From IMG/VR virus record IMGVR_UViG_3300031111_000001, positions 1-64,000 of that record: a stretch of 64,000 nucleotides of DNA; one strand, given 5' to 3'. The notes below the pieces were generated by a model that saw nothing but the letters and a program-made list of their open reading frames with translations, had not been told where the DNA came from and did no database searches. The translations under genes and the position numbers were made by a program. Below, in pieces: positions 1 to 64,000 of the stretch; the first letter of the stretch is position 1; each line of letters opens with the position of its first letter. The stretch is from a virus.

Positions 1-12
1 CAGGCCTGGAAC

Positions 13-83
13 AGGGACACCGTGGCGGGGCAACGCCCGGCCCGGCAACTGTCCCTTGTGCTGAAACGCAAAGGAATCAGCAC
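13..83. other. paired-hairpin segment at the window edge
   Basis: Two consecutive inverted repeats are visible: AGGGACA (13-19) pairs with TGTCCCT (50-56) around an inner GGGC-AAC-GCCC hairpin, and GTGCTGA (58-64) pairs with TCAGCAC (77-83). This could be the 3' part of a structured RNA or a terminator region of a gene lying to the left of the window. No known RNA family is recognised and the strand is unknown. Confidence 0.2.
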
Positions 84-650
84 AGGGGGCATACAGGAAT
101 AGTGAAGGATTGCAGGTGGTTAATATGCACTCGCCACCTATGCGGTATCCATTGGCACGACGTATGCATATGTCCCCGGTCCCCATGGTAGCACGCCAAG
201 GCCTTTGAGTATCACGAAGGTAGCACGCGACACGGAAAAGCAAAAGAATAGCACGGACCCCCCTGTAAAAAACCGAGTAAGTCAGTATGAGGGGTTCCTG
301 CGGATACAATTTTGGACCCCCTCATTTCGGTCAACCCTGGAAAATTTCTGGGCACCCCCATTTTCTCCCGAAGCCATCCAGCAATCATCCGACAACCCTC
401 CCGGTGATCCATCAATGGGTCTTCAGGCTCCCTTATGATCCACTGTTGAGACGTTTCGGAAATCCAAGCGGAAGGAGAGGGTGTGTTTTGGTAGTTGGAT
501 GCCCGTTGGGTCTTGGTTCCCGTTTCGGAAGGAGCAGGATGTACGTGTGATGCGCTTGCGGGCTTTCCGGTGTGTTTTCTTTGCCGCGAGGGGAAATGGT
601 GAAAAACTTTGCGAAGTGAAGTAGATTTTCCTTTCCTTATGTTTGGTGGG
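84..650. other. stretch without a convincing gene
   Basis: The open frames here are short, overlap on both strands and have no good ribosome binding sites. TAGCACG occurs three times (near 188, 222 and 252) in the same orientation. No tRNA, promoter of consensus quality or recognisable site was found. Confidence 0.3.
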
Positions 651-667
651 GTGATATGGGTGGAACC

Positions 668-976
668 ATGAAGACCAAAATACCATATCTCACGTTGATC
701 TTGGCTGGGGGCTACACGTTCGCGGCGTACTGGTCGATCACCTATTTGGTGGTCACCAACTACGAGCCGGAATCCATCGTCGAGTTGCTTTTCCGGCCTG
801 CATGGGTGGATACTTTTACGCCCGGATCGATTTCATGGATAGCGGTCGGGCTGGCACTGGTGTGTTTGGTGGTGGGCGTGATCCTTGCCAATGCGCTGGT
901 TCCGAGTGAGCGTCCCAGAGCCCATGCGACAGGTTCAAGCAAACGTCGAGTCTCGGCGCTGATAAACAACCGCTGA
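668..976 (+). CDS. small two-helix membrane protein
   Basis: About 102 residues when started at the ATG at 668, which follows GGTGGAACC, a spacing like that before other genes here; an in-frame ATG at 656 is the alternative. Two hydrophobic segments are visible, residues about 6-25 (LTLILAGGYTFAAYWSITYL) and about 52-73 (ISWIAVGLALVCLVVGVILA), followed by a basic tail (SKRRVSALINNR) probably in the cytoplasm. No family is recognised. The gene ends just before a strong bidirectional terminator and converges on the next gene. Function unknown; a phage membrane accessory protein is all that can be inferred. Confidence 0.55.
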   Translation: MKTKIPYLTLILAGGYTFAAYWSITYLVVTNYEPESIVELLFRPAWVDTFTPGSISWIAVGLALVCLVVGVILANALVPSERPRAHATGSSKRRVSALINNR

Positions 977-994
977 ACCAGCAGGGTACGGGCC

Positions 995-1045
995 AAGGCC
1001 GGGTGGTGGGTTCTACCGAGGATTCCCACCGCCCGGCCTTGTGTT
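995..1045. terminator. bidirectional terminator between convergent genes
   Basis: AAGGCCGGG (995-1003) plus GGTGGG (1005-1010) pair with CCCACC (1025-1030) plus CCCGGCCTT (1032-1040), a very stable hairpin. It lies between the 3' ends of the rightward gene ending at 976 and the leftward gene ending at 1044. Confidence 0.7.
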
Positions 1046-1256
1046 ATTGAACTTCCTGAACCTCCAGTTCGTTCAGGTCTTCCTCCCATTCATCGTCCCG
1101 GCGGGTGCCGGTGACCTTCCATTCCAAGTCTCCGAACTTTCCGTCGTCGATCATGGCCTGGACCTTGTCGTTCGCCGCGTCTTCATCCTTGGCGCGGACG
1201 GTGACGAGAGTAGTCAACTCCAGCCTTCGGATCACAGTCGCCTCAAATTCAGCCAT
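1044..1256 (-). CDS. small acidic protein, DpnD/PcfM-like
   Basis: The start at 1256 is preceded by GGAGGAACCAACC, a good ribosome binding site; the longer frame upstream is not needed. The 70-residue product (begins MAEFEATVIRRLELTTLV) has the pattern of the small DpnD/PcfM C-terminal domain family: a short beta strand, a VTVRAKDEDAANDKVQAMIDDG helix of alternating acidic residues, then a strand. This family is common on phages and plasmids, without a firm function. It is the only leftward gene in the left 39 kb, so it may have its own control. Confidence 0.6.
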   Translation of the reverse strand: MAEFEATVIRRLELTTLVTVRAKDEDAANDKVQAMIDDGKFGDLEWKVTGTRRDDEWEEDLNELEVQEVQ

Positions 1257-1381
1257 GGTTGGTTCCTCCGGTTTGGGTTTTTGATCGGCTGGACCGTACC
1301 ACACCAGAAAAACCAGTCAAGTGGGGTGGTTGGATGAACGCCACGCGCTGAAACGGCTGTTTTTGTGGCTGGAGGCCCGCT

Positions 1382-1454
1382 GAACGTAGGGTGAGCTACG
1401 TTCGGCTGCTCAAAGTGACCCATCCCCGCACATTATACGTGCAATACCGCACGT
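1382..1454. promoter_or_regulatory. two operator-like inverted repeats
   Basis: GAACGTAG (1382-1389) and CTACGTTC (1396-1403) form an 8-bp inverted repeat; ACGTGC (1437-1442) and GCACGT (1449-1454) form a 6-bp one. Both share an ACGT core and sit in the divergent gap upstream of the promoter at 1507 and the start at 1256. They could be repressor sites for the early region. Confidence 0.3.
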
Positions 1455-1506
1455 CCCCGCACGCCAGAACTATTTTCGTTGGTTGCGCTTTTTTTTGGAA
1501 AGGGGG

Positions 1507-1535
1507 TTGACATTTTTCTGGTTGCGTAGTAAATC
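1507..1535 (+). promoter_or_regulatory. sigma70-type early promoter
   Basis: TTGACA (1507-1512), a 17-base spacer, then TAAATC (1530-1535). It is followed by the leader motif CCTTCGCAAC (1543-1552) and an AAGGAG ribosome binding site ahead of the gene at 1571. It probably drives the rightward early operon. Confidence 0.65.
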
Positions 1536-1570
1536 CTACTCACCTTCGCAACGAGAAACAAGGAGAACAC

Positions 1571-2101
1571 ATGCTCAAACCCTATGACCTGACCCTGGAC
1601 CAGACCCTGGCCGCTCACCGCGAGATGTGGGCGTGGCTGGCCCAAAACCCCGACAAAAAGAAACACCACTGGCCCGGCTGGCAACGGTTCCGCATGCGGT
1701 ACGGAAACGTGATGGTGCTGGTTGATTGCTTCCTGTGCGCCTATGCCCTGGCGGAAGTGATACGGCTGAACCCCAGCCAGAGCAAAACCTGCTTTTACCT
1801 TGTCGAATCCGGGGGATGCGACAATTACACGTCTTGCGACGACTGCCCCGGTGTTGACACCGGAAATGTGGAAATCATTGACCGCTGCCAGTACTGCCCG
1901 CTGGATATCGGCGAGTGCTGTTCGAATCCCTGTAGCTCCTGCGCCGACTTCAAAACCTGCGACAGCCCGGTAGACTGCGAAAAATACCCGCTGTTCGACC
2001 TCTGGTGCGAATGCGGGAGCCCCACTGTCAAGGTGAAGACCGCTCTGAAGATCGCCCTGGCTCCGCTGTCCGAATACTACAAGGCCAAGGAGGCCGCATA
2101 G
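1571..2101 (+). CDS. cysteine-rich early protein
   Basis: 176 residues, starting after AAGGAGAACAC. The N-terminal part has HREMWAWLA and WPGW, and the middle (about residues 52-150) carries sixteen cysteines in CxxC-type pairs (SCDDC, RCQYC, NPCSSC, WCEC), which suggests two or more bound zinc ions. The next gene is a shorter paralogue with the same HREx-W-x-W-x-A and WPGW motifs. First gene after the 1507 promoter. Family not recognised. A role in takeover of host regulation is possible from its position, but nothing in the sequence proves it. Confidence 0.65.
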   Translation: MLKPYDLTLDQTLAAHREMWAWLAQNPDKKKHHWPGWQRFRMRYGNVMVLVDCFLCAYALAEVIRLNPSQSKTCFYLVESGGCDNYTSCDDCPGVDTGNVEIIDRCQYCPLDIGECCSNPCSSCADFKTCDSPVDCEKYPLFDLWCECGSPTVKVKTALKIALAPLSEYYKAKEAA

Positions 2102-2103
2102 CT

Positions 2104-2457
2104 ATGATTCTGACCAAGGAAAAGACCATCCAGCTTCACCGCGAACTCTGGTCGTGGATGGCGAAAACCGGCTCCCACCGGAAGGACCAGTGGCCCGGCT
2201 GGAAGGAACACGGGATCGATCCCCACGACATAACCATGTGCTGCCCCTGCTGCGAGTATGCCTTGCAGCAAGGTGGTGGTCTGGGCACCGGCTGCAAAAA
2301 GTGCCCGCTGGACCTCAAATGTGTAAAGCGGGGTAGCGCCTACAATCTGTGGACGGGCTCCTTCGACGACGATTTCAACAGCACCCCGGAAACCACGTTG
2401 CTGGCCCAGAAAATCGCTGACATGCCCGAGAGCAAGATCATCAAGGAGGCCGCATGA
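2104..2457 (+). CDS. cysteine-rich early protein, paralogue of the previous gene
   Basis: 117 residues from the ATG at 2104, two bases after the previous stop, preceded by AAGGAGG. It shares HRELWSWMA and WPGW with the 1571 gene but keeps only seven cysteines (MCCPCCEY, then GCKKCPLDLKC), so the pair probably arose by duplication followed by loss of the middle zinc-type segment. Its last bases overlap the next gene in an ATGA. Function unknown; probably metal-binding. Confidence 0.65.
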   Translation: MILTKEKTIQLHRELWSWMAKTGSHRKDQWPGWKEHGIDPHDITMCCPCCEYALQQGGGLGTGCKKCPLDLKCVKRGSAYNLWTGSFDDDFNSTPETTLLAQKIADMPESKIIKEAA

Positions 2458-2759
2458 CCGCCAGCGAACTGCTTCCCGCCGAGTTCTTCGATAGGGAGTT
2501 CATGTGTGATCTGGTCTATGGGGACCACCCCGACACCGTCACTCTCATTCACAATGAGCAGATTGGCACCAGTCGCTGGAGCGAACAGCGCAGATGCGTT
2601 TTCGAGTGGGAAGGCGATCTCTTCGGCGTGGACTACTCGCAGGGCCTGACGGAGCAGCAAGACGAACGGGCCTTTGAGTTCACGGACCCGAAGCCGTTCT
2701 GCGTTGAGGCGCGTGAGAAAACCATCGTCGAGTACATCAAAATCAAGGGGTCCGAGTAA
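2454..2759 (+). CDS. hypothetical acidic protein
   Basis: 101 residues, overlapping the previous gene by four bases (ATGA) and the next by one (TAATG), so translation is probably coupled. The sequence is acidic and rich in aromatic residues (FEWEGDLFGVDYSQG) with no membrane segment or recognised motif. A soluble early phage protein of unknown role. Confidence 0.6.
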   Translation: MTASELLPAEFFDREFMCDLVYGDHPDTVTLIHNEQIGTSRWSEQRRCVFEWEGDLFGVDYSQGLTEQQDERAFEFTDPKPFCVEAREKTIVEYIKIKGSE

Positions 2760-3415
2760 TGGCCGACCACATCTACGCCACCGACGTGATCACCAAGGAC
2801 AACAAGGACAAGGCGATCCAGTTCCTGCGCTGCCGCAACTCGATCAGCCCCGCGTTGGCGCGGGGAATCGTCGAGGACGCCATGCTCGATCCCAAGTCCA
2901 CCCTGTCCTATGCCATGAAGATCGCGGATCGGTTCACCGGCAGAGGCCGCGAACCCATCACCATGACCACCGAAATCACCGAGAGGAATAAGATCGAGGT
3001 GACCAAGTTCATCCGTAACGAGTGCCAGTGCCATCTGCGGATCGCGTGGTCCGCCGTCAAGGAGGCCATGACCCGCTCGTTTCCCACGGCTGAACTGGCG
3101 GTTCTGATCGCCGAGCGCATGATCATGAAGTCCGAAGATCACAAGGGCGTTTACAAGATGCACCAAGACTTCGGGCGACACGGCGAAATCACCAGTGTGT
3201 TCGTCGCCAAGCGCAGCGAGATAGCCCGGATCAGGAACAAGATCGTGTTCCTTGGCGAGGCTCTGGGGGAGCGCTCCGAGGTCGAAATCTACATTGATGA
3301 CAATACCTTGGAACTGATTTCCGAAGACCCCGCCGTGGTGTGCGTCATCGAGGAACACAAGTTGGTCTGCGGCCCCAGCCCCTTCGACTACTTTGAGGAG
3401 GAGGAAGTCGAATGA
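2759..3415 (+). CDS. hypothetical early protein
   Basis: 218 residues, start overlapping the preceding stop in TAATG. It is charged and soluble and looks alpha-helical, with a repeated pattern: NKDKAIQFLRCRNSIS near residue 16 and NKIEVTKFIRNECQCH near residue 81 are similar, as are LARGIVEDAML and IAWSAVKEAMT. The N-terminal two thirds may therefore be two copies of one helical unit of about 65 residues. The C-terminal end is acidic (YFEEEEVE). No family recognised; function unknown. Confidence 0.6.
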   Translation: MADHIYATDVITKDNKDKAIQFLRCRNSISPALARGIVEDAMLDPKSTLSYAMKIADRFTGRGREPITMTTEITERNKIEVTKFIRNECQCHLRIAWSAVKEAMTRSFPTAELAVLIAERMIMKSEDHKGVYKMHQDFGRHGEITSVFVAKRSEIARIRNKIVFLGEALGERSEVEIYIDDNTLELISEDPAVVCVIEEHKLVCGPSPFDYFEEEEVE

Positions 3416-3606
3416 CCATCCTGTGGTTCATCACCATGTGCATCGCTATCGTTTTTTGGTGCAGGTTGGAGAACGCCAAGGACGAGCTTATGGGCCAGTA
3501 CAACCGTGGCGACCGACTGGACAGGAAGAACTACGTCCTTTGGAGCGAGAACAAGGAACTGCGTGAGAAGCTGGGTATGGCGACATACCCAAGGGAACCC
3601 CAATGA
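3412..3606 (+). CDS. single-span membrane protein with coiled-coil tail
   Basis: 64 residues, four-base overlap with the previous gene. A hydrophobic segment at residues 2-17 (TILWFITMCIAIVFWC) is followed by a charged helix (LENAKDELMGQYNRGDRLD ... ENKELREKLG), the layout of a signal-anchored protein with a coiled-coil domain. The layout also resembles Rz-type spanins, but it lies in the early operon far from the lysis genes, so a spanin role is unlikely. Confidence 0.55.
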   Translation: MTILWFITMCIAIVFWCRLENAKDELMGQYNRGDRLDRKNYVLWSENKELREKLGMATYPREPQ

Positions 3607-3875
3607 GTAAGTGCAAACGCATCGTCATGCATCTGCTGCGCGAAACCGGAGACGGCACTGTCAGAGTCATCAATTTCCTGCTGTATGTCTGGCTGATCTT
3701 TATCATGTGGCCCGTCTGGGTTCATTATGGGGGTCCGTGTGACTTCCACATCCACTGGTACACGATTCCGGGCGTCTTGACACACATTGCCGTCGCTTGG
3801 TGGCTGGACGACTACCTTGATGACAACTGGTACAACATCAAACGCAAAATAGGCTGCTACGACAATGACTACTGA
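3603..3875 (+). CDS. small two-helix membrane protein
   Basis: 90 residues, starting inside the previous stop (ATGA). Two hydrophobic stretches are seen, about residues 24-40 (FLLYVWLIFIMWPVWV) and 53-67 (IPGVLTHIAVAWWL), followed by an acidic and then basic tail. No family recognised. It is part of the tightly packed early operon and follows another membrane protein, so the two may act together at the inner membrane. Confidence 0.5.
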   Translation: MSKCKRIVMHLLRETGDGTVRVINFLLYVWLIFIMWPVWVHYGGPCDFHIHWYTIPGVLTHIAVAWWLDDYLDDNWYNIKRKIGCYDNDY

Positions 3876-4056
3876 AGAACGACTCCAGCGCATCGAAGCG
3901 TACTTGGACCTTGGCCCGCCGCCTGACGGCTGGGTGACCATCCAGAAGATCAACGCCATGAGGGAGGTGGGGTTCTCTGTCACGGGTGCCCGCCAGTACC
4001 TGATCAAGAACTGCGGCGAAATGCCGTCCAACATCTGCATCGGAGAAATCCAATGA
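3865..4056 (+). CDS. hypothetical small protein
   Basis: 63 residues, overlapping the previous gene by eleven bases and the next by four. A helical start (MTTEERLQRIEAYLDLG) is followed by WVTIQKINAMREVGFSVTGARQYLI, which has the spacing of a helix-turn-helix of the kind seen in small DNA-binding adaptors. That reading is weak. No other features. Confidence 0.5.
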   Translation: MTTEERLQRIEAYLDLGPPPDGWVTIQKINAMREVGFSVTGARQYLIKNCGEMPSNICIGEIQ

Positions 4057-4583
4057 GCGAAACCGAAATCAACGTCGGCAAACTGGTCCCGGTGCCCATG
4101 GAAGGCACTATCGAGGAAACCTGCCGGGCCATCCTCCAGCGCGAGTTCCCCGGATGGGAATGGATGGAGTACAGCGATGGCCTGGAAAACCTGAACGAAG
4201 CCGTCAACGATGGCCCGTACTACTTCGCCCACGACGACAAGCTCTACCGCGTCGAAATGGAGATCGAGGACACCACGGGAGGCTACGACATTGATGTCGC
4301 CACCCTGAACCCCGATGGGACCATCAGCTTCGTCCTCCAGTACTACAACGGCGGGTGTAGCTTCGACGAGGCCATGGCTGACGCCATGGGTAAGCTCCGG
4401 GTGCCCGACGAGAAGGATCAGGAATCCCGCGTCTTGCCCATCTGCACGGCTTACGAGCAGGGCTATGGAGACGGCTACCAGGGCAAGCTGCACAAGCAGA
4501 ATCCCTATGCCGTGGGATCGGACTGCGCCTGGGCGTGGGACTACGGCAAGGCCGAAGGCATCGCCAATGGGAACCCCCAATAA
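4053..4583 (+). CDS. hypothetical early protein
   Basis: 176 residues with a four-base overlap to the upstream gene. The middle part is acidic with beta-strand character (YYFAHDDKLYRVEMEIEDTTG), and the C-terminal part has a glycine/aromatic run (AYEQGYGDGYQGKLHKQNPY). The last 50 residues resemble the small helical modules with a YxxGxxxG pattern found in other phage early proteins. No membrane segment. Function unknown. Confidence 0.55.
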   Translation: MSETEINVGKLVPVPMEGTIEETCRAILQREFPGWEWMEYSDGLENLNEAVNDGPYYFAHDDKLYRVEMEIEDTTGGYDIDVATLNPDGTISFVLQYYNGGCSFDEAMADAMGKLRVPDEKDQESRVLPICTAYEQGYGDGYQGKLHKQNPYAVGSDCAWAWDYGKAEGIANGNPQ

Positions 4584-4598
4584 CCAAGGAGATATCAA

Positions 4599-4700
4599 GT
4601 GAAAGTCGAACTGAGCATCAAGGACACCGTTATCGGCAAGATCGCCGACATCCCTTTGCATGTGACCATCGGTGATCGCAAGTTCGCGGGGCTTGGCTAA
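4599..4700 (+). CDS. 33-residue protein with GTG start
   Basis: A GTG at 4599 follows AAGGAGATATCAA and opens a 33-residue frame (begins MKVELSIKDTVIGKIADIP) that ends in TAATG overlapping the next start. Spacing, ribosome binding site and overlap fit the surrounding operon, so it is probably translated. Too short to assign a function. Confidence 0.5.
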   Translation: MKVELSIKDTVIGKIADIPLHVTIGDRKFAGLG

Positions 4701-4909
4701 TGATCGCTATCATCATGCAATTCATCGGCTGTGCCACCTTAATCGGCGTTGGCGTCTGGATGGCCTATGGCGGGCTCCAGATCACACGGTTTGCCGCACT
4801 CATGACCGGCGAAGCCTGTTGGGAGGGTTTTGTGCTTTTGATCGCAGGTCTTGCTCTGCTTTGCGGCGGATTCTACGGCCTTCCTCTCACCATCACCTTT
4901 GGAGGCTGA
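4700..4909 (+). CDS. small two-helix membrane protein
   Basis: 69 residues beginning MIAIIMQFIGCATLIGVGVW, which is itself a membrane span, with a second span at about residues 43-60 (FVLLIAGLALLCGGFYGL). The start overlaps the preceding stop. The product is almost entirely hydrophobic, like holin-sized proteins, but its place in the early operon argues for another membrane role. No family recognised. Confidence 0.5.
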   Translation: MIAIIMQFIGCATLIGVGVWMAYGGLQITRFAALMTGEACWEGFVLLIAGLALLCGGFYGLPLTITFGG

Positions 4910-4911
4910 CC

Positions 4912-5265
4912 GTGACCAAACGCGAGAAGATGATTCAGGCTTTTATCGCGAACCCCATCACCGTCCTTGAGCGGATCGCCGCCGAGGAGATCGTCACCCT
5001 GCGGGAACGCCTCAACGAGCTTCTGGGCGCGAACACGCGGGTGTTGGAGCGGGCAAGGGACGCCGAGCAGCGGGTGAAGCTGCGGGATGCCCAACTCGCC
5101 GGGGTGGAAGTTGCCGCCCACCACCTGATCGACGGCCTCCAGACGGACGGCGGGCACCACAAGCAGTGGGAAATGGACCAAGCCCTCCGCGCCCTGGTCG
5201 GCAAAGCCGGTTACAACTATCTCCAAGAAACCGAAGTGGGATGGGAACCGGGTATTCCCGGCTGA
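4912..5265 (+). CDS. hypothetical helical protein
   Basis: 117 residues from a GTG at 4912, preceded by GGAGG at 4901-4905; the longer upstream frame lacks such a site. Residues about 20-65 form a charged helix with coiled-coil spacing (RIAAEEIVTLRERLNELL), and the C-terminal part is polar. Probably a soluble oligomer. Last gene of this early operon before a 230-base regulatory gap. Function unknown. Confidence 0.5.
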   Translation: MTKREKMIQAFIANPITVLERIAAEEIVTLRERLNELLGANTRVLERARDAEQRVKLRDAQLAGVEVAAHHLIDGLQTDGGHHKQWEMDQALRALVGKAGYNYLQETEVGWEPGIPG

Positions 5266-5279
5266 CCGGCAGAAACCCC

Positions 5280-5411
5280 TTGACAAAACGGGTGGTTTAG
5301 GGCAAGCTCCTACTCAACACGCCGCATACTCCTTGTTGTGGTTTGTTGCGAAGGAGAGGCACCCATCGGGGGTGCTTCTACTTTGCCCAAAGTGTAGGAG
5401 TTTTCCCTTAC
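5280..5411 (+). promoter_or_regulatory. promoter-like and hairpin region
   Basis: TTGACA (5280-5285) is followed 17 bases later by CAAGCT and then CCTACTCA, matching the bases after the 1507 promoter. A copy of the CCTTCGCAAC leader motif lies inverted near 5350-5358. A hairpin of CTACTTTG with CAAAGTGTAG near 5381-5399, followed by TTTT, could terminate or attenuate transcription. The gap holds no gene up to the start at 5496. Confidence 0.4.
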
Positions 5412-5495
5412 CACCGCAATAAAAATTAAAGGCTCCCGAGCCGCGACTGGCAAGGGCTTCCGCTATCCGGCACCTATAAAAATTCAAGAGAAACC

Positions 5496-5957
5496 ATGAG
5501 CGAACAATACGACTCCAGACCTGACACCCAGGCCCACATTCGGCGGGTGATCTACCTGAACTACTGTTTCTGCGGCTTCTTGGCGAAGCAAGTCTGCGAA
5601 CACGACAGGTCCAAGCTGCGCGATCCCGAAAAGGCCATCTTCGACGAGTTCACGCCCAAGCTGAAGCACTCCACCTACGGTTCCGACGAGTACAAGCAGT
5701 TCCTCGCGGACATGCAGATGGGCCTGAAGCACCACTATGCCGAAAACCGGCACCACCCCGAGCATTTCGAGAATGGGATCAGGGACATGACCCTGATCGA
5801 CATCGTGGAAATGCTGCTGGACTGGAAGGCCGCGTCCGAACGCCACGGCGATGGTGACCTGTTCCGGTCCATCGAACTCAACCAGGGCCGCTTCGGCTAC
5901 AGCGACGATCTGAAGATGATCCTCGCCAACACCGCAAGGATACTGAAGGAGCTGTAA
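5496..5957 (+). CDS. DUF5662 family phage protein
   Basis: 153 residues. The sequence matches the DUF5662 pattern common in phages: HDRSKL near residue 37, LKHHYAENRHHPEHF near residue 77, and MTLIDIVEMLLDWKAASERH near residue 95. The conserved histidine/aspartate pairs resemble a metal-binding HD-type fold, but no enzyme activity is established for the family. It opens a new operon and overlaps the next gene by one base (TAATG). Confidence 0.8.
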   Translation: MSEQYDSRPDTQAHIRRVIYLNYCFCGFLAKQVCEHDRSKLRDPEKAIFDEFTPKLKHSTYGSDEYKQFLADMQMGLKHHYAENRHHPEHFENGIRDMTLIDIVEMLLDWKAASERHGDGDLFRSIELNQGRFGYSDDLKMILANTARILKEL

Positions 5958-6133
5958 TGGCTGATACCAATTTGGTTTTCCAGCGGGAATACGACTGGGA
6001 AAGCATCATCGATGTCGAGGAAAACATCTTCGACGCCATCAACGACTCTGACGTGGTGCCCGACGACGCTGGCGACGGCGGCTTTCCCGGCACCCTCCGA
6101 GTCACTGTCGAGTACATCGAGGAAGAGGAATGA
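5957..6133 (+). CDS. small acidic protein
   Basis: 58 residues, beginning MADTNLVFQREYDWESIIDV, start overlapping the preceding stop and end overlapping the next start (ATGA). Very acidic (about a third Asp/Glu) with no hydrophobic span. Tight coupling on both sides argues that it is real. Acidic mini-proteins of this size are often inhibitors of host DNA-binding proteins, but that is speculation here. Confidence 0.5.
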   Translation: MADTNLVFQREYDWESIIDVEENIFDAINDSDVVPDDAGDGGFPGTLRVTVEYIEEEE

Positions 6134-6393
6134 TCAAAGAAGGCATGAACATTCAGCCCATGACCCTGGAGCGGGCCAAGGAACTGCTGGAGAGCGAGGG
6201 CACCTTCATGTGCGCGGTGCCTTGCGCCCCCAACTACCCGGCCCACATCACGGACATCGACGAGGAACGGATCACCAAGCTCAAGGTTACCGTCCAGTAC
6301 GCGGACGGCCACATGATCGGGGACAAATACCGCACCCTGCTCAAGAACGTCCGTGAAGAAGTGATCGAAAACATCAACGAGGATATGGAGTAA
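6130..6393 (+). CDS. hypothetical small protein
   Basis: 87 residues from the overlapping ATG at 6130; a second ATG at 6145, preceded by AAAGAAGG, is an equally good start. It has the look of a compact alpha/beta protein: TLERAKELLESEG helix, PAHITDIDEERITKLKVTVQ strand region, and an acidic C-terminal helix. No recognised family. Confidence 0.5.
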   Translation: MIKEGMNIQPMTLERAKELLESEGTFMCAVPCAPNYPAHITDIDEERITKLKVTVQYADGHMIGDKYRTLLKNVREEVIENINEDME

Positions 6394-6395
6394 TC

Positions 6396-6770
6396 GTGTA
6401 CGACATCGAAAAAGGACTTCCGAACCCCGGCTCCCGAGCCGCAGTGATCCTGGGCTGTACTTGCCCGATTCTCGACAACCACCATGGCGTTGGTTATCAC
6501 GGCATTCGCGGCAAACACTGCATCAATGCCGTGTGCCCACTACATGGCGACAAATGCGAAGACCCAAAGAACTTTACCAAGAAGCTATTATTCATCCAGC
6601 GCAAATCCGATGGCAAGTGGCTTAAGGGCCGCAGTTACTACACCGGCTTTGGCGAGTTCTGCGAAGCACGCCCATTCGTTCGCAAAGGAGATGCCACCAG
6701 CGCGGTCAACAGGCTTCCCAAAAACAAAAGCGAATACACCGTCAGAGAATCCGTCGTTCATTTGTGCTAA
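6396..6770 (+). CDS. cysteine-containing phage protein with GCTCPILDNHHG motif
   Basis: 124 residues from a GTG at 6396, two bases after the previous stop. The N-terminal half has PGSRAAVILGCTCPILDNHH and CPLHGDKC, a four-cysteine pattern with adjacent histidines seen in many short phage proteins of unknown function, probably zinc-binding. The rest is basic. It is the last gene before the recombinase promoter. Confidence 0.6.
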   Translation: MYDIEKGLPNPGSRAAVILGCTCPILDNHHGVGYHGIRGKHCINAVCPLHGDKCEDPKNFTKKLLFIQRKSDGKWLKGRSYYTGFGEFCEARPFVRKGDATSAVNRLPKNKSEYTVRESVVHLC

Positions 6771-6777
6771 AACTCGC

Positions 6778-6806
6778 TTGACTTCCGTTTCAGCACATGT
6801 TAAGCA
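6778..6806 (+). promoter_or_regulatory. sigma70 promoter for the serine recombinase
   Basis: TTGACT (6778-6783), 17-base spacer, TAAGCA (6801-6806), with the start codon 26 bases downstream behind GGGAGACGAGTC. A recombinase with its own promoter could be expressed separately from the early operon. Confidence 0.6.
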
Positions 6807-6831
6807 TGGGTCAACAAACGGGAGACGAGTC

Positions 6832-7506
6832 ATGAAGAAAGTGTTTGGATACATCAGAGTGAGCAGTGAGGGCCAAAAAGATGGGGACGGCCCCAAGCGT
6901 CAACGGGAAGCCATCAGTCGGTACTGTGAAATGCACGGCCTAGAACTGGCTGGCGTGTACGAGGACGCCTTCACAGGAACAGACTCCAACCGACCTTCGT
7001 GGATCAATATGATCCTTGACATCGTCGAAAACGGCCACGAAGTAAAGGCTATCGTGGTGGAGAAGCTGGACCGGCTGGCCCGTGACCTCGTTGTGCAGGA
7101 ACTGCTGATCAAGGACGATCTGAACGCCCACGGCATCGAACTGATCTCCACCATGGAAGGAGAAGACCTTGGGGCCGAGAACCCCACCCGCAAGCTGATC
7201 CGGCAGCTTTTCGGAGCCATCGCCGAGTACGACAAGAACATGATCGTCGAGAAGCTGCGGGTGGCCCGCGAACGCAAGCGGGCCGAATTGGAGCGCAAGG
7301 CCGGGAAGCCGGTCAAGTTCGACGGCAGGAAGAGCTACGCCGAGAGCAATCCCGAGTTGGTGGCTTACGTCAGACGACTCCTACAGGGGAAAAAGCTCTC
7401 CTACGCCCAGATCGCCGAGCGGCTGAACGGAGTTGGGTTCAAGAGCAAGGCCAAGGACGGCCAGTGGACCCGGTTCAGCGTGAGAAACTTGCTTAAGTCC
7501 GTGTAG
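6832..7506 (+). CDS. serine recombinase (resolvase/invertase family)
   Basis: 224 residues, ATG at 6832 behind a GGGAGA site. The N-terminal catalytic domain has YIRVSSEGQ (residues 7-15) with the catalytic serine at position 11 beside Arg9, then the usual EKLDRLARD motif (about residues 82-90) and the long helix AIAEYDKNMIVEKLRVARER. The C-terminal 40 residues (LSYAQIAERLNG ...) are a helix-turn-helix for DNA binding. The length is that of small resolvases and invertases, not of large serine integrases. Since a tyrosine integrase is also present at 39781, this enzyme more likely inverts or resolves DNA or promotes transposition than integrates the phage. It is followed by a termin­ator. Confidence 0.9.
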   Translation: MKKVFGYIRVSSEGQKDGDGPKRQREAISRYCEMHGLELAGVYEDAFTGTDSNRPSWINMILDIVENGHEVKAIVVEKLDRLARDLVVQELLIKDDLNAHGIELISTMEGEDLGAENPTRKLIRQLFGAIAEYDKNMIVEKLRVARERKRAELERKAGKPVKFDGRKSYAESNPELVAYVRRLLQGKKLSYAQIAERLNGVGFKSKAKDGQWTRFSVRNLLKSV

Positions 7507-7512
7507 CTGACG

Positions 7513-7532
7513 GGCGGCGAAAGCCGCCTTTT
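7513..7532 (+). terminator. rho-independent terminator after the recombinase
   Basis: GGCGGC (7513-7518), GAAA loop, GCCGCC (7523-7528) and TTTT, seven bases after the stop codon. Confidence 0.8.
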
Positions 7533-7540
7533 GTCTGGAA

Positions 7541-7601
7541 ACAGTGTAGTTTAAACCTCTTACCTTCGCAACCAAACGCAATGTCAACGACAAGGAGCAT
7601 T
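7541..7601 (+). promoter_or_regulatory. leader with repeated CCTTCGCAAC motif
   Basis: A weak promoter-like stretch (TAAACC as -10, no clear -35) is followed by CCTCTTACCTTCGCAAC (motif at 7563-7572) and CAAGGAG before the start at 7602. The same motif follows the 1507 promoter and occurs in leaders of several leftward genes. Confidence 0.4.
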
Positions 7602-8147
7602 ATGTACCCCGCAGGACACGAAAAACTCAAGGGACGCCTGGAAGACCGCTACTTCGAGGTCAAAGCCCTGCTGGCGCAGGAACATTCCATCCCCGAGATC
7701 GCGGATATTCTGGATGTCAACCGAGCCTCCGTCTACGAGTTCGTCAAACGCCACGATTACGGCGAGTTCGTTCAGCCCGGCAGGCGTAAGGCCGAATGGC
7801 GTGCCCACTGCGAGGCCATCCGAGCCAAGCAGCCCGGAGGCAAAGCCTGGGCTGACGCTGCCCGAAGCAAGATCGAAGCCTACGCCTCCGCTGTCTTCGG
7901 CGAAATGCGGGCACAGGGCTTCAAGGTGGAGCGCGACGACGTGGTGTCCGAGGTCAATCTGAGCTTCACCAAGGCCATGAAGGGGTTCGATCCCGAGCAG
8001 GAGGCGTCCTTCTACACCTACTTCTACACCACCCTGCTGAACGACATCATCGACTTCAAAAAACGGCTGGCCCGCGCCCTGAAAAAACAGGGCTACGAGG
8101 ACGTGGGCAAGAAACATGAGGACCAACAGCACGCCGAAGCCGCGTAG
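7602..8147 (+). CDS. helix-turn-helix protein with sigma-region-2-like segment
   Basis: 181 residues from the ATG at 7602. Residues about 28-50 (HSIPEIADILDVNRASVYEF) are a helix-turn-helix of the kind that reads DNA. Residues about 108-155 (DVVSEVNLSFTKAMKGFDPE followed by ASFYTYFYTTLLNDIIDF) closely follow the pattern of sigma70 region 2, which recognises the -10 element and binds RNA polymerase. The gene stands alone between a terminator at each end, immediately upstream of the packaging and structural genes. It is therefore a good candidate for the late-gene activator or a phage sigma factor. A terminase-like DNA-binding role is the alternative. Confidence 0.6.
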   Translation: MYPAGHEKLKGRLEDRYFEVKALLAQEHSIPEIADILDVNRASVYEFVKRHDYGEFVQPGRRKAEWRAHCEAIRAKQPGGKAWADAARSKIEAYASAVFGEMRAQGFKVERDDVVSEVNLSFTKAMKGFDPEQEASFYTYFYTTLLNDIIDFKKRLARALKKQGYEDVGKKHEDQQHAEAA

Positions 8148-8160
8148 TTCCCGCCTTCCG

Positions 8161-8203
8161 AAAACCACCCCAGATGCCGTAAGGGATTTTGGGGTGGTTT
8201 TTT
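8161..8203 (+). terminator. rho-independent terminator
   Basis: AAAACCACCCCA (8161-8172) pairs with TGGGGTGG (8190-8197), followed by TTTTTT; it lies 14 bases after the stop of the regulator gene. Confidence 0.85.
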
Positions 8204-8512
8204 AGTTGTCGCCTACGAACTCCCTATAATGAAAAAAAAATTCGCCCCGCTTCCGCTGCCTACCCCTAGACATTCAGAAAATAGACAAAACGTAAATGTC
8301 GAACTCTTGTCGAAATGTCGTATAATATATTCACCAAAGGGGTAGTAGTTTTATTTTATATTACTCCAATCAACAAGAGAAATTGATGGTATAGCAACAA
8401 CTTTGTCATTTCCCTTTATGGGATAAAAGAAAAATCATCAAGTCGCTTTTGGTTCAGGAAACCGGAAGCGATTTTCTCTTTCTAAAGTTCAGGCAACTAT
8501 GGAGAGAACGCG
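8204..8512 (+). promoter_or_regulatory. AT-rich gap before the terminase genes
   Basis: No gene in about 310 bases. Two exact TATAAT hexamers (8221-8230 region and 8321-8326) lack good -35 boxes, as expected for promoters that need an activator. AAATGTCGA-type repeats lie near 8293-8320. A hairpin of TCGCTT with AAGCGA (8443-8471) precedes the start. Late promoter and possibly the pac or cos site are expected here, but no end site is recognised. Confidence 0.45.
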
Positions 8513-9040
8513 ATGTCGGTTCACGGAAGGATCAATTGGGACAAGGTCCGCACGGAATACATCACCGGAGTGGACAACAAAGGCCGCAAGCACAGTTTGC
8601 GAAGCCTTGCAAAGCAATTCGGCATTTCAATTGCCGGTGTCGAGCAGCGCAGCAAGAAAGAAGGGTGGGTCAAGCTCCGCGAGGACTACTTGGACCGTAT
8701 CCAGCGCACCATCGAAAAGCGCAAGGAAGACTTGCTGATTAACCAAGCGTTGCGGTTCGACGAAGAAATTTTCAAAGCCACCCTGGCGATCCTGTCGATC
8801 CTGAACAGCCGACTGATCGTGATCAAAGTGGACGGCACAGCGGAGCCGAACCACAAGCTCCCCACAATGGAAATCCAACGCATCGCGAACATCCTCCAGA
8901 TGATCCAGCCGGTGCGCGAGAAGGCCATCGGCGATGCCGGTGGAGCCGACGAGTCCAGCCTGACTGATCTGAACCGCATGCTGGAGGACGCCCAGAACGA
9001 GTTCGACGGCGAAAACCCGGCGGGTGAGTTTGACGGATGA
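8513..9040 (+). CDS. terS: terminase small subunit
   Basis: 175 residues. An N-terminal DNA-binding segment has a homeodomain-like helix-turn-helix (HSLRSLAKQFGISIAGVEQR, about residues 26-45, then KKEGWVKLREDY), followed by a helical oligomerisation region and an acidic C-terminus. It sits directly before the large subunit with a four-base overlap, the normal order. It should recognise the packaging site and load the large subunit. Assignment rests on context plus the HTH-GW pattern typical of small terminases. Confidence 0.8.
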   Translation: MSVHGRINWDKVRTEYITGVDNKGRKHSLRSLAKQFGISIAGVEQRSKKEGWVKLREDYLDRIQRTIEKRKEDLLINQALRFDEEIFKATLAILSILNSRLIVIKVDGTAEPNHKLPTMEIQRIANILQMIQPVREKAIGDAGGADESSLTDLNRMLEDAQNEFDGENPAGEFDG

Positions 9041-10347
9041 TCAAACGCAGCGGCGGTGGACTTGGATACGAGAAGTTCCAGTGGAAGCCCTTCTCTGAAA
9101 AAGCCCTCCGCTCCATGCGAGAGTCCACCCACAAACTCAATATCTGGGAGGGCGCAGTCCGATCCGGTAAGACGATCTCCTCGATTGTCCGATGGATGCA
9201 GTATTGCCGACAGGCACCACCCCACTACACGCTGTTGATGGTCGGAAAGACACTTGACTCGCTCAAGCGAAACATCATCGACGTGATCATTTCAATGGTG
9301 GGTCCAGCGAATGCACAATTCAAATTTGGTACACGCGAGTTCAACTTTTTCGGGCGCGTCATCTACACCGTTGGTGCGAACGACGAACGCTCTCAGGAGA
9401 AGATTCGCGGTATCACTCTTGGCGGGGCTTATTGCGACGAAATCACACTGTATCCCGAAAGTTTCTTCAGGATGCTCCGTACTCGTCTCTCGATGCCCGG
9501 CTCCAAGATGTTTTGCACCACAAACCCTGATTCTCCGATGCACTGGTGCAAGGTCGATTACATCGACAGGGCCGCTGAAGGGGTTTGCAAGGTCTTTTCC
9601 TTCAATATCGAGGATAACCCATCCCTTGAAGAGGACTACAAGGAGCAGTTGAAGCTGGAGTTCACAGGACTCTGGTATGACCGCTTCATCCTTGGGAAGT
9701 GGGTCCAGGCCGAGGGTTCCATCTACGACATGTGGGACACGAAGCAGCATTGCATGTTCTGCAATGACTTCCTGAAGAAAAAGAAGAAAAAGCAATTCAA
9801 ATACTACGTCGTCGGTATCGACTACGGCACCAGTAACCCCACCGCGTTCCTGATGATCGGGTACGATGAATGGGATGGGCCGAAATACGTGGTGAAGGAA
9901 TACTACTACAAGGGTGGGTCTACCGCCGGGACCGGGGCAACGCGACAATCGCTACCCCAGAAGACGGACGCCGAGTACCGCGCTGACCTGCACAAGTTCA
10001 TCGCGGGCTACCCCGTCACAGCCATCGTGCTGGACCCGGCTGCTGCCTCGCTCAAGATCGAGCTTCGCAAGAGCGGCTTGATCACCCGAGACGCCGACAA
10101 CTCCGTGTTGGACGGCATTCGATACGTCGGATCACTGCTTCATCAAGGCAATCTTTTTGTGGACCACTCATGCAAGAACCTCGCGAGAGAGTTTTCTGCC
10201 TACGTGTGGAACCCAAAGAAACAAGAAAAGGGCCTTGATGAACCCAAAAAAGAGAACGACCACGCTCTCGATGCTCTCCGGTATGCCCTGTACACCATCT
10301 TTGGTCAGGGACGCCTGGGCATCATCGGCGGCATGAACAAGAGGTAG
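9037..10347 (+). CDS. terL: terminase large subunit, PBSX type
   Basis: 436 residues. The ATPase has a Walker A variant GAVRSGKT (residues 39-46) and Walker B followed by glutamate in GAYCDEITLYP (about 130-140), then the RLSMPGSKMFCTTNPDSP coupling motif. The C-terminal nuclease has GIDYGTSNPTAF (about 260), LDPAAAS (about 331) and HALDALRYA (about 408), supplying the acidic metal ligands. Length and motif order are those of PBSX/SPP1-type terminases, which usually package by headful cutting. It pumps DNA into the prohead through the portal. Confidence 0.93.
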   Translation: MIKRSGGGLGYEKFQWKPFSEKALRSMRESTHKLNIWEGAVRSGKTISSIVRWMQYCRQAPPHYTLLMVGKTLDSLKRNIIDVIISMVGPANAQFKFGTREFNFFGRVIYTVGANDERSQEKIRGITLGGAYCDEITLYPESFFRMLRTRLSMPGSKMFCTTNPDSPMHWCKVDYIDRAAEGVCKVFSFNIEDNPSLEEDYKEQLKLEFTGLWYDRFILGKWVQAEGSIYDMWDTKQHCMFCNDFLKKKKKKQFKYYVVGIDYGTSNPTAFLMIGYDEWDGPKYVVKEYYYKGGSTAGTGATRQSLPQKTDAEYRADLHKFIAGYPVTAIVLDPAAASLKIELRKSGLITRDADNSVLDGIRYVGSLLHQGNLFVDHSCKNLAREFSAYVWNPKKQEKGLDEPKKENDHALDALRYALYTIFGQGRLGIIGGMNKR

Positions 10348-10350
10348 ATC

Positions 10351-10632
10351 ATGTATCAGGTTTCAATCAAGCTGAAGAATAAGTCCACAGTGCAAGGTGT
10401 TTTTGACACCTACACGAAGGACGATCAGTTCTTCCTTGCCTACGAGGTCGAGGAAGGCGAGATCATGAGCGAGTTGCAGGTTGCCCTGGACACGATCAGC
10501 CACATGACCATCCAGCGCGTTTTCCTCCAAGAAGAGGAAGAACAGCCTGCGGTCGAGAAAGAACCATGCATCGGATTCGATCTGTCCCCCGAACCCGAGT
10601 TCAATGACGATGACGAGGACTGCGAACAGTAG
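10351..10632 (+). CDS. hypothetical small acidic protein
   Basis: 93 residues, starting three bases after terL. The first 60 residues look like a beta barrel (MYQVSIKLKNKSTVQGVFDT ... ISHMTIQRVFL), and the rest is a strongly acidic tail (FNDDDEDCEQ). Position right behind the terminase and ahead of the tRNA cluster; no family recognised. Confidence 0.5.
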   Translation: MYQVSIKLKNKSTVQGVFDTYTKDDQFFLAYEVEEGEIMSELQVALDTISHMTIQRVFLQEEEEQPAVEKEPCIGFDLSPEPEFNDDDEDCEQ

Positions 10633-10727
10633 CCCTGACGCGCCTCCTGATGCCTTTTGGCTCCCAATGCGGCCCGTGAATCGTCTCGCCATTAAAAACG
10701 CGCCTGCGGGCGCGTAGGGACGTTTCT

Positions 10728-10818
10728 GGAAGGTAGCGCACAATGGTGTGCAACGGGGCTTGAAACCCTGGCTATCGGTGACGAGCCGATAGGGGTTCGA
10801 TTCCTCTACCTTCCTCCA
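10728..10818 (+). tRNA. tRNA-Ser(TGA), encoded CCA
   Basis: Acceptor GGAAGGT/ACCTTCC, anticodon loop CTTGAAA with TGA, a long variable arm (class II), T-loop TTCGATT and encoded CCA. Position 8 appears to be A instead of the usual T. Confidence 0.85.
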
Positions 10819-10819
10819 T

Positions 10820-10895
10820 GCCGGGATGGCTCAATTGGCAGAGCAGTGGATTTGTAATCCACAGGTTGTCGGTTCGACTCCGTCTCCCGGCCCCA
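10820..10895 (+). tRNA. tRNA-Thr(TGT), encoded CCA
   Basis: Acceptor GCCGGGA/TCCCGGC, anticodon stem GTGGA/TCCAC with loop TTTGTAA, T-loop TTCGACT, CCA encoded. One base after the Ser gene. Confidence 0.93.
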
Positions 10896-10896
10896 T

Positions 10897-10975
10897 AGGG
10901 GTGTCGCCAAGTGTGGTCGAAGGCAACGGGCTTTGATCCCGTCATTCGTGGGTTCAAATCCTACCACCCCTGCCA
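10897..10975 (+). tRNA. tRNA-Gln(TTG), encoded CCA
   Basis: Acceptor AGGGGTG/CACCCCT, anticodon stem ACGGG/CCCGT with loop CTTTGAT, T-loop TTCAAAT, discriminator G and encoded CCA. Confidence 0.92.
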
Positions 10976-10984
10976 GTATTTTGC

Positions 10985-11158
10985 ATGTCTGCGGTGAAGC
11001 TGTTGGTTTGTGCGCCCCATGGAGGCAATCGAATTGGCGGTGGACCTGACCAGGGAACGCGGTGGTCCGCGAAGCGTGAAGGCCAAGCGTGGAGATCGCC
11101 AAGAGGCCGCTGCGGGGAGCCCGCAAGCCGGTTGGTTCAAATCCAACCAGACATGCCA
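10985..11158 (+). ncRNA. 174-nt tRNA-like RNA with perfect acceptor and T-arm
   Basis: ATGTCTG (10985-10991) pairs perfectly with CAGACAT (11148-11154), followed by discriminator G and CCA. Directly before lies a canonical T-arm, GTTGG-TTCAAAT-CCAAC, at the correct spacing. Between them are about 130 bases in which I cannot place a normal D-arm or anticodon arm; they hold GTGGACC/GGTCCGC (about 11039-11080) and TGCGGG/CCCGCA (11111-11126) hairpins. It lies inside the tRNA cluster and is followed at once by a strong terminator. Either a tRNA with a ~100-base insertion or a tRNA mimic. It lacks the GGGG start and tag reading frame of tmRNA. Confidence 0.55.
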
Positions 11159-11210
11159 CGATAATATTCCTTCGCTAATCGAGCGTTAGCGAAAGAATAT
11201 TATCGTTTTT
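11159..11210 (+). terminator. strong rho-independent terminator inside the tRNA cluster
   Basis: A long hairpin, CGATAATATTC plus TTCGCTAA pairing with TTAGCGAA plus GAATATTATCG across 11159-11205, followed by TTTTT. It ends the first tRNA block. Confidence 0.88.
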
Positions 11211-11297
11211 GGGGGAGTGGTGGAATTGGTAGACACCCTGGTTTCAGAAACCAGTGTCGATAGCGGCGTGAGAGTTCAAGTCTCTCCTTCCCCACCA
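11211..11297 (+). tRNA. tRNA-Leu(CAG), encoded CCA
   Basis: Acceptor GGGGGAG/CTTCCCC, anticodon stem CTGGT/ACCAG with loop TTCAGAA, class II variable arm, T-loop TTCAAGT, CCA encoded. Confidence 0.92.
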
Positions 11298-11301
11298 TCA
11301 T

Positions 11302-11378
11302 CTGTGCGTGGGGCAGTCTGGTAGCCCACCTCCTTCGGACGGAGGTCGTCGGATGTTCAAATCATCCCGCACAGACCA
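11302..11378 (+). tRNA. tRNA-Pro(CGG), encoded CCA
   Basis: Acceptor CTGTGCG/CGCACAG, anticodon stem CCTCC/GGAGG with loop TTCGGAC, T-loop TTCAAAT, discriminator A, CCA encoded. Confidence 0.92.
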
Positions 11379-11379
11379 C

Positions 11380-11454
11380 GTCACCATCGTCTAATGGATA
11401 GGACACCGGGCCTTCAACCCGTCAATCGGAGTTCAATTCTCCGTGGTGACGCCA
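11380..11454 (+). tRNA. tRNA-Glu(TTC) with C at position 33
   Basis: Acceptor GTCACCA/TGGTGAC, D-arm and T-arm normal, CCA encoded. The anticodon loop is CCTTCAA, so the base before the TTC anticodon (position 33, base 11412) is C, where T is almost universal, and the outermost anticodon-stem pair is C-T. Confidence 0.82.
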
Positions 11455-11460
11455 AATTTT

Positions 11461-11536
11461 GCTTTCATCGTCTAAGTGGGCAGGACGCTGGGTTTCCACC
11501 CCGGAAGTGTCGGATCGTGGCCGTCTGAAAGCTCCA
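11461..11536 (+). tRNA. tRNA-Gly(TCC) with divergent T-loop
   Basis: Acceptor GCTTTCA/TGAAAGC, anticodon stem CTGGG/CCCGG with loop TTTCCAC, encoded CCA. The T-arm is unusual: loop ATCGTGG, not TTCRANY, and a stem with a T-T mismatch, so the tertiary contact with the D-loop may be weak. Confidence 0.75.
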
Positions 11537-11547
11537 AGGATCATATC

Positions 11548-11724
11548 ATGGAAAACCCCAACGAGATCGTCCGCGACCTCGCGATTCTGCTTCGCGAATA
11601 CTTCAATGGGAAAATCATCCTTCCTGACGATCCGGTCTACCGCCGGGCTGAACGCTATTTGGTCAGCCTGGGCGCACAGGCCGCGATCAAACGAATAAAT
11701 ACCACCCCGGCCCGGCACACCTAG
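11548..11724 (+). CDS. small hypothetical protein among tRNA genes
   Basis: 58 residues, ATG at 11548 shortly after AAGGA that overlaps the end of the tRNA-Gly gene. The product (MENPNEIVRDLAILLREYFN ...) is a helical, charged polypeptide with no membrane span. Codon use fits neighbouring genes. No family recognised. Confidence 0.5.
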   Translation: MENPNEIVRDLAILLREYFNGKIILPDDPVYRRAERYLVSLGAQAAIKRINTTPARHT

Positions 11725-11767
11725 CCTGTAATACCGAGAGACAAGGGGCTGGGGTGGTTAATTTTTC

Positions 11768-11845
11768 GGTCCTGTAGCTCCAATTGGATAGAGCGCGTGG
11801 TTGTCAGCCATGAGGTTGCCGGTTCAAGCCCGGTCTGGACCGCCA
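11768..11845 (+). tRNA. tRNA-Asp(GTC), encoded CCA
   Basis: Acceptor GGTCCTG/CTGGACC with a T-T mismatch at the sixth pair, anticodon stem CGTGG/CCATG with loop TTGTCAG, T-loop TTCAAGC, discriminator G and CCA. Confidence 0.88.
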
Positions 11846-11899
11846 TTTCATAACTGGTCTGAAATTCAAGACCCAACAAACTCAAGTGAGGAGAATCCT

Positions 11900-12298
11900 A
11901 TGCCCTGTGTCCCCCTGTCTGCCGCCAAGCTGCCCTTCCCGCATGCCGTGGAGAAGGCCGGTCTGCTGGCCGTCGAGAACATTCTGAGCGACGACACCGA
12001 CACCCCCGCCGTGGACCTGGAGGTCTACGAGTCCCAGATTCGCACCACCGGCTCTGCCGGGGCCGAGAATCTGGCCGTGCCCGATGGCTCTGTGGTCGGT
12101 CAGCGCAAGCTGCTGACCCTGGCTGTTCTGGGCGCTACGGGTGACTCCGTTGCCCTGGTCGCGACCAACATCCACAACGCCAGCGGCACCCAGGCCACTG
12201 GCGTGACCTTCGATGCTGCTGGCGAGTCTCTGCTCGTCGAGTGGACCGGCTCCGAGTGGCAGGCCATCTATACGACCGCCACCATCGCTACCGCCTAG
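11900..12298 (+). CDS. probable structural (decoration-type) protein
   Basis: 132 residues from the ATG at 11900, behind GAGGAGAATCCT. Rich in Ala, Thr, Gly and Val with beta-strand alternation (GVTFDAAGESLLVEWTGSEW near the C-terminus), a pattern frequent in phage head-decoration or fibre-base proteins of the form TFDAAGExLLLxWTGxxW. No catalytic motif. The strong ribosome binding site suggests high expression. The structural role is inferred from composition and position between late genes. Confidence 0.5.
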   Translation: MPCVPLSAAKLPFPHAVEKAGLLAVENILSDDTDTPAVDLEVYESQIRTTGSAGAENLAVPDGSVVGQRKLLTLAVLGATGDSVALVATNIHNASGTQATGVTFDAAGESLLVEWTGSEWQAIYTTATIATA

Positions 12299-12319
12299 TA
12301 GTGAAGTAGGGAGGTTGGT

Positions 12320-12871
12320 GTGGGAACAGAACGCAAATTGCTTGTAATGGGCAGCGCGTACTGCCTGGATGCAGACCTGTCGAAAGTTGATGTCGCTGAT
12401 TACGACGTAATGGCAGTCAATCATGCAGGCGTGCATTATCCAGGGAAACTCCGCTACTGGGCGTCAGTGCATCCTGAGTTCTTCACCGGGAAGAAGAAGA
12501 TCGACTATATTGGAGAAAGAAAGTCTTGTGGCTACGACATGGACTTTCTCCTTGTGTTCCCTTGGAAGGACATTTGGACACCGGAGTGGCCGAAATTCAT
12601 CGAGATTCGATTCGACAAGCTGGCTGGAACATCGGGTTTATACGCCGCAAGGGCTGGACTGGCTCTTGGGTACACAGACATCACACTCGCCGGGGTTCCA
12701 ATGCGGGCTTCCGAAGGGAGCCTCCAGTACGGTGAAGTGTGGCCTGGGTTTCGGACCAGCAAAACAAAAAATGCCCATCGGAGCGCATGGATTCGCGCCA
12801 AGGACGAAGAGTTCAAGGGCCGAGTCAGATCGCTGTCTGGGTGGACGCGAGAGATATTGAGCGGTGAGTGA
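12320..12871 (+). CDS. Rossmann-like phage protein of the GSAxCLxxDL-AVN type
   Basis: 183 residues from a GTG at 12320 behind GGGAGGTTG. The N-terminal LLVMGSAYCLDADLSKVD ... VMAVNHAGVHYPGKLRYWAS is a nucleotide-type Rossmann start followed by the AVN-x-AG motif found in many short phage proteins. It is distantly like the MptE/DUF115 and sialyltransferase-type folds. The middle has TSGLYAARAGLALGYTDITLAGVPM, a Gly-rich helix-strand unit. Substrate unknown; it may modify surface sugars or be a remnant of such an enzyme. Confidence 0.5.
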   Translation: MGTERKLLVMGSAYCLDADLSKVDVADYDVMAVNHAGVHYPGKLRYWASVHPEFFTGKKKIDYIGERKSCGYDMDFLLVFPWKDIWTPEWPKFIEIRFDKLAGTSGLYAARAGLALGYTDITLAGVPMRASEGSLQYGEVWPGFRTSKTKNAHRSAWIRAKDEEFKGRVRSLSGWTREILSGE

Positions 12872-12907
12872 ACCTCGCCGGTTGCATGTTTTCGTGTGTT
12901 ATTACGC

Positions 12908-12983
12908 TGGGATGTAGCTCAGTCGGCAGAGCGGGTGCCTGTTAAGCATCAAGTCGCGGGTTCGATCCCTGCCTTCCCAGCCA
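12908..12983 (+). tRNA. tRNA-Asn(GTT), encoded CCA
   Basis: Acceptor TGGGATG/CTTCCCA with one T-T mismatch, anticodon stem GGTGC/GCATC with loop CTGTTAA, T-loop TTCGATC, discriminator G and CCA. Confidence 0.9.
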
Positions 12984-12990
12984 AAATTTT

Positions 12991-13341
12991 ATGGAGAAAC
13001 GAATGAGAGCCGCCCCTTATAACCTCTATGTCGAGACGGGTGCCGATCTGGACCTGAATCTGACGCTCAAGGACACGGACGGGAACATTATTGACCTGAC
13101 CGACTACTCCATTGAGGCCATGATCGCCCGCGACTACGGGGACGTAGCCGTGGCGGTTTTCACCGGGACCATTACCGACGCCGTGAACGGTGTCGCGAGT
13201 CTGTCCCTCCCCAATACCGAGTCGTCCAAGCTGACGTTCACCAAGGGCGTCTGGATCGTTGAACTGGTCGAGCCGAGCGGCAAGATCAGGCGCATCATCC
13301 AGGGCCGGGCGACGATCTCGCTGGGAGTGACCGATGCCTAG
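12991..13341 (+). CDS. structural protein of the tail-fibre region
   Basis: 116 residues, beginning seven bases after the tRNA-Asn gene. The MRAAPYNLYVETGADLDLNL start, followed by KDTDGNIIDLTDY and a VWIVELVEPSGKIRRIIQGR end, is the pattern of a small beta-sandwich protein found beside fibre genes in many phages (YNLxVExGATxxLxLxxxDxxGxPxDLTGY). It overlaps the collagen-fibre gene by eight bases and is probably its assembly partner or collar. Confidence 0.6.
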   Translation: MEKRMRAAPYNLYVETGADLDLNLTLKDTDGNIIDLTDYSIEAMIARDYGDVAVAVFTGTITDAVNGVASLSLPNTESSKLTFTKGVWIVELVEPSGKIRRIIQGRATISLGVTDA

Positions 13342-14938
13342 CACTGAATCCATCACCATCGAGCAGATAGGGGAACATGACCTCGCGCTCATCGGTGTGG
13401 ATGTAGTTGATGCTTGCGTGGTGGAAGTGTGGGAGCCCAGCCCCATCGTGGTGCAGGTTTCCGATACTGAACCCCCGGCCATCCTGATTCAGGATTCCAG
13501 CCCTGTTGCAATTGAGGTCGCCCAGGCCGTGGAGGCCGTCTCCATCGCCGTTCAGGGCGACGAGGCCATCGAGTGCATCGAGGTCGCTGTCGGGCTGACG
13601 GGTCCACAAGGCCCACAGGGCGAAGCTGGTCCCCAAGGTGAGCGGGGTATCCAGGGAATTCAAGGCCCGCAAGGCGAAACTGGTCCGCAAGGCGAACAGG
13701 GCATTCAGGGAGTCCAAGGAATCCAAGGTGAAACCGGCCCCCAAGGTGCTACTGGTCCACAAGGTCCACAAGGCGAAACTGGTCCGCAAGGCGAAACTGG
13801 TCCGCAAGGCGAAACTGGTCCACAAGGCGAAACTGGTCCGCAAGGCGAAACTGGTCCGCAAGGCGAAACTGGTCCACAAGGCGAAACTGGTCCACAAGGC
13901 GAAACTGGTCCACAAGGCCCGGAGGGTTCACAGGGTGAACAGGGCCTCCAGGGCGTTCAAGGTCAACAGGGTGAACAAGGCCCCCAAGGAATCCAAGGGG
14001 AGACTGGCCCTGCCGGGACAACCGATTACACGCAGCTTGAGAACGTCCCCGAGGTGTTCCCGCCGGATGAACATGCACATTCCTCACTTCAATATGCCGA
14101 TGAAGATTTTCTATCGTGTAGTGGATCATCAATTGATCTGAAACATAAGTGTGAGGGGAAAACCGCAAATACTTCTATGTCGTATAACGGCACAGTCGCA
14201 TCAGATACTGATTGGCACTGTATGTTCAACCAGTGTACCCGTGGTCGTGGCAGTAACCCAGACAATTTATCTCCCGTGCAAGACGGTGATTATCTACTTG
14301 CATTTAAGGGTATTGGTTGCGCGGCTGCTGGTGTAAATTTGAATGGTGGCGGTTTTTCATTAAGAGTTAATAGCACACCAGCCGATGGGGCATTTGCAAC
14401 AAAACTTGATTTTGATGTGCTTAGTGCTTCTGGTGTGGTTAAGCGGCTACAAATTCGAGACTCATCTCTTCAGTTTGATGGGCTCAATTTGCAAGCATGG
14501 AATAGCGCCAATATTGTAAGTGTATATATGTGGTCTAATGTTGACGTTCCAGCATCTGCTGTTGATTTTGCATGGTCTGGTGCCCTACTCAATGGAGCAA
14601 ATTGGGGTTTTACGAACGGCGATGATGTGCTTGAAATTCCGTCTACAAGATATTGGGATATTTATTGGAGTCTTGCATATGAGTGTTATGCATATACATC
14701 TCAGCCAAGAGTAAGACAATATTTATCTAAAAACGGTGCGGCCATTACGCCGATATATCAAGACCACACATTCGGGGCCGCTGGGGAATACGCCACACTG
14801 TCTGGAACGATAACCACGTATTTGACTGCTGGCGACGAAATAGGAATTTCTCGCCTGTTGCAGTCTGGAACAGGTACAATTCGCTCCAGGGCCAGCATGT
14901 GTTATTTTGGGATTAACCCAAGTGACAAAAGGATATAA
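13334..14938 (+). CDS. collagen-repeat tail fibre
   Basis: 534 residues. After an 88-residue N-terminal part, residues about 90-227 are almost pure Gly-X-Y ([11 protein letters not shown] type), expected to form a collagen-like triple helix. The C-terminal 300 residues are beta-rich, and the last 100 ([16 protein letters not shown] ... [20 protein letters not shown]) resemble a C1q/TNF-like jelly roll, which would trimerise the fibre and may bind the host surface. Base composition after about 14080 is clearly more AT-rich than in neighbouring genes, suggesting that the receptor-binding end was acquired separately. The repeat block at DNA level is unstable in principle and may vary in length between isolates. 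Confidence 0.85.
13763..13918 (+). repeat. 18-bp tandem repeats coding for Gly-Pro-Gln-Gly-Glu-Thr
   Basis: Eight complete copies of GGTCCRCAAGGCGAAACT (13763-13906) and a partial ninth, differing only at the sixth base. They lie within the collagen-like segment of the fibre gene. Confidence 0.92.
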
Positions 14939-14940
14939 CC

Positions 14941-15252
14941 ATGGCATTGCGTGTTTCTTCTCTTCACATCCCCGGTGAGGTCCAGATTGAGGACATCATC
15001 TACACGGCTGGGTTGACACTAATCGACGCCTACGTGGTGCTGGACCGCTTCACTTTTCGAAAGTCCGCCCCAGAGGCCGAGCGAGGCAAATGGGCGGCCC
15101 GCGTCTACACCGGCCATGGCGGCAACTTTGTGGCCCACGTTGGCTACGTCATCGGCCCTTGTGATACCAGTTCAGATGCCCCCGAGGCGACGGCGCAGGG
15201 TTATGCTCTCGCTAAACTGGACCCGCGTTTTGCAGACGCGGAGGACTGTTAA
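14941..15252 (+). CDS. hypothetical protein downstream of the fibre
   Basis: 103 residues, start two bases after the fibre stop. Begins MALRVSSLHIPGEVQIEDII, with a beta-type middle (WAARVYTGHGGNFVAHVGYV) and a polar end. Close coupling to the collagen fibre gene suggests a fibre-assembly or chaperone role, but no family is recognised. Confidence 0.5.
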   Translation: MALRVSSLHIPGEVQIEDIIYTAGLTLIDAYVVLDRFTFRKSAPEAERGKWAARVYTGHGGNFVAHVGYVIGPCDTSSDAPEATAQGYALAKLDPRFADAEDC

Positions 15253-15283
15253 GTGGGCTTCGATCTGTCGCTAGGTAGATCAT

Positions 15284-15358
15284 GAGGTCGTAGCTCAGAG
15301 GCAGAGCATCTGGCTTTTAACCAGTTGGTCGAAGGTTCGATCCCTTCCGGCCTCACCA
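15284..15358 (+). tRNA. tRNA-Lys(TTT), encoded CCA
   Basis: Acceptor GAGGTCG/CGGCCTC, anticodon stem TCTGG/CCAGT with loop CTTTTAA, T-loop TTCGATC, discriminator A and CCA. Confidence 0.93.
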
Positions 15359-15398
15359 TATTCACCAAGTGCAGTTCTCCTTGCTTTGGTTGGCCCGT

Positions 15399-15428
15399 GG
15401 CGGCGGGGCTAAACGCCGCCCATTTTTC
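15399..15428 (+). terminator. rho-independent terminator
   Basis: GGCGGCG (15399-15405) and CGCCGCC (15414-15420) around GGGCTAAA-type loop, then CATTTTTC. Confidence 0.8.
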
Positions 15429-15430
15429 TT

Positions 15431-15510
15431 AATGCCAAGGATTCTTGGCGTTAAGCCCCACAATGCCAAGGATTTTTGGCATTAAGTACCCCTCACAGCA
15501 TGCTGTGAGG
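15431..15510. repeat. two 25-bp imperfect palindromic repeats and a 20-bp perfect palindrome
   Basis: AATGCCAAGGATTCTTGGC (15431 on) and AATGCCAAGGATTTTTGGC (15462 on) are parts of a 25-bp direct repeat with two differences, 31 bp apart; each copy is itself a dyad. CCTCACAGCATGCTGTGAGG (15491-15510) is a perfect 20-bp palindrome. They sit between the tRNA-Lys and tRNA-Tyr genes upstream of the portal gene and could be operators or RNA processing hairpins. Confidence 0.6.
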
Positions 15511-15538
15511 CCAGCGGTGGCCTGTGCCCCGCTGCTTG

Positions 15539-15624
15539 GGGCGTATGGCCCGAATGGTAAGGCAGCGGACTGTAAATCCGTGCCCCGTAAGGGGTTGGTG
15601 GTTCGAATCCATCTGCGCCCACCA
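15539..15624 (+). tRNA. tRNA-Tyr(GTA), encoded CCA
   Basis: Acceptor GGGCGTA/TGCGCCC, anticodon stem GCGGA/TCCGT with loop CTGTAAA, class II variable arm GCCCCGTAAGGGG, T-loop TTCGAAT, CCA encoded. Confidence 0.93.
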
Positions 15625-15641
15625 GAATTTCAACACAAACT

Positions 15642-15674
15642 CGCCAATCCAATTTTGGATCGGCGGGTTTTTTA
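15642..15674 (+). terminator. terminator-like hairpin before the portal gene
   Basis: CGCC-(AA)-TCCA pairs with TGGAT-C-GGCG across 15642-15665, then GGTTTTTT. It would separate the tRNA block from the head genes. Confidence 0.65.
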
Positions 15675-15685
15675 TTGGAGGAACC

Positions 15686-17230
15686 ATGACCGTCGAGGAC
15701 AGCAAAGCAGCCCAGGTCAGTTCGATCATCGTTCGGCGACATCCCGAGTACCACCGGATGGTCAACAAGTGGGACTTCTGGCTCGACTCGTATCTTGCCC
15801 CTCTCGACGAGTATTCGATCAAATATCTCTTCAAGAACGAGAAAGAAGGCGATGACGAGTTCAAGCAGCGGTGCGAACGGGCATACCGCGAGAACCACAG
15901 CAAGCGTGTTGTGGACCTGATCAACACGTATCTCTTCAAAGAGGACGCCGTTCGTAAAACCGAAGACAAACAACTGAAGAATTTCATTGCAGACGCCGAT
16001 GGGCGCGGTCACAACCTGCGCCAGTTTTTCAAAGGCGTCTCGCTGTTCTCGTCCATCTTCGGGCGCGTTTATGTGGTCGTGGACCGCAAAGACCCGGAAA
16101 ACTACACCGGGACATACAAGGACAATCTGCAATCGTCCGTATACTGCTATCTGCTGCACCCGCAAGACGTGCTGGACATCGCTTTCGATGACTACGGCAA
16201 CGTCCGTTGGGCGTTGGTCAGGGAGCGTGTCCGTGACGATGAAGACCCATTCACATGCTCCGGTGAGATGCGGGATCGATACCGCCTCTGGACCGTTGGC
16301 AAGTGGTATCTCTGGGACGATGAAGGCAACGAGACGGGCAGCGGGAACACCGGCCTGGACTGCGTGCCGATTGTCCCAGTGAACAATGAAGAGACGTTGT
16401 CGGACTACTACGCGCCGTCTCTGATTTCCGACGTGTCGTATCTCGACAAGTCAATCTTCAATAACTACAGCCGCCTGGATGTAATCGTCGGGGATCAGAC
16501 CTTCTCCCAGTTGATCTTCCCTATCGAGGGTGCCCTGACGACTGCGGTGGCCGACGACCAAGAGATGCAGAAACAGATGATGGCCCGTGCCGTCAACCGC
16601 ATCCTGTTCTATTCGGCCAACAGCGAGGCCCGGCCCGAGTACATCTCGCCCGACGCATCCCAGGCCGAGTTTATTCTGAACATGATCCAGCACCAAACGA
16701 GGCAGTTGTATGCTTGTCTGGGTCTTCAGAACGAAGGCAATGGCGATACCAAGGACTACAAATCTGGACTCTCCAAGTCATACGACTTTGACAAGCTGAA
16801 CAAGTTGCTGGCCTCCAAGGCCGACAACCTTGAACAAGCCGAGATCAAGGTCTTCAACATCGTCAAGCAGTGGAAGGTCATCACTGCCGATGTCGAGGTT
16901 GATTACCCCGACGAATTCGACGTGAAGACTCTCGCGCAGGAAATCATGCTGGCGCAAGAGCTTTCGCTGCTGGATATCAGTCAGAAGTTCATCAAGGAGG
17001 TCTTCAAGCGCGTTGTCGCGAAGGCCCTGCCGAAGATTCCCGAAGAGAAGCTCAAAGAGATTCTCAAGGAAATCGAGGAGAAGGACTACGAGGCTGAGAT
17101 GGTGAAAGAGAACGTGTTCGACTTCGATCAGCAGAATAACGGCACCGACAAGGTCGCCGACAAAAAGAAAAAGGGGAAAGTTGGAGGTCGTCTCAAACAA
17201 GATCAGACGAAGTTTGATCAGGCCAATTAA
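15686..17230 (+). CDS. portal protein
   Basis: 514 residues from the ATG at 15686 behind GGAGGAACC; the longer frame upstream runs into the tRNA-Tyr gene. Sequence pattern and length match the SPP1-like portal group: helical N-terminus, PIVPVNNEE stem-region motif (about residue 231), a long helix ending in LKEILKEIEEKDYEAEM, and a basic tail. The portal is the dodecameric ring through which the terminase pumps DNA. Position directly before coiled-coil scaffold and capsid genes supports the call. Confidence 0.85.
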   Translation: MTVEDSKAAQVSSIIVRRHPEYHRMVNKWDFWLDSYLAPLDEYSIKYLFKNEKEGDDEFKQRCERAYRENHSKRVVDLINTYLFKEDAVRKTEDKQLKNFIADADGRGHNLRQFFKGVSLFSSIFGRVYVVVDRKDPENYTGTYKDNLQSSVYCYLLHPQDVLDIAFDDYGNVRWALVRERVRDDEDPFTCSGEMRDRYRLWTVGKWYLWDDEGNETGSGNTGLDCVPIVPVNNEETLSDYYAPSLISDVSYLDKSIFNNYSRLDVIVGDQTFSQLIFPIEGALTTAVADDQEMQKQMMARAVNRILFYSANSEARPEYISPDASQAEFILNMIQHQTRQLYACLGLQNEGNGDTKDYKSGLSKSYDFDKLNKLLASKADNLEQAEIKVFNIVKQWKVITADVEVDYPDEFDVKTLAQEIMLAQELSLLDISQKFIKEVFKRVVAKALPKIPEEKLKEILKEIEEKDYEAEMVKENVFDFDQQNNGTDKVADKKKKGKVGGRLKQDQTKFDQAN

Positions 17231-17242
17231 CTAGGGGGCGAC

Positions 17243-17644
17243 ATGACCACAGACGAGCGTCTCGCCAAGGTGGAGGCCCATCTTAGCGAGGTGAAATCCG
17301 AATTGTCTGGCATGCGCGGCCACGGAGAGCAACTGAGTCGTTTGACGGCTATGGTCAAGGATATCAAGGACCAGCTTGTCGCGATTACCAATCAGGGGTT
17401 CAACCGTTGTGCCGAGCGTCTTCAGATGGTTCGGGCACTGGAACAAAGGGTAGGTCGCCTGGAGGGCGGCGAATTTCCTGCAATGACTGCAATGGAAGCG
17501 AATCAAAAGGCCATTCGTGATGAACTGAAGGACATCAAGGCCCGCCTGATGCCGCTTGAGAAACGCATTCTCATGTGGATTGGCGGCTTGGGTCTGGTGG
17601 CCTTCGCTGCGCCGTTCGTTTTCCGCTACCTCATGGCGGGGTAG
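17243..17644 (+). CDS. coiled-coil protein with C-terminal membrane span
   Basis: 133 residues. Long heptad-type helices (ERLAKVEAHLSEVKSELSGM, LEQRVGRLEG, KAIRDELKDIKARLMPLEKR) end in one hydrophobic segment (MWIGGLGLVAFAAPFVFRYL, about residues 111-130). Such tail-anchored coiled-coil proteins are common between head genes, but their job is not known. A role at the inner membrane during lysis or head assembly is possible. Confidence 0.55.
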   Translation: MTTDERLAKVEAHLSEVKSELSGMRGHGEQLSRLTAMVKDIKDQLVAITNQGFNRCAERLQMVRALEQRVGRLEGGEFPAMTAMEANQKAIRDELKDIKARLMPLEKRILMWIGGLGLVAFAAPFVFRYLMAG

Positions 17645-17682
17645 TGTAAGCAGGGAGAACAACAACACTTTTAGGAGAAATC

Positions 17683-18537
17683 ATGCCGGATCAGGAATCC
17701 AAAACCGAGGGTCAGGAACCCAAAAACAACGGCGAGAACAACGAGCAGACTCAGGAGAAGACCTTCCCCGAAAGCGTGGTGAAGGAACTCCGTGAAGAAG
17801 CGGCGAAGAACCGTGTTGCCCGCCGGAAGGCCGAAGAAAAGGCCGACGAACTGTCTGTCGAACTGAAAGACCTCAAGTCCAAGTTGGACACCATCGATCT
17901 CGACGAACTGAAGGCCCTGCGCACCGAGAAGGCCCAGGCCGAGGAAGCCAAGAAGGAAGCCGAAAAGAAAGCCCTGGAGAAGAAGGGCGAGTACGACAAG
18001 CTGATCGAACTGGCAAAGTCCGAGGCCGAAGAAAAGGTCATCGAGGCCCAGAAGAAGGCCCAGGCCGAGATCGAAGCGCGAGAAGCGAAGCTGGCCGAAG
18101 CCGAGAAGGCTATCGAAGCCATGCGGCTTTCTCAGCGCAAGTCTCTGATCGACAACGCAATCGTCACGGCTGCTTCCAAAGCCGAGGCCATCGACCCCGA
18201 AGATATTCAGCTTCGCCTTGAGCGGATCGCTGAAGTCCAAGAGATCGACGGCAAAAATGTGGTGGTTCTCAAGGGCGACGACGATGAACCGCTGCGGGAC
18301 GAGGCTGGTAAGCTGAAAACCGTTGCTTCTTACGTCGAAGCCATGAAGAGCGACGAGCGCACCGCGCATCTCTTCAAGGGAGACAAAAAGGGAGCCGGTT
18401 CTCAGACGAAGCCCAATTCCGGCGGCAACTCCGACAACCCCTTCAAAACCGGCAACCTGACGGAACAGTCCCGTCTGTTCCGTGAGAACCCCGCCCAGGC
18501 CAAGGCCCTTGCAAAAGCTGCGGGTATCGACCTGTAG
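17683..18537 (+). CDS. head scaffolding protein
   Basis: 284 residues. An acidic, disordered N-terminus is followed by a long uninterrupted helix rich in Glu, Lys and Ala (about residues 30-150), then a mixed region and a short basic C-terminus (RLFRENPAQAKALAKAAGI). Composition, length and its place immediately before the major capsid gene are those of phage scaffolding proteins, which guide prohead assembly and leave before packaging. No protease motif is seen. Confidence 0.8.
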   Translation: MPDQESKTEGQEPKNNGENNEQTQEKTFPESVVKELREEAAKNRVARRKAEEKADELSVELKDLKSKLDTIDLDELKALRTEKAQAEEAKKEAEKKALEKKGEYDKLIELAKSEAEEKVIEAQKKAQAEIEAREAKLAEAEKAIEAMRLSQRKSLIDNAIVTAASKAEAIDPEDIQLRLERIAEVQEIDGKNVVVLKGDDDEPLRDEAGKLKTVASYVEAMKSDERTAHLFKGDKKGAGSQTKPNSGGNSDNPFKTGNLTEQSRLFRENPAQAKALAKAAGIDL

Positions 18538-18586
18538 TTTTTTTTGACATTCAAAAACAATCGTGATATGATAGGAGATTTTTCGT

Positions 18587-19567
18587 ATGCCGACTGCAAC
18601 ACTCACCAAGATCGCCGATTCCATCGAACCGGCCATCTGGAACGCCTATTTCCGCACCAAGATCAACGAGAAGAACGCCCTGGTGGATTCCGGCATCGCC
18701 GTGCCCGATCCCGAACTGGACATTCTCGCTGGTTCGGGCGGCACCATCGTCAACATGCCCTACTGGAACGACATCGACGGCGAGGATGAAGTCCTGGCCG
18801 ACGACACCGCGCTGACCCCCGGCAAGATCACCGCTGGTCAGGACATGGCCCGTCTGCACGGACGCGGCAAGGCCTGGGGTGCCAACGACCTCGTCAAGGT
18901 CATCGCCGGTTCCGACCCGATGGCCGCAATCGCCGACCGCGTGGCCGCGTACTGGAAGCGCCGGGAGCAGGTGTTCATGCTGAAGACCCTGGAAGGCGTC
19001 TTCGGTGTCGCCGCCATGGCCGACCACATTCTCGACGTGTCCGCTGACGACTCCACGGGCGACAAGGTGGACGGCTCCATCATGATCGACGCCGTGACCC
19101 TGCTGGGCGACAACGCCGACGTGCTGACCGCCATCTGCATCCATTCCGGCGTCTACAAGCAGATGCAGAAGAACAACCTGATCGACTTCGTCGAGGAATC
19201 CGACGCCAAGGTCCGCATCCCGTACTACCAGGGCAAGCGCGTGCTGGTGGACGACAACATGCCGGTGGCCTCTTGCGCCAGCGGTGGCGGCAAAATCTAC
19301 ACCTCCTACCTGTTCGGCCCCGGTGCCATCGGCAAGGGCGAAGGCTACGTGCCCGTGCCCGTCGAAGGTGACCGCGACTCCCTGGCCGGTGAGGACGTGC
19401 TGATCACCCGGCGTGCCTTCCTGCTGCACTGCCGTGGCATCAAGTGGAACGAGGCCAGCGTGGACGGGCCTTTCCCGACCAACGACGAAGTCGCCACCGC
19501 CGCCAACTGGACCCGCGTGTACCAGCCGAAGGACATCCGCGTGGTCGCGCTGAAGACCAACGGCTAA
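18587..19567 (+). CDS. major capsid protein (HK97 fold)
   Basis: 326 residues. The sequence follows the phage coat family that begins with a short helix (TKIADSIEPAIWNAYFRTKI), an SGIAVPDPEL and TIVNMPYWNDIDGE N-arm, and contains VDDNMPV and RGIKWNE motifs near the end, typical of phages with separate scaffold and no protease. The gene lies directly after the scaffold. A TTGACA-17-TATGAT match at 18544-18572 lies just upstream, with AGGAG at 18573-18577. Confidence 0.9.
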   Translation: MPTATLTKIADSIEPAIWNAYFRTKINEKNALVDSGIAVPDPELDILAGSGGTIVNMPYWNDIDGEDEVLADDTALTPGKITAGQDMARLHGRGKAWGANDLVKVIAGSDPMAAIADRVAAYWKRREQVFMLKTLEGVFGVAAMADHILDVSADDSTGDKVDGSIMIDAVTLLGDNADVLTAICIHSGVYKQMQKNNLIDFVEESDAKVRIPYYQGKRVLVDDNMPVASCASGGGKIYTSYLFGPGAIGKGEGYVPVPVEGDRDSLAGEDVLITRRAFLLHCRGIKWNEASVDGPFPTNDEVATAANWTRVYQPKDIRVVALKTNG

Positions 19568-19598
19568 TGGACGGCGCATCTGCGCCTACGCCTACTCC

Positions 19599-19632
19599 GG
19601 GGGCCTCCACATTGGAGGCCCCCTTTCTTTTT
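19599..19632 (+). terminator. terminator after the capsid gene
   Basis: GGGGGCCTCCA (19599-19609) and TGGAGGCCCCC (19613-19623) are a perfect 11-bp hairpin with a three-base loop, followed by TTTCTTTTT. Confidence 0.9.
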
Positions 19633-19646
19633 ACAAGGAGATCACC

Positions 19647-19850
19647 ATGGGACTGATGACGTTCCGTCACTACCGCGCCCAAGTGGACAAAGAGGCCGAG
19701 CAAAAGGCCAAGAAGGAAGCCGAGGCCAAGAAAGCCGAAACCCAGAAGGAAGCCGAGGCCAAGAAGGAAGCCAAGAAGGCCGCTCCTGCTGCCAGGGCCA
19801 AGAGAGCCACCAAGAAGGCCGAGGTCAAGGAAGTCAAGGGCGACGAGTAG
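19647..19850 (+). CDS. Lys/Glu/Ala-rich small protein
   Basis: 67 residues. After MGLMTFRHYRAQ it is nearly all charged helix (KKEAEAKKAETQKEAEAKKE) with a basic patch (RAKRATKKAEVKEVK). Proteins of this composition often follow capsid genes and may act on DNA or as accessory head proteins; some carry a lipobox or HeH motif, not seen here. Strong AAGGAG binding site. Confidence 0.55.
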   Translation: MGLMTFRHYRAQVDKEAEQKAKKEAEAKKAETQKEAEAKKEAKKAAPAARAKRATKKAEVKEVKGDE

Positions 19851-19877
19851 ATCACCTTCTGACGCAAGGAGGCTGTA

Positions 19878-20348
19878 ATGCCAATCGTCACCGTTGGAAC
19901 CAACTCCTACATCTCCATCGAGGACGCCGACGAGGCTCTTGATGAACGCTACATGACGGACGACTGGTTCCAGTTGGATGATGACAATAAGGCCCGTCTC
20001 CTGATCATGGCGACAAGACAGATCGACAGACTGCCGTGCAAGTATGACAGTGCAACGGAGGAGCAAACACTCCGATACCCAATTGTACTGTCAGACGGCA
20101 CCACCCCGGCTGGCCTGGAACACGCCCAAGAAGCTGTTCTTGAACAGGCATGGTACATGTTCCGTAACTACGAGAACATTCAGGGTGCGCAGGACCAGTC
20201 GATCAACAACATTCGCTCTGAGAACCTTGGGGCGATCCAGACGGCCAAGTCCAATGCCGGATTCAACCCCTTCAAGCTCTATGCGCCTGAAGCACTCAGG
20301 CTCATGTCGGAGTTTACTGATTTCAAAATGAAAATCAGCAGGGGGTAG
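19878..20348 (+). CDS. head-tail adaptor (gp6/gp15-like)
   Basis: 156 residues, mainly helical, beginning MPIVTVGTNSYISIEDADEAL with the DADEALDERYMTDDWFQLDD pattern of the phage head-completion adaptors that are often labelled DnaT-like. ATRQIDRLPCKYD and the helix around LEHAQEAVLEQAWYM fit the same family. These proteins dock under the portal to extend the channel. Position after the capsid gene agrees. Confidence 0.75.
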   Translation: MPIVTVGTNSYISIEDADEALDERYMTDDWFQLDDDNKARLLIMATRQIDRLPCKYDSATEEQTLRYPIVLSDGTTPAGLEHAQEAVLEQAWYMFRNYENIQGAQDQSINNIRSENLGAIQTAKSNAGFNPFKLYAPEALRLMSEFTDFKMKISRG

Positions 20349-20351
20349 GTC

Positions 20352-21206
20352 ATGGCGCAGATCAGGTATGAGGATGTTGCAGAGCATCTTCAGATCACTC
20401 AGCGCGAGTTTGAGCTTCTGTCGCAAGCAGAAATCAAGGAGTTACTGGGGATTTATGACGATGGCCTGAAGTCCATCATGCTCGACTTCCGGTACTATCT
20501 GCAAGACGAAACATTCTACACCAACAAGAAACAACGGGCGTTGATGATTAAGGTCAACGCTTCTCTTGGTCGCTTTGAAGAGCGGTTCACCGAGCGGCTT
20601 TCATCCTCGATAAATAGCGCAACGTCTCTTGCGAATGAATCTGCAAGGGACGACATCACACGGTCTGGGTTGCCGATCAAGCATGACGAAGAGTTTCATA
20701 AGAAGCTCCGTGCCCGGCTGGTCCAGAATGCGACTGAAGATGCCTACGACTACATTGCCGGGCAGACGAAGCGCATGTCCATGCAGATGAAACAACACCT
20801 CCGGGCGACCTCTGCCGAGGTGTTCCGAAGGGCTGCTGCTGGTGGCCTCACACAACGTGAGGCTGCGCGTGAGATTCAATCCCAGATCAAAAGGGATGAC
20901 CCGCAGTTCAAGTTCGTGGATCGCGCTGGTCGTAGGTGGGATTCTGAGAAGTACTTCCACATGCTGGCCTTCACGGTCATCCAGAACGCCCGCCGGGAAG
21001 CCTACGTCGAGACGTGCGTGCAGGAGGGTCATGACCTCGTCATGATCTCTGCGCATCAAGCTATTGATCGCTGCCGCCCGTGGGAGAATCGCATCCTCTC
21101 ACTGACGGGGAAGACCAAGGGCTATCCCACTTACGCGCAATCCAAGGCAAGCGGAGACATTTGGCATCCACGATGCCGACACTTCCTCATTGCCGTCAAT
21201 CCATAA
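20352..21206 (+). CDS. minor head protein (Mu gpF / minor capsid 2-like)
   Basis: 284 residues. The C-terminal half carries AAAGGLTQREAAREIQSQI, AFTVIQNARREAYVE, and the diagnostic ending HPRCRHFLIAV, the pattern of phage minor capsid protein 2 and MuF-like proteins, usually ejected with DNA or bound inside the head near the portal. The N-terminal half is a helical region. It lies among the connector genes rather than directly behind the portal, a slightly unusual order. Confidence 0.75.
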   Translation: MAQIRYEDVAEHLQITQREFELLSQAEIKELLGIYDDGLKSIMLDFRYYLQDETFYTNKKQRALMIKVNASLGRFEERFTERLSSSINSATSLANESARDDITRSGLPIKHDEEFHKKLRARLVQNATEDAYDYIAGQTKRMSMQMKQHLRATSAEVFRRAAAGGLTQREAAREIQSQIKRDDPQFKFVDRAGRRWDSEKYFHMLAFTVIQNARREAYVETCVQEGHDLVMISAHQAIDRCRPWENRILSLTGKTKGYPTYAQSKASGDIWHPRCRHFLIAVNP

Positions 21207-21215
21207 GGGACTCTC

Positions 21216-21545
21216 ATGCAGTTCAAGTCAACTGTCTCCGTGGTCTACAACACATACAATGGCTATGGCGAAGAGGTCGAATCATACCGCGAGTATATGA
21301 AGTGCGCAATTGTGAAACTTAACAAGAGCATCGCGCAGACCATTACGGATCGAACACGCGACTACGACATGAAGTTCATCACATCGTACAAGAGTTTCGC
21401 GCCGTACAAAGACCTCTTGAGCGACGACTCTCTGACCTTCGTTTACGAAGACGTGGAGTACAAGCCCCTTGTGGTGTCCCGCATCAATGATTCGACGGGC
21501 AAAACAAAGTACGTCGAGATCGAACTGAAAGAAAAGGTGAAGTAG
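21216..21545 (+). CDS. putative head closure protein
   Basis: 109 residues, beta-rich (QFKSTVSVVYNTYNGYGEEV ... YKPLVVSRIND ... TKYVEIELKEKVK), of the size and place of the stopper that closes the head channel in siphoviruses (HK97 gp7/SPP1 gp16 group). No diagnostic motif, so the call rests on gene order between the adaptor and the gp10-like gene. Confidence 0.5.
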   Translation: MQFKSTVSVVYNTYNGYGEEVESYREYMKCAIVKLNKSIAQTITDRTRDYDMKFITSYKSFAPYKDLLSDDSLTFVYEDVEYKPLVVSRINDSTGKTKYVEIELKEKVK

Positions 21546-21546
21546 G

Positions 21547-22023
21547 TTGAGGCAAAAAGTCAAGGTCGAAGGCATCGACGCAATGATCGGCAGATTGAAA
21601 CTCATTGGGGCCGACGTACAAGCTGCCGCGAAAGACGCCCTCCAAGAGGCAGTGGACCTCATAAAAGAAGAGAGCGTCAGTCGCGCCCCAGTTGATACGG
21701 GCGACCTTGAAGAATGTCACGAAACAAAAGTCCATGCGTTCAAAGCCCTCAAGAAGGTGGTTGGGATCGTCTACATCGACGACTCTAAGATGCATGAGTT
21801 TCACTACACACCAACATCCAGCTACGCCATCATCATGCATGAGCATCTCGCTCCGTATGGTTCTGGTGAATACCACATGCGGGAAAAATCGCTGAAGAAG
21901 AGTGCCGCAGGGCACGATGTCGGCGGCAAGTTCCTGCTCCGCGCCCTTGAGGACAACCGGGAACGGATCAACGAGATCATCCGAGAGCGCCTTGCAGCGG
22001 TGTTTCAAAGGGGGATCAGATGA
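21547..22023 (+). CDS. HK97 gp10-like neck/tail-completion protein
   Basis: 158 residues from a TTG at 21547, directly after the previous stop. It has the gp10 pattern: a helix with ALQEAVDLIKEESVSRAPVDTGDLEECH (SRAPVDTGxL motif), VYIDDSKMHEFHY, and YAIIMHEHLAPYGSGEYHM. Members of this family join head and tail. Its end overlaps the next gene by four bases. Confidence 0.8.
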   Translation: MRQKVKVEGIDAMIGRLKLIGADVQAAAKDALQEAVDLIKEESVSRAPVDTGDLEECHETKVHAFKALKKVVGIVYIDDSKMHEFHYTPTSSYAIIMHEHLAPYGSGEYHMREKSLKKSAAGHDVGGKFLLRALEDNRERINEIIRERLAAVFQRGIR

Positions 22024-22406
22024 TTTCAGCAGTGCTACGAGACTACCTCGCAACCCAATTCGGGCTTGTGTCTGGCAAGGACATCTTTGCCGAAACAGGC
22101 CAGGGTGAGAAATACGTCCTTGTGAAGGACTCATATCCGAGGCCGTGGACAGGGATGCCCAGTGAGTTCCGTACCAGTCATATCCAAATCACCGTAAAGG
22201 GATATGACGTTGAAGAAGGCTACCTTCTCTCACAGAGAATTGTGAATGCTCTGAAACCACTCCACGGCACATTCACGCTTGGCAACGAGACGTTTATCGT
22301 TCGTTCAGTCAAGTCTGTCGGATTGCCACTGCTGGCGACATACAAGACATTCCGTGCATATTCAACAAACTTTTCCGTGAGTTACATTTACGACCTCACG
22401 GAGTAA
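22020..22406 (+). CDS. tail terminator protein
   Basis: 128 residues, with the length and beta-alpha pattern of phage tail terminators: FAETGQGEKYVLVKDSYPRP near residue 23, ITVKGYDVEEGYLLSQRIVN near 57, and a C-terminal strand pair. The gene lies between the gp10-like protein and the tail tube, the usual place. It would cap the tube and fix tail length together with the tape measure. Confidence 0.7.
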   Translation: MISAVLRDYLATQFGLVSGKDIFAETGQGEKYVLVKDSYPRPWTGMPSEFRTSHIQITVKGYDVEEGYLLSQRIVNALKPLHGTFTLGNETFIVRSVKSVGLPLLATYKTFRAYSTNFSVSYIYDLTE

Positions 22407-22432
22407 CACATTTCCAATAGGAGATTGCCAAA

Positions 22433-22945
22433 ATGGCGAAAGACGCTACCGCCGTTCAGATGGGCGTGTGCGACGTGACCTTCAATGCCGTGGACCTGGG
22501 CTACACCAGTGGCGGCGTGTCGGTTTCCATGTCCACCGAGTCCAACGAGGTCACCGTGGATCAGGAAGACGTGCCCATTTCCGAACGCATCACCAAGATG
22601 AATTTCGAAATCAAAGTCCCCATGGCCGAGTACGATCTCTCCCGGTTCGCCACCCTGCTGCCCGGTGCCACCCTGGTCGTGGACTCCGTGGACGAAACCA
22701 AGATGAAGCTGGTCCTGTCGGGCGAATCCGGCACCAACCTGCTGAACATGGCGAAGGAACTGATCATCACCCCTGCCGATGGCACCGACAATGACAAGGT
22801 CACCCTGCATCACGCCATCCCCGTGCCCAGCATGGAGTTCGCCTACGAGAAGGACAATCAGCGCGTTTTCGAGGTGACCTTCAAGGCCATGAAGGGCGTC
22901 AACGGTTTCGTCACCTTCGGCGACGTGACTGCCTCCGCTTCGTAA
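22433..22945 (+). CDS. major tail tube protein
   Basis: 170 residues. Beta-sandwich pattern with DVTFNAVDLGYTSGGVSVSM at the N-terminus and ELIITPADGTDNDKVTLHHA with MEFAYEKDNQRVFEVTFKAM at the C-terminus, as in siphovirus tail tube proteins. Strong GGAGATTGCCAAA binding site and GC-rich codon use suggest high expression. A clear paralogue is found at 27662, on the other side of the tape measure gene. Confidence 0.85.
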   Translation: MAKDATAVQMGVCDVTFNAVDLGYTSGGVSVSMSTESNEVTVDQEDVPISERITKMNFEIKVPMAEYDLSRFATLLPGATLVVDSVDETKMKLVLSGESGTNLLNMAKELIITPADGTDNDKVTLHHAIPVPSMEFAYEKDNQRVFEVTFKAMKGVNGFVTFGDVTASAS

Positions 22946-22989
22946 GCAGCAGCCCTGCTAGGCCCTAGACCAACAAACCAATCAACCAG

Positions 22990-23023
22990 AAAGGGGTGCC
23001 TCCCATGGGCACCCCTTTCTTTT
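22990..23023 (+). terminator. terminator after the tube gene
   Basis: AAAGGGGTGCC (22990-23000) pairs with GGCACCCCTTT (23008-23018), then CTTTT. It would lower expression of the chaperone and tape measure genes relative to the tube. Confidence 0.85.
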
Positions 23024-23039
23024 CGCATGGAGTGAAAAC

Positions 23040-23336
23040 ATGAAAGTTATCAATCTCGACAAGTTCAAGACCGAAACTCAGGTTCAACTGGACGGCAAGA
23101 CCTACACCGTCAAGGGCATGACCGTCGAGCAGTGGCTCAACGACTCCGATGGTGACGGCGTCGAGAAGACCGAACGCGAGAAGTTTGTGGAAACCCTGGA
23201 TCGCATTGCCGGGATGTCCGACATTCCGGTCGAAGTTCTGAAGGTCCAGCAGTTCAGCGTCCTGACCGCTCTGATGCAGGTTGCGCAGGGCCTGGACCCC
23301 AACGCCCCCAAGGAAGAGGGTGACGAGGGAAAGTAA
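23040..23336 (+). CDS. tail assembly chaperone G-type
   Basis: 98 residues. A short beta start (MKVINLDKFKTETQVQLDGK) and helices (WLNDSDGDGVEKTEREKFVE) with an acidic tail (PKEEGDEGK) fit the G protein of siphovirus tail chaperones. The last codons read G GGA AAG TAA, so the slippery heptamer GGGAAAG (23327-23333) is in the correct register immediately before the stop, as in phage lambda. Ribosomes slipping back one base here would make the G-T fusion. Confidence 0.85.
   Translation: MKVINLDKFKTETQVQLDGKTYTVKGMTVEQWLNDSDGDGVEKTEREKFVETLDRIAGMSDIPVEVLKVQQFSVLTALMQVAQGLDPNAPKEEGDEGK
23327..23333 (+). promoter_or_regulatory. programmed -1 frameshift site GGGAAAG
   Basis: X-XXY-YYZ heptamer in the frame of the upstream gene, followed directly by its TAA. 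After a -1 shift, reading continues at 23333 into the frame open from 23324 to 23644. Confidence 0.85.
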
Positions 23337-23644
23337 CGCAGCAGATCAAGCAGTTGGACTTCGGGTTCCTCGCCTGTCAGGTGATGCGGTATTACTCCGT
23401 CACCCATACAGAACTGCTTGATCTCCCCATTTACACCTTCTGGGAACTCTCCAGAAACATTGATCGTGTTCGTGCGGACGAGGATCGGCGACTGTTGGTC
23501 CTCTTTTCCCAAGCCTTTGGCGGCGATCCAAACAAATATCTCAAGCATTTGGACAGCCAAGTCGGCTCCGTTGCGGAGATCGACAGGTCTAATGCGGCCC
23601 TGGATAAACAGGGATTGCAAAGACTGAAGGCGATGATGTCCTGA
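23333..23644 (+). CDS. T-part of the tail chaperone, read by -1 frameshift
   Basis: Frame open from 23324, after a TGA at 23321, so it has no independent upstream extension; the only candidate start is a TTG at 23354 with no ribosome binding site. It is best read as the 103-residue extension of the G protein (fusion of about 201 residues). The sequence (LDFGFLACQVMRYYSVTHTE, YTFWELSRNIDRV) is helical and matches T-type domains that bind the tail tube protein during assembly. Confidence 0.82.
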   Translation, partial: VTQQIKQLDFGFLACQVMRYYSVTHTELLDLPIYTFWELSRNIDRVRADEDRRLLVLFSQAFGGDPNKYLKHLDSQVGSVAEIDRSNAALDKQGLQRLKAMMS

Positions 23645-23655
23645 CGGAGACAGGA

Positions 23656-26600
23656 ATGTCGAACGAAGTAGGGAAGCTGAAAGCCAGCATCGAACTCGAT
23701 ACCAGTGCCTTTGATAGTGGCATTCAGGCCATTATCAAAGGCAACAATCAAATCCTGAATGCGGTTTCAAAAATGAGCGACGAAATGGTCCGCGCAATGC
23801 GGAAGCAGATCGACGCCATGGATGATCTCGCACAGCGGGTTGCCGAAAATACCCGCCGAGAACTTCAATCCGAACAGAAGCGTGTTGCAGCCGCAAAGCA
23901 GAAAGAAATCGCCACCAAGAAAGCTCAAAACTCACAAGAGAGCTACATTAAGTGGTGGCTTGGCGCGATGCAGAAGCTGGAACGCGAAGAAGCTGAACTC
24001 GACTACCAATACCACGTTTTCATGCAAAAGCGCATGCAGACGGAAAAGAAGGTGGCCGATCTCACGGAGAAAGAGCGGCTGAAAGCCACCCGTGCGGCTG
24101 AAAAAGAAGAAGACGAACTCGACTGGCAGTACCACCTTCACATGCAGCGGCGTCAGCAGTTGCAGAAGAAAGCTGCACAGGAACAGATTCGCGAACAAAA
24201 GCGGGTTGCTGCCCAGCGTGAATCTCTCGCGAGGCGGGAGGCTGCTGCCGAGGCCCGGCGCATTAAGGAGCAAGCGAGTAAGCGTGCCACCGCGATGCGC
24301 AACGCCATGAAATCAATCAATATGGACATGGGCGATGCGTCGTCCATGTTCTCGCTGTCTGGCGGCTCCCGCCGCGATGTCAAGCAGTACACAAACGAAC
24401 TGCACCGCTACGCCGCCGCTCTCGACAAAGTCGAGGAAGAGTACAGGGACGTTCGCAAAGCGAATCATGCCCTGGACCTTGACCTGAAGAAAATGCGCAA
24501 CACGCTGAAGCGCAACGAAAAAGCCCTGAAGGACAACCACAGAGGGCTGGCCGGGTTCACCAAGGGCATGAAGAAGATGGGGAAGGGGATTAACGTCACT
24601 TTCCTTGCTGTCGTTGGTTTGAACCAAGCCGTCGAGCTTGGCAAGAGCATTTTCCACGGCATGCGGGCCGCAGTGGAAGGCATTGCGATGCCGTTTCTGG
24701 AAGCAGCCGAGAAGGCCGAGTCTCTCCAGACGCGAATGAGTTCTGTCTTGAACTCGTCGAAAGAAGGTCAGAAGACGTTCGACGACATGGCAGTGTTCGC
24801 CACAACGATTCCATTCACGTTTGAAAGCGTGCTTGGGGCTGCGACCAACCTCCTGCCTGTTCTGAAGAATGGTCGTGAGGAGCTTGGCGAGTGGATGCCC
24901 ATGATGGCAGACCTCGCCGCCGTGTCTGGCCTGACTCTGGAAGAAACGGCCAGCAACTTCATCAAAATGTACAGCGCGGGTGCGGCGGCTGCGGACCTGT
25001 TCCGTGAGCGCGGCATCAACGCCATGCTGGGTTTTATCCCTGGCGTGGCCTATACGGCTGACCAGACCATTGAGCGCATTCGCAACTTGATGGAACAGGG
25101 ATCACTCTTCTTCGAAGGGGCAACCAAGAAGCTGGCCTACACTTGGCAGGGTCAGGTTTCCATGATGCAGGACAAATGGTTCCTGTTCCGCAAGATGCTC
25201 ATGGACCACGGCCCGTTCGATTATATCAAGGGCATCATTCTCGCGATCAACGAATACTTCGACGAGATGCGTGACGATGGCTCTCTTGAGGCCTGGGCTG
25301 ACCACTGGGGCCAAACGGTTACCGGCTGGCTCAAAAGCATCACGGCCATCGTGGTGTATCTGGGTTCGTTCCTTGAGAACATTGGCAGTGCCCTGAAGTC
25401 CATTGAAGACTTCCTGTACAACAGGAAAAAAGAAAGTGGCTTTGGTTTTTGGGACATGATGCTGTCTACGGTGCCAGTCGTTGGGCATATAAATATCGCC
25501 AAAAAGGCCTTCGGGGGAATACTGGATGAAAATGGAGTGCTTGGGGCTGACGACATAGTTGACCCTGACGCACCGATGACCATTGAGCAACGCCTCCAGG
25601 CCATCTTCGCCGCTATCGAAAAGTTTTCAGCGAAAGCCAAACAGATGCGCGAGATGGACAACACCACGTTCATTTCTCCGCGTCTGACGGCGTCTGTGTC
25701 GTCGGCTATCGAGGGATACAACAAAGAGATCGCGAAGCTGAAACTGAAGGCCGACAAGGCCGGATTGACAGCCCGCGAGAAGGCCGAAGTCAAGTTCCAG
25801 CAGGAGCGTGCCGCTCAGTTGGCGAACCTGGGCACTGACGACAGTGGGCTGGAAAAAGCCGAACAGTTCAGGAAGAAGTTCGATGCCATCTTCAAGCGGC
25901 GTAAAGCGACTATCGCTGAAATGCAGAAGCAAGCCGCTTCCGGCGGTGGGACAGCGAGTCTCATACTGGCCGAGCAAAAGATGGAACTTGAAGCCTTCAA
26001 GAAGAAGTCCAATGCCGAGCTTGCCGCCCTTGCAAAACAGGCGGGCATGACTACGGAAATGCTCAACAGCCGACTGCAATTGAACGCGGCTCTCAGGGAC
26101 TATCACAAGGCCCTGCTGGAGGCTGGCGAGGCTGAAGACGCCAAACGCTTCAAGGATCGCCAACTGACCCTTGAAGCTCAAGAAGCGGCCCTGCTGGACA
26201 AGCTGACGGCTGCTGGTGGCTCCACCTACGACAAGGCCATTGCGAAGGCCGCAGGGGACGCGAAAAAGCTCCGGGCCGGAATTGTGAAGGCTCTTGGCGA
26301 AGACGCGGCTCAGAGGCTGGACCCCCTGTTGGATCGCATCAAGGAACTGAACGAACAAGTCGCCGACAAAGACCTTCTCAAGAAGTACACCGACAAAATG
26401 CGCGAACTGCGTCAGCAGTTTGCAATCACTATTGGTGGTGCCGGTGGCGAGTATGTCACAGCCATGCGCGAATTGGAAAAATTTGCGCGTGAAAACGGCA
26501 TGCTCAACGACGAATACCTCAAGCAGCAGAAGCTCCTTGAGGGCATCTACGACCTCCAACTGAAGCTCCAGCAACTGGCCTACAAGAGGTCGGTGGTTGA

Positions 26601-27588
26601 CCGCATGAGCGGCAGTCAGCACAGCGCGGCCATTGACGAGTTCATGGCCCAGCGCACTGCTGTGGCACAGCAATCGGGTCTTTCGCCCGAGCAACGCAGC
26701 AAAGAAAATGCTCTCGCCGGTCAGAAGTTCACAAGTGGACTTGTCGGCACCGGCCAGAACATGGACCCCGACGAGGTGTTCAAGCAGCGGTACGCCATGA
26801 TGCAAACCTGCGTGATGTCGTATCAAGCAGAGATACTCAAGCTGGGTGAAGCGTACAAAAATGGGACCATCAATGCCGATCAGTTCCGAGCCAGTCAGGA
26901 GGCGGCAAAGGTTGCCCTGAATGACTCGCAGACAATCACGGATCAGGTGAGCAAGATCGAAGCCATGTCTTCGGCGATCCATATGCTGGCCGATGTGATC
27001 GGGAACGAATTGACGCAGGCTCTGACCGATCTGGCCGAAACTGGCAGGTTTGACCTTGAGGGATTCCTGAACAGCTTGGCGAAGCAAATCCGTGCGCTGG
27101 CGATCTCCAAGGCGGTGTCACTAACCATCGAAGGCTTGTACCAGACCATTATGGCCTTGATCTACGATTCCGCGTCAATGACGGCGGGAATTGATCCTGC
27201 ACTTGGCGCGGCCTACAAGGCTGCGGCCATTGGAGCCCAAGTCGCCGCTACCGGGGCCTTTGCTGGTGCCGCAATGTTCGGCAGTCTGGGCCTGGGGGCT
27301 TTGTTGGGAGGTATGTCGCACGATGGTATCTCCAGCATTCCCAAGGAAGGCACATGGCTGCTGGATAAGGGTGAGCGCGTTGTGGACTCCAGAACCAACG
27401 AAGACCTGAAGAGTTTCCTCGACAAGCAGAGTGGTGGTGGCGGCGTCAACATGACCGTCAACATCCATAACAGCGACGAAGAGGGTGTTCTGAAGGCCCT
27501 GCCGCAGTTGAAAAAGGTCATTTTGGAAACTGTCAACGTGGACATCTCCACTGGCGGTCAGACCTACAAAACCATTAAGAGTTCTTAG
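23656..27588 (+). CDS. tape measure protein
   Basis: 1310 residues, the longest gene here. The first 300 residues are coiled coil. Hydrophobic stretches follow at about 310-345 (FLAVVGLNQAVELGKSIFHG), then the conserved tape-measure domain at about 350-470 (VFATTIPFTFESVLGAATNL, EETASNFIKMYSAGAAAADL). The middle is again helical. Near the C-terminus AAYKAAAIGAQVAATGAFAG precedes DGISSIPKEGTWLLDKGERV, a common end motif. The protein sets tail length and is thought to leave first with the DNA. At about 0.15 nm per residue it predicts a tail near 200 nm. Confidence 0.93.
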   Translation: MSNEVGKLKASIELDTSAFDSGIQAIIKGNNQILNAVSKMSDEMVRAMRKQIDAMDDLAQRVAENTRRELQSEQKRVAAAKQKEIATKKAQNSQESYIKWWLGAMQKLEREEAELDYQYHVFMQKRMQTEKKVADLTEKERLKATRAAEKEEDELDWQYHLHMQRRQQLQKKAAQEQIREQKRVAAQRESLARREAAAEARRIKEQASKRATAMRNAMKSINMDMGDASSMFSLSGGSRRDVKQYTNELHRYAAALDKVEEEYRDVRKANHALDLDLKKMRNTLKRNEKALKDNHRGLAGFTKGMKKMGKGINVTFLAVVGLNQAVELGKSIFHGMRAAVEGIAMPFLEAAEKAESLQTRMSSVLNSSKEGQKTFDDMAVFATTIPFTFESVLGAATNLLPVLKNGREELGEWMPMMADLAAVSGLTLEETASNFIKMYSAGAAAADLFRERGINAMLGFIPGVAYTADQTIERIRNLMEQGSLFFEGATKKLAYTWQGQVSMMQDKWFLFRKMLMDHGPFDYIKGIILAINEYFDEMRDDGSLEAWADHWGQTVTGWLKSITAIVVYLGSFLENIGSALKSIEDFLYNRKKESGFGFWDMMLSTVPVVGHINIAKKAFGGILDENGVLGADDIVDPDAPMTIEQRLQAIFAAIEKFSAKAKQMREMDNTTFISPRLTASVSSAIEGYNKEIAKLKLKADKAGLTAREKAEVKFQQERAAQLANLGTDDSGLEKAEQFRKKFDAIFKRRKATIAEMQKQAASGGGTASLILAEQKMELEAFKKKSNAELAALAKQAGMTTEMLNSRLQLNAALRDYHKALLEAGEAEDAKRFKDRQLTLEAQEAALLDKLTAAGGSTYDKAIAKAAGDAKKLRAGIVKALGEDAAQRLDPLLDRIKELNEQVADKDLLKKYTDKMRELRQQFAITIGGAGGEYVTAMRELEKFARENGMLNDEYLKQQKLLEGIYDLQLKLQQLAYKRSVVDRMSGSQHSAAIDEFMAQRTAVAQQSGLSPEQRSKENALAGQKFTSGLVGTGQNMDPDEVFKQRYAMMQTCVMSYQAEILKLGEAYKNGTINADQFRASQEAAKVALNDSQTITDQVSKIEAMSSAIHMLADVIGNELTQALTDLAETGRFDLEGFLNSLAKQIRALAISKAVSLTIEGLYQTIMALIYDSASMTAGIDPALGAAYKAAAIGAQVAATGAFAGAAMFGSLGLGALLGGMSHDGISSIPKEGTWLLDKGERVVDSRTNEDLKSFLDKQSGGGGVNMTVNIHNSDEEGVLKALPQLKKVILETVNVDISTGGQTYKTIKSS

Positions 27589-27614
27589 TAGTTCTCCCAC
27601 ACCATACGAAACAT

Positions 27615-27650
27615 AAGGGGGCGGTTCTTCGGAGCCGTCCCCTTACTTTT
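27615..27650 (+). terminator. terminator after the tape measure gene
   Basis: AAGGGG-GCGG pairs with CCG-CCCCTT around a TTCTTCGGAG loop, then ACTTTT. Confidence 0.75.
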
Positions 27651-27661
27651 CGGGAGGAAAC

Positions 27662-28186
27662 ATGCCGACTACCCAAACGCATGTCGTGCCGATTGGCCCC
27701 TGCCGCCTATTCTTTGATGGCGTGGACCTGGGCTACACAATCGACGGCGTCATCCTGACGTTCCAGCGTGAGACTGAAGAAAAGTACGTGGATACATCCG
27801 ATGCCCCTGTGGACATCATCACCACGAAGCGGACCTTCAGCGTCACCGCAAACCTTGCCGAATATAGCTTGGAACTTCTGCACAGCATGATCGGCGCATC
27901 TCAATTCGTCAAAACCATTGACGAAGACGGCAATACACTGCTTTCCCACCTTGCCATCAGCGGCAATCTGGAAGGCTCCAATGTGTCCAGGGCGAAGGAA
28001 CTCCATTTGGTTCCGGTCGGCATGGACGACAATCACATGGTGACCGTTCGCCACGCCATCCCGATGTGCAACATGGAGTGGACGTACTCCAAAGACGCAG
28101 TGCGCTACTGCTCTGTTGTGTTCATCGCCGTGGATGGGGAGAACGGCTTCGTGGCCTTTGGCGATACAGACCTCGCCTTCGCATAG
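27662..28186 (+). CDS. second tail-tube-like protein
   Basis: 174 residues and clearly a paralogue of the tube protein at 22433: LFFDGVDLGYTIDGVILTF corresponds to VTFNAVDLGYTSGGVSVSM, AKELHLVPVGMDDNHMVTVR to AKELIITPADGTDNDKVTL, and AIPMCNMEWTYSKDAVRYCS to AIPVPSMEFAYEKDNQRVFE, with VNGFVTFGD matched by ENGFVAFGD at the end. Codon use is less GC-rich than in the tube gene, suggesting lower expression. It has its own terminator upstream. It is probably a distal tube or tail-initiator ring like lambda gpV-related distal proteins. Confidence 0.75.
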   Translation: MPTTQTHVVPIGPCRLFFDGVDLGYTIDGVILTFQRETEEKYVDTSDAPVDIITTKRTFSVTANLAEYSLELLHSMIGASQFVKTIDEDGNTLLSHLAISGNLEGSNVSRAKELHLVPVGMDDNHMVTVRHAIPMCNMEWTYSKDAVRYCSVVFIAVDGENGFVAFGDTDLAFA

Positions 28187-28195
28187 GAGCAACCC

Positions 28196-28540
28196 ATGCC
28201 CGAGCAAGACACATATCCCTTGATTCCTGATCGGATCACATCGACTGCGCCGGAATACAAAACGACCACAGTCAATTTCGAATCCGGCAATGAACAACGC
28301 CTTGCCAACTGGAGTAATCCCAAGACCACTTTCAGTTTGCAGCACACCTATCTTTCCAAAGCACGCTATGACGAACTCATGGCGTTCTACAAAAGCAAAA
28401 AGGGCAGTTGGAAGAAGTTCTACTTCGTGAATCACGTTGATGGGGAAACGTACACCGTGCGATTCAAGGCTGACGCCATGACCATTACCCACATCAACGC
28501 TGCTCTTTACAACGTGGATGTGGAGTTGGTCACATGTTAG
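28196..28540 (+). CDS. minor tail protein, lambda gpM-like
   Basis: 114 residues. FESGNEQRLANWSNPKTTFS, YDELMAFYKSKKGSWKKFYF and a C-terminal strand (HINAALYNVDVELVT) follow the layout of lambda gpM: conserved FxxGxEQR start, then an F/YxxxxGxxxxF centre. gpM joins gpL at the tail tip below the tape measure. The end overlaps the L-like gene by seven bases. Confidence 0.75.
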   Translation: MPEQDTYPLIPDRITSTAPEYKTTTVNFESGNEQRLANWSNPKTTFSLQHTYLSKARYDELMAFYKSKKGSWKKFYFVNHVDGETYTVRFKADAMTITHINAALYNVDVELVTC

Positions 28541-29130
28541 AACTGAATGCCGCAACGATTGAAGAGACACAGAGCGACGAACTCATTGTCGTAAACCTTT
28601 ACGAGCTTATCTACGATCCCAACGAAGCTCCTCTTCGCTACACAAACTGGGACGAGCCAGTCTCATACGGCGGCAACATCTACGATCCTGCCGTCATCAA
28701 ACATTCCGAACTCACCCAATCTTCTGACGGGAAACTGAACAATGTGACGCTGATGGTTGGCAACGCCGACAGGATCATCCAGCGATACATTGAAGAGTAC
28801 GATCTTATCGGCAAGCGGGTGAAAGTTATCCAGTTTTTCATCGGGTCTGCCAGCGGTCAAACGCAGGGCACCTTCAAGATCAAGCAGGTAATCGCGAAAA
28901 AGGACACCGCGACATTCACGCTGTCCATCGGCATCGATTACCTGCGCGTGCAGGTTCCCCGGCGTACCGCGTCTGCCCGCCACTGCGGCTGGCAGTTCCG
29001 GTCTGCCGAATGCGGCTACGAAGGGGCCGACACAGACTGCGAAAAGACTTTTGAGGACTGCATGGCAAAGGGGAACATCGCCCGGATCGGATGCTTTCCG
29101 GGGATCATCAATGAAAAAATCTACGTGTAA
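28534..29130 (+). CDS. minor tail protein, lambda gpL-like, with cysteine cluster
   Basis: 198 residues. The N-terminal half is a beta domain (DPAVIKHSELTQSSDGKLNN, NVTLMVGNADR). The C-terminal end has five cysteines at about 151, 160, 169, 176 and 187 in the pattern RHCGWQFRSAECGY ... CEKTFEDC ... GCFPG. In lambda gpL four such cysteines bind an iron-sulphur cluster, so the same is likely. It overlaps the next gene by twenty bases. Confidence 0.82.
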   Translation: MLELNAATIEETQSDELIVVNLYELIYDPNEAPLRYTNWDEPVSYGGNIYDPAVIKHSELTQSSDGKLNNVTLMVGNADRIIQRYIEEYDLIGKRVKVIQFFIGSASGQTQGTFKIKQVIAKKDTATFTLSIGIDYLRVQVPRRTASARHCGWQFRSAECGYEGADTDCEKTFEDCMAKGNIARIGCFPGIINEKIYV

Positions 29131-29530
29131 CCCGTTCAAAACGATCAAATATTTGGCAATTCCCTACAAGCATAATGGCGACACTTTTGATGGTTGCGAC
29201 TGCTACGGGTTGATCGCCCTCATTTACCGGGAAGAGCTTGGCATTACAATTCAGCCGTTCAAAATGTATGAATCATACAGAGCGGTTGATGAAGATGTCT
29301 TCGTCGATCACGCACAAGACGAATTTGCCCCCGTGAATGAAGATGCGTTGCAACCATACGACGCGATCTTGCTATACACGGATCGCAAATTTCCGACACA
29401 TGTCGGAATGTACATCGGCCAGGGCAGGTTTATCCACACCCGAATGAGGTCCAAAAGGCCGGTTGTTGAGCGATTGTCGGTATGGCGTGATCGCGTTTAC
29501 GCCTTTTACAGGCACAAGGGGTTGACATGA
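29111..29530 (+). CDS. NlpC/P60 tail-tip peptidase, lambda gpK-like
   Basis: 139 residues from the ATG at 29111, inside the end of the L-like gene. It is an NlpC/P60 cysteine peptidase: catalytic Cys31 in GCDCYGLIALIY and His97 in PTHVGMYIGQGRFIHT. It lacks the JAMM metalloprotease half present in lambda gpK. Such enzymes at the tail tip cut peptide cross-bridges of the cell wall to let the tail through. Four-base overlap with the J-like gene. Confidence 0.85.
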   Translation: MKKSTCNPFKTIKYLAIPYKHNGDTFDGCDCYGLIALIYREELGITIQPFKMYESYRAVDEDVFVDHAQDEFAPVNEDALQPYDAILLYTDRKFPTHVGMYIGQGRFIHTRMRSKRPVVERLSVWRDRVYAFYRHKGLT

Positions 29531-32500
29531 TCATCAAACTGATCCCGAACTTCTTTGAAAAGAAAAAGAAGATCGAACAGGAATGGAAACACAAGGTCGC
29601 CACGGTTCGCGAGGTGTTCGACGAGTGTTTCCCCGAATACAAACACAAAGACTTCACCCCGTCCGTTTCTGGCAAGGTTGTCGAGTGGGACGAATACTTT
29701 GGCCCCAAGGACGATGTGGTATTCATCCAGAATATCGAGGGTGGCGGCGGCATCGTTTCGACTGTTCTTGGCGCTGTGCTAACCGTTGTTGGTGTTGTCT
29801 CCGAGAACCCATACCTGATTGGTATGGGTATTTCGATGATGGTGGGCGGCGTTGTCGGTATGATGTTCGCTGCCACAGTGCCAGACACGAATACAACGCC
29901 GATTCCCACCAGCGAGATGTCGGATTCCAAGACGTATTCGTGGAGCGGTATCCAGAACATCATCGGTGAAGGAAACCCGATTCCTATCGTCTATGGTATC
30001 CATCGAATTGGTGGCATCATCATCGAAGCGTTCATCCATGGCGAAAATGGGTGGGGCCAGCAAGAAAACAAGATTCTCAATGTCTTGACTGGTCTTTCTG
30101 AGGGTCCGATTGAAAAGATCGATACCGATTCCATTCAGATCAACAAGAAGGAAATCGCTTATTACAACGAAGAGTCGGATGCCGTTGAATACGATTTCCG
30201 GCAAGGTGAAAACACGCAGGAGACAGTGGCCGGGTTCAACAAGATTGCCCGGCAGTTCGACCTTTCTGGTATGAAGCTCACTGCCCCGACAGACGATGAA
30301 AGGGACGCGGGGATTGAACATAAATACCAGTATTACAAGACCAGCCGGGCGTGTGACGAAGCGAAAGTCATGGTTTCCTTCCCGGCTTTGTATCACGCCA
30401 AAAAAAATGGCGGCATGACAGACCTGTCTGTCAAATTCGCCGTTAGTTACGCAGTGTATGGTACTGACGATTATTCTACTCCCATAGAATACACGGCGAC
30501 GAACAGCACGAAATCACAGTGCGACTATGCGGTGTACATTCCATTCCCCACGAAGGATAAGTATATGATCCGCGTCGAGCGGATCACAGACAACTTTACA
30601 TCCCTGCGTGACCAGGGCGACTCCTATGTCTCCCGTGTGGTGGAATTTGAAAACGTCTCCCTGACGTATCCGAACACTGCGCTGTTGGGCTACAGATTCC
30701 TCGCTACGGACAAGCTGTCTGGTTCGATGCCTGACTTCACGGTTGTCGCTCACGGCAAGAAGGTCTACAGCGTTCGCGACATTGTTGACAATGGGGATGG
30801 AACATACACCTATGGGGAATTGGTCCACTCTCAAAACCCCGCCGACATCTTGTTCGATTTGCTGACCAACAAGCGTTTCGGCCTTGGGCGGCAAATAGAT
30901 ATCTCCAATATCCATTTGGAGAGCTTTCAAGAGTGGGCTGAGTTCTGCGACGAATTGATCAGGTACACGGAGTTCGACTCGACGACAGGCCGCAAAGTGA
31001 CCAAGACCGAAAAGCGGTTCGATTTCAACTTCGTGATCGACAAGGAGTACAAGGCCCACGATCTGATCTCCAAAATTTGCTCTACCTGCCGGGCAATCCC
31101 AATGTGGGAGGGAGACAAATTTAAGGTCGTGATCGAAAGGGCTGCGGAGCCGGTCCAGTTGTTCACCATGGACAACATCGTCGAGGATTCGTTTCAAGAA
31201 ACCTACATCGGGATCGACGAGATTCCGAACCAGATCGAAGCGGAAATCCTTGACGAGGACGATGACTTTGATCGAGCAACCCTGGTCGCAGTTGACAAAT
31301 CGCGCCTGGACGAGCCGTTGGACTCCAAGAAGATCAACTTCTACGGCCTGACGAAGCGGTCCAGGGCAAAGCGCGAGTTGGCTTTCAACCTGCGTAAGTC
31401 CTTGTCTGCCCGCCGCATGGTGGAGTTTCAGGCCGGGATGGATGCGATCATTTGTGAATGTGGCGACCTTGTGGCCGTTCAATATGGCTATCCTGAGTAT
31501 GGGCTGCGCGGTATCACCATCGAGGCCGTGGAACAGCGCGACGGGTACTTCCTGTTGACTCTGGAAGCCCCAGTAACGATCACAAACGGAGAAGCCTACA
31601 GGATCAAGGTGCGCCAGACCAATGGCACCTTCGTGACCTATCAGTTCGTGTCCCAGACGCTAAACGGCGAGGACACGGAAGAAGGCAATATCGTCCGTAT
31701 CGACGGAAACGTGCCTGACGGCGTCTCTGAGGGACTTTTGGGTTACATTGGACCCATGACCTTCGACGAGACGCAATATCGCGTCATGAGCATCACCAAG
31801 GGCACTGACGACGGGACTATCGCCATCAAGGGCGAACTTTACGACGAGGCCATTTACGAGAGGCTCGACAGCACCGGCTACTACATCGACGATTTGTCTG
31901 TCGTGGTGTCGGAAAAGAACTACACGAAGCTGGGCGTTACCGAGCGGTACGAGCTTGATGGCTCCGCTGACGATCCGACGCCAGTTCCTGTGGCGAACAA
32001 TGCCACGGTGACTTCCGAGTACTATAGCATCCCGCCCTTCGTCACCGCCGTTGAACTTGAGGAGATCAACGACCTTGAGGAAGACAAAGTGGTGACCAGC
32101 ATCGCTATTGATTGGCCTGACGCCACTATGCCGGAAGGCTCCTTGGCGAAGGTGGTCAGGTACGAGGTGTTGCATTCTCTGGACGGCTCGACATGGGAAG
32201 TCCTGACCAGCGTGAAGGGATCACAGTACACCTACCGGAACGTGGCCCGGAGCGTGGACCACTACTTCCTGATCAAGCCGTACACCAACTACGACAAAAC
32301 CAACGAGATTGAGGCCAGTCGCTACGCGACCAGCTTTAAGATCACGCCGACCGGACAGGTGCCCACTCCAGACGCTGTCGAGGGCTTCATGGCCTACCAG
32401 AACGGCGATATGGTCAAGTTCCGATGGGACGAAGTTACGAACACGAAAATCAAGTACTACGAAATCCGAGAGGGCAAGTGGGCACTTGGTAAAATCGTGC

Positions 32501-33438
32501 GTCGCATCAAGGGTGACGAAACTGCGGCTTTTGTCGGTGAATCGGGCAACGTGACCTACTTCATCAAGGCTGTGAACATCAACGGGGTTTACTCTACTGA
32601 AGCTACTTCATTCACGGTTTCCATTTACGATGATGGCAACAGGAACATCATCTTCACCAAAAGCGATGCAGATGATGGCTGGGACGGTGTCAAAAACAAT
32701 GTCCAAGCCTCTGCTGGCGGTGATTTGGAGCTTCCGAATGGAGAAGAAGAGGGATATTACATCTCTGGCTATATTGACCTGACGGAAGCAGTGAAGTGCG
32801 TGAACTACGTTACTTACAATCTGGAAGCCGTTGTCGGCAACATGGATTCATGGAGTGACGCGGATTACGCATGGAACGACGCAGACGCTGAATGGTACGA
32901 TATCACCGACACCGATGGGGTTGGAGTTGAGCATCATATCAGCCTCTTTACGGAGTTGAGCGACGAGTTCGTCGATGTGGTCCGGTTGGCTGACAAAACA
33001 GAATCTGTCAGAGGGACCGAAGCCACGACTGCGGAGGGTATTGAATATGCCTCCGGTACGTTCCACAACGGAGCCGTGCAGCAGCTTGGGGCCATGCTGG
33101 ACTACGATATCTCGTTTCCCGAAAACTATAGCTTCATGTTCCGGCTACGCCTGGGTAATGTTCAACCCGGCTACATCGCGCACCTGAAGTCTGACACTGC
33201 CACGATGACCATCATAATGGTCCGTGAGGGTGTCTTCTGGCTGCGCACGGAAGATCACCAGTACATTGAAGTGAGCCTGACAGTGGAAGCCGATGACAAC
33301 CTGCTCTTTGGCATCGCCAAGAACGGCACTGACTTCCTGTTCTTCATTGGCAATATGACCAAACAAACGGCAAGCCATACCCACGGCGCACTGGCTTTCG
33401 GCACGCCGGATGGGTTCGTTTTCGGCAACGCCGTATAA
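29527..33438 (+). CDS. central tail tip protein, lambda gpJ-like, with fused gpI-like N-terminus
   Basis: 1303 residues. The first 120 residues contain two glycine-rich hydrophobic segments (IVSTVLGAVLTVVGVVSENP, LIGMGISMMVGGVVGMMFA) like lambda gpI, fused to the J domain. The J core starts near residue 137 (IIGEGNPIPIVYGIHRIGGI ... LNVLTGLSEGPIEKID) and includes the typical SARRMVEFQAGMDA region. Fibronectin-III-like units follow at about 840-1030, and a beta-rich end (about 1180-1303) resembles a LamG/concanavalin-like sheet that may contact the host. It forms the trimeric hub and spike of the tail tip. Confidence 0.88.
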   Translation: MIIKLIPNFFEKKKKIEQEWKHKVATVREVFDECFPEYKHKDFTPSVSGKVVEWDEYFGPKDDVVFIQNIEGGGGIVSTVLGAVLTVVGVVSENPYLIGMGISMMVGGVVGMMFAATVPDTNTTPIPTSEMSDSKTYSWSGIQNIIGEGNPIPIVYGIHRIGGIIIEAFIHGENGWGQQENKILNVLTGLSEGPIEKIDTDSIQINKKEIAYYNEESDAVEYDFRQGENTQETVAGFNKIARQFDLSGMKLTAPTDDERDAGIEHKYQYYKTSRACDEAKVMVSFPALYHAKKNGGMTDLSVKFAVSYAVYGTDDYSTPIEYTATNSTKSQCDYAVYIPFPTKDKYMIRVERITDNFTSLRDQGDSYVSRVVEFENVSLTYPNTALLGYRFLATDKLSGSMPDFTVVAHGKKVYSVRDIVDNGDGTYTYGELVHSQNPADILFDLLTNKRFGLGRQIDISNIHLESFQEWAEFCDELIRYTEFDSTTGRKVTKTEKRFDFNFVIDKEYKAHDLISKICSTCRAIPMWEGDKFKVVIERAAEPVQLFTMDNIVEDSFQETYIGIDEIPNQIEAEILDEDDDFDRATLVAVDKSRLDEPLDSKKINFYGLTKRSRAKRELAFNLRKSLSARRMVEFQAGMDAIICECGDLVAVQYGYPEYGLRGITIEAVEQRDGYFLLTLEAPVTITNGEAYRIKVRQTNGTFVTYQFVSQTLNGEDTEEGNIVRIDGNVPDGVSEGLLGYIGPMTFDETQYRVMSITKGTDDGTIAIKGELYDEAIYERLDSTGYYIDDLSVVVSEKNYTKLGVTERYELDGSADDPTPVPVANNATVTSEYYSIPPFVTAVELEEINDLEEDKVVTSIAIDWPDATMPEGSLAKVVRYEVLHSLDGSTWEVLTSVKGSQYTYRNVARSVDHYFLIKPYTNYDKTNEIEASRYATSFKITPTGQVPTPDAVEGFMAYQNGDMVKFRWDEVTNTKIKYYEIREGKWALGKIVRRIKGDETAAFVGESGNVTYFIKAVNINGVYSTEATSFTVSIYDDGNRNIIFTKSDADDGWDGVKNNVQASAGGDLELPNGEEEGYYISGYIDLTEAVKCVNYVTYNLEAVVGNMDSWSDADYAWNDADAEWYDITDTDGVGVEHHISLFTELSDEFVDVVRLADKTESVRGTEATTAEGIEYASGTFHNGAVQQLGAMLDYDISFPENYSFMFRLRLGNVQPGYIAHLKSDTATMTIIMVREGVFWLRTEDHQYIEVSLTVEADDNLLFGIAKNGTDFLFFIGNMTKQTASHTHGALAFGTPDGFVFGNAV

Positions 33439-33461
33439 CACACAGTCAAGTTCCCAACACC

Positions 33462-33499
33462 GAGGGGCATCCGTTTACGCGGGTGCCCCTCTTATATTT
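33462..33499 (+). terminator. terminator-like hairpin after the J-like gene
   Basis: GAGGGGCA-CCG pairs with CGGG-TGCCCCTC across 33462-33491, then TTATATTTC. Confidence 0.6.
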
Positions 33500-33516
33500 C
33501 AAATGGAGATTGAGAC

Positions 33517-33966
33517 ATGATCAAGGAGACTTTGAAGCTCGACGGCATGATGCGTGCCATCCTCACCAAGGCTGACGGAACCACCGAGAAGTTCACGAAA
33601 CACAATTTGATTGTGGACGATGGCGTGGACCTGATCTGCGACTGCCTATCCAAAGGCACGGATCGCCCGGCTGTGGCTGATTACATCGCTGTGGGCACGG
33701 ACGACACTGCCGTGACCGCCGACGACACTGCCCTGGGTTCCGAACTGACCCGGCTCCAGGCCACCTACGGCCACGCCGCTGGAACCGCCAGCTTCACCCT
33801 GACGGCTACCTTCAATGCCGGTGTTGCCACCGGAGCTATCGTGGAAGCGGGCGTGATTAACGCCTCTTCAGGCGGCTCCATGCTTGACCGCGTGGTTTTC
33901 CCTGTCATCAACAAGGAAGCCAACGACGTTTTGACCGTGACTTTCACATTCACTCTGACCATTTAG
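33517..33966 (+). CDS. tail fibre/baseplate accessory protein
   Basis: 149 residues. Beta-rich with repeated Thr/Ala/Asp (AVGTDDTAVTADDTALGSEL), then SFTLTATFNAGVATGAIVEA and a hydrophobic strand end (VLTVTFTFTLTI). This pattern (KHNLIVDDGxDLI ... YIAVGTDxTxVxxxDTxLGxE) belongs to a small structural protein group found next to phage tail fibres. No catalytic residues. Role: probably part of the tail-tip periphery. Confidence 0.65.
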   Translation: MIKETLKLDGMMRAILTKADGTTEKFTKHNLIVDDGVDLICDCLSKGTDRPAVADYIAVGTDDTAVTADDTALGSELTRLQATYGHAAGTASFTLTATFNAGVATGAIVEAGVINASSGGSMLDRVVFPVINKEANDVLTVTFTFTLTI

Positions 33967-33978
33967 TGGGGTGATTTC

Positions 33979-34944
33979 ATGAGCGTGGACATTTCGTCCC
34001 GACTCATCAACCTCATTTGGAGCCACCCCGTCATTTGGGAAAATGCTACAATGACGTGGGCTGAAGCTGAAATCGAAGATCACCTTCTCAATGTTGGCGA
34101 AGCTATTCCCATCACAGACGCAAAAGCTGCGGAGATTGCCAAGGCGATCTCCCAGCAATTCTCTGCTGGGGATATGTTCGACCGCGTTGTGGTTGTAAGC
34201 CGTGGCTTCGGAGAAAGTCTTGCGTTGACCGGAGAGTACGCCAGAGCGTTTTTCAAGGCCATCGAGGATGATTTCGCGGCTGGAGGTGCAGTCACGAAGG
34301 CTGGTTCCAAGGCGTTGATAGAGTCGGCAACCGTTGCTGAGAATGAAACTGACCCAACCGATTACCGCCGACACTATTACGAGTCTTTTCAGGTTGCCGA
34401 CGCCATCGTCAAGCATTTGGAAAAGAGACGCACCCAAAACATTACCCTGGTTGACTCGTTTATCGGGCCGAACGTGCCGGGGGTCATCTCCGACGTTGCG
34501 ATCAAAAACACCATCGTCACCGAGGGACAAATCGATCCCATGGTAAACAAGGGATCGGCTTTTGGTTTTGGCGACTGGATTCCTTTTGTGGACGGTGAGT
34601 ACTACTACCGCGAAGCATTGTTCAAGATGACAATCAAGAACACAAAAACAGGCACCATCAATAGTGTCAAAATTCCAAGCCACAAGTTGACTTGCGATGT
34701 CTATGAGATCGTGGACAAAGGCAGTGGGGCAATCAGTAGTTCTAATGCTGATGGCACTGAAATCAGTTTCAACAAAACTTTTCGGCAAGCACCCATTGTT
34801 ACTCTGACGCTTTCTACAAGCCCGGATGGGTTTTGTGTGCCACAAATTGTTAGCGTTTCTAGCAGTTCTGTGACGGTTAAACTCGTAAAACCTGATGGCA
34901 CATTGGCTACCGGCGGCGTTATGTGGAACGCAGTTGGATTTTAA
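33979..34944 (+). CDS. structural fibre protein
   Basis: 321 residues. The N-terminal 170 are helical and polar, the middle contains VIKHLEKRRTQNI and ITLVDSFIGP segments, and the last 90 (NKTFRQAPIVTLTLSTSPDG ... VMWNAVGF) look like a small beta domain of the H-type lectin-like class used at fibre ends (QAPIVTLT, then MWNAVGF). Codon use becomes less GC-rich toward the 3' end. Inferred to be a fibre or adaptor subunit. Confidence 0.6.
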   Translation: MSVDISSRLINLIWSHPVIWENATMTWAEAEIEDHLLNVGEAIPITDAKAAEIAKAISQQFSAGDMFDRVVVVSRGFGESLALTGEYARAFFKAIEDDFAAGGAVTKAGSKALIESATVAENETDPTDYRRHYYESFQVADAIVKHLEKRRTQNITLVDSFIGPNVPGVISDVAIKNTIVTEGQIDPMVNKGSAFGFGDWIPFVDGEYYYREALFKMTIKNTKTGTINSVKIPSHKLTCDVYEIVDKGSGAISSSNADGTEISFNKTFRQAPIVTLTLSTSPDGFCVPQIVSVSSSSVTVKLVKPDGTLATGGVMWNAVGF

Positions 34945-34965
34945 TTTCTGAGACAGGAGAACACA

Positions 34966-35502
34966 ATGGCTCAGGCCTATTACGATATTCCCAATACTGA
35001 GGCTTTGAAGGATTCGCATCCGAAAATTGTTGCGAATTTTGGAACCTTGCGGTCCAGCTTTGAGGGAGATGCTGCCCCGGATGATCCCGTTAAAGGTCAG
35101 CGGGCGTTCGTGAATGGTGTTTGGCAGACATGGGATGGCTCCGTATGGAAGACCGACCCCGAACTGCACAATCACGACGACAGATACTACACCGAGACAG
35201 AAACCGATACTCTGTTGGCCGACAAATCCAATACCGACCATACGCATGACGACAGATACTACACCGAGACAGAAACCGATGCTCTGTTGGCCGACAAATC
35301 CGACGATGGTCACGTTCACGATTCCCGATACTATACTGAATCAGAGGTTGACTCTGCTTTGGCCGGGAAGTCTGACACAACTCACGACCACGATACCCGG
35401 TACGCAGCCTCCTTCACCATTTCCAACGGGCAACTGACGCTGAAGGATGCGGACGGGAACGTATTGCAGGGGCCGGTGAACATCTATGCTCGATACGCAT
35501 AG
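34966..35502 (+). CDS. tail fibre with HDDRYY repeats
   Basis: 178 residues. After a 65-residue N-terminal attachment part come four copies of an about 22-residue repeat with HDDRYYTETET, HDDRYYTETET, HDSRYYTESEV and HDTRYAA cores separated by LLADKS/ALAGKS helices. Such H-D-x-RYY repeats form trimeric shafts; in some short tail fibres the histidines coordinate iron. The end is a short beta domain (FTISNGQLTLKDADGNVLQG). Confidence 0.75.
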   Translation: MAQAYYDIPNTEALKDSHPKIVANFGTLRSSFEGDAAPDDPVKGQRAFVNGVWQTWDGSVWKTDPELHNHDDRYYTETETDTLLADKSNTDHTHDDRYYTETETDALLADKSDDGHVHDSRYYTESEVDSALAGKSDTTHDHDTRYAASFTISNGQLTLKDADGNVLQGPVNIYARYA

Positions 35503-35511
35503 GAGGGCTGC

Positions 35512-36519
35512 ATGACTGACCTTTCTTCATTCAACGGGTCTGACATCACCTACAGCGCCGATATCAAGGCTCTCAACAATTTGGCCAACTCTAAATGTAG
35601 TGAAGCTGGTGTGACTGGCACCGGCCTTAACAACGCATATTTGGACGTTGGCGACATCATCTACGCTTCACATATCAACCAAATTATCAACGCCTATCGT
35701 CGTGCATGGGACGCATCAAGCAATGCACCCGGAACGAAACAAAGTGCTGTCTCTCAAAATGCCCTTATTGATAACGCTGTGTACTACCATATGTGGTACC
35801 AGTTGAACGATATGGAATTTGGTCTTCCGGTTGTTGAATCTGGGGCCAGCACTACGATTTATGTAATTGAACCAGCAAATGGGCTGTTGGGCACTGGTGG
35901 AAATCTTTCTACCACAAACCGGACCCTTCAGGACCACGGAGTTGCGTCGGTTTCTGATGGATATAGGGTTTACCCAGCAAACACGTATCTTTACAGCTAT
36001 ACGGCTAGAGTTGCCAATGCACTTGAGGGCGCAAGCAAGTGGTGCTACTTGACCCAGCTAAAAATCAACTCATCGTTCTCGAGTGGGCGCATGGTTGCCA
36101 CTTCGTTTTCCATTAGAAATAATCTTGGAAAGCCGCTGTCGATAAACTACACTTGTGGCACGGCGTATGGTGGAATTTTATATTCCATGATTAACTACAT
36201 GCCCAATCGTGATCCGTGCCAGACTTACACAAATATCGACACTGGCCGTTATTGGCCGGTTGGACAAGACCTTTGGCTTGCTGTTTGGTATGATGGAACC
36301 TCCGTCAAGATGGGCTGGAAAACTGGAGCCAAGCCAAAAGCGTGGGGTGACTTCCTTTCCGCAAATAGAAGGGACTCAGGTTGCAATCCTGGTGTTCTGA
36401 ACAATTTGGATTTCACAACCTCCGACAATATTCACGTTGCTAGTGCAAGCGGCACCGGATGTTCGGTTGGGGTCAAATCATACACTCTCGCTAAAAATGT
36501 GGATATCACAGGCTCATAA
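35512..36519 (+). CDS. putative receptor-binding fibre tip
   Basis: 335 residues, base composition more AT-rich than neighbours. N-terminal DITYSADIKALNNLANSKCS and a short helical attachment region are followed by a large beta-rich domain with many Ser, Thr, Tyr and Asn (about 100-335), including SRRDSGC-like and GTGCSVGVKSYTLA ends. No known family. As the last fibre-type gene before lysis, with low GC, it is a reasonable candidate for a receptor-binding or adhesin tip. Confidence 0.5.
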   Translation: MTDLSSFNGSDITYSADIKALNNLANSKCSEAGVTGTGLNNAYLDVGDIIYASHINQIINAYRRAWDASSNAPGTKQSAVSQNALIDNAVYYHMWYQLNDMEFGLPVVESGASTTIYVIEPANGLLGTGGNLSTTNRTLQDHGVASVSDGYRVYPANTYLYSYTARVANALEGASKWCYLTQLKINSSFSSGRMVATSFSIRNNLGKPLSINYTCGTAYGGILYSMINYMPNRDPCQTYTNIDTGRYWPVGQDLWLAVWYDGTSVKMGWKTGAKPKAWGDFLSANRRDSGCNPGVLNNLDFTTSDNIHVASASGTGCSVGVKSYTLAKNVDITGS

Positions 36520-36528
36520 GAGGCGACT

Positions 36529-36873
36529 ATGAACTTACAACTTCCAGATGGATGGACCCTCAAAGAGGACCAATACGGCAATGACGGCGTGTTTGCCCGC
36601 TGCTCCTTCAAGGACAAAACCATCACCATAACGGTTCCGTGGTATCTCCGACCGCTCAAGCGGTGGATTCTGCTTCACGAATTGGGTCACGCCAACGGAA
36701 TACCCCAGGACTGCTCCGACAAAACCTGCATCATGTACGGAACCCCCGGTAACGATGGGTGGCATGAGAAGGTGTCTGTTCTGGCCCGCCTGTGGGGCCG
36801 CGTGAAGCGGGGCGATTGGTTCTGCAAACGGTGCCGCAACTGCCTCCGGGCGTACAAAAAGTTCGGGGTGTAG
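36529..36873 (+). CDS. small archaemetzincin-like zinc protein
   Basis: 114 residues. Residues 50-69 read HELGHANGIPQDCSDKTCIM. This reproduces the archaemetzincin signature (HExxHxxGxxH-C-x4-C-x-M) except that the third zinc ligand is Gln60, with Asp61 next to it. A CxxC pair (Cys99, Cys102) with Cys105 ends the protein, as in archaemetzincins, which have a structural zinc site. The glutamate Glu51 needed for catalysis and the Met69 turn are present. The enzyme domain is much shorter than usual. It lies between the fibre and lysis genes, so a role in lysis, tail maturation or inhibition of a host protease is open. Confidence 0.7.
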   Translation: MNLQLPDGWTLKEDQYGNDGVFARCSFKDKTITITVPWYLRPLKRWILLHELGHANGIPQDCSDKTCIMYGTPGNDGWHEKVSVLARLWGRVKRGDWFCKRCRNCLRAYKKFGV

Positions 36874-36922
36874 CCATCTACACAGGCTGGCCCATGTAAT
36901 AGGCTAAATCCCTAGACAAATT

Positions 36923-36956
36923 AAAGGGTCACCTTTCGGGGTGACCCTTTTCTTTT
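36923..36956 (+). terminator. rho-independent terminator
   Basis: AAAGGGTCACC (36923-36933) pairs with GGTGACCCTTT (36940-36950) across a TTTCGG loop, followed by TCTTTT. Confidence 0.88.
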
Positions 36957-36968
36957 GGAGTGAGAGAC

Positions 36969-37334
36969 ATGAAAAATTATTTTCCCGACAATGAGTTGCA
37001 GTGCCCATGCTGCGGAAAACTCAATTTTTCCAAAGATACCAAACTCAAACTGAATCTTGCCCGCGCTCTGGCCGGGATTCCGTTCATTCTCAATTCTGCG
37101 TGCCGCTGCAAAGCCCACAACACCGAGGTGGGCGGCAAAGAAAACTCCTCGCACCTTTGCGAAGGGCAGGAATGCACCGCCGTGGATATCAAAGCAACCA
37201 CTTCCAGACAACGCTATCTCATTCTCGCTGCCCTGATCGGGGCGGGGTTTAATCGCATCGGCATTGCGAAGACATTCGTCCACGCCGACGCAGACCCCAC
37301 CAAGGACGAGAAGGTGATTTGGCTTTACACGTAG
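36969..37334 (+). CDS. M15 family peptidase, probable endolysin
   Basis: 122 residues, ATG at 36969 eight bases after GGAG. Zinc ligands fit the peptidase M15A pattern: His62 and Asp73 in SSHLCEGQECTAVDI (SxHxxG...AxD form) and His106 in FVHADAD. The N-terminus carries QCPCCGK (Cys12, 14, 15) with SACRCKAHN, hinting at an extra metal site. M15 enzymes cut the D-Ala-type cross-link of peptidoglycan; the gene next to the holin supports an endolysin role. Confidence 0.82.
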   Translation: MKNYFPDNELQCPCCGKLNFSKDTKLKLNLARALAGIPFILNSACRCKAHNTEVGGKENSSHLCEGQECTAVDIKATTSRQRYLILAALIGAGFNRIGIAKTFVHADADPTKDEKVIWLYT

Positions 37335-37343
37335 GAGCGCAAT

Positions 37344-37850
37344 GTGACCGCCAGAAAAATCAACGAGCAACTGCGCCTCCGCAAGAAGCGTCTGGAGCGT
37401 GCCGGGTTGCTTCCTCACAATGAAACTTGGCTGGAGTTCTACAATCGGACCAATGGCACCGAGAAGATCGTCAACCCCGAGTTTACGGCCTGGACCACAA
37501 ACAACCCCGATGGCTGGACGGTTCCGTCTGAGAGTCATGACGAGGTTGATCCCGAGTTTTACATTTCTGAACACAACGGGAAAGCCAAGTTCGTCGCCAC
37601 GGACATCGGAGTTGCCTCGATGCATCAGGCGGACATCTTTGCCGCCGACAAAGAATATTCCGTGATCGTGGACGTGCGGACTATCACCGAGGACGGCGAG
37701 TTCCGCGTCTATTGCGGAGCCCTGCTGACCCAGATCACCGTGCCGGGCTACTACGTTTTCGACGTGAGCGGCCAGACCGGCAACTTTCAAATTCGAACTG
37801 AAGGACCGTGTGAGGTTGTGGTCGCCAAGGCCAGCGTCACCGAGTTCTAG
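37344..37850 (+). CDS. structural or carbohydrate-binding-like protein
   Basis: 168 residues from a GTG at 37344 (the ATG two bases earlier stops at once). A basic helical N-terminus (KINEQLRLRKKRLERAGLLP) precedes a beta-sandwich with NPEFTAWTTNNPDGWTVPSE (N-x-x-F/D-x-W-x-NPxxW pattern), common in CBM-type modules of fibres and lysis enzymes. It may help the M15 enzyme or a fibre bind sugars. No enzyme motif. Confidence 0.5.
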   Translation: MTARKINEQLRLRKKRLERAGLLPHNETWLEFYNRTNGTEKIVNPEFTAWTTNNPDGWTVPSESHDEVDPEFYISEHNGKAKFVATDIGVASMHQADIFAADKEYSVIVDVRTITEDGEFRVYCGALLTQITVPGYYVFDVSGQTGNFQIRTEGPCEVVVAKASVTEF

Positions 37851-37861
37851 GAGTATATCAA

Positions 37862-38419
37862 ATGTTTGGAATCGCAAGCATTGTGGGGCTTTTGGCCTCC
37901 AAAGGCATCGACATGCTGTCGGATTGTATCGGCAACGCCACCGAGAAGGGCGTCGAGGCGATCACCGACAAAGTCAAGGAAGTGACGGGCATCGACCTGT
38001 CCAACAAGGAAGAGGTTGCCAGTCTCACCCCGGAGCAGGCCCTGGAACTCAAGAAGTTTGAGACGCAGCACGCCGAGTTCTTGCTGGAAATGCGCGTCAA
38101 GGAGGCCAAGCTCTATCTGGAGGACCGGCAAGACGCCCGCGACATGCAGAAAACAGCCCTGAAGCAGGACGACAAGTTCTCCAAACGGTTTGTCCCGGTT
38201 TTGGGCGCGGCTGTGATCCTCGTCTGCCTGGGCTACGCCGTGGCGATCACTTTCATCCCCATCCCCGAGAACAACATCCGCTTCGCCGACACCACCCTTG
38301 GCTTCGCCTTGGGCACCGGCATCGCGACCATTCTGAACTTCTTCTTCGGAACCTCCCACAAGCGGGAGAGCGGCGAGATCGAAGCTGCCGTGGCGTCCAT
38401 CGCCCAGCAGAACAAATAG
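37862..38419 (+). CDS. holin-type membrane protein (3TM holin family)
   Basis: 185 residues. A hydrophobic N-terminus (FGIASIVGLLASKGIDML) is followed by a long amphipathic helix (ELKKFETQHAEFLLEMRVKE ... RQDARDMQKTALKQ), then two clear spans, about 118-140 (FVPVLGAAVILVCLGYAVAI) and 150-168 (LGFALGTGIATILNFFFGTS). The DARDMQ ... RxxPVLG pattern is that of the 3TM holins first noted in gene transfer agents. It should form the membrane lesion that lets the M15 peptidase reach the wall. Confidence 0.75.
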   Translation: MFGIASIVGLLASKGIDMLSDCIGNATEKGVEAITDKVKEVTGIDLSNKEEVASLTPEQALELKKFETQHAEFLLEMRVKEAKLYLEDRQDARDMQKTALKQDDKFSKRFVPVLGAAVILVCLGYAVAITFIPIPENNIRFADTTLGFALGTGIATILNFFFGTSHKRESGEIEAAVASIAQQNK

Positions 38420-38497
38420 CACATTCACAGACCGCTCTCACTCGCCCTCTGGGCGCGTTTAGCTCCGAATCCGACCTCCGGGTTGGGCCGGGTCCGC

Positions 38498-38519
38498 AAA
38501 ACGCCTCAGAGGGCGTTTT
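38498..38519 (+). terminator. rho-independent terminator
   Basis: AAAACGCC (38498-38505) pairs with GGCGTTTT (38512-38519) around TCAGAG. Confidence 0.75.
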
Positions 38520-38543
38520 CTGTGGGGCGAACGAAGGACGACC

Positions 38544-39314
38544 ATGAATATTTCGCAATACAATTTCGACAAGGATATCCGGGTTATCAATATTGGCGAT
38601 GTACACCGGGGCGATCATTGCTGCGACACGGAACTGCTGTACAAGCACATCGACCTAATCGCCAAGGACGAGAACACATTTTGGTTGTCCACGGGCGACC
38701 TCCTAAACACCGCGACACGGGGCGGGAGACATGACAGCATCCACGGCAGCGACATTCTGGAGACGGAGTTCGACAACATTTGTGATGAACTGGCTCCGAT
38801 TGCTGACAAATGCTTGGGCGTCGTTTCCTCCAACCACCCTCACCGTGTCAAGAATCTCACCGGCCTCGATCTCGACAAGGTGATGTGCAAGCAGCTTGGG
38901 ATTCCCTACTTGGGGGACTTCGGCACGCTGAACGTCACTTGCGGGCGATGCAGCTATTTCATCGTCATGCACCACGGTTCGCCGGGTGGCGGCGGGCGCA
39001 TGAAGGGGGCCAAGATCAACGCCCTCGACGGCATGAGCGGCATCATCCAGGGGGCCGACATTTATCTGACCGGCCACACACATCAGTACATGACGCATAT
39101 CAACGAACGGTGCTTCGTGGACCGGAAGCGGAACATAGTGTCCTACCAGAAGGTCTACTTCAATACCTGTGCCCACTACCTGTCGTGGGACGACTCCTAC
39201 GCTCAGAGGTTGCGGCTTGGCCCGGCCCCCAAGGGCGCGACGGAGATCAAGCTGGGCGCATCCATGAACGGGCAGAACTCCAACAAGCGCGTGGAAATCA
39301 ACCTGCTCTCCTAA
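38544..39314 (+). CDS. calcineurin-like metallophosphoesterase
   Basis: 256 residues. All metal-site motifs are present: GDVHRGD (18-24), GDLLN (about 51-55), SNHPHR in place of GNHD/E, MHHGSPGGG (about 140), and GHTHQ (about 172). Close relatives in phages are single-domain phosphoesterases of unknown substrate, often near late or replication genes. It has its own AGGACGACC binding site behind a terminator, so it is a separate unit at the end of the rightward late region. It differs from the Mre11-like gene at 61482. Confidence 0.85.
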   Translation: MNISQYNFDKDIRVINIGDVHRGDHCCDTELLYKHIDLIAKDENTFWLSTGDLLNTATRGGRHDSIHGSDILETEFDNICDELAPIADKCLGVVSSNHPHRVKNLTGLDLDKVMCKQLGIPYLGDFGTLNVTCGRCSYFIVMHHGSPGGGGRMKGAKINALDGMSGIIQGADIYLTGHTHQYMTHINERCFVDRKRNIVSYQKVYFNTCAHYLSWDDSYAQRLRLGPAPKGATEIKLGASMNGQNSNKRVEINLLS

Positions 39315-39494
39315 TTTCCTGTCTCACTCCATGGGTGGGGTGGTCCTCTTCGGGGGATCGCCCCTATCCATCCTATCACTTCTGACACGGTTGGGGCCTC
39401 CAATCGTATCATCCTTCGGGTTTCTTCAACCCACCAAAGAAAAAAGTCATTTTTCCTACATAGGGTTTGCAAAGGGTTAAAATCTGAGCTTCAG

Positions 39495-39527
39495 AAACAA
39501 CAAAACCCCTTGCTTTCACAAGGGGTT
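39495..39527 (-). terminator. leftward terminator behind the tRNA fragment
   Basis: AACCCCTTG and CAAGGGGTT (39504-39527) form a 9-bp hairpin; on the leftward strand it is followed by TTTTGTTG. Confidence 0.7.
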
Positions 39528-39542
39528 ACGCTTCCGAGTATT

Positions 39543-39585
39543 TCAGCTTGGGAAGCTGACACTCTACCAACTGAGTTACACCCGC
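39543..39585 (-). pseudogene. 5' part of a tRNA-Gly(CCC), probable attachment-site core
   Basis: On the leftward strand, positions 39585 to 39543 read as acceptor 5' strand GCGGGTG, D-arm and the full anticodon arm TCAGC-TTCCCAA-GCTGA of tRNA-Gly(CCC). No T-arm or 3' acceptor strand follows; the sequence diverges into the terminator. Tyrosine integrases often use a tRNA gene segment as the attachment core, and the integrase starts 196 bases away, so this is the best candidate for attP. Confidence 0.6.
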
Positions 39586-39652
39586 TCAGTCTCACCTTGT
39601 CCTTGAATTTCGGCTATTTAGCTTTCCATCCAAGGTTCACCGTTGCCGGTGG

Positions 39653-39697
39653 CTGTTCCTCTGAATCGGATCAAATCGGATCAAATCGGAGGAACAG
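39653..39697. repeat. tandem and inverted repeats upstream of the integrase
   Basis: CTGTTCCTC (39653-39661) and GAGGAACAG (39689-39697) are a 9-bp inverted repeat. Between them AATCGGATCA is repeated twice with a third partial copy (39664-39690). This could be an arm-type integrase or excisionase binding array, or an operator. Confidence 0.55.
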
Positions 39698-39712
39698 GGT
39701 TATAATTTCGGG

Positions 39713-39740
39713 TTGACATTTCCGCGTCAAGGGTTATTAC
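39713..39740 (+). promoter_or_regulatory. integrase promoter
   Basis: TTGACA (39713-39718), 16-base spacer, TATTAC (39735-39740); start codon 41 bases downstream behind GGAGG. Confidence 0.6.
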
Positions 39741-39780
39741 GCAGTCAACCAGCCCGGAAACCGCGACCACGGAGGCTCAA

Positions 39781-41067
39781 ATGGCTGGACGACTCAAATT
39801 CAACCTGAACAGCTACCCTTGCGGGAAAACCGTCCTCGTCTACCCCGACCACAAGGAGTGGGCTGGGATTCGCATCAGAAGGACGCTCGACGGAAAGGAC
39901 GCAGCCTTCACGTTCACGTATAAAGACCACGCGAACAAAACCAAATCCGGGCACGCCGGTCTTCTCAGCGAGGGGGCAACCCCCACAAGTGCCCGCGACA
40001 GGAAGCGAGAGAAGGTAGCCCGGATCAAGCGAGAACGCAAGGGCCATCCTTTGATGCCTCCCACAAGCAAGGGGATGACGTTTAGCGAACTCTGGGCCGA
40101 ATATCAAGCCTCCAGGCCGACCAGAACCGTAAATCATGACGGCCAGTACTATGAAGGCTATCTTTTGCCGTGGTTTAAGAAGGATTTCAAGGTGGTTAAT
40201 TTCACCGCCCCTACTATCGAATCGTACAGCAAACACCTTGTGGATAACGATCCGATGGCCTTTCAGACCATGGAACACATCTTGAGTGCCCTGCATCGAA
40301 TCGTCCACTTCGGGGCCAACTTGGGCGCGATCCCAAGCCCGCCCGACAAAAAGTCGTACAAGGTTGAAGAGGCTATCGATAATGAGCGCGAGAGGTATCT
40401 CGATCCCGATAAGGAAGAAATCGATATTCTTTACGAGGGGATATGTGAGGCGACGGTTGGGGACTGGCTGTACCAGTTGGTCCGCACGTCGTTGGTGACG
40501 GGGATGCGGAAAGGCGAGTTGCTCATGATGATGCCCGACTGGATCGACTTCAAGGCCAACCGAATCGACATTCCCGCCTTTGATAGGTTCGGCAGGATCA
40601 CCAAGAACAAGAAGGGAAGGTTCACATTCTTCGACGATAAACAGGCGGTATTCCTTGAGGAACGAGCCCATACTAACCCTAGAGAGTTGATCTTCGCGAC
40701 CAAGACGGGGAACAGGATTTACCCGGCGAATGTGGACAGGGCCATGAACAAGGCAGCGTTCCTCTTCAACGAGGAATTGAAGGCCACCCTGGATGACGCT
40801 GAAGAGCAGTACAAAAAGAAGACCATCGACGCCTCGCGGCTTCGATTTGAGCGGGCCTACTACCGAAAGTGGGCCGTGGTATTTCACACCTTGAGGCACA
40901 CCTACGCGACCATTCAGGTGTCGAGTGGGGTGCCCATCGAAATGGTGGGAGCCACTATGGGGCATAGTAGCGAAAGGATCACGCGGCGGTATGGGAAGTT
41001 CATTCCCGGCAGCGTGCAGAAGTTCCAACTTGCCGGGCATGCCGCGCTCAAGCGGCACGGGCTATAA
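39781..41067 (+). CDS. int: tyrosine recombinase integrase
   Basis: 428 residues. Catalytic residues are visible: Arg243 in TGMRKGE, His369-x-x-Arg372 in HTLRHTYA, His395 in GHSS and the nucleophile Tyr404 in RRYGK. The first 100 residues form an arm-binding region and about 100-190 a core-binding SAM-like helix bundle (FSELWAEYQASRP). It should integrate the phage at a site matching the nearby tRNA-Gly fragment. It converges on, and overlaps by 20 bases, the excisionase-like gene. Confidence 0.93.
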   Translation: MAGRLKFNLNSYPCGKTVLVYPDHKEWAGIRIRRTLDGKDAAFTFTYKDHANKTKSGHAGLLSEGATPTSARDRKREKVARIKRERKGHPLMPPTSKGMTFSELWAEYQASRPTRTVNHDGQYYEGYLLPWFKKDFKVVNFTAPTIESYSKHLVDNDPMAFQTMEHILSALHRIVHFGANLGAIPSPPDKKSYKVEEAIDNERERYLDPDKEEIDILYEGICEATVGDWLYQLVRTSLVTGMRKGELLMMMPDWIDFKANRIDIPAFDRFGRITKNKKGRFTFFDDKQAVFLEERAHTNPRELIFATKTGNRIYPANVDRAMNKAAFLFNEELKATLDDAEEQYKKKTIDASRLRFERAYYRKWAVVFHTLRHTYATIQVSSGVPIEMVGATMGHSSERITRRYGKFIPGSVQKFQLAGHAALKRHGL

Positions 41068-41245
41068 GAGGGTGCCCGTTCTTGAGGAATTTTTCGATGT
41101 CGTCGCGATGGTAGCGGATTGACCGGCCAGCGCGGCTGAACTCCGGGCCGATGCCATCGTGCCGCCAGCGGTACAAGGTGTCGGTCTTCAAACCCCAGAT
41201 CGCTTCCACCTCCTTGGGTGAGAAGTATTGCCTTTCAAAGACCAT
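41048..41245 (-). CDS. excisionase/AlpA-like winged helix protein
   Basis: 65 residues, behind GGAGGGACT. The sequence FSPKEVEAIWGLKTDTLYRW followed by GRSIRYHRDDIEKFL is the MerR-like winged HTH of the HTH_17/AlpA/excisionase family. It is read toward the integrase and overlaps its 3' end. It probably binds near attP and directs excision, or controls the integrase. Confidence 0.8.
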   Translation of the reverse strand: MVFERQYFSPKEVEAIWGLKTDTLYRWRHDGIGPEFSRAGRSIRYHRDDIEKFLKNGHPLIARAA

Positions 41246-41254
41246 AGTCCCTCC

Positions 41255-41286
41255 AAAAAGAGGGCAGGGATTTGACTCCCTGCCCT
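41255..41286 (-). terminator. leftward terminator
   Basis: AGGGCAGGG and CCCTGCCCT (41261-41286) pair; on the leftward strand CTTTTT follows. It ends the long leftward operon just ahead of the excisionase-like gene. Confidence 0.75.
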
Positions 41287-41317
41287 ATTGCTATTTGTTT
41301 GATATCATTGAAGAAAA

Positions 41318-41333
41318 TGTTTCACGGGAAACA
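41318..41333. promoter_or_regulatory. parS-like site
   Basis: TGTTTCACGGGAAACA differs from the consensus parS TGTTTCACGTGAAACA at one base. It lies between the HD-protein stop and the terminator, outside any gene. Confidence 0.45.
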
Positions 41334-41951
41334 TCAGGCGTCGAGGCCGAAAAGGTTGTAGAACAGGCTCAAGAACTTCTCGTAGCTCTGTTCCGGCGTC
41401 CACGGCTCGATGCAGAACTTCAGCGGGCGCAGCCCCCAGTCCTTGTAGTAAGGCCACTCCTTCCATCGCTCGTCCCTGAAGAAGCTCTTGGCCTCGGTGA
41501 GCAACATGGTCTTGTCCACCAAATCCACCCGGCTCCAGGGAGAACACTCGTCCTTCTTGTCGAAGAAGGGCAAGCCGAACCGCTGGGCGATACGATAGTG
41601 GATCATATCCTCCACGTTCTCGATGTGAGTCTCCATCGTCCAGGGCTGATGGCTGGGGTGTACCTTCATGCAGGTATGGGCCTTGATGGGAATCGGGATG
41701 TCGCCGATATACGCCTCGCTGGCGTCATGCATCAGTGCCCACTTCCGCAGCACGTCGTCATCTACGATCTGTTGGGCGCAGAGAATGGAATGCTGGGCGA
41801 CGGAGTAGAACTTCGGCACATGACCGCCGTACCGGCAAGTGTTCGCCAGAGAGCGGGCGATGTCCTTGATATTGATGTCTTCGGCGCGGGGGTCCAGAGG
41901 GTAGAAGTGGATGCCGCTCAAGGTGGTCTGGAATCGTCCGATACGCGACAT
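41334..41951 (-). CDS. HD-domain phosphohydrolase
   Basis: 205 residues from the ATG at 41951, overlapping the kinase stop by one base. HD-fold ligands: His44 in GGHVPKF, His54 in YSVAQHS, His75-Asp76 in MHDASEAYIGD, and a later Asp in SRVDLVD. This arrangement (SVAQHS ... HDAxEAYxGDxxxPxK) is the phage/YfbR-like nucleotidase group that hydrolyses dNMPs or related nucleotides. Next to dNMP kinase and ThyX, it probably tunes the nucleotide pool. Confidence 0.85.
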   Translation of the reverse strand: MSRIGRFQTTLSGIHFYPLDPRAEDINIKDIARSLANTCRYGGHVPKFYSVAQHSILCAQQIVDDDVLRKWALMHDASEAYIGDIPIPIKAHTCMKVHPSHQPWTMETHIENVEDMIHYRIAQRFGLPFFDKKDECSPWSRVDLVDKTMLLTEAKSFFRDERWKEWPYYKDWGLRPLKFCIEPWTPEQSYEKFLSLFYNLFGLDA

Positions 41952-42523
41952 CACGCAGCCTCCTTGAATCCGACACGCAGCATGGGGAGGATCATGTTCA
42001 CGATGAAGGCCTCGTATTCCTCCATGGATGCCCAGCCGTGGCCGTTGACCACCAGATTCGCGTCGTCGCGCATACTGGGGACTTCCGTCTCTGAGTTGTG
42101 GTTCGGAATCCACTCCAGGCCCAGATGTTCGGCCCGCGCCTTGCGGATGTTTTCCGGGGTGTCCACATAGACCACGCTGAAGCCAAGCTCCTTGACCTTG
42201 GTGAGTTCGTAGGTCCGCCGCACGTCGTCGCAGAGGACCATATCGTACATGTTGATCCACTCGTTGCCGTGAGAGGCTAGGGCGTCGGCCCGGAAAGACT
42301 TCTCGAAAGCGTTTACAAAAACCATTTCTCCGAAGTGACGCTTGGCGAGATCGCCGAAGTCCTGCATGAACGCACGGCACTTCGGCTGGCCCAGGCCGTT
42401 CTGGGCGTGGTAGATGGGGTCCGCGAACTTGATGACGCGGCTGTGCGGAACGTGCTTCCGCAACATGTTGGACAGCGTGGTCTTGCCAGAACACTGCTGC
42501 CCGATGATTGCAACCTTGATCAC
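41951..42523 (-). CDS. deoxynucleoside monophosphate kinase
   Basis: 190 residues from a GTG at 42523, seven bases after AGGAG; the longer upstream frame overlaps the preceding gene. P-loop GQQCSGKT (8-15), FADPIYHAQN, a DDVRRTYEL region and VDTPENIRKAR (Arg-rich lid) fit phage dNMP kinases. It supplies dNDPs for DNA synthesis. Starts within the previous stop (GTGA). Confidence 0.85.
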   Translation of the reverse strand: MIKVAIIGQQCSGKTTLSNMLRKHVPHSRVIKFADPIYHAQNGLGQPKCRAFMQDFGDLAKRHFGEMVFVNAFEKSFRADALASHGNEWINMYDMVLCDDVRRTYELTKVKELGFSVVYVDTPENIRKARAEHLGLEWIPNHNSETEVPSMRDDANLVVNGHGWASMEEYEAFIVNMILPMLRVGFKEAA

Positions 42524-42921
42524 GAAATAACTCCTAGTTTTTTCTGAATCTTCTTTTGGACTCTGTGGATCATTTTGAAGTACCCTCGAACCACAATGGT
42601 GGGCGGGGTGTTTGGGTCCATAGCCATGGACGAACAGATACCTGCTCCGTTGACCTCGCAGCACGCCGTGTAGATGACCTCCCGGTTCTCAAAGTCTGAA
42701 TGCTGCGTGATCTGAGCCGTGTTCAGGATTTCCTCTGCGCACGGGCGAGGGTCTAGCGGGACCGTCTCCATCCATGGAGTCGCAGGGTCATTCGGATCAC
42801 GCGGGAGCGGATCAGGCGGCATGAGGAGGTTCAGGATGCCCGGAATCCGAAGCCGCTCTCCATGGAGCGCGACAGCAATGAAGGCTTCTGCGAATTTGGC
42901 GTCGTCAGTCAGCAAGCACAT
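42520..42921 (-). CDS. hypothetical protein in the nucleotide operon
   Basis: 133 residues. Pro- and Asp-rich middle (MPPDPLPRDPNDPATPWME) flanked by a helical N-terminus and a C-terminal part with CCEVNGAGICSSMAM. It overlaps ThyX upstream by 17 bases and the kinase downstream by four. No family recognised; probably soluble. Confidence 0.55.
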   Translation of the reverse strand: MCLLTDDAKFAEAFIAVALHGERLRIPGILNLLMPPDPLPRDPNDPATPWMETVPLDPRPCAEEILNTAQITQHSDFENREVIYTACCEVNGAGICSSMAMDPNTPPTIVVRGYFKMIHRVQKKIQKKLGVIS

Positions 42922-43534
42922 CTTCGACCAGGGTTTTGGCCTCTTCCGGCAGCGCGTCGTAGACTTTGTAGGCCAATTCGCGAATCTCGAAATGGGCCTT
43001 GGGGGAGGTGCGCAGGAACAGGAAATTGCGCAGGGACCGGGCGTTGATGGTCCAGATCAGGTTGGTCTTGAAGGCTTCCGGCAGGGGGTATTTGAGTTTG
43101 TCGTTGGAGATGTCGGGGTGTTCCATCATGAGATCGATGACGTTTTGTAGGTTCTGAAGAACCACGACATTGACCCGTTCATCGCCGGTATCAACCACGA
43201 AATCGCTGATTTCGTTGACATTCGGCTTCAAAAGCCGTTTGAGGCAAAAACGAGTTGACTCAACACTCAAACTGGCTATACGGTGCCTCGCCAGTTCTTG
43301 GAGAATAGCCCTGGACATGCCGGTGATCTGGAAAGTGAAAACTGCATGTTCCAGGGTGGACGTATGTCCGAAACCGATGATCCGGTGGATCAAATCTTCG
43401 TCATTGGGTCCAATGGTTGTTTTTTTGCCATCGCTGCCAAGGACAGAGTCGAGCTTACCCTCGGACCTCCAACACTGCCTGATGGCCTTGATTGCGCCCA
43501 TGATGGGAGTGTGGGCGACCAATTCGACTTGCAT
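42905..43534 (-). CDS. thyX: flavin-dependent thymidylate synthase
   Basis: 209 residues from the ATG at 43534 behind AAGGAG. The ThyX signature RHRxxSxxxxSxR is present as RHRIASLSVESTR (83-95), with GHTSTLEHAVFTFQ (56-69) and the C-terminal HFEIRELA pattern. Converts dUMP to dTMP using FAD and NADPH, and works together with the dUTPase at 49724 that provides dUMP. Confidence 0.93.
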   Translation of the reverse strand: MQVELVAHTPIMGAIKAIRQCWRSEGKLDSVLGSDGKKTTIGPNDEDLIHRIIGFGHTSTLEHAVFTFQITGMSRAILQELARHRIASLSVESTRFCLKRLLKPNVNEISDFVVDTGDERVNVVVLQNLQNVIDLMMEHPDISNDKLKYPLPEAFKTNLIWTINARSLRNFLFLRTSPKAHFEIRELAYKVYDALPEEAKTLVEDVLAD

Positions 43535-43653
43535 TTGACTCCTTCTGACGGCTGTATTGAACCGCCATGTGTTGTGATTTGAGCGGGGGGGGGGTGGCTG
43601 CTTGCCCATAGCGGGCTTGTGAATGTTTGCTCATAGCCTTGGGAGAACTTGAC

Positions 43654-44244
43654 ATGATGGATGCTCTTGGCATCCTTGGGAGTGGAGACGCACTGTTGAC
43701 TGCAATGCCGCTGTCTCACATTTCTAAGGTTCCGTTTCGGCCAGCACCGTTGTTTGACAGGGGATTGTTCTGGAACAACAAGCGGGTTACTATGTTCGCC
43801 GTACCCGTTGAAGAAGCCGCTTTGGTCTTGATGTTGCGAAACGATTTCTGGCGTCCGACGCTCGACGCAGACCCAGCGGAAAGCAAGGTGCTGGTCAACA
43901 ACTTCCTGCTGCATCAACTATCCAAATCGCCAGAGGCAATAGCCCCGTTTGGCATCTGTGGTTCGTGGCACACGCTTGACATGATGGGGCAGCACGAAAC
44001 GATAAAACTGTCTGACGGACAGGCATACTTGGGGGTGGCGCACGGGATGGCGAATTTCTACTATCCAGACTTCGCCAATAACCGCGTTTTTGTGTGTAGC
44101 GTGCCCCCTCACGGGCTTTTAGGGGAGAGGGCGATTGCAGGTGTGCAATCGCCCCCAGAAAGGCCCCTAGAGCCGCTGCGCGGCCTGGGCAGCAAGGGCA
44201 CTGCGCTCGGACTTGGTCATGTTCAGGATCGCCACGTTGGATAG
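43654..44244 (+). CDS. lone rightward gene in the leftward operon
   Basis: About 196 residues from the ATG at 43654, behind TTGGGAGAACTTGAC. The translation looks protein-like (MPLSHISKVPFRPAPLFDRG, ALVLMLRNDFWRPTLDADPA, CGSWHTLDMMGQHETIKLSD) with normal hydrophobic spacing, in contrast to the broken frames on the other strand. It has no recognised family. Its last 78 bases overlap the 3' end of the phoH-like gene and include a strong hairpin, so the true end is uncertain. Probably an independently acquired gene (moron) with its own promoter. Confidence 0.4.
   Translation: MMDALGILGSGDALLTAMPLSHISKVPFRPAPLFDRGLFWNNKRVTMFAVPVEEAALVLMLRNDFWRPTLDADPAESKVLVNNFLLHQLSKSPEAIAPFGICGSWHTLDMMGQHETIKLSDGQAYLGVAHGMANFYYPDFANNRVFVCSVPPHGLLGERAIAGVQSPPERPLEPLRGLGSKGTALGLGHVQDRHVG
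44126..44152 (-). terminator. hairpin after the PIN-PhoH gene
   Basis: GGGCGATTGCA and TGCAATCGCCC form an 11-bp hairpin with a GGTG loop, fifteen bases beyond the leftward stop at 44167. The downstream run is TCTCCCC, so termination may be partial. Confidence 0.5.
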
Positions 44245-45504
44245 ACCCTGCATGCGCTCCATGGCGTGCGCCAGTCCGCAGTTGGATTTGGTCAAGTAGG
44301 GACTGTCGATCTGCTGAAGGTCGCCCAGCAGGATCAGTTTGGACGAGTTCCCGATCCGGGTGACCAGAGTCTTGATCTCCTTGGGGGTCAGGTTCTGGCA
44401 CTCGTCCACGACCACGATCCGATTCATCAGGGACCGGCCCCGGATGAAGCAGAGGGCGTCCACTTCGATCTGGCCTTTGTCCTTGAGGTCCATGACGGTG
44501 GCACTGTCGTGCTTCAGCAGGAACTCAAGGTTGTCCGTGAAGGGTTTCACCCAGGCTTCCATCTTCTCGTCGAGGTCGCCCGGCAGGAAGCCGATCCCGT
44601 TGCCCACGTCCATGACCACCTTGGTGATCATGATTCGGTCGATGTGGTGCCCGTTGAACTTCTTGGAATGGACCACATGCTCCAGGCCAGCGGCCATGGA
44701 CAACAGGGTCTTGCCGGTGCCCGCGATGCCGTTGCAGATCACGCATTCGATCTTCTCGTCCATCAGCACGTCGGCGAGGAACCGCTGTTCGGCGTTCCGG
44801 GGCTTGATGTGGAAGATGTCGTCCACCTTGCGGATGACCCGCATGTAGCCTTCAGAGAATCGACACAGAGCCGACTGCCCGTTCATCATGTTGCTCATGA
44901 TCTGGTAGCAGCCGTTCACGCGAGGGTTTTCCACCCCAATCTCGGCGGCGTCGAGCTTGCGAAGCTCGTACAACTTGTCGATCATGCCGGGGTCAGCATA
45001 AACGGCCTGGACGGACACGCCCTCGTCGATGTCTGCCTTGTCGGTGAAGTAGGGCTGGGCCACGATGCCCAGAGCGTCAGCCTTGCATCGCATGTTGATA
45101 TCGTTGGTGACGAGAATAATCTCATGGGGGCCGAAACACGCAGTGACGCCTTCGTTTTCGGCCCATTCCTTGAGCCGCCGGGCCACGCCGATGATGTAGT
45201 TGTCGTTGGACCGGCGCAGGGCTGCATGGCTGAACTCGATGTTGTCGGAGTAGACCCGCAAGGTGCCACCATTTTCCAGAACCACCCCCGGAGAAGCCAA
45301 GGCCGACTTGTCCATGTCGCGCAGTTCGTCGATCTTCCGGGCCACGGCGCGGGCGTTCGCGCCCAACTCGCCCGGCTCGTTCTTGAACTTGTCCAGTTCC
45401 TCCAGGGCGGTGAGCGGGATCACCACTTGGTTGTCGTCGAAGCTGGTGATGCTGTCGCAGTCGTGCAGCAGCACGTTGGTGTCCAGCACGAATATCTTAT
45501 TCAC
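44167..45504 (-). CDS. PhoH2-type protein: PIN nuclease fused to PhoH ATPase
   Basis: 445 residues. An N-terminal PIN domain (FVLDTNVLLHD, residues 5-15, with ALEELDKFK and later acidic residues) is a metal-dependent RNase fold. The C-terminal PhoH ATPase has GIAGTGKTLLSMAAG (about 257-270), the VVDECQNLTPKEIK Walker B (about 360-373) and ILLGDLQQID. Full-length PhoH2 proteins unwind and cut RNA. The phage also encodes a DHH phosphoesterase next door, a DUF2828/TROVE-like protein and many small RNAs, so an RNA-processing role is plausible. It overlaps the DHH gene by eight bases. Confidence 0.9.
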   Translation of the reverse strand: MNKIFVLDTNVLLHDCDSITSFDDNQVVIPLTALEELDKFKNEPGELGANARAVARKIDELRDMDKSALASPGVVLENGGTLRVYSDNIEFSHAALRRSNDNYIIGVARRLKEWAENEGVTACFGPHEIILVTNDINMRCKADALGIVAQPYFTDKADIDEGVSVQAVYADPGMIDKLYELRKLDAAEIGVENPRVNGCYQIMSNMMNGQSALCRFSEGYMRVIRKVDDIFHIKPRNAEQRFLADVLMDEKIECVICNGIAGTGKTLLSMAAGLEHVVHSKKFNGHHIDRIMITKVVMDVGNGIGFLPGDLDEKMEAWVKPFTDNLEFLLKHDSATVMDLKDKGQIEVDALCFIRGRSLMNRIVVVDECQNLTPKEIKTLVTRIGNSSKLILLGDLQQIDSPYLTKSNCGLAHAMERMQGLSNVAILNMTKSERSALAAQAAQRL

Positions 45505-46387
45505 TTGCCCTCGCTTTCAAGTTGAAGGGGAGTTTGTCACAGGTGAACCCTGCGGCCCCTGCATGCCCGCCACCGCCGTACTGCTTGGCGATCACGGACA
45601 CATCCACGTCGAGACGCTCGGTATACATGGAGACGTACCAGTGGCCGCTGGCCGTCCACGCGAAGGGCATGACGGCGTCGTATTCCTTCCAGTTGATCAT
45701 GGAGTCGAACAGCTTGCTCCCGCAGCCCTGCCGGTTCGCGGCAAGGAAGCGAAGGCCATGAAACTCCACAGAGAAGGCAGAGGATTTACAGGATCGCCTG
45801 AAGTCGTTCTCGATGTATTGCTGAACCGTCTCCCCCTGCCGGGTGATTTCTCCGACGTACCCACGGGAATGGAACCGTTCGCTGAAGAGAGTGGTCCACA
45901 TGAGCATCGCATTTTCATGCGCGGGATTCGTATCCTTGAGCCGCATACCGTACTGGAAGGGCAGGACCCGCCCATCAAAGGCATGATCCCACACGTCGTA
46001 TCGTCCCAGCAGGGTGACAGTGAGAGGCATGGGCAGGGGGTCGGAGGCGAAGAAGTATTCCCAGCAAAGCTCACAGGCAGCTTTGCCAAGCTCCCGCTTG
46101 CCCTCGATGAAGATGCCTTCGATGATCTCGTCGGCGCGGGCCTCCTCCATGGCCGTCTTGTGGTGGTCGATCCAGATCAGCCTGTTGCGCTTTGCCAGTC
46201 GGCGCATTTCATCCCATGGAGACAGGCTGAGATCGGCCATGATGACCTTCTCGCCCGGCGGCACCTTACTCCACGGGAATGGTTCGTTATAGTTGAAGGG
46301 GACCATTTTGCAGTCGGGGAACTTGTATTTGACCACGGCCCCAGAACAATGTCCGTCGAGATCGGCAGCGTGATAAAAGCACCACAT
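45497..46387 (-). CDS. DHH/DHHA1 phosphoesterase (oligonucleotide-degrading type)
   Basis: 296 residues. Motifs: YHAADLDGHCSG (residues 5-16), MADLSL (50-55), IDHHKTA (73-79), and the DHHA1 GGGGHAGAAGF near residue 275. The layout is that of NrnA/RecJ-like small phosphoesterases, which degrade short RNA or cyclic dinucleotide products. Phage versions may destroy signalling nucleotides of anti-phage systems or recycle nanoRNA; the sequence cannot tell which. Confidence 0.85.
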   Translation of the reverse strand: MWCFYHAADLDGHCSGAVVKYKFPDCKMVPFNYNEPFPWSKVPPGEKVIMADLSLSPWDEMRRLAKRNRLIWIDHHKTAMEEARADEIIEGIFIEGKRELGKAACELCWEYFFASDPLPMPLTVTLLGRYDVWDHAFDGRVLPFQYGMRLKDTNPAHENAMLMWTTLFSERFHSRGYVGEITRQGETVQQYIENDFRRSCKSSAFSVEFHGLRFLAANRQGCGSKLFDSMINWKEYDAVMPFAWTASGHWYVSMYTERLDVDVSVIAKQYGGGGHAGAAGFTCDKLPFNLKARASE

Positions 46388-46388
46388 A

Positions 46389-46496
46389 CTACCACCCCAA
46401 GGCGGTACGAATTTTGACGATCTCGGCCTGGATTTCGTCGGACCACTCCACGCCGATGCAGATGCCCAGAATCAGGGCGAAGATGAACCAAGACAT
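46389..46496 (-). CDS. 35-residue membrane protein
   Basis: ATG at 46496 behind CAAGGAAAAAGC; product begins MSWFIFALILGICIGVEW and ends in a short charged helix. One N-terminal span. It stops one base before the DHH gene starts. Function unknown. Confidence 0.45.
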   Translation of the reverse strand: MSWFIFALILGICIGVEWSDEIQAEIVKIRTALGW

Positions 46497-46563
46497 GCTT
46501 TTTCCTTGTGGTATGGACGAAGAAAGGCGGGCCACCGCGAAGTAGCCCGCCTTGTGATGTTGG

Positions 46564-46698
46564 CTACACGCTCTTGAAGTCGGCAAACTTGCGGTCGGCA
46601 AGCTCCTGCTTCTTGCCCGCATTCCAGCGGGTGATCGGGCGGTAGTAGCCAACGATACGGGCCATGGTACAGGTCGTCTTGACCTTCGGTTGCGCCAT
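46564..46698 (-). CDS. stand-alone glycyl-radical tail of the anaerobic ribonucleotide reductase
   Basis: 44 residues from the ATG at 46698 behind GGAGGTGTGACC. The product contains CTMARIVGYYRPITRWNAGK followed by KQELADRK, which is the C-terminal segment of class III NrdD proteins (RVxGYYRPVxxWNxGKxQExxDRK). Gly17 in RIVGY is the residue that carries the radical, placed there by NrdG. The NrdD body at 47807 ends without this segment, so this peptide probably docks in trans to form the active enzyme, much as the small GrcA protein serves pyruvate formate-lyase. Its Cys10 could complete the zinc site. Two bases lie between its start and the nrdG stop. Confidence 0.82.
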   Translation of the reverse strand: MAQPKVKTTCTMARIVGYYRPITRWNAGKKQELADRKFADFKSV

Positions 46699-46700
46699 GG

Positions 46701-47273
46701 TCACACCTCCTTGTTCGGCTGAACCCATTTCACGGTCCAGCGATTCAGAAGATCACCGGAGAGCTTCTCCAGTGAGGCCCCGTAGTCGTCCTTGTATTTG
46801 GGGAAATCCACGATGCGGAGTTCGCGATATTTCGCGCTGGAGTAGTATTCCAGAGCGCATCGCAAGCGTCCGATGTATTCCTGTTCCGGCATGATGCTGA
46901 CCTCGCTGGTCGGCTTCAAAGACAGGATCACAGACTCAAAGGGATTTCGGATGTTCCTCGGTAGGACCAGTCCGTTGGATTGCAGTGCCAGTGGGCGTCC
47001 GAAGAAGAATCGAACGGCGTTGTGAAACTCCGGGTGGCATGTCGGTTCGCCCCCAGAGAGGACGATGCCGACCTTCTGCGTGTGAAACGCAAGCTGCATC
47101 CGGTTGAGGTGGTGCGCAATGTCCTTGAGGGAATAAACGGCCTCGCCGCGCACCACGATCTTGTTGTGGCAGAAACTGCAATTCAGGTTACATCCATTGA
47201 AGAACAGGGTCATTGCCAATTTGCCGGGGAAGTCGATCATGCCCGTGCAGAACCCGGTGAATGCCTCCATCAT
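46701..47273 (-). CDS. nrdG: anaerobic ribonucleotide reductase activase (radical SAM)
   Basis: 190 residues, ATG at 47273 behind GGAGGGTTCC. The cluster motif CNLNCSFC (Cys28, 32, 35) binds the 4Fe-4S centre, and LSGGEPTCHPE is the SAM-binding motif. It makes the glycyl radical on NrdD, here probably on the separate 44-residue peptide encoded immediately downstream. It overlaps the upstream small gene by four bases. Confidence 0.92.
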   Translation of the reverse strand: MMEAFTGFCTGMIDFPGKLAMTLFFNGCNLNCSFCHNKIVVRGEAVYSLKDIAHHLNRMQLAFHTQKVGIVLSGGEPTCHPEFHNAVRFFFGRPLALQSNGLVLPRNIRNPFESVILSLKPTSEVSIMPEQEYIGRLRCALEYYSSAKYRELRIVDFPKYKDDYGASLEKLSGDLLNRWTVKWVQPNKEV

Positions 47274-47494
47274 GGAACCCTCCGATCTACCTGATCGATC
47301 AGCTTGGATAGCATTTCGACCATCATGTTCCTGATCCGCTCTTTTGTGTGCTGCCTAATGTATTGGCGTTGGGCGGCAGAGCAGAGTAGATCGGTGTTCA
47401 ATGGAGAAAACCGCACTCGCTCTTGAAGAGCCAAAAGTTGCTCACGAAGGGCGAATGCTGCCAATTGACGGGCAGTCATCGCTGCCCGGCTCAT
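47270..47494 (-). CDS. hypothetical helical protein
   Basis: 74 residues, start overlapping the HU stop by one base (TAATG). Basic and entirely helical (RQLAAFALREQLLALQERVR, KERIRNMMVEMLSKLIDQVD). Lies between HU and nrdG in the operon. No family recognised. Confidence 0.5.
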   Translation of the reverse strand: MSRAAMTARQLAAFALREQLLALQERVRFSPLNTDLLCSAAQRQYIRQHTKERIRNMMVEMLSKLIDQVDRRVP

Positions 47495-47769
47495 TAGGCG
47501 TTCAGGGAGGCCTTGAAGGTGCCGCTGACCGTAAACTTCACGGACTTGGTGGCCGGGATCAGAATCTTCTCGCCGGTCTTGGGATTGCGGCCATCACGCG
47601 GGGCACGCTCCACGGGCACCAGCTTGCCGAAGCCGCTGATGGCAACGGTGTCGCCACCGGCCAGCACGTCCTTGATCTCGCCGAAGATCAGGTCCACGGT
47701 GGCCTCGGTCTTGGCTTTGGACAGGCCCAGCTTGGGAGCGATCTGCTCCACGAACTCCATACGATTCAT
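47494..47769 (-). CDS. HU/IHF-family DNA-bending protein
   Basis: 91 residues. Helices MNRMEFVEQIAPKLGLSKAK and the conserved beta-arm GFGKLVPVERAPRDGRNPKT-GEKI identify the HU family; the VKFTVSGTFKASLN end is also typical. It has its own leader with the CCCTTCGCAA motif. Could compact phage DNA or help integration and replication. Confidence 0.93.
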   Translation of the reverse strand: MNRMEFVEQIAPKLGLSKAKTEATVDLIFGEIKDVLAGGDTVAISGFGKLVPVERAPRDGRNPKTGEKILIPATKSVKFTVSGTFKASLNA

Positions 47770-47789
47770 TGTTGCTCCTTGTTCTTGTA

Positions 47790-47799
47790 TTGCGAAGGG
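47790..47799 (-). promoter_or_regulatory. leader motif CCCTTCGCAA before the HU gene
   Basis: The leftward strand reads CCTCTAACCCTTCGCAA, close to the leaders at 1543 and 7563, followed by AAGGAG. Confidence 0.4.
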
Positions 47800-47806
47800 T
47801 TAGAGG

Positions 47807-49648
47807 TTATCCCTCGACCAGTTCGGGATGCTCTTTGCGCAGAGCTTCGATCTGTTCGGGGGTATGTTCGTTCGGGCACGCTTCGTGAATGCCCTGGACC
47901 GGCCCACAGATGGGGCACATTGAGTAGGTCACGTTCAGCCCGAAATAGGGCAGATTGGTGTCGCAGATCATCCGCACCAGAGCCTCGGCGTCCTTCTCGT
48001 CGATCTCATGATCGAGATAGAAGTGCTGGACCGTGCCCCCGGATGGGATCACCTGAAGCTGCGTTTGGGTGGCGAAGACCAGATCAAGCTGATCCTGCAT
48101 GTCAGCCGGGACAAAATGGCTGTTCGTGAAGTACGGCCTGACCTTCAGCCCCTGATGCTCGATGTCGGGGAAGCTCTTGAGAGCCTTCTTTGCCAGCTTG
48201 TAGGACGCGCTTTCGGCAGGGGTGGCCTCAAGATTGAAGAGCGTCCCTGTCTCGTTGATGAAGCGATCCACGTTGGATTTCATGCGATGCAGGACGCCCT
48301 TGGCAAACTCCAGGCCTTCCGGCGAGGCAAAGCCGAAGCTGTCGTTGGTCGCGATGCAAGTGGCCTCCCAGAGGCCCACAAAGCCGATGGTCGTAAAGAA
48401 CGTGTCGAAACGGCGCGGCAGGTTTGCCATGCACATGGGGAAAAACCCCTTGTCGTAAAACTCGTTCACGACCTTGCGCTTCCATAGTTCCTCGTCCTTG
48501 ATCAATTCCATCCAGCGGTCCAGTTCCTCCCAGAAGCTCAAGTCGTTCGCCTTGCAGTGCTGGGCGAGGTACGGGAGGGAGATTGTGACAACCTGAAGGG
48601 AGCCAGTGCTGTCTCCAGCACCAAACAACCCGCCCGTATGGGAACGGAGGTCGTTCAGGTCGAGAGACAGGCGGCAGCACATGCTGCGCACGTCTCTGGG
48701 ATCAAGCCGCTTGTCGCCGGAAGTCACGCCGTTTATGAAGTTCTGAAAGAACGGCGTGCCGTATTTCGCGGTAAGTCTCCAGACCCTGGACCTGATATGG
48801 TCGATTTCAGGATCGTCGAGGAAGTCTTCCGTGACGTTGATGGTCAGGACAGGGAACGTAAAGCCCTTGCCGGTATAGTCGCCCTCGATGAAGATATCCA
48901 AGATCGTGGCACACACAAGCTGCTGCCAGTGTTCCAATTCCCCGTAGGTGCTGTTTTTCACCTTGATTCCGTCTTCGTGATACGAATAGAAATCGTCGAG
49001 GGATTTGCTGCCGATGCTGGCGCGTTGATCTCTCATATCTTCCGGGCACTTCATCGCCAACGTGATGTTGGTGAAGGGTGTCTGACCGCCGTAGCGGTTG
49101 GTCTGGTTCAAATGGAAGATCAACTCTTGGATGCTTTGTCGCACCTCCTCCCGCGTTTGCTGGAAGGCGATCTGGCGCGGCACCCCTTGCTTCTTCTTGT
49201 CGAGGTAGAACTTGTATGCGTAGGCCCCAAGGTACACGTCGATGTCGTTGAATGCGATGGCCCCAGCCACTTCGTTGCACACGGAGCCGATGGTGTTCAC
49301 CATGTGGTTGATGACCGTGCGGAAGTGTTTTGGGGGACCAGACGGCACGGGGCCTGTGTTCATGCCGTTGTTGATCAGCATCGCCATTGATAGGCCGATG
49401 CAGTAAGGGGTCAGGTAGCCCAGTGACAGATCGTGGATATGACAGCCACCAGCCTTGTGGAGGTCCACAAGTTCCCCAAACTCTTCTTCAAGTCGTTTCA
49501 GGTTGTCCCGGTTGAGACAAACCCCGCCAACTGTGAAGAGCAAACCGTTTGGTGTGACTCCCATGTTGGCGTTTTCGTTGTTGTAGTCGCCGCCCGCCAC
49601 GTAATCATCAATGATCGTGTCTATGCGGACGCGAACCTCCTTGGTCAT
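47807..49648 (-). CDS. nrdD: anaerobic ribonucleotide reductase body, lacking the glycyl-radical end
   Basis: 613 residues. Class III features: HKAGGCHIHDLSLGYLTPYC near residue 63, TPFTNITLAMKCPEDM near 187, GTPFFQNFING, VRSMCCRLSLDL, and the barrel end IPSGGTVQHFYLDHEID. The zinc site is partial: Cys578, Cys581 (MCPICG) and Cys591 with His595, then stop after ELVEG. The usual RVxGY radical segment does not follow; it is found as a separate gene at 46564-46698. No ATP-cone is seen at the N-terminus. Reduces ribonucleotides without oxygen, so it points to an anaerobic host. Confidence 0.92.
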   Translation of the reverse strand: MTKEVRVRIDTIIDDYVAGGDYNNENANMGVTPNGLLFTVGGVCLNRDNLKRLEEEFGELVDLHKAGGCHIHDLSLGYLTPYCIGLSMAMLINNGMNTGPVPSGPPKHFRTVINHMVNTIGSVCNEVAGAIAFNDIDVYLGAYAYKFYLDKKKQGVPRQIAFQQTREEVRQSIQELIFHLNQTNRYGGQTPFTNITLAMKCPEDMRDQRASIGSKSLDDFYSYHEDGIKVKNSTYGELEHWQQLVCATILDIFIEGDYTGKGFTFPVLTINVTEDFLDDPEIDHIRSRVWRLTAKYGTPFFQNFINGVTSGDKRLDPRDVRSMCCRLSLDLNDLRSHTGGLFGAGDSTGSLQVVTISLPYLAQHCKANDLSFWEELDRWMELIKDEELWKRKVVNEFYDKGFFPMCMANLPRRFDTFFTTIGFVGLWEATCIATNDSFGFASPEGLEFAKGVLHRMKSNVDRFINETGTLFNLEATPAESASYKLAKKALKSFPDIEHQGLKVRPYFTNSHFVPADMQDQLDLVFATQTQLQVIPSGGTVQHFYLDHEIDEKDAEALVRMICDTNLPYFGLNVTYSMCPICGPVQGIHEACPNEHTPEQIEALRKEHPELVEG

Positions 49649-49723
49649 TCGGAGATCACTCCTTTGTTGAGCAGTTAATCCTCAAGCCTTAACCGGATGA
49701 TACTTGTCGATTGTACTTGATGA

Positions 49724-50248
49724 TTACTGCCCGGAGTGACCGAAGCCGCCTTCCCCGCGTTCGGAGTCGGCCAATTCGTTTGCCACCACGAACTTCAGAT
49801 TACGATTGATGACGGGCTTGATGACGCCCTGCGCGATCCTGTCGCCCTTTTTGATGATCAAGGGCATGTTCATTGTCACGATGCCCAGGTCAGCCATGTT
49901 CGTGACGTGGCCGTCGATATCCACCTCGATAGTGTCCTTGCCTTCGTACTGGGCATTCATCAGGCAATGGACGATTATGTTCAGTGGGCCTCGGTAGCCT
50001 TCGTCCACGGTGCCGGGCGAGTTCTTGATGATGTAGGGGGTTTCGAGGGCCATGCCGCTACGCGGACGGACCTGCATTTCGGTGTTTGGGGGAAGTTCCA
50101 TCGAGAGCCCGGTCTGAATCACGACAGTTTCGCCGGGCAGGACGATCACATCCTCGATGGTGTAAAAGTCAAAACCAGCATCGCCTGCTTTGGCGATGGT
50201 TGGGATAACGGCGTCAGGATGCCGTTTTCTCCACTTCACAGTCTGCAA
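49724..50248 (-). CDS. dut: dUTPase
   Basis: About 174 residues. A TTG at 50248, eight bases after GGAGG, is the likelier start; a GTG at 50257 lies on top of the binding site. All five motifs can be traced: AGDAGFDFY (1), RPRSGMAL (2), GTVDEGYRGPLNIIV (3, with catalytic Asp), KKGDRIAQGV (4) and RGEGGFGHSG (5). An insertion of about 15 residues lies between motifs 3 and 4. It makes dUMP for ThyX and keeps uracil out of DNA. Confidence 0.92.
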   Translation of the reverse strand: MQTVKWRKRHPDAVIPTIAKAGDAGFDFYTIEDVIVLPGETVVIQTGLSMELPPNTEMQVRPRSGMALETPYIIKNSPGTVDEGYRGPLNIIVHCLMNAQYEGKDTIEVDIDGHVTNMADLGIVTMNMPLIIKKGDRIAQGVIKPVINRNLKFVVANELADSERGEGGFGHSGQ

Positions 50249-50477
50249 TCGCTGCACCTCCGGTGATAATGGTTTGGAGTTGGGCCTTCACGTTGGCCGC
50301 AGCCGTGATCTCGGCGACGATGGCGTTGTTGCGTTGCTTCAGGGTGTCGATCTTGGTGTTGTTGGTGGTCTTCTCGCCCTGGAGCAGCTTGGTCCCTTCG
50401 TCGAGCTTCGCAACCATGGTCTTGAACTGCCCGATGACTCCACGAATCTTCTTGAAACCCTTGTCTTTGTTGAACAT
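50214..50477 (-). CDS. coiled-coil protein downstream of the vWA gene
   Basis: 87 residues, nearly all helix with heptads (FKKIRGVIGQFKTMVAKLDE, KTTNNTKIDTLKQRNNAIVA). It lies twelve bases after the vWA gene and overlaps the start of dut. Probably a small oligomeric partner of the vWA or DUF2828 proteins, from context alone. Confidence 0.5.
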   Translation of the reverse strand: MFNKDKGFKKIRGVIGQFKTMVAKLDEGTKLLQGEKTTNNTKIDTLKQRNNAIVAEITAAANVKAQLQTIITGGAAIADCEVEKTAS

Positions 50478-50488
50478 GTTGTACTCCG

Positions 50489-51106
50489 CTAGGGGGTCTG
50501 GACGGCCATGGTATTGTCGCCAGTCCCACGGTAAGCCGTGGTGTAAGCCGACATGGTTGCGCCGGAAGCGATCAGGCCACTGCTGCTGCGGTCAAAGGAC
50601 GCGCACTTGGAAGCGTTCAGGCCCAGCTTCGCGCCCTCGGCCTTCCCGTCGATCCCGGCAGCGAGGAAGATGAAGTCCCAATTGTACTTCTCCTTCTGGT
50701 GCCGGACCATCTCGTTGATGATGGTCGCGCCGTACTCGCGAGACTGATTCTCATGGCCGTCCGTGAGGACCACGAACAGGACGCGGGCGGGCCGCTCGTC
50801 TTCGGGCAAAGCGTTCAGTTCGTTGCCCACCCTGGTGATCGTGATGCCAACGGCGTCCAGCAGGGCGGTCATGCCACGGGGCTGGTACGTCTCGCCCAGG
50901 ATCAGGTCGGGGCAGTCCTTGATGGGCTTACGGGTGTAGATCACCTCCACCACATCATCGAACTGCGTGAGGGACAGTTCGGCCTCGTCGGGGCCGGTGC
51001 GCTGTTCGTCGAGGAAACGGTTGAACATCCCCACGGCCTCCGGGGCAATGCTGCCCATGGAGCCAGAACGGTCCAGAATCACGTTGATCAGAGTCATGTC
51101 TTTCAT
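50489..51106 (-). CDS. vWA-domain protein with intact MIDAS
   Basis: 205 residues from the ATG at 51106 (a TTG at 51112 and an ATG at 51097 are alternatives). The metal-ion adhesion site is complete: DRSGSMGS (12-19), the threonine in RGMTALLDAVG (about 80) and VLTDGHENQS (about 115). It directly follows the DUF2828/TROVE-like gene, which has its own vWA domain. Two vWA proteins in a row suggest a complex built on metal-mediated contacts. Confidence 0.82.
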   Translation of the reverse strand: MKDMTLINVILDRSGSMGSIAPEAVGMFNRFLDEQRTGPDEAELSLTQFDDVVEVIYTRKPIKDCPDLILGETYQPRGMTALLDAVGITITRVGNELNALPEDERPARVLFVVLTDGHENQSREYGATIINEMVRHQKEKYNWDFIFLAAGIDGKAEGAKLGLNASKCASFDRSSSGLIASGATMSAYTTAYRGTGDNTMAVQTP

Positions 51107-51108
51107 GG

Positions 51109-52500
51109 TCAATTGTCCATCCAGTTGTACTTGTTATTCATGATGGCCTTGAGCATGACGTTGGTGGGCGTCAGGCTTTCCAGACCCGCTTCCATGATCG
51201 CCTTCATCACCGCCGGGGAGTACCCGCTGACGAGGGCAGCACCAGACTGATGCTGGCGCACGGGACAGTTGCCGGGCCGGGCGTTCAGGTTCCAAAACAC
51301 GACGTTCGGAAGCTCGTAGCCGTACCGGGTAAACTCGGCAGTAGCGTTGGTGAAAAGGTGGTTGCTGCCCGTGACACAGGAATCGAACTCCATGTCGGAG
51401 AAGATGATCAGCGTCCTGGGCATGTCCTCGGCGGGCACCTTATTCCCGACGGCCACCTTGAGGATTTCTCCCATGGCCTTCTCGATGTTGGTGTTCATGC
51501 CCCAATGGGCACGCTCCAGATTCGCCTTTTTGGCAATGATGTCTCGACCATGCAGGGTGTGGAACTGCGGATTCTTAGAAAAGGTCAAGACCAAGTCCTT
51601 GAAGGCCCCGGTCTGCCGGGTGGCGATGAACAACCCCATGGCAACAGAAACGTCGAGGGCAGAGAGATTGGGAGAAATCTGCGCCCACATGGACCCGGAG
51701 ACATCAACCATCGGCAGCACGCCGTTCAGGTTGGCCGGGAACGGAATGGCATCCCACTGCGCCTGGACGGCCTTCCGCTGCGTGCCCTTCAGCACGTCGT
51801 GGGGGAAGATTGCACTGGCGTTGATCTTGGCCTCGCCCTTCTCCAGAGCGTTCAGGTACGCACCGTAGCGGTCACCGCAGTTGCGGGTGAACGCCTTCTG
51901 GTAACGGGCCGACGCGACGGACGGAACGTGGTTGAACTCGATCTTGTCCCACTCCCCGGCGCACATCTTCTGCTCGACGGTGTTGGACAGGCCCACCAGC
52001 AGCTTGCGATACTGCTTGGGGGCCAGACCCATGAACTCGCGCAGGGCCACGGCATTGTCGCCCTTGCGGGGCATCCATTTGGCACACAGGCCGTCACCGG
52101 CTTCCAGTGCCTCGGCGATGAAGGGGAAGATGTCGTGTTCGCGCAGTTCGTCGTCCCCGAAGTGCAGGAGGTCATCCCAACGGCCCACGACGGGCACCAG
52201 CGGGATCAGTTTTTCGACCACTTCGGGCCGCTCATGGCAGAGCGTGTCCATCAGGTTGCGGAAGGTCTGGCGCTCACCGGCACCACCACGGCAGTCTCGC
52301 GCCCAGAGCAGGGTGCGGATGGCCTTGTCCTCGTCCGCGACAAAAGCGTCCCAAAAGGGATCGGAAACGTCCTTGCCACGGCTGGCCCCGATCATGAAGA
52401 ACAGATCGACAAGCGGGTTCAGGGTGGTGGAGAACGCCTCCATTCCGTTGGCAGTGTGGGAGTCACGGATGTTGTTGACGCCATTGACAAACTGGTTCAT
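51109..52500 (-). CDS. DUF2828/TROVE-like protein with vWA domain (Ro60-like fold)
   Basis: 463 residues. The N-terminal 250 residues are alpha-helical repeats with LLWARDCRGGAGERQTFRNL, VVGRWDDLLHFG, KWMPRKGDNAVALREFMG, YRKLLVGLSNTVEQKMCAGE and NHVPSVASARYQKAFTRN, the pattern of DUF2828, a relative of the TROVE (Ro60) RNA-binding ring. The C-terminal vWA has DVSGSMWAQ (265-273) and IIFSDMEFD (about 365). Ro60-type proteins bind misfolded RNA and Y RNAs. Here a set of Y-RNA-like elements lies immediately upstream on the same strand, and the start codon is inside the seventh of them. RNA binding is an inference from family and context. Confidence 0.8.
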   Translation of the reverse strand: MNQFVNGVNNIRDSHTANGMEAFSTTLNPLVDLFFMIGASRGKDVSDPFWDAFVADEDKAIRTLLWARDCRGGAGERQTFRNLMDTLCHERPEVVEKLIPLVPVVGRWDDLLHFGDDELREHDIFPFIAEALEAGDGLCAKWMPRKGDNAVALREFMGLAPKQYRKLLVGLSNTVEQKMCAGEWDKIEFNHVPSVASARYQKAFTRNCGDRYGAYLNALEKGEAKINASAIFPHDVLKGTQRKAVQAQWDAIPFPANLNGVLPMVDVSGSMWAQISPNLSALDVSVAMGLFIATRQTGAFKDLVLTFSKNPQFHTLHGRDIIAKKANLERAHWGMNTNIEKAMGEILKVAVGNKVPAEDMPRTLIIFSDMEFDSCVTGSNHLFTNATAEFTRYGYELPNVVFWNLNARPGNCPVRQHQSGAALVSGYSPAVMKAIMEAGLESLTPTNVMLKAIMNNKYNWMDN

Positions 52501-52545
52501 CTTGTTTTCCTTTTCAATGGAGGTTGTAATTGCTGAAATGAACCA
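52493..52545 (-). promoter_or_regulatory. Y-like element 7 covering the start of the DUF2828/TROVE-like gene
   Basis: TGGTTCAT (52545-52538) can pair with ATGAACCA (52500-52493), which contains the start codon. CAGCAA lies at the standard place behind the 5' strand, ACAAG precedes the 3' strand, and the ribosome binding site AAAAGGAAAA is in the enclosed loop. It looks like an mRNA version of the upstream elements, so the protein could bind it and block its own translation. Confidence 0.55.
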
Positions 52546-52562
52546 TAGACAGTGGACAATAC

Positions 52563-52705
52563 AGAGTGGTGGGTTTGCATACGCGCTCTACCAGACTAAG
52601 CTACATCCCCCTGGCCCGAAGGCTTTAGTGTCGGGAGACGACAGGATTTGAACCTGCGACCTCGTCCTTCATATGGATTGCGGTTTTAGTTGCTGAAACC
52701 ACTCT
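52563..52705 (-). ncRNA. Y-like RNA 6 with permuted tRNA body
   Basis: 143 nt, closed by AGAGTGGT (52705-52698) and ACCACTCT (52570-52563). Reading leftward: CAGCAA motif; 3' anticodon-stem strand ATATG; variable region; T-arm GCAGG-TTCAAAT-CCTGT; acceptor 3' strand CGTCTCCC; a 22-nt loop holding GCC-TTCG-GGC; acceptor 5' strand GGGGGATG; TA; D-arm GCTT ... GAGC; and 5' anticodon-stem strand CGTAT, then TGCAAAC. CGTAT pairs with ATATG. The tRNA halves are thus in reversed order around a closed acceptor end. Confidence 0.7.
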
Positions 52706-52714
52706 AAAAGAAGC

Positions 52715-52773
52715 GGGATGGATAACTTGAATGAATCCATTTCATTTTGTTGTTTGATTGCTGAAACCATCCC
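52715..52773 (-). ncRNA. Y-like RNA 5, short form
   Basis: 59 nt, closed by GGGATGG (52773-52767) and CCATCCC (52721-52715), with TTTCAGCAA after the 5' strand and TCAAG before the 3' strand. The interior holds AATGA/TCATT around a 7-base loop. No T- or D-arm. Confidence 0.6.
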
Positions 52774-52781
52774 AAACAATA

Positions 52782-52961
52782 CGGAGTGGGTTCTGTAATG
52801 CCCCTAGTGTATGGGGCCTCACCAGTGGCATCGGATGTGCCTTACAGTACGGCAAGCGAACTGGTGCCGGATTCCCACCGGATGCTCAGATTGCATTATG
52901 GATTTCAGTTCTCAAGAGACGTTGTTCCCGTGTTTTCTTGTAGAAGACTGAACCCACTCCG
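52782..52961 (-). ncRNA. Y-like RNA 4, long form with unrecognised body
   Basis: 180 nt, closed by an 11-bp perfect helix CGGAGTGGGTT/AACCCACTCCG. It has CAGTCT where the others have CAGCAA. Internal pairings include CACCAG/CTGGTG, GGCA/TGCC with a 7-base loop, and GCCCC/GGGGC. No T-loop of TTCRANY type is found, so its body is not an obvious tRNA. Confidence 0.55.
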
Positions 52962-52969
52962 AAAGAAAC

Positions 52970-53099
52970 GGAGTACAGTTTTTGCATTACAAAGGTTCTA
53001 CCAGTTGAACTACCTCCCGGTACTGTGGTTGGTCGGGAGGGGTGGACTTGAACCACCAACCGTTTGTTCCTATTGCGTTTGGCTTGCTGCATGTACTCC
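52970..53099 (-). ncRNA. Y-like RNA 3 with permuted tRNA body
   Basis: 130 nt, closed by GGAGTACA (53099-53092) and TGTACTCC (52977-52970). Leftward order: TGCAGCAA motif; ACAAA; CGGTT variable loop; T-arm GGTGG-TTCAAGT-CCACC; CCTCCCG-A-CCA; 10 further bases; CGGGAGG; TA; D-arm GTTC-AACTGGTA-GAAC; C; TTTGT; then AATGCAAAAAC. CGGGAGG pairs with CCTCCCG and TTTGT with ACAAA, each perfectly and at exact tRNA spacing. A canonical tRNA body, circularly permuted, opened at the anticodon loop. Confidence 0.72.
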
Positions 53100-53106
53100 A
53101 AAAATT

Positions 53107-53183
53107 TGTCGAGAGGTGCCGGAATTGAACCGACGTTGCCGGGTAAGGCCGCCCAGTATCCTCGCCAACTGGATGAACCTCTC
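53107..53183 (-). tRNA. tRNA with 8-base anticodon loop (GCC or CCT), ACA end
   Basis: Acceptor GAGAGGT/ACCTCTC, D-arm ATCC/GGAT, T-arm GTCGG-TTCAATT-CCGGC. The anticodon stem CTGGG/CCCGG encloses CGGCCTTA, eight bases instead of seven, and lacks T before either possible anticodon. The 3' end is G-ACA, not CCA as in the other tRNA genes. Identity is uncertain. Confidence 0.65.
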
Positions 53184-53188
53184 GATTC

Positions 53189-53264
53189 TGGGGAGATCGG
53201 GCAGAATCGAACTTCCACTCCACGGGTCACAACCGTGTGCTTTGACCATTAAGCTACGAACTCC
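53189..53264 (-). tRNA. tRNA-His(GTG), encoded CCA
   Basis: Extra 5' G (position -1) opposite discriminator C, anticodon stem CACGG/CCGTG with loop TTGTGAC, T-loop TTCGATT, CCA encoded. The acceptor and T stems each have one mismatch. It sits between Y-like elements 2 and 3. Confidence 0.85.
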
Positions 53265-53286
53265 ATAACGATCCCCCAAAAAAAAC

Positions 53287-53350
53287 AGGATGGGCTACTT
53301 GTCAGGTGGTTAGACCAGAGTTTTTCGCATTTGTTTGCTGAATCCATCCT
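53287..53350 (-). ncRNA. Y-like RNA 2, short form
   Basis: 64 nt, closed by AGGATGG (53350-53344) and CCATCCT (53293-53287), with ATTCAGCAA after the 5' strand and ACAAG before the 3' strand. A TGGT-CTA-ACCA hairpin lies inside. Confidence 0.6.
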
Positions 53351-53358
53351 AGCGATAC

Positions 53359-53414
53359 AGAGTGCTTACGTTTTTGCTTAACAGGCAATTGTTTTTGGTT
53401 GCTGAATGCACTCT
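53359..53414 (-). ncRNA. Y-like RNA 1, short form with anticodon-like hairpin
   Basis: 56 nt, closed by AGAGTGC (53414-53408) and GCACTCT (53365-53359), with ATTCAGCAA after the 5' strand and GCAAAAAC before the 3' strand. The interior hairpin TTGC-CTGTTAA-GCAA has the same 7-base loop as the anticodon loop of the phage tRNA-Asn(GTT). Confidence 0.6.
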
Positions 53415-53640
53415 TAAAGATTCGCGGCCATACATCCAGTGGTTCGCGATACCACTACATCATGATGCAGGGAGGGTCCGTTTCCATCACCGTTGTGTCA
53501 CCGGGGCTCTACGGTGCGAGTGGGTGAACTATTCGCACCGTACCGCAAAAGTGGTGCGGCTTGCCTACCGCACTTGCCGGGGCTTAAACCGGATCAGGAT
53601 AATCGGGAGCAGATCGGCCACATGCGCGGGCCATAGCGTT
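53415..53640 (-). other. structured leader upstream of the Y-like array
   Basis: No gene. Several stable hairpins are visible: ACGGTGCGA/TCGCACCGT (53511-53541), GTGCGG/CCGCAC (53554-53573) and an AGTGGT/ACCACT dyad near 53440-53456. CCGGGGCT occurs twice (near 53501 and 53577). It may be a further RNA of the array or its processed leader; read-through frames in it look like artefacts. Confidence 0.35.
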
Positions 53641-53696
53641 CAGCTTTCAACTTCCTTTTGCTGCTCAACCGATTTTCGTTTACTCCTTTCATCGAG

Positions 53697-53728
53697 TTAG
53701 TCGTACCGACGCCCGTGTCTGGATGAAT
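53697..53728 (-). repeat. 32-bp direct repeat, copy 1, putative leftward control element
   Basis: Identical over 32 bases to 57072-57103. On the leftward strand it runs from CATCCAGACACGGGCG to TACGACTAA behind an AT-rich stretch. Both copies lie in gaps just upstream of a leftward unit (here the Y-like array), as expected of a phage-specific promoter or operator. Confidence 0.6.
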
Positions 53729-53763
53729 GATTTTCGAAGTTTTTGAATATTTTTGAATAAAAT

Positions 53764-53892
53764 TTAGCTGCCAAATTTGCTTTGCATTACCGCAAGAGCG
53801 GCAATAAAGAAAATCATACCAATGAAGAATATCGGAGCAGAGCCTCCAGGGATCACCAATTCGGTTCCGCAATCAATTAAAATACTATACAT
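53764..53892 (-). CDS. 42-residue single-span membrane protein
   Basis: ATG at 53892 behind AAGGAAGCCAA. The product begins MYSILIDCGTELVIPGG and has one strong span (PIFFIGMIFFIAALAVM) with a short tail QSKFGS. AT-rich compared with its neighbours. Lies downstream of the SPFH gene; perhaps a partner of the membrane module. Confidence 0.55.
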   Translation of the reverse strand: MYSILIDCGTELVIPGGSAPIFFIGMIFFIAALAVMQSKFGS

Positions 53893-54017
53893 TTGGCTTC
53901 CTTGTTGTCTTAGTAGGCTGGCGATCTACCACAAGGAGTTGGAACCATAATTCCAACCCCTTGGGGTGGCCGGGAATATCCCGTCCCGGCCAATCGGGCT
54001 TCGGAGGAGGGTGTGGG

Positions 54018-55265
54018 CTACTTGCCCACGGTGGGGTCCAGGGCGAGTTTCTTCGCCATGTCCACCTGAATCATGTTCAGGATGCCCATGATCTCGCTGT
54101 CGGAGCCGGTGCCACCGTTGGCACCACCGGACACGATCACGGTGTCGGGCACCTGACGCTTGGCGATGGCTCCAGCCATGTTCGCATAGACGCGCTCGTA
54201 GGTCGCCAGCTTCTTGTCGAGGGCACCGTCAGCGGCGATCCGCATCTTTGCGGCCTGGGCATCACCCTCGGCACGCAGAATGGTGGCCTTTTTGTACTCT
54301 TCAGCGGCCTGACGATCCAGCTTGGCGACTTCCAGTTCCTGCGCGGCCTTGGTTTCGGCGACTTCCTTGGCCTGTTCGGCCTCGGTCACCTTCTGGGCCT
54401 TGATGACCTTCTGCGCCCACTCGGCCTTGGCCGCATCGGCAGCACCCTGACGCTCGGTGGTCAGCTTATCCTGCTCGGCCTTCTTGGCATTGGCGATGGC
54501 GGTCTGCACGTCCATGGTGATCTTGCGCTGCTGCTCGATCTGGGCCTGGACCTTGTCGTCGTACCGGATGTCGTTCACTGCGAAGTTGTAGAAAGTGATG
54601 CCAAACGCGGCGATAGGCGACTCTTCCTGACGCTTCCAGCCGCCGGGGGACTTGGGATCGGCGATGCGTTCCGTCAGGGTGACGGTCTTCGTCTCGCCGG
54701 TCAGTTCGTCCGTGATCTTCGTGTCACGGGTGGTGGTCGCATAGATGCCGAACTTGGCCTGATCCTCGATGAAGTTTACCAGTTGGCTGCGCTTCTCGGC
54801 GTAGGACTCGCGAGACGACACCAGCGGGCCGGATGCGAAGATCGCCTTGCGCACGACGGTGCGGATCAGGTTGTCCTCGATACCGGGCATGGAGCGGTAC
54901 TTTTCGTGCAGCTTCAGCATGTTGACGGGGTCAACGGGCAGATCGTAGCGCACGGAGCCGCTGACCATGGCCGTACCGGCATCGTTGAAGGTGATCTTCA
55001 GGGACTGGTCGGCGGTGCCGCCCTCGTCGGTCTGGGACGAGAACCAAAGCTGGTTCGACTTGGTGTAGTAGGTCAGGTCACCGAAAAGCTGGGCCTTGGG
55101 GCCAGCGGTAACCCATGGCGTCAGTTCGCCCGTGGTGATGGCCTGCTTGACACAGATGTTTCCGGCAGGGACATTCTCGATCAGGGAGCCGCCCATGGCG
55201 ACGACCACGACCAGAATGATGCCGAACACAGCGGCCATCACACCCTTCTTGGGGGTGAATTTCAT
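54018..55265 (-). CDS. SPFH/Band-7 (prohibitin-like) membrane protein
   Basis: 415 residues. A single N-terminal span (MAAVFGIILVVVVAMGGSLI, about 10-29) is followed by the SPFH domain (about 35-220; SGSVRYDLPVDPVNMLKLHE, GIEDNLIRTVVRKAIF) and a long coiled coil (about 235-345) rich in Ala, Glu and Lys. The C-terminal VSGGANGGTGSDSEIMGILN is typical of prohibitin-like phage proteins. Such proteins form ring scaffolds in membranes and in phages may protect against superinfection or host proteases. It heads a small membrane module with the two genes upstream. Confidence 0.9.
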   Translation of the reverse strand: MKFTPKKGVMAAVFGIILVVVVAMGGSLIENVPAGNICVKQAITTGELTPWVTAGPKAQLFGDLTYYTKSNQLWFSSQTDEGGTADQSLKITFNDAGTAMVSGSVRYDLPVDPVNMLKLHEKYRSMPGIEDNLIRTVVRKAIFASGPLVSSRESYAEKRSQLVNFIEDQAKFGIYATTTRDTKITDELTGETKTVTLTERIADPKSPGGWKRQEESPIAAFGITFYNFAVNDIRYDDKVQAQIEQQRKITMDVQTAIANAKKAEQDKLTTERQGAADAAKAEWAQKVIKAQKVTEAEQAKEVAETKAAQELEVAKLDRQAAEEYKKATILRAEGDAQAAKMRIAADGALDKKLATYERVYANMAGAIAKRQVPDTVIVSGGANGGTGSDSEIMGILNMIQVDMAKKLALDPTVGK

Positions 55266-55292
55266 ACAGTTGTTCTCCTTGATGGTTGTTGA

Positions 55293-55300
55293 GGCGAAGG
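55293..55300 (-). promoter_or_regulatory. leader motif CCTTCGCC before the SPFH gene
   Basis: The leftward strand reads CAACACCTTCGCCTCAACAA and then AAGGAG; related to the motifs at 1543, 7563, 47790 and 57041. Confidence 0.35.
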
Positions 55301-55319
55301 TGTTGTGGCTGTCGGGCCA

Positions 55320-55607
55320 CTAGGTGATCTTGGTGATCTTCTTCTTGGCGTCGGCCAGGGTGTCGCTGATGCTCTCGGTAACCTCTTCGGCGAGGTCTTC
55401 GGCACGGTCCTTGACGGCGTCCACGGTGTTCTTGAGCTTTTTCTGCACGTCGATCTCGGACAGCGCGATCTCGGCCTCCCGTGCCAGCTTGTTGGACTTG
55501 CTGAACAGCGGAAACAAGGCCTCACCCTTGATCATGGGCAGAGCGATCTGAGTGACGAAGAAGATCGCAAGCAGGGCGAGGCCCGCCAGCATGAAGATGT
55601 AGTACAT
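55320..55607 (-). CDS. membrane-anchored helical protein
   Basis: 95 residues from the ATG at 55607, seven bases after GGAG (a GTG at 55613 is the alternative). One N-terminal span (FMLAGLALLAIFFVTQIALP) and a long charged amphipathic helix (VQKKLKNTVDAVKDRAEDLA) with coiled-coil character. It lies just upstream of the SPFH gene and may bind it at the membrane. Confidence 0.6.
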   Translation of the reverse strand: MYYIFMLAGLALLAIFFVTQIALPMIKGEALFPLFSKSNKLAREAEIALSEIDVQKKLKNTVDAVKDRAEDLAEEVTESISDTLADAKKKITKIT

Positions 55608-55609
55608 CT

Positions 55610-55789
55610 TCACTCTCCTTTGTTTTTGGGTTTGCGGAAAATCCAGAACAGAAGGCCCGGAATGGCGAACGCCATATAGAGAGTGCAGACCTTGTAGTGC
55701 TGGACCTGATACTCGGCCATTAGATCGGGGTTGAAGACGCCGAAGACAATCAGCAGCAGCCCCACGAAGAGATAGAGAATGACCGGCAT
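55610..55789 (-). CDS. 59-residue two-span membrane protein
   Basis: Starts MPVILYLFVGLLLIVFGVFN, with a second span at about 36-51 (LYMAFAIPGLLFWIF) and a basic C-terminus. The stop overlaps the start region of the next gene. It is part of the membrane module ending with the SPFH protein. A leader with CCTTCGCAG lies at 55848-55856. Confidence 0.55.
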   Translation of the reverse strand: MPVILYLFVGLLLIVFGVFNPDLMAEYQVQHYKVCTLYMAFAIPGLLFWIFRKPKNKGE

Positions 55790-55876
55790 GGCCTAGCCCC
55801 CTTTCTGGCGATTGATTGCAGGTTGAAGGATCATTCAGGCCTTTCCGCTGCGAAGGTGTTGTGTATTTCCTGCGCT

Positions 55877-56398
55877 TTAGCCAAACGAAACCACCAGTTC
55901 ATGCTCCTTGAGCGCATGGTAGGAGGCTACGGCGTCAGCGATGTGTTCAAAGCGATTCTTGAACTTCGGCCATTGGAAATCGGGGTAAAGGGCGCGGACA
56001 GCGTCCATCATCTGGTCCTTCTCAGCACCGCGAAGGCCAGTTAGAGCTTTCTTTCCGGCCAAAGGGGTAGACCATGCGTGTTTGATCTCCCGCATGGAGA
56101 CGACCACGGCCACTACAGCGGTTGCCATCGCCATCTGGGTGGCCGCACTGGCTGATTGCGCACCGCCCGTTGGGAGTTCCCCGATGATTGCCTGGGGTTT
56201 GTACTTGTTGATGACCTCGATCAGCCCGGCGGCAAGCCCCTGCGATCTACGGACATTGTCATCGGCGACTCGAAACTTGCTCTTGGAAAGCCCAAGCTCG
56301 TTCTTCTTCGTCTTGATGCACCCGCAGTCAATGGGCTTGCCGCCGTCGAAGGCACACCATCCCGTGTTGGCGAAACCAACGTCCAGGGCGATCAGCAT
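55877..56398 (-). CDS. RuvC-like Holliday junction nuclease
   Basis: 173 residues from the ATG at 56398; the longer frame overlaps the upstream gene. RuvC/RNase-H-fold acidic residues: Asp6 in ALDVGFANTGW, Glu in AIIGELPTGG (about 73), and Asp in EHIADAVASYHAL (about 158). GGAQSASAATQMAMATAVVA matches the RuvC central helix. Phage relatives resolve branched DNA before packaging. Overlaps the zinc protein upstream by seven bases. Confidence 0.8.
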   Translation of the reverse strand: MLIALDVGFANTGWCAFDGGKPIDCGCIKTKKNELGLSKSKFRVADDNVRRSQGLAAGLIEVINKYKPQAIIGELPTGGAQSASAATQMAMATAVVAVVVSMREIKHAWSTPLAGKKALTGLRGAEKDQMMDAVRALYPDFQWPKFKNRFEHIADAVASYHALKEHELVVSFG

Positions 56399-57018
56399 TC
56401 CTTGCGGTTGGCCGGGAGCATGCAGAGCAGCTTGATCTTCTCGGCGTCGAGGACTTTGCCGCTCTCGACGCTGTACCACTCGTTGCAGAGGATGCAGCGG
56501 GCACCCGTGCCATCGGCGACGAGCTTGCCGCCACAGGGGCAGAGCTTCATGAGGTGGCCGTACATGCCCTGAAGGATGGAGTTGGTGATGTCCTGGGAGC
56601 CATAGGCAAACGGCTTGTCCTCGACGATCTCGCCGTCATCCTCCAGGCCCGGATGAACCTTGTCCTTGTAGCACTCGCCGTCGATCTCGCAGGCGGTGCC
56701 CTGATCGACGACGCCACGGCACAGACACTCGCCGTCGTCGCACGCGGAACAGTCCACTTCGACGTTCTCGATCTCGCAGACCTCGTCCTTCATGAGGGTT
56801 TCGGTGGCTTCGTGGCTGGACGGGGACAGGATAAAGTTGCCCTTGTCGTAGTTGATCATGAGGCCGCGAACATCGTCCAGCAGGGACTCGTTGATGACCA
56901 TGGGCCTGCCGGTGCGTTTCTTGTAAAGGCTGGCGAGAGCGGCCAGCAGTGCCACCTCCAGGGTGAGTTCCTTTCCGTTCACGACGACCTTGTCGCCGTA
57001 GATCGCTTCGATCTGCAT
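56392..57018 (-). CDS. cysteine-rich zinc-binding protein
   Basis: 208 residues. A strand-helix N-terminus (YGDKVVVNGKELTLEVALLA) is followed by two cysteine clusters: CEIENVEVDCSACDDGECLC with DQGTACEIDGEC (about 81-117), and LCPCGGKLV ... RCILCNEWYS (about 160-187), the second a zinc ribbon. It starts a leftward unit behind the 32-bp repeat and a CTTCGCAGCA leader. No family assigned; DNA- or RNA-binding is likely from the ribbon. Confidence 0.65.
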   Translation of the reverse strand: MQIEAIYGDKVVVNGKELTLEVALLAALASLYKKRTGRPMVINESLLDDVRGLMINYDKGNFILSPSSHEATETLMKDEVCEIENVEVDCSACDDGECLCRGVVDQGTACEIDGECYKDKVHPGLEDDGEIVEDKPFAYGSQDITNSILQGMYGHLMKLCPCGGKLVADGTGARCILCNEWYSVESGKVLDAEKIKLLCMLPANRKEC

Positions 57019-57040
57019 CGTGTCTCCTTGAATGTTGTTG

Positions 57041-57050
57041 TGCTGCGAAG
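57041..57050 (-). promoter_or_regulatory. leader motif CTTCGCAGCA
   Basis: Leftward strand: GAAACACTTCGCAGCACAAC, then CAAGGAG ahead of the start at 57018; a relative of the other CTTCGCA leaders, 22 bases downstream of the 32-bp repeat. Confidence 0.35.
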
Positions 57051-57071
57051 TGTTTCAGTCTGCTCGTCGGA

Positions 57072-57103
57072 TTAGTCGTACCGACGCCCGTGTCTGGATG
57101 AAT
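57072..57103 (-). repeat. 32-bp direct repeat, copy 2
   Basis: Exact copy of 53697-53728, in the gap between the Rad50-like gene and the zinc protein gene. An AT-rich segment with AGAAGAAA/TTTCTTCT dyad (57108-57133) lies on its upstream side, which may end the previous transcript or act as an UP element. Confidence 0.6.
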
Positions 57104-57143
57104 ATTTCAGAAGAAATTTTAATTTTTCTTCTAGTGACCTGGA

Positions 57144-59039
57144 CTAATAGGAAAAAGTTCCTCGCCGTCCAGTTTTAGAAACGGTCAAAATGTCGCCCAC
57201 AAGGCTCTTGAAATGGGACTGGTGGGTGATCAGGAAGACGTGGGGGATTTCCTTCGTGATCCTGAAGCAGAGGTCCATGACCGGCTCCGCAGAGCCTGAG
57301 TCCAGGCTTTCAAAAACCTCGTCGAGGAAAATGAAGTTCAAAGAACTCGCGGCCATAGACCGCACCAGCGCATTGAAAGACACCGCCAGGGCAAGGTTGA
57401 TTTTCTGCCTCTCGCCGCCAGAACTCCCGACAAACGATGACGCGCCATGCTCGTTTTTGACCTCGATATCGAATTTCTCGCGCACTTCACCGGACTTGAG
57501 TTTCTTCAGCGTGGACACCGTAATCTCGATGTCGTCCAATAACATGGCGTTATCGTAAATGATTCTATTCAACTCCGGGGTCACGGAGTCGAACACGTAG
57601 GATTTCAATCCGCCGTTCCCGAAGGTGGCCTCCAGCATGTTGACTAGGGCCATCCGTTCTTCCAGCGGAGAGAGCAGGGCGTTGTGTTCGGACAGCTTGG
57701 ATCGGGCAGCGTCTAAATTCGCCTTCTGAGCGTCTCTAATGGGGCGATGCGGACACGACTCCGTTTCAATGGCTTGGAGCCGTCTACGGGCCTCTGAGAG
57801 CCTCTGGGAGGCATATTGAAGGTCAGACTCCAACTGCTGTCGGCGGGCCACGTCGGCACCGTTCTGAATCACCTGCTCACGGGCCTGGGCTGCTTCGGCG
57901 GCTCTGGCGGCAAGCTGCTCTCTGAGGTTGGTGAGATTCGCAACAGATGTCGCGACGGTAGCCGTCTCGATGTCAAGCGCAGCTACTTCGGCCTCCAGCT
58001 TGTCGGACTCGTCCTGAAGCCTCTTGAGCATGGCCGCGATGTCCTGCGGGCCGAATGCGCGACCACATGCTTCGCACTTCGCGCCGTCGTTGGTGAGCGT
58101 CGAAGCCGTCTCGGCCACCTTGCGCTGTCTGGTCAGAACGCCTTCCTGCTTGAGGGTCAGGGCGTATTGTTCCTGAGACACCCGCTCGATCTTGGCGTTA
58201 AGCTGCTGGGCCAAATCATTGAACTTCGACACGGTTGCGTCGGCGACAGCAAGGTTCTGCCGGTACTGCTCGACATTCGCCGGGCACTGATCCAGGGCTT
58301 CCTTGGCTCGGCGCTCCTCAAGCTCCAGTCGGCCCTTGTCGCTATTCGCCTCCAGCACCCTGGAGCCGAAGTCCGTTTGCCAGACGGCCATGGCCCGTTC
58401 AGCGGCCTCCAGGCTCTGCTCGGCGTTGGTGATCTCGTATTCCGTGATTACCCTTATGGTGTCCCTTATCCGGGTGATCTCGGCCTCCAGACGCTTCTGT
58501 TCGGCCTTGATCTTGGCATGATCCTCGGAGAAGAACGTCAGGCCCAGAGCCTCCTCAAAAACCGTTTTGAACTCCTTGTCTGTGGACGCGGCAAACGCCT
58601 TCACGTCGCCCTGGCCGAAGTGGGCCACCTTGGAGAACGTGCCCTCGGACATGCCCACGATCTGTTCGATCATGATCTGCGTGTCGAAGGACGTGCCCTT
58701 GGTGATCTCCTGCCCGGCCTTCCAGATACGCAGGGAGTTCTTCAGCTTGGCGTCCTTCCGGGTACGGATGATCACCACGTCGTCGAAGTGAAACTCCACC
58801 CGGCAGTCCTTGTCGGCCTCCTCGTTCACTACGGCATCACCCTTCAGGCCGCGCTTCGTGGTCCCCCACAGCGCCCAATGGATCGCCTCGTAGATGGTTG
58901 ATTTCGAGGCACCGTTGGAAATAGAGGTCGGGCTGGAGTTGTTGATGCCCTCGATCAAGACCAGACCCGGCTTTGTAAAGGTAAGTTCCCCTTTGCCGAT
59001 GCCCATGAAGTTCTGTATTTTGAGTAGTTTGGCGATCAC
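57144..59039 (-). CDS. Rad50/SbcC-like ATPase subunit
   Basis: 631 residues from a GTG at 59039 that overlaps the previous stop (GTGA). ABC-type ATPase halves at both ends with a coiled coil and zinc hook (GAKCEACG, Cys322 and Cys325) between. Signature FVGSSGGERQKINLAL and Walker B LNFIFLDEVFESLDS are intact. The Walker A reads SNGASKST (41-48), with Ser where Gly normally precedes Lys, and an extra NNSSPTSI segment as in T5-type proteins. Works with the Mre11-like nuclease at 61482 on DNA ends. Confidence 0.9.
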   Translation of the reverse strand: MIAKLLKIQNFMGIGKGELTFTKPGLVLIEGINNSSPTSISNGASKSTIYEAIHWALWGTTKRGLKGDAVVNEEADKDCRVEFHFDDVVIIRTRKDAKLKNSLRIWKAGQEITKGTSFDTQIMIEQIVGMSEGTFSKVAHFGQGDVKAFAASTDKEFKTVFEEALGLTFFSEDHAKIKAEQKRLEAEITRIRDTIRVITEYEITNAEQSLEAAERAMAVWQTDFGSRVLEANSDKGRLELEERRAKEALDQCPANVEQYRQNLAVADATVSKFNDLAQQLNAKIERVSQEQYALTLKQEGVLTRQRKVAETASTLTNDGAKCEACGRAFGPQDIAAMLKRLQDESDKLEAEVAALDIETATVATSVANLTNLREQLAARAAEAAQAREQVIQNGADVARRQQLESDLQYASQRLSEARRRLQAIETESCPHRPIRDAQKANLDAARSKLSEHNALLSPLEERMALVNMLEATFGNGGLKSYVFDSVTPELNRIIYDNAMLLDDIEITVSTLKKLKSGEVREKFDIEVKNEHGASSFVGSSGGERQKINLALAVSFNALVRSMAASSLNFIFLDEVFESLDSGSAEPVMDLCFRITKEIPHVFLITHQSHFKSLVGDILTVSKTGRRGTFSY

Positions 59040-59278
59040 AAAGTCACCCTGATCACCGGCACCCAAATGTTGCGAACCCATTCGGCGGCGCGACCATCAG
59101 CCCCATTGACCAGCAGGAACTGTGTATCGGTCTTAGAGACGCCCAGGACTTTCTCCAATTGGTCATCGTTGATACAGACGGCATCCTTGATACAAAACGC
59201 CTTCCGTGCCAAAACAGCCTCCTTGTAGGACGGGGCGATGATAATGGTTCGTTTTTCGGGATTGATCATATACTCCAC
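59036..59278 (-). CDS. hypothetical small protein
   Basis: 80 residues. Alpha/beta pattern: RTIIIAPSYKEAVLARKAFC, then QLEKVLGVSKTDTQFLLVNG. The IIIAPSYKEA and FLLVNGADGRAAEW stretches recall a small P-loop-less Rossmann fold. It overlaps the upstream gene by 13 bases and the Rad50-like gene by four. No function assigned. Confidence 0.5.
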   Translation of the reverse strand: MEYMINPEKRTIIIAPSYKEAVLARKAFCIKDAVCINDDQLEKVLGVSKTDTQFLLVNGADGRAAEWVRNIWVPVIRVTL

Positions 59279-59727
59279 CAGTCTTTCTGGACGTTCTTCA
59301 TGCGGGCTGCGCCAAGTCCGCGATCCACAAACAGGTTCCCACCGTAGTCGTGAGCTACAACCTTGCCATTAAGCAACCCGAAGTTTTGGTACTTGAGATC
59401 GGTGAAGAAGTTAGGGAGCTTCTTCGGGGCCATATCTGGTGGCAGAGGATGTGTCCGATGCTGGATCAGCACTTGTGCGCAGGGCGAAACAGCAACGCAG
59501 GGGGCGAACCACTGCGCCCACTTCGTGTACTGGACCTGATCCCATACATCCCATTCAATCGCGTTTTGGAATCGGTTATGGGAACTGAACTCAATCTTCA
59601 CAACGAGGTTCTTGGGATCAAGCGCGTACTCATAGACGTGTCGGAAGCAGCCACCCCCGATGAAACACCCCACGAACATTCGCAGGGCGTCATCGAGGCA
59701 GACTTTGGGTTCGTCGAGGATGTACAT
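59266..59727 (-). CDS. protein-kinase-like fold protein
   Basis: 153 residues from the ATG at 59727 (TGATG overlap with the upstream gene). GGGCFRHVYEYALDPKNLVVKIE resembles the glycine loop and VAxK lysine of kinase folds; NAIEWDVWDQV and WFAPCVAVSPCAQVLIQHRT resemble the alpha-C glutamate and hinge. The C-terminal lobe is reduced to NGKVVAHDYGGNLFVDRGLG, with no HRD motif, so catalysis is doubtful. Phages encode many such short kinase-like proteins. Confidence 0.6.
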   Translation of the reverse strand: MYILDEPKVCLDDALRMFVGCFIGGGCFRHVYEYALDPKNLVVKIEFSSHNRFQNAIEWDVWDQVQYTKWAQWFAPCVAVSPCAQVLIQHRTHPLPPDMAPKKLPNFFTDLKYQNFGLLNGKVVAHDYGGNLFVDRGLGAARMKNVQKDWWSI

Positions 59728-59951
59728 CACCCGCTCCCAAGAGCCGCGCACGTACCACCAACAAAAATCCCCAGCGGTAATGCAGCCACGATGGCTCCCC
59801 AGCCGAACTGGTGCCCCATGATGGCCGACATCAACCCGCCGATCACTGGCGTGAAAATCAACGTGAGTACCAGTGCCACGATCATGAACGATCCAGAAGG
59901 CGGATCGATGGGAATATCGCCTTCGGGGCTAATGAAAATAGGAACAAACAT
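59727..59951 (-). CDS. small two-span membrane protein
   Basis: 74 residues. MFVPIFISPEGDIPIDPPSG leads into two spans, about 23-44 (MIVALVLTLIFTPVIGGLMS) and 52-70 (WGAIVAALPLGIFVGGTCAA). Starts two bases after the ligase stop. Function unknown. Confidence 0.5.
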   Translation of the reverse strand: MFVPIFISPEGDIPIDPPSGSFMIVALVLTLIFTPVIGGLMSAIMGHQFGWGAIVAALPLGIFVGGTCAALGSG

Positions 59952-59953
59952 GG

Positions 59954-61327
59954 CTACTCCCTGTCCAGTTTCAGCACCCGGAACGTGGGGAACTGCAAGG
60001 CCCAGACGCCGTCCTCGTTAGGCTCGTCGGAGAAGGTCTGGAACTGGATTTCGGCCAGCAACCCCTTCAGGCGGTCCCGGTTGGCGTACATCCAGTCACG
60101 GGTGGGTTTTTCCTGCCAGCCCCAATCCCCGCCGTCCCAATCGAGCTTCTGGGCGATCTTATTGCCGTCACGGTCCAGGCTGAACTCGGAAAACCCGGAG
60201 CCGCACTCGCACCGCACGAAGCGCTCCTCATATTGTCCATCGACCTTCCACTTCACCGTGCCGCTGATGACGATGGTGCCGCACGTATTCGCGAAGCGAC
60301 CATCAGGTTCGCCAAGCTGCACCTCTTCAATGATGAAGTCGGCTTCGTGGAAAGGCTTGTACTTGAGAAGCTGGTTGCTGCGCTTCCACTCGTAGGGAAT
60401 ATCCGGGTGGCGCAACATCAAGCCTTCGAAACCTTCCTTGTACATCGCCAGCATGAAGTCTTCGATCAACTGCGGCTTATTGACCACTTTGAAGTACTCC
60501 AGCGGGCGCAGGTACTCGTACTTGCTCCAGTCGATTTCGCGGAGCTTGTTGATCATGTCGTCGGTGGTTTTGATCTCGTCGCCACCAATGGCGAAGACAT
60601 TGAAGAAGATTTTCTTCTTGTTTTTCTCGGAGACGTTGCGATTGCCGCGCACGAAGCTCTGGATGCGCTGGAACGGAATCTGACGGTTGAAGAGTTCGCC
60701 GTCGATGAACTGGAGGTCGTATTCGGCTGCAAGAGCGGCCAATTCGGACACGACGTGACCAAAACCGAAGAAAGGATGGCCCTCACGGGAGCGGATGACG
60801 TTGACGCCCTCCAGCACTTCGCCGTCGATGTCCCAATAGCCGCGCAGGCCGTTCAGTTTACGGCTACACCACCAGTGGTCCACGCCCTTGTACTTCTTTT
60901 CGGAATCGTACTTGTTGGCGAGTTGGACGGTGAAGATCGGGATGAAACCATGCCCCAGAACGGTGTTGACCAGCTTCGCGCCGATGCCAACCTTGAGGTC
61001 TTTCTTGATGATTCTGGAAAATACGTCCTGTGCAATGCCGTTGCATTGGCCCAAGAACCTTTTGACAGCGTCCTTGGCGTTGTTGCCGGTGAGCTTTCGG
61101 GTGGTAAGCTGGTAGAAAAGCTGGCAGAAGTCCTGATAGGCTTGGTCGAATGTTAAACCACCCAGCGCGGGAGGATCGACTTTCGGCAGCTTCTTCATAA
61201 AGGTCGGCGTGAACGGGTTCAGGGCCATGACCAACGCGCTATGCACGCGAGGAGAGGCCGACCTGATCAGATCGGCCTTGGCGTTGGTGCCGGGGGTGGA
61301 AGTGGCTTCGACTAGGAATCGCTCCAT
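59954..61327 (-). CDS. ATP-dependent DNA ligase
   Basis: 457 residues from the ATG at 61327. Adenylation motif KLNG (Lys157 in CSRKLNGLRG), then FIDGELFN (motif III), EGLMLRHP (motif IV), and LLKYKPFHEADFIIEEV (motif V) followed by the OB domain. An N-terminal helical domain of about 120 residues (TFDQAYQDFCQLFYQL) is as in T4-type phage ligases. It seals nicks after replication and recombination. The upstream zinc-ribbon gene ends three bases before it. Confidence 0.92.
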   Translation of the reverse strand: MERFLVEATSTPGTNAKADLIRSASPRVHSALVMALNPFTPTFMKKLPKVDPPALGGLTFDQAYQDFCQLFYQLTTRKLTGNNAKDAVKRFLGQCNGIAQDVFSRIIKKDLKVGIGAKLVNTVLGHGFIPIFTVQLANKYDSEKKYKGVDHWWCSRKLNGLRGYWDIDGEVLEGVNVIRSREGHPFFGFGHVVSELAALAAEYDLQFIDGELFNRQIPFQRIQSFVRGNRNVSEKNKKKIFFNVFAIGGDEIKTTDDMINKLREIDWSKYEYLRPLEYFKVVNKPQLIEDFMLAMYKEGFEGLMLRHPDIPYEWKRSNQLLKYKPFHEADFIIEEVQLGEPDGRFANTCGTIVISGTVKWKVDGQYEERFVRCECGSGFSEFSLDRDGNKIAQKLDWDGGDWGWQEKPTRDWMYANRDRLKGLLAEIQFQTFSDEPNEDGVWALQFPTFRVLKLDRE

Positions 61328-61329
61328 CG

Positions 61330-61482
61330 CTACTTCACCTCGGTGTTCTGGAAGCAAAAGTTGCAGCGGACAACCCGCGTGCCCCACCACTCGATAACCT
61401 CCCAGACTGTGCTGGGGTGGGTGGTTCCGCAGTGCGGGCACTTGAAGACTTTCTTTTTGTCGAAGGTTTTCTCAAAGGGCAT
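61330..61482 (-). CDS. 50-residue zinc ribbon protein
   Basis: ATG at 61482 overlapping the Mre11-like stop (TAATG). Contains FKCPHCGTTHPSTVW and VVRCNFCFQNTEV, two CxxC knuckles 28 residues apart, a minimal zinc ribbon. It lies between the nuclease and ligase genes; probably nucleic-acid-binding. Confidence 0.6.
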   Translation of the reverse strand: MPFEKTFDKKKVFKCPHCGTTHPSTVWEVIEWWGTRVVRCNFCFQNTEVK

Positions 61483-62537
61483 TATACTTTTTCTCCACAT
61501 AGTTCGTTGTACATGGACAGCAGTTCCCTTTTGTGAGGGACAAGATCGGGCTTCATGTCGATGTATTCCCCAAGCATTTGTGTCGGGGTACTCAGGCCAA
61601 TGGTTTGTGAGTGCGCTGTTGCGAACTCTTTTTCGTACCTAATGGCGAAGCCTGGACAGTTGTTCTGCTGGCAATATTCCTTGATCTTTTCCGATAGCCG
61701 CTTATTTTTGATCTTCCATGTCGTGAATATATTCTCGACAGTGACGTTCCGCATTTCCTTGACGTTCGACACGGACACAGTCTGGAAGGAGGGATGTGAT
61801 TCGATTTTGTGATGCAGCAGTTGGTCGTCGTCCGTCAGGACGTAACAAAACCGGGTACTCCCGGCATCGCCGAAGTTGTGCTGCACCAACGCTCCAGGGC
61901 TGAAGACCTTAGAGTGCGTGGGGTTTATCATCGGGTAGTGATAGTGCCCGGCAATCACCCAAGCATTAGTCACTGACTCCAAATAGGAGGCGGTGAGTTT
62001 GGTTTCCGGCATGTTGCCGTGGGGCCTGAAGTCATCCACGCCCTGGTGGATCAGAATGATCCGTGGGTTGCCTTTGGCGATCCGCTCGTACTCGCGCCGG
62101 AAGTCATCCAGATCGTGACAGTAGGGGATGGCAGCAATCTTGCCGATGCTGGTATCCAGGGCCACGGGCTCCATAACGATATGGATACGGAATTGACCGC
62201 GTCCGAAACCATCAAGCATGTCCAGACTGGACACGTCGTAGTTGTAGTTTTCCAGGTCATGGTTGCCGACAGAAATGATAGGCTCCATTCCGTGGTCCAT
62301 GGCGTAGATTAAACAACGCTTGACGACTTTACCGACTGAAGGACGAATATGAGCGCGTGTGTGAAACACATCGCCGGGAATCAATAAATAATTGCAGTTG
62401 TGATTTGCGCCAAATCGCACGGCTTCTCGAAAGGCTGCTTCGATAAGAAGGAGGCGAGAAGGGAACCCTCCCGCCTCCATTTTTGAGAACGCCTTGAAAC
62501 CGTGGAAATGCGGATCACTAAGAACCAGTGCTGGCAT
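61482..62537 (-). CDS. Mre11/SbcD-like nuclease
   Basis: 351 residues. All phosphoesterase motifs: SDPHFHG (7-13), PGDVFHTRAH (about 54), SVGNHDLENY (about 90), LIHQGVDDF (about 163) and AGHYHYP (about 190), followed by a capping domain. Pairs with the Rad50-like ATPase at 57144 to process DNA ends, as gp47/gp46 of T4. It overlaps the recA end by 20 bases. Confidence 0.9.
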   Translation of the reverse strand: MPALVLSDPHFHGFKAFSKMEAGGFPSRLLLIEAAFREAVRFGANHNCNYLLIPGDVFHTRAHIRPSVGKVVKRCLIYAMDHGMEPIISVGNHDLENYNYDVSSLDMLDGFGRGQFRIHIVMEPVALDTSIGKIAAIPYCHDLDDFRREYERIAKGNPRIILIHQGVDDFRPHGNMPETKLTASYLESVTNAWVIAGHYHYPMINPTHSKVFSPGALVQHNFGDAGSTRFCYVLTDDDQLLHHKIESHPSFQTVSVSNVKEMRNVTVENIFTTWKIKNKRLSEKIKEYCQQNNCPGFAIRYEKEFATAHSQTIGLSTPTQMLGEYIDMKPDLVPHKRELLSMYNELCGEKV

Positions 62538-63522
62538 CGTCGTCCTTGAACGACTCAGCGATGAACTTCTGGTACTCCTCCGGGTTACTTTGGAATAGTT
62601 CGGTCAAGTCCTTTGCGCGGTACTTTTTCCCGTCCCACTCCAACCATCCCTGCGAGTCACCCAGCAACCCAAGCTCGTTGGCGAATTTGAGGTGGGAGCC
62701 GATGAAATCGATCCCCGTCTCAAACAGGTTGATGTACTCGCCCGTGACCAGCGGCGGTGCGGTCTTGTTCTTCTTGCCCAGCGCCCGAATGATTTCCCCG
62801 AAAGCGTTTTCGCTTCCTTTGAGGGTTTTGATCTTGGTAAGCTGGATACGCACGGATGCGTAGAACTTGGTCGCGTTGCCACCGGGAGTCTTCGTCTTGT
62901 CGCCCATCATCTGGCCCACGTTGTCGCGAGTCTGGTTCAGCAGGATCAACGTGACGTTCATCTTGTTGATCATGCTGGCGAGTTTGGGCAGGGCCGAAGA
63001 CATGACGGTGGGAAGATTGATGCGTGTGTTCATCTTCTCTTCCCCGAAGGCGGTTTCCTGCTGGCTCTTGGTGACCATCGCCGCCACAGAGTCCACCACG
63101 ATGGTGATGTGGCGCTGGGAATCACTGTTACGCACGATGTTGATGATCTTCTCGATCAGGGCGAAGCTCTCTTCCGCAGTCGTTGGCTGCTTGTACAGCC
63201 ACTTGTTCGGATCGTCGTCCAGACCAAATTGCTTGGCCCGGCTCAGAGAGAAGCTGTGTTCATGATCGAGGAAGACGCAGAAGCCACCAACACGCTGGGT
63301 TTCAACCATCGCAACGGTGGCGATGGCCGTCTTACCGCAGGACTCCTTTCCGTAAATCTCGGTGATGCGCCCCACAGGGAACCCACCGTGATATCTGCCG
63401 GAAAGCACTTTGTTCAGTTGGACAAGGCCAGTGGAGAGCCACTGGTTCACGTCCTGATTATCGTCGCTGAGTCCGCATTCCTTTTGGATTTCATCCACAA
63501 GACTCATGGGTTTCTTAGCCAC
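62518..63522 (-). CDS. recA: RecA-family recombinase
   Basis: 334 residues from a GTG at 63522 behind AGGAGG. Walker A GKESCGKT (58-65), Walker B with ITIVVDSVAAM (about 138), LLNQTRDNVGQMMGDKTKTP (L2 region, about 205-225) and GGNATKFYASVRIQL. It lacks the C-terminal lobe of bacterial RecA and resembles phage RecA/UvsX types. It pairs DNA strands for recombination-dependent replication. Confidence 0.92.
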   Translation of the reverse strand: MAKKPMSLVDEIQKECGLSDDNQDVNQWLSTGLVQLNKVLSGRYHGGFPVGRITEIYGKESCGKTAIATVAMVETQRVGGFCVFLDHEHSFSLSRAKQFGLDDDPNKWLYKQPTTAEESFALIEKIINIVRNSDSQRHITIVVDSVAAMVTKSQQETAFGEEKMNTRINLPTVMSSALPKLASMINKMNVTLILLNQTRDNVGQMMGDKTKTPGGNATKFYASVRIQLTKIKTLKGSENAFGEIIRALGKKNKTAPPLVTGEYINLFETGIDFIGSHLKFANELGLLGDSQGWLEWDGKKYRAKDLTELFQSNPEEYQKFIAESFKDDDASTGS

Positions 63523-63550
63523 TATGGCCTCCTAATGGGGGCCGCAGAGC

Positions 63551-63572
63551 GGGGGCCTTGCGGCCCCCTTTC
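63551..63572. terminator. perfect hairpin between recA and the upstream gene
   Basis: GGGGGCC-TTGC-GGCCCCC; T-run TTTC on the rightward side only. On the leftward transcript it precedes recA and may attenuate. Confidence 0.5.
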
Positions 63573-63584
63573 AGATTGCTCTGG

Positions 63585-63998
63585 TTACTCCTGACAGGCA
63601 CCCAGAATGGATGCCTCAAGGTCGGTGTCAGCCGGGGTGGACGCCACGGGAGGCGCGGCGTCAGGGGCCGGGGCGGGAACGCCATAGCCCGGAGGCAGTT
63701 CGCCCAACTGACTGGAGGCGGGAGCCGCCGGGGCGGCAGGAGTCGCATCGTAGGTCGTCGGGGCCTGGGCAGGGGCCGCAGCAGGAGCAGCGGCAGGGGC
63801 AGCAGTGCCGGGAGCGGCGTTCTGTTTGCCGCCCCGGCGGGCCTCGATGTTCCGGTTCATGATCTCGATGGTTTCCAGAGCGGCCATGTGTTGGTCGTAG
63901 AGCTTGCGAATCGGCTCCATGTCGCCACCGGGGCCAGCCATGAACTGGCCCTTGGTCAGGACCGGCTCAAAGTAGGTGATGCCGCCGTTCTTCTTCAT
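63585..63998 (-). CDS. Ala/Pro-rich protein, possibly incomplete at the window edge
   Basis: 137 residues from an ATG at 63998, two bases from the window end, so the true start may lie outside. The first 60 residues are mixed (KNGGITYFEPVLTKGQFMAG, QHMAALETIEIMNRNIEARR). The rest is low-complexity Ala/Pro (AAPAAAPAAAPAQAPTT) with an acidic end (ADTDLEASILGACQE), the layout of single-strand DNA-binding proteins with a disordered acidic tail, although no OB fold is recognisable. It lies just upstream of recA. Confidence 0.5.
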   Translation of the reverse strand: MKKNGGITYFEPVLTKGQFMAGPGGDMEPIRKLYDQHMAALETIEIMNRNIEARRGGKQNAAPGTAAPAAAPAAAPAQAPTTYDATPAAPAAPASSQLGELPPGYGVPAPAPDAAPPVASTPADTDLEASILGACQE

Positions 63999-64000
63999 GA

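Follow-up and report, generated by a model that had tools for sequence, protein, structure and literature searches.

Class III ribonucleotide reductases (RNRs) are treated as enzymes of one chain that carries its own radical. Known split forms include an nrdD with an intron or intein and a fragmented nrdD. In phage T4, the small separate protein Y06I carries a radical glycine that serves pyruvate formate-lyase in trans. A small separate protein of this kind is also described in GrcA/YfiD, which brings the radical glycine to pyruvate formate-lyase in trans (PMC8683613, PMC12338860), and RNR catalytic chains are naturally distributed over two genes in NrdJa/NrdJb and in NrdA-a/-b of Aeromonas phage Aeh1 (PMC9669993, PMC5704485, PMC3653736). 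Our literature search turned up no account of an NrdD whose glycyl-radical domain (GRD) has a gene of its own, although an earlier mention may exist. RefSeq already names such small GRD genes nrdD; the small genes are known to annotation, whereas the split arrangement itself is, as far as we have seen, apparently undescribed.

The window, a stretch of 64,000 nucleotides from the IMG/VR virus record IMGVR_UViG_3300031111_000001, contains an nrdD cluster in which the glycyl-radical loop is not on the body chain and is encoded by a separate gene (Table 1). The coordinates, strand and gene order given in an earlier note on this DNA were borne out by the sequence. In a Pfam scan, PF13597 (NRDD, 562 columns) matched the body over columns 1–534 (E 3.5e-120) and the 44-aa product over columns 534–560 (E 1.4e-7, better than the curated cut-off), with the radical-glycine loop falling in the tail's share. 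This division confirms that the split proposed in that note is real. A simple frameshift, which it had already set aside, does not fit three intervening genes and a tail with its own start. The tail ATG (46698) lies 2 nt past the nrdG TGA and is preceded by AAGGAGG within the end of nrdG, in agreement with the good ribosome-binding site noted before; because of this short gap and the position of the site, translation of the tail looks coupled to that of its own activase.

Table 1. Features of the nrdD cluster (positions are those of the window)
Feature	Position	Strand	Details
dUTPase-like gene, upstream of nrdD	49724-50257	minus	recognised from translation
nrdD body	49648-47807	minus	613 aa; C-terminal end ...CPICGPVQGIHEACPNEHTPEQIEALRKEHPELVEG
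HU-type DNA-binding protein gene, between the halves	47769-47494	minus	Bac_DNA_binding E 2.2e-28
74-aa ORF, between the halves	47494-47270	minus	no Pfam, NCBIfam or PHROG match
nrdG, radical-SAM activase, 190 aa	47273-46701	minus	Radical_SAM E 2.9e-10
AAGGAGG ribosome-binding site (in nrdG 3' end) and 2-nt gap	46699-46712	minus	read from sequence
Tail gene, 44 codons, product MAQPKVKTTCTMARIVGYYRPITRWNAGKKQELADRKFADFKSV	46698-46564	minus	glycyl-radical loop RIVGYYRP

The NrdG activase partner is present, as the radical-SAM gene adjoins the tail gene; the top NCBIfam match of its product was NrdG2 (E 3.9e-17, under that model's cut-off). The 74-aa ORF gave zero matches in Pfam, NCBIfam and PHROG. 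Body and tail were the sole NrdD matches in the whole 114,562-bp IMG/VR record, which is possibly incomplete. A second full-length NrdD, which according to the earlier note would have made the pieces dispensable, was looked for and not found there, and neither was a class I or class II RNR large subunit. Near the nrdD cluster, two adjacent ORFs (50489-51112 and 51109-52500) were read by eye as von Willebrand A-like and TROVE/vWA-like. Elsewhere in the window, an ORF at 13334-14938 carries a long collagen-like repeat and is probably a structural or fibre protein, and twelve tRNA genes are located at 10728-15624 and 53189-53263.

An alignment of 44 NrdDs revealed no variation in the MCCR finger loop of the body with its radical cysteine (C324/C325), in the partner active-site cysteine C83 or in the NxEATPxE segment. 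The body has no ATP-cone. Among PDB folds, its AlphaFold model (mean pLDDT 87.4, pTM 0.89) best matched class III RNRs, those from T. maritima, P. copri, S. thermophilus and T4. The zinc-type cysteines of the body are C578, C581 and C591, with H595 conserved alongside. The bodies of the window clade share a C-terminus special to them, consisting of C-x2-C followed by CPxxH[TS]xE and a conserved run of residues, the last of which are PEL or similar. Because this C-terminus is shared and clade-specific, a zinc site of C578/C581/C591/H595 is predicted from the body alone, and the extra C-terminal stretch is a candidate dock for the tail. The suggestion that a cysteine of the tail (position 10) completes the zinc site fails in the window clade, since this cysteine is absent from the tails of L006, L008 and L010 and all clade bodies keep C-x2-C...C-P-x2-H. 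In two Verrucomicrobiota splits (L186, L190), the break lies inside the second CxxC and the tail starts with MAKCGEK, including a zinc-type cysteine; there, both chains would have to contribute to a zinc site.

The radical glycine of the window tail is G17. Across ten stand-alone tails, R13, G16, R19, N25, G27, K28, E31 and R35 (numbered without the start Met) are invariant, and the relatives of the window tail are all distant, at about 46–56% identity. Related stand-alone tails showed more synonymous than amino-acid changes, with dS 0.28 and dN 0.034 for L057/L065 and dS 1.21 and dN 0.058 for L082/L084, values that derive from few codons and from other lineages than the window. A Pfam scan of the tail down to E 1 returned PF13597 only, and the pyruvate formate-lyase glycyl-radical domain was not matched. 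Homology of the tail to GrcA was considered and rejected; the analogy is functionally apt, but Pfam gives no homology and the state of the partner differs.

Relatives of the locus were found by profile scans of viral contigs, while a single-sequence scan of these contigs returned zero; tail-profile scans then added L349 and L350. In this way, the truncated NrdD with a nearby mini-gene that the earlier note proposed to search for in phage genomes was found in independent viral records. The window clade includes five other phage lineages with the split, namely L006/L007, L008/L009, L010, L349 and L350. The first three have bodies 52%, 47% and 46% identical to that of the window, respectively, and in each of them the truncated body is accompanied by a tail of about 41–50 aa from its own gene. 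The genes between the halves vary: L349 and L350 have only nrdG there, L006 has a small ORF and nrdG, and L008 and L010 have nrdG together with a dUTPase-like gene, which lies between nrdG and the tail. The halves, separated in the window by HU, a small ORF and nrdG, are still linked across the clade. With the missing segment at most 1.1 kb away on the same strand and recurrence in independent genomes, the arrangement is far beyond chance. Judged from these comparisons, phages have carried the split stably for a long time.

Apparent inteins were observed inside the split NrdD bodies of L008 (5941-8322), L010 (2911-5211) and L350 (1818-4646), those of L008 and L010 sitting within the barrel. 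Together with reports that introns or inteins frequently interrupt phage nrdD genes (PMC3653736), they lend some plausibility to a rejoining of body and tail after transcription or translation into one chain, through a trans-splicing intron, a split intein or recoding. However, the region gave no Rfam structured-RNA match, introns included, neither window end carries an intein-like sequence, and three other genes lie between the halves. Furthermore, the tail starts independently, from a ribosome-binding site of its own, and the last part of the bodies is a conserved stretch particular to the clade and not a bare breakpoint. We regard rejoining as very improbable.

The same architecture extends beyond the window clade. 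A second viral set (L013, L031, L054, L057, L064, L065, L068, L082 and L084) has bodies that end after CPxC and separate tails of 62–82 aa, and L015 is a further, separate viral case. In L064, an HNH-type endonuclease gene, read from its translation, is located between split body and tail (4211-4579). Among the 13 split-type viral records, 12 contain one body and one stand-alone tail, and the remaining one (L012) is cut at the contig end. A scan of bacterial genomes with the second-set tails gave at least 571 confirmed matches, and most of the 80 retained have a truncated body plus a separate GRD gene. The 151 loci with an identifiable body comprise 79 split, 71 fused and one truncated without a visible tail at a contig end, a count that is no estimate of prevalence because split tails served to retrieve half of the set. 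Wherever a truncated body lay clear of a contig end, a tail was close by. Additionally, the split was identified in 6 of 9 NrdD-bearing genomes of the class of Cupriavidus (evenly drawn genomes, including the chosen centre), in most of 16 from Alphaproteobacteria and, as a truncated body with a neighbouring tail, in 20 of 81 from Verrucomicrobiota. In some bacterial genomes, the sole NrdD is split.

In a quick tree built from 65 bodies, the window clade (SH-aLRT 100), L015 and the large bacterial clade with Cupriavidus necator H16 lie apart from one another, and the actinobacterial members are mostly fused. The fused/split label needs at least five changes on this tree, all forced by starred branches and counted without direction. 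At L148 and at loci G030, G171, G201, G213 and G216, a single stop codon separates body and tail of an NrdD gene, which share one reading frame; the tail of L185 (G201) has its own start. The earlier note knew of no described natural case for NrdD, but the split is not a lone one: it recurs in phages of the window clade, in other viruses and in many bacteria, C. necator H16 among them. As read from these genomes, the arrangement is genuine, has been stable in evolution and is more widespread among viruses and bacteria than expected.

Cupriavidus necator H16 provides a cultured example. Its plasmid pHG1 encodes a 676-aa body (calculated 76.19 kDa) with no RxxGY motif and, beside it, a 66-aa GRD gene (RefSeq name nrdD) and nrdG. 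NrdDG is reported to be essential for complete denitrification in this strain, and the NrdDG of strain CH34 is listed as Rmet_5137 and Rmet_5139, with one locus tag skipped (PMC2864759, which cites Siedow et al. 1999 for the former). The split enzyme of C. necator H16 is probably functional.

The window locus itself comes from a single metagenomic record, which could point to an assembly error, a frameshift or a decaying gene. However, the same architecture is present in independent contigs from other samples and in complete plasmid records of cultured bacteria, the body is intact across 613 codons, and the tail keeps all invariant GRD residues. The relatives with the same architecture refute this explanation, to which we assign next to no probability.

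Tails also occur without a body. In 45 of 50 viral records examined over their full length, some of which may be fragments (including L194, L213, L240, L271, L307 and L309), a stand-alone NrdD tail was found and no body, and a motif search detected an NrdG-like ORF within 5 kb of the orphan tail in none of the 45. Among the orphan tails with a called start, 35 of 43 have a ribosome-binding-site match of at least 4 bases. Neighbouring genes include those for terminase (L307 and L309), for a major head protein (L309) and for replication (L271). An orphan tail is also present in an archaeal virus, ANMV-1 (L005, KP703175.1): its ORF at 3773-4117, annotated as anaerobic ribonucleoside triphosphate reductase, consists of a GRD only, with its own CxxC motifs, and the 38-kb record contains no NrdD body. 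In eleven Verrucomicrobiota genomes, extra tails were found alongside other NrdD copies. Several of the extra GRD tail genes in L171, L173, L175, L176 and L187 (Verrucomicrobiota) lie amid phage-like genes.

By analogy with GrcA, these observations suggest that orphan phage tails may be spare radical loops for host NrdD. More broadly, the glycyl-radical loop of class III RNR may be a widespread free module that many phages carry alone to re-arm host NrdD, with splits, including the one in the window, arising where a free loop made the loop of the body dispensable. We consider this broader reading about as probable as its opposite; it is based on the 45 of 50 tail-only records, the lack of an NrdG-like ORF within 5 kb, the genuine phage neighbours at the loci checked and the eleven Verrucomicrobiota genomes.

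Applied to the window, the abundance of viral tails without a body, ANMV-1 among them, would allow the tail to be a GrcA/YfiD-like spare part for host NrdD, next to a phage body that is inactive or unrelated to it. This seems very unlikely, as a catalytically intact body without exactly this segment lies in the same cluster, likewise in relatives, and no truncated body away from contig ends is without a tail. A spare-part role and a two-chain role are not exclusive.

We are highly confident that the locus encodes a two-chain class III RNR, in which NrdG would activate a small chain that docks in trans. According to the gene sequences, both halves exist, fit without overlap, are intact and separately started, and remain separate yet linked in diverged phages. 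The tail peptide most likely acts in trans. In the proposed mechanism, the 613-aa body would contribute the barrel with the thiyl-radical finger loop as well as a zinc finger of its own, and the 44-aa peptide the glycyl-radical loop. NrdG would install the radical on the glycine of the small peptide, whose GYYRP loop would enter the barrel next to the zinc finger and the conserved C-terminal extension of the body, while its NxGKxxExxxR part would pack on the body surface as in fused NrdD. The radical would then move to Cys324/325 of the finger loop, as it does from the fused loop of an ordinary NrdD, and the small chain could easily be replaced after oxygen cleavage.

A radical loop made as a separate chain would amount to a natural two-component system, where radical installation, docking and transfer could each be investigated on their own, and a radical carrier of 44 aa is small enough for synthesis. 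Whether NrdG acts on a free loop and whether phages supply spare radical loops to host enzymes become testable questions. The split could also make a loop cleaved by oxygen cheap to replace, and this may be why the split has succeeded in denitrifiers and in phages that have to make dNTPs near oxic-anoxic boundaries. For annotation, a truncated NrdD with a neighbour of 40–80 aa is probably a complete enzyme, and orphan tails probably represent auxiliary genes that have been overlooked.

Compared with known systems, GrcA complements a full-length enzyme from another family, which has its own radical domain and is rescued once cleaved, whereas the window body never has its own loop and the 114,562-bp record holds no full-length NrdD. 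NrdJa/NrdJb belongs to class II and Aeh1 NrdA-a/-b to class I, and the detached piece there is no glycyl-radical loop. The bacterial split NrdDs (for example C. necator H16, WP_011154155.1 and WP_011154154.1; Azospira sp. I09) share the truncated body, the separate GRD gene and the clustered nrdG with the window. However, they form their own tree lineage; their body has an ATP-cone-like N-terminal extension and ends in CPxC-DEE, with four cysteine/histidine ligands, and their tail of 59–79 aa lies upstream of nrdG. The single-chain NrdDs (T. maritima 4COI/4U3E, P. copri 8P23, phage T4 1H78) resemble the window enzyme in family, fold, finger-loop cysteines, NrdG partner and glycyl-radical loop sequence, but they hold zinc finger and radical loop in one C-terminal domain, whereas the loop of the window is a separate gene product. 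We infer that the window enzyme works as a class III RNR with its loop in trans, departing from single-chain NrdD in this one defining feature.
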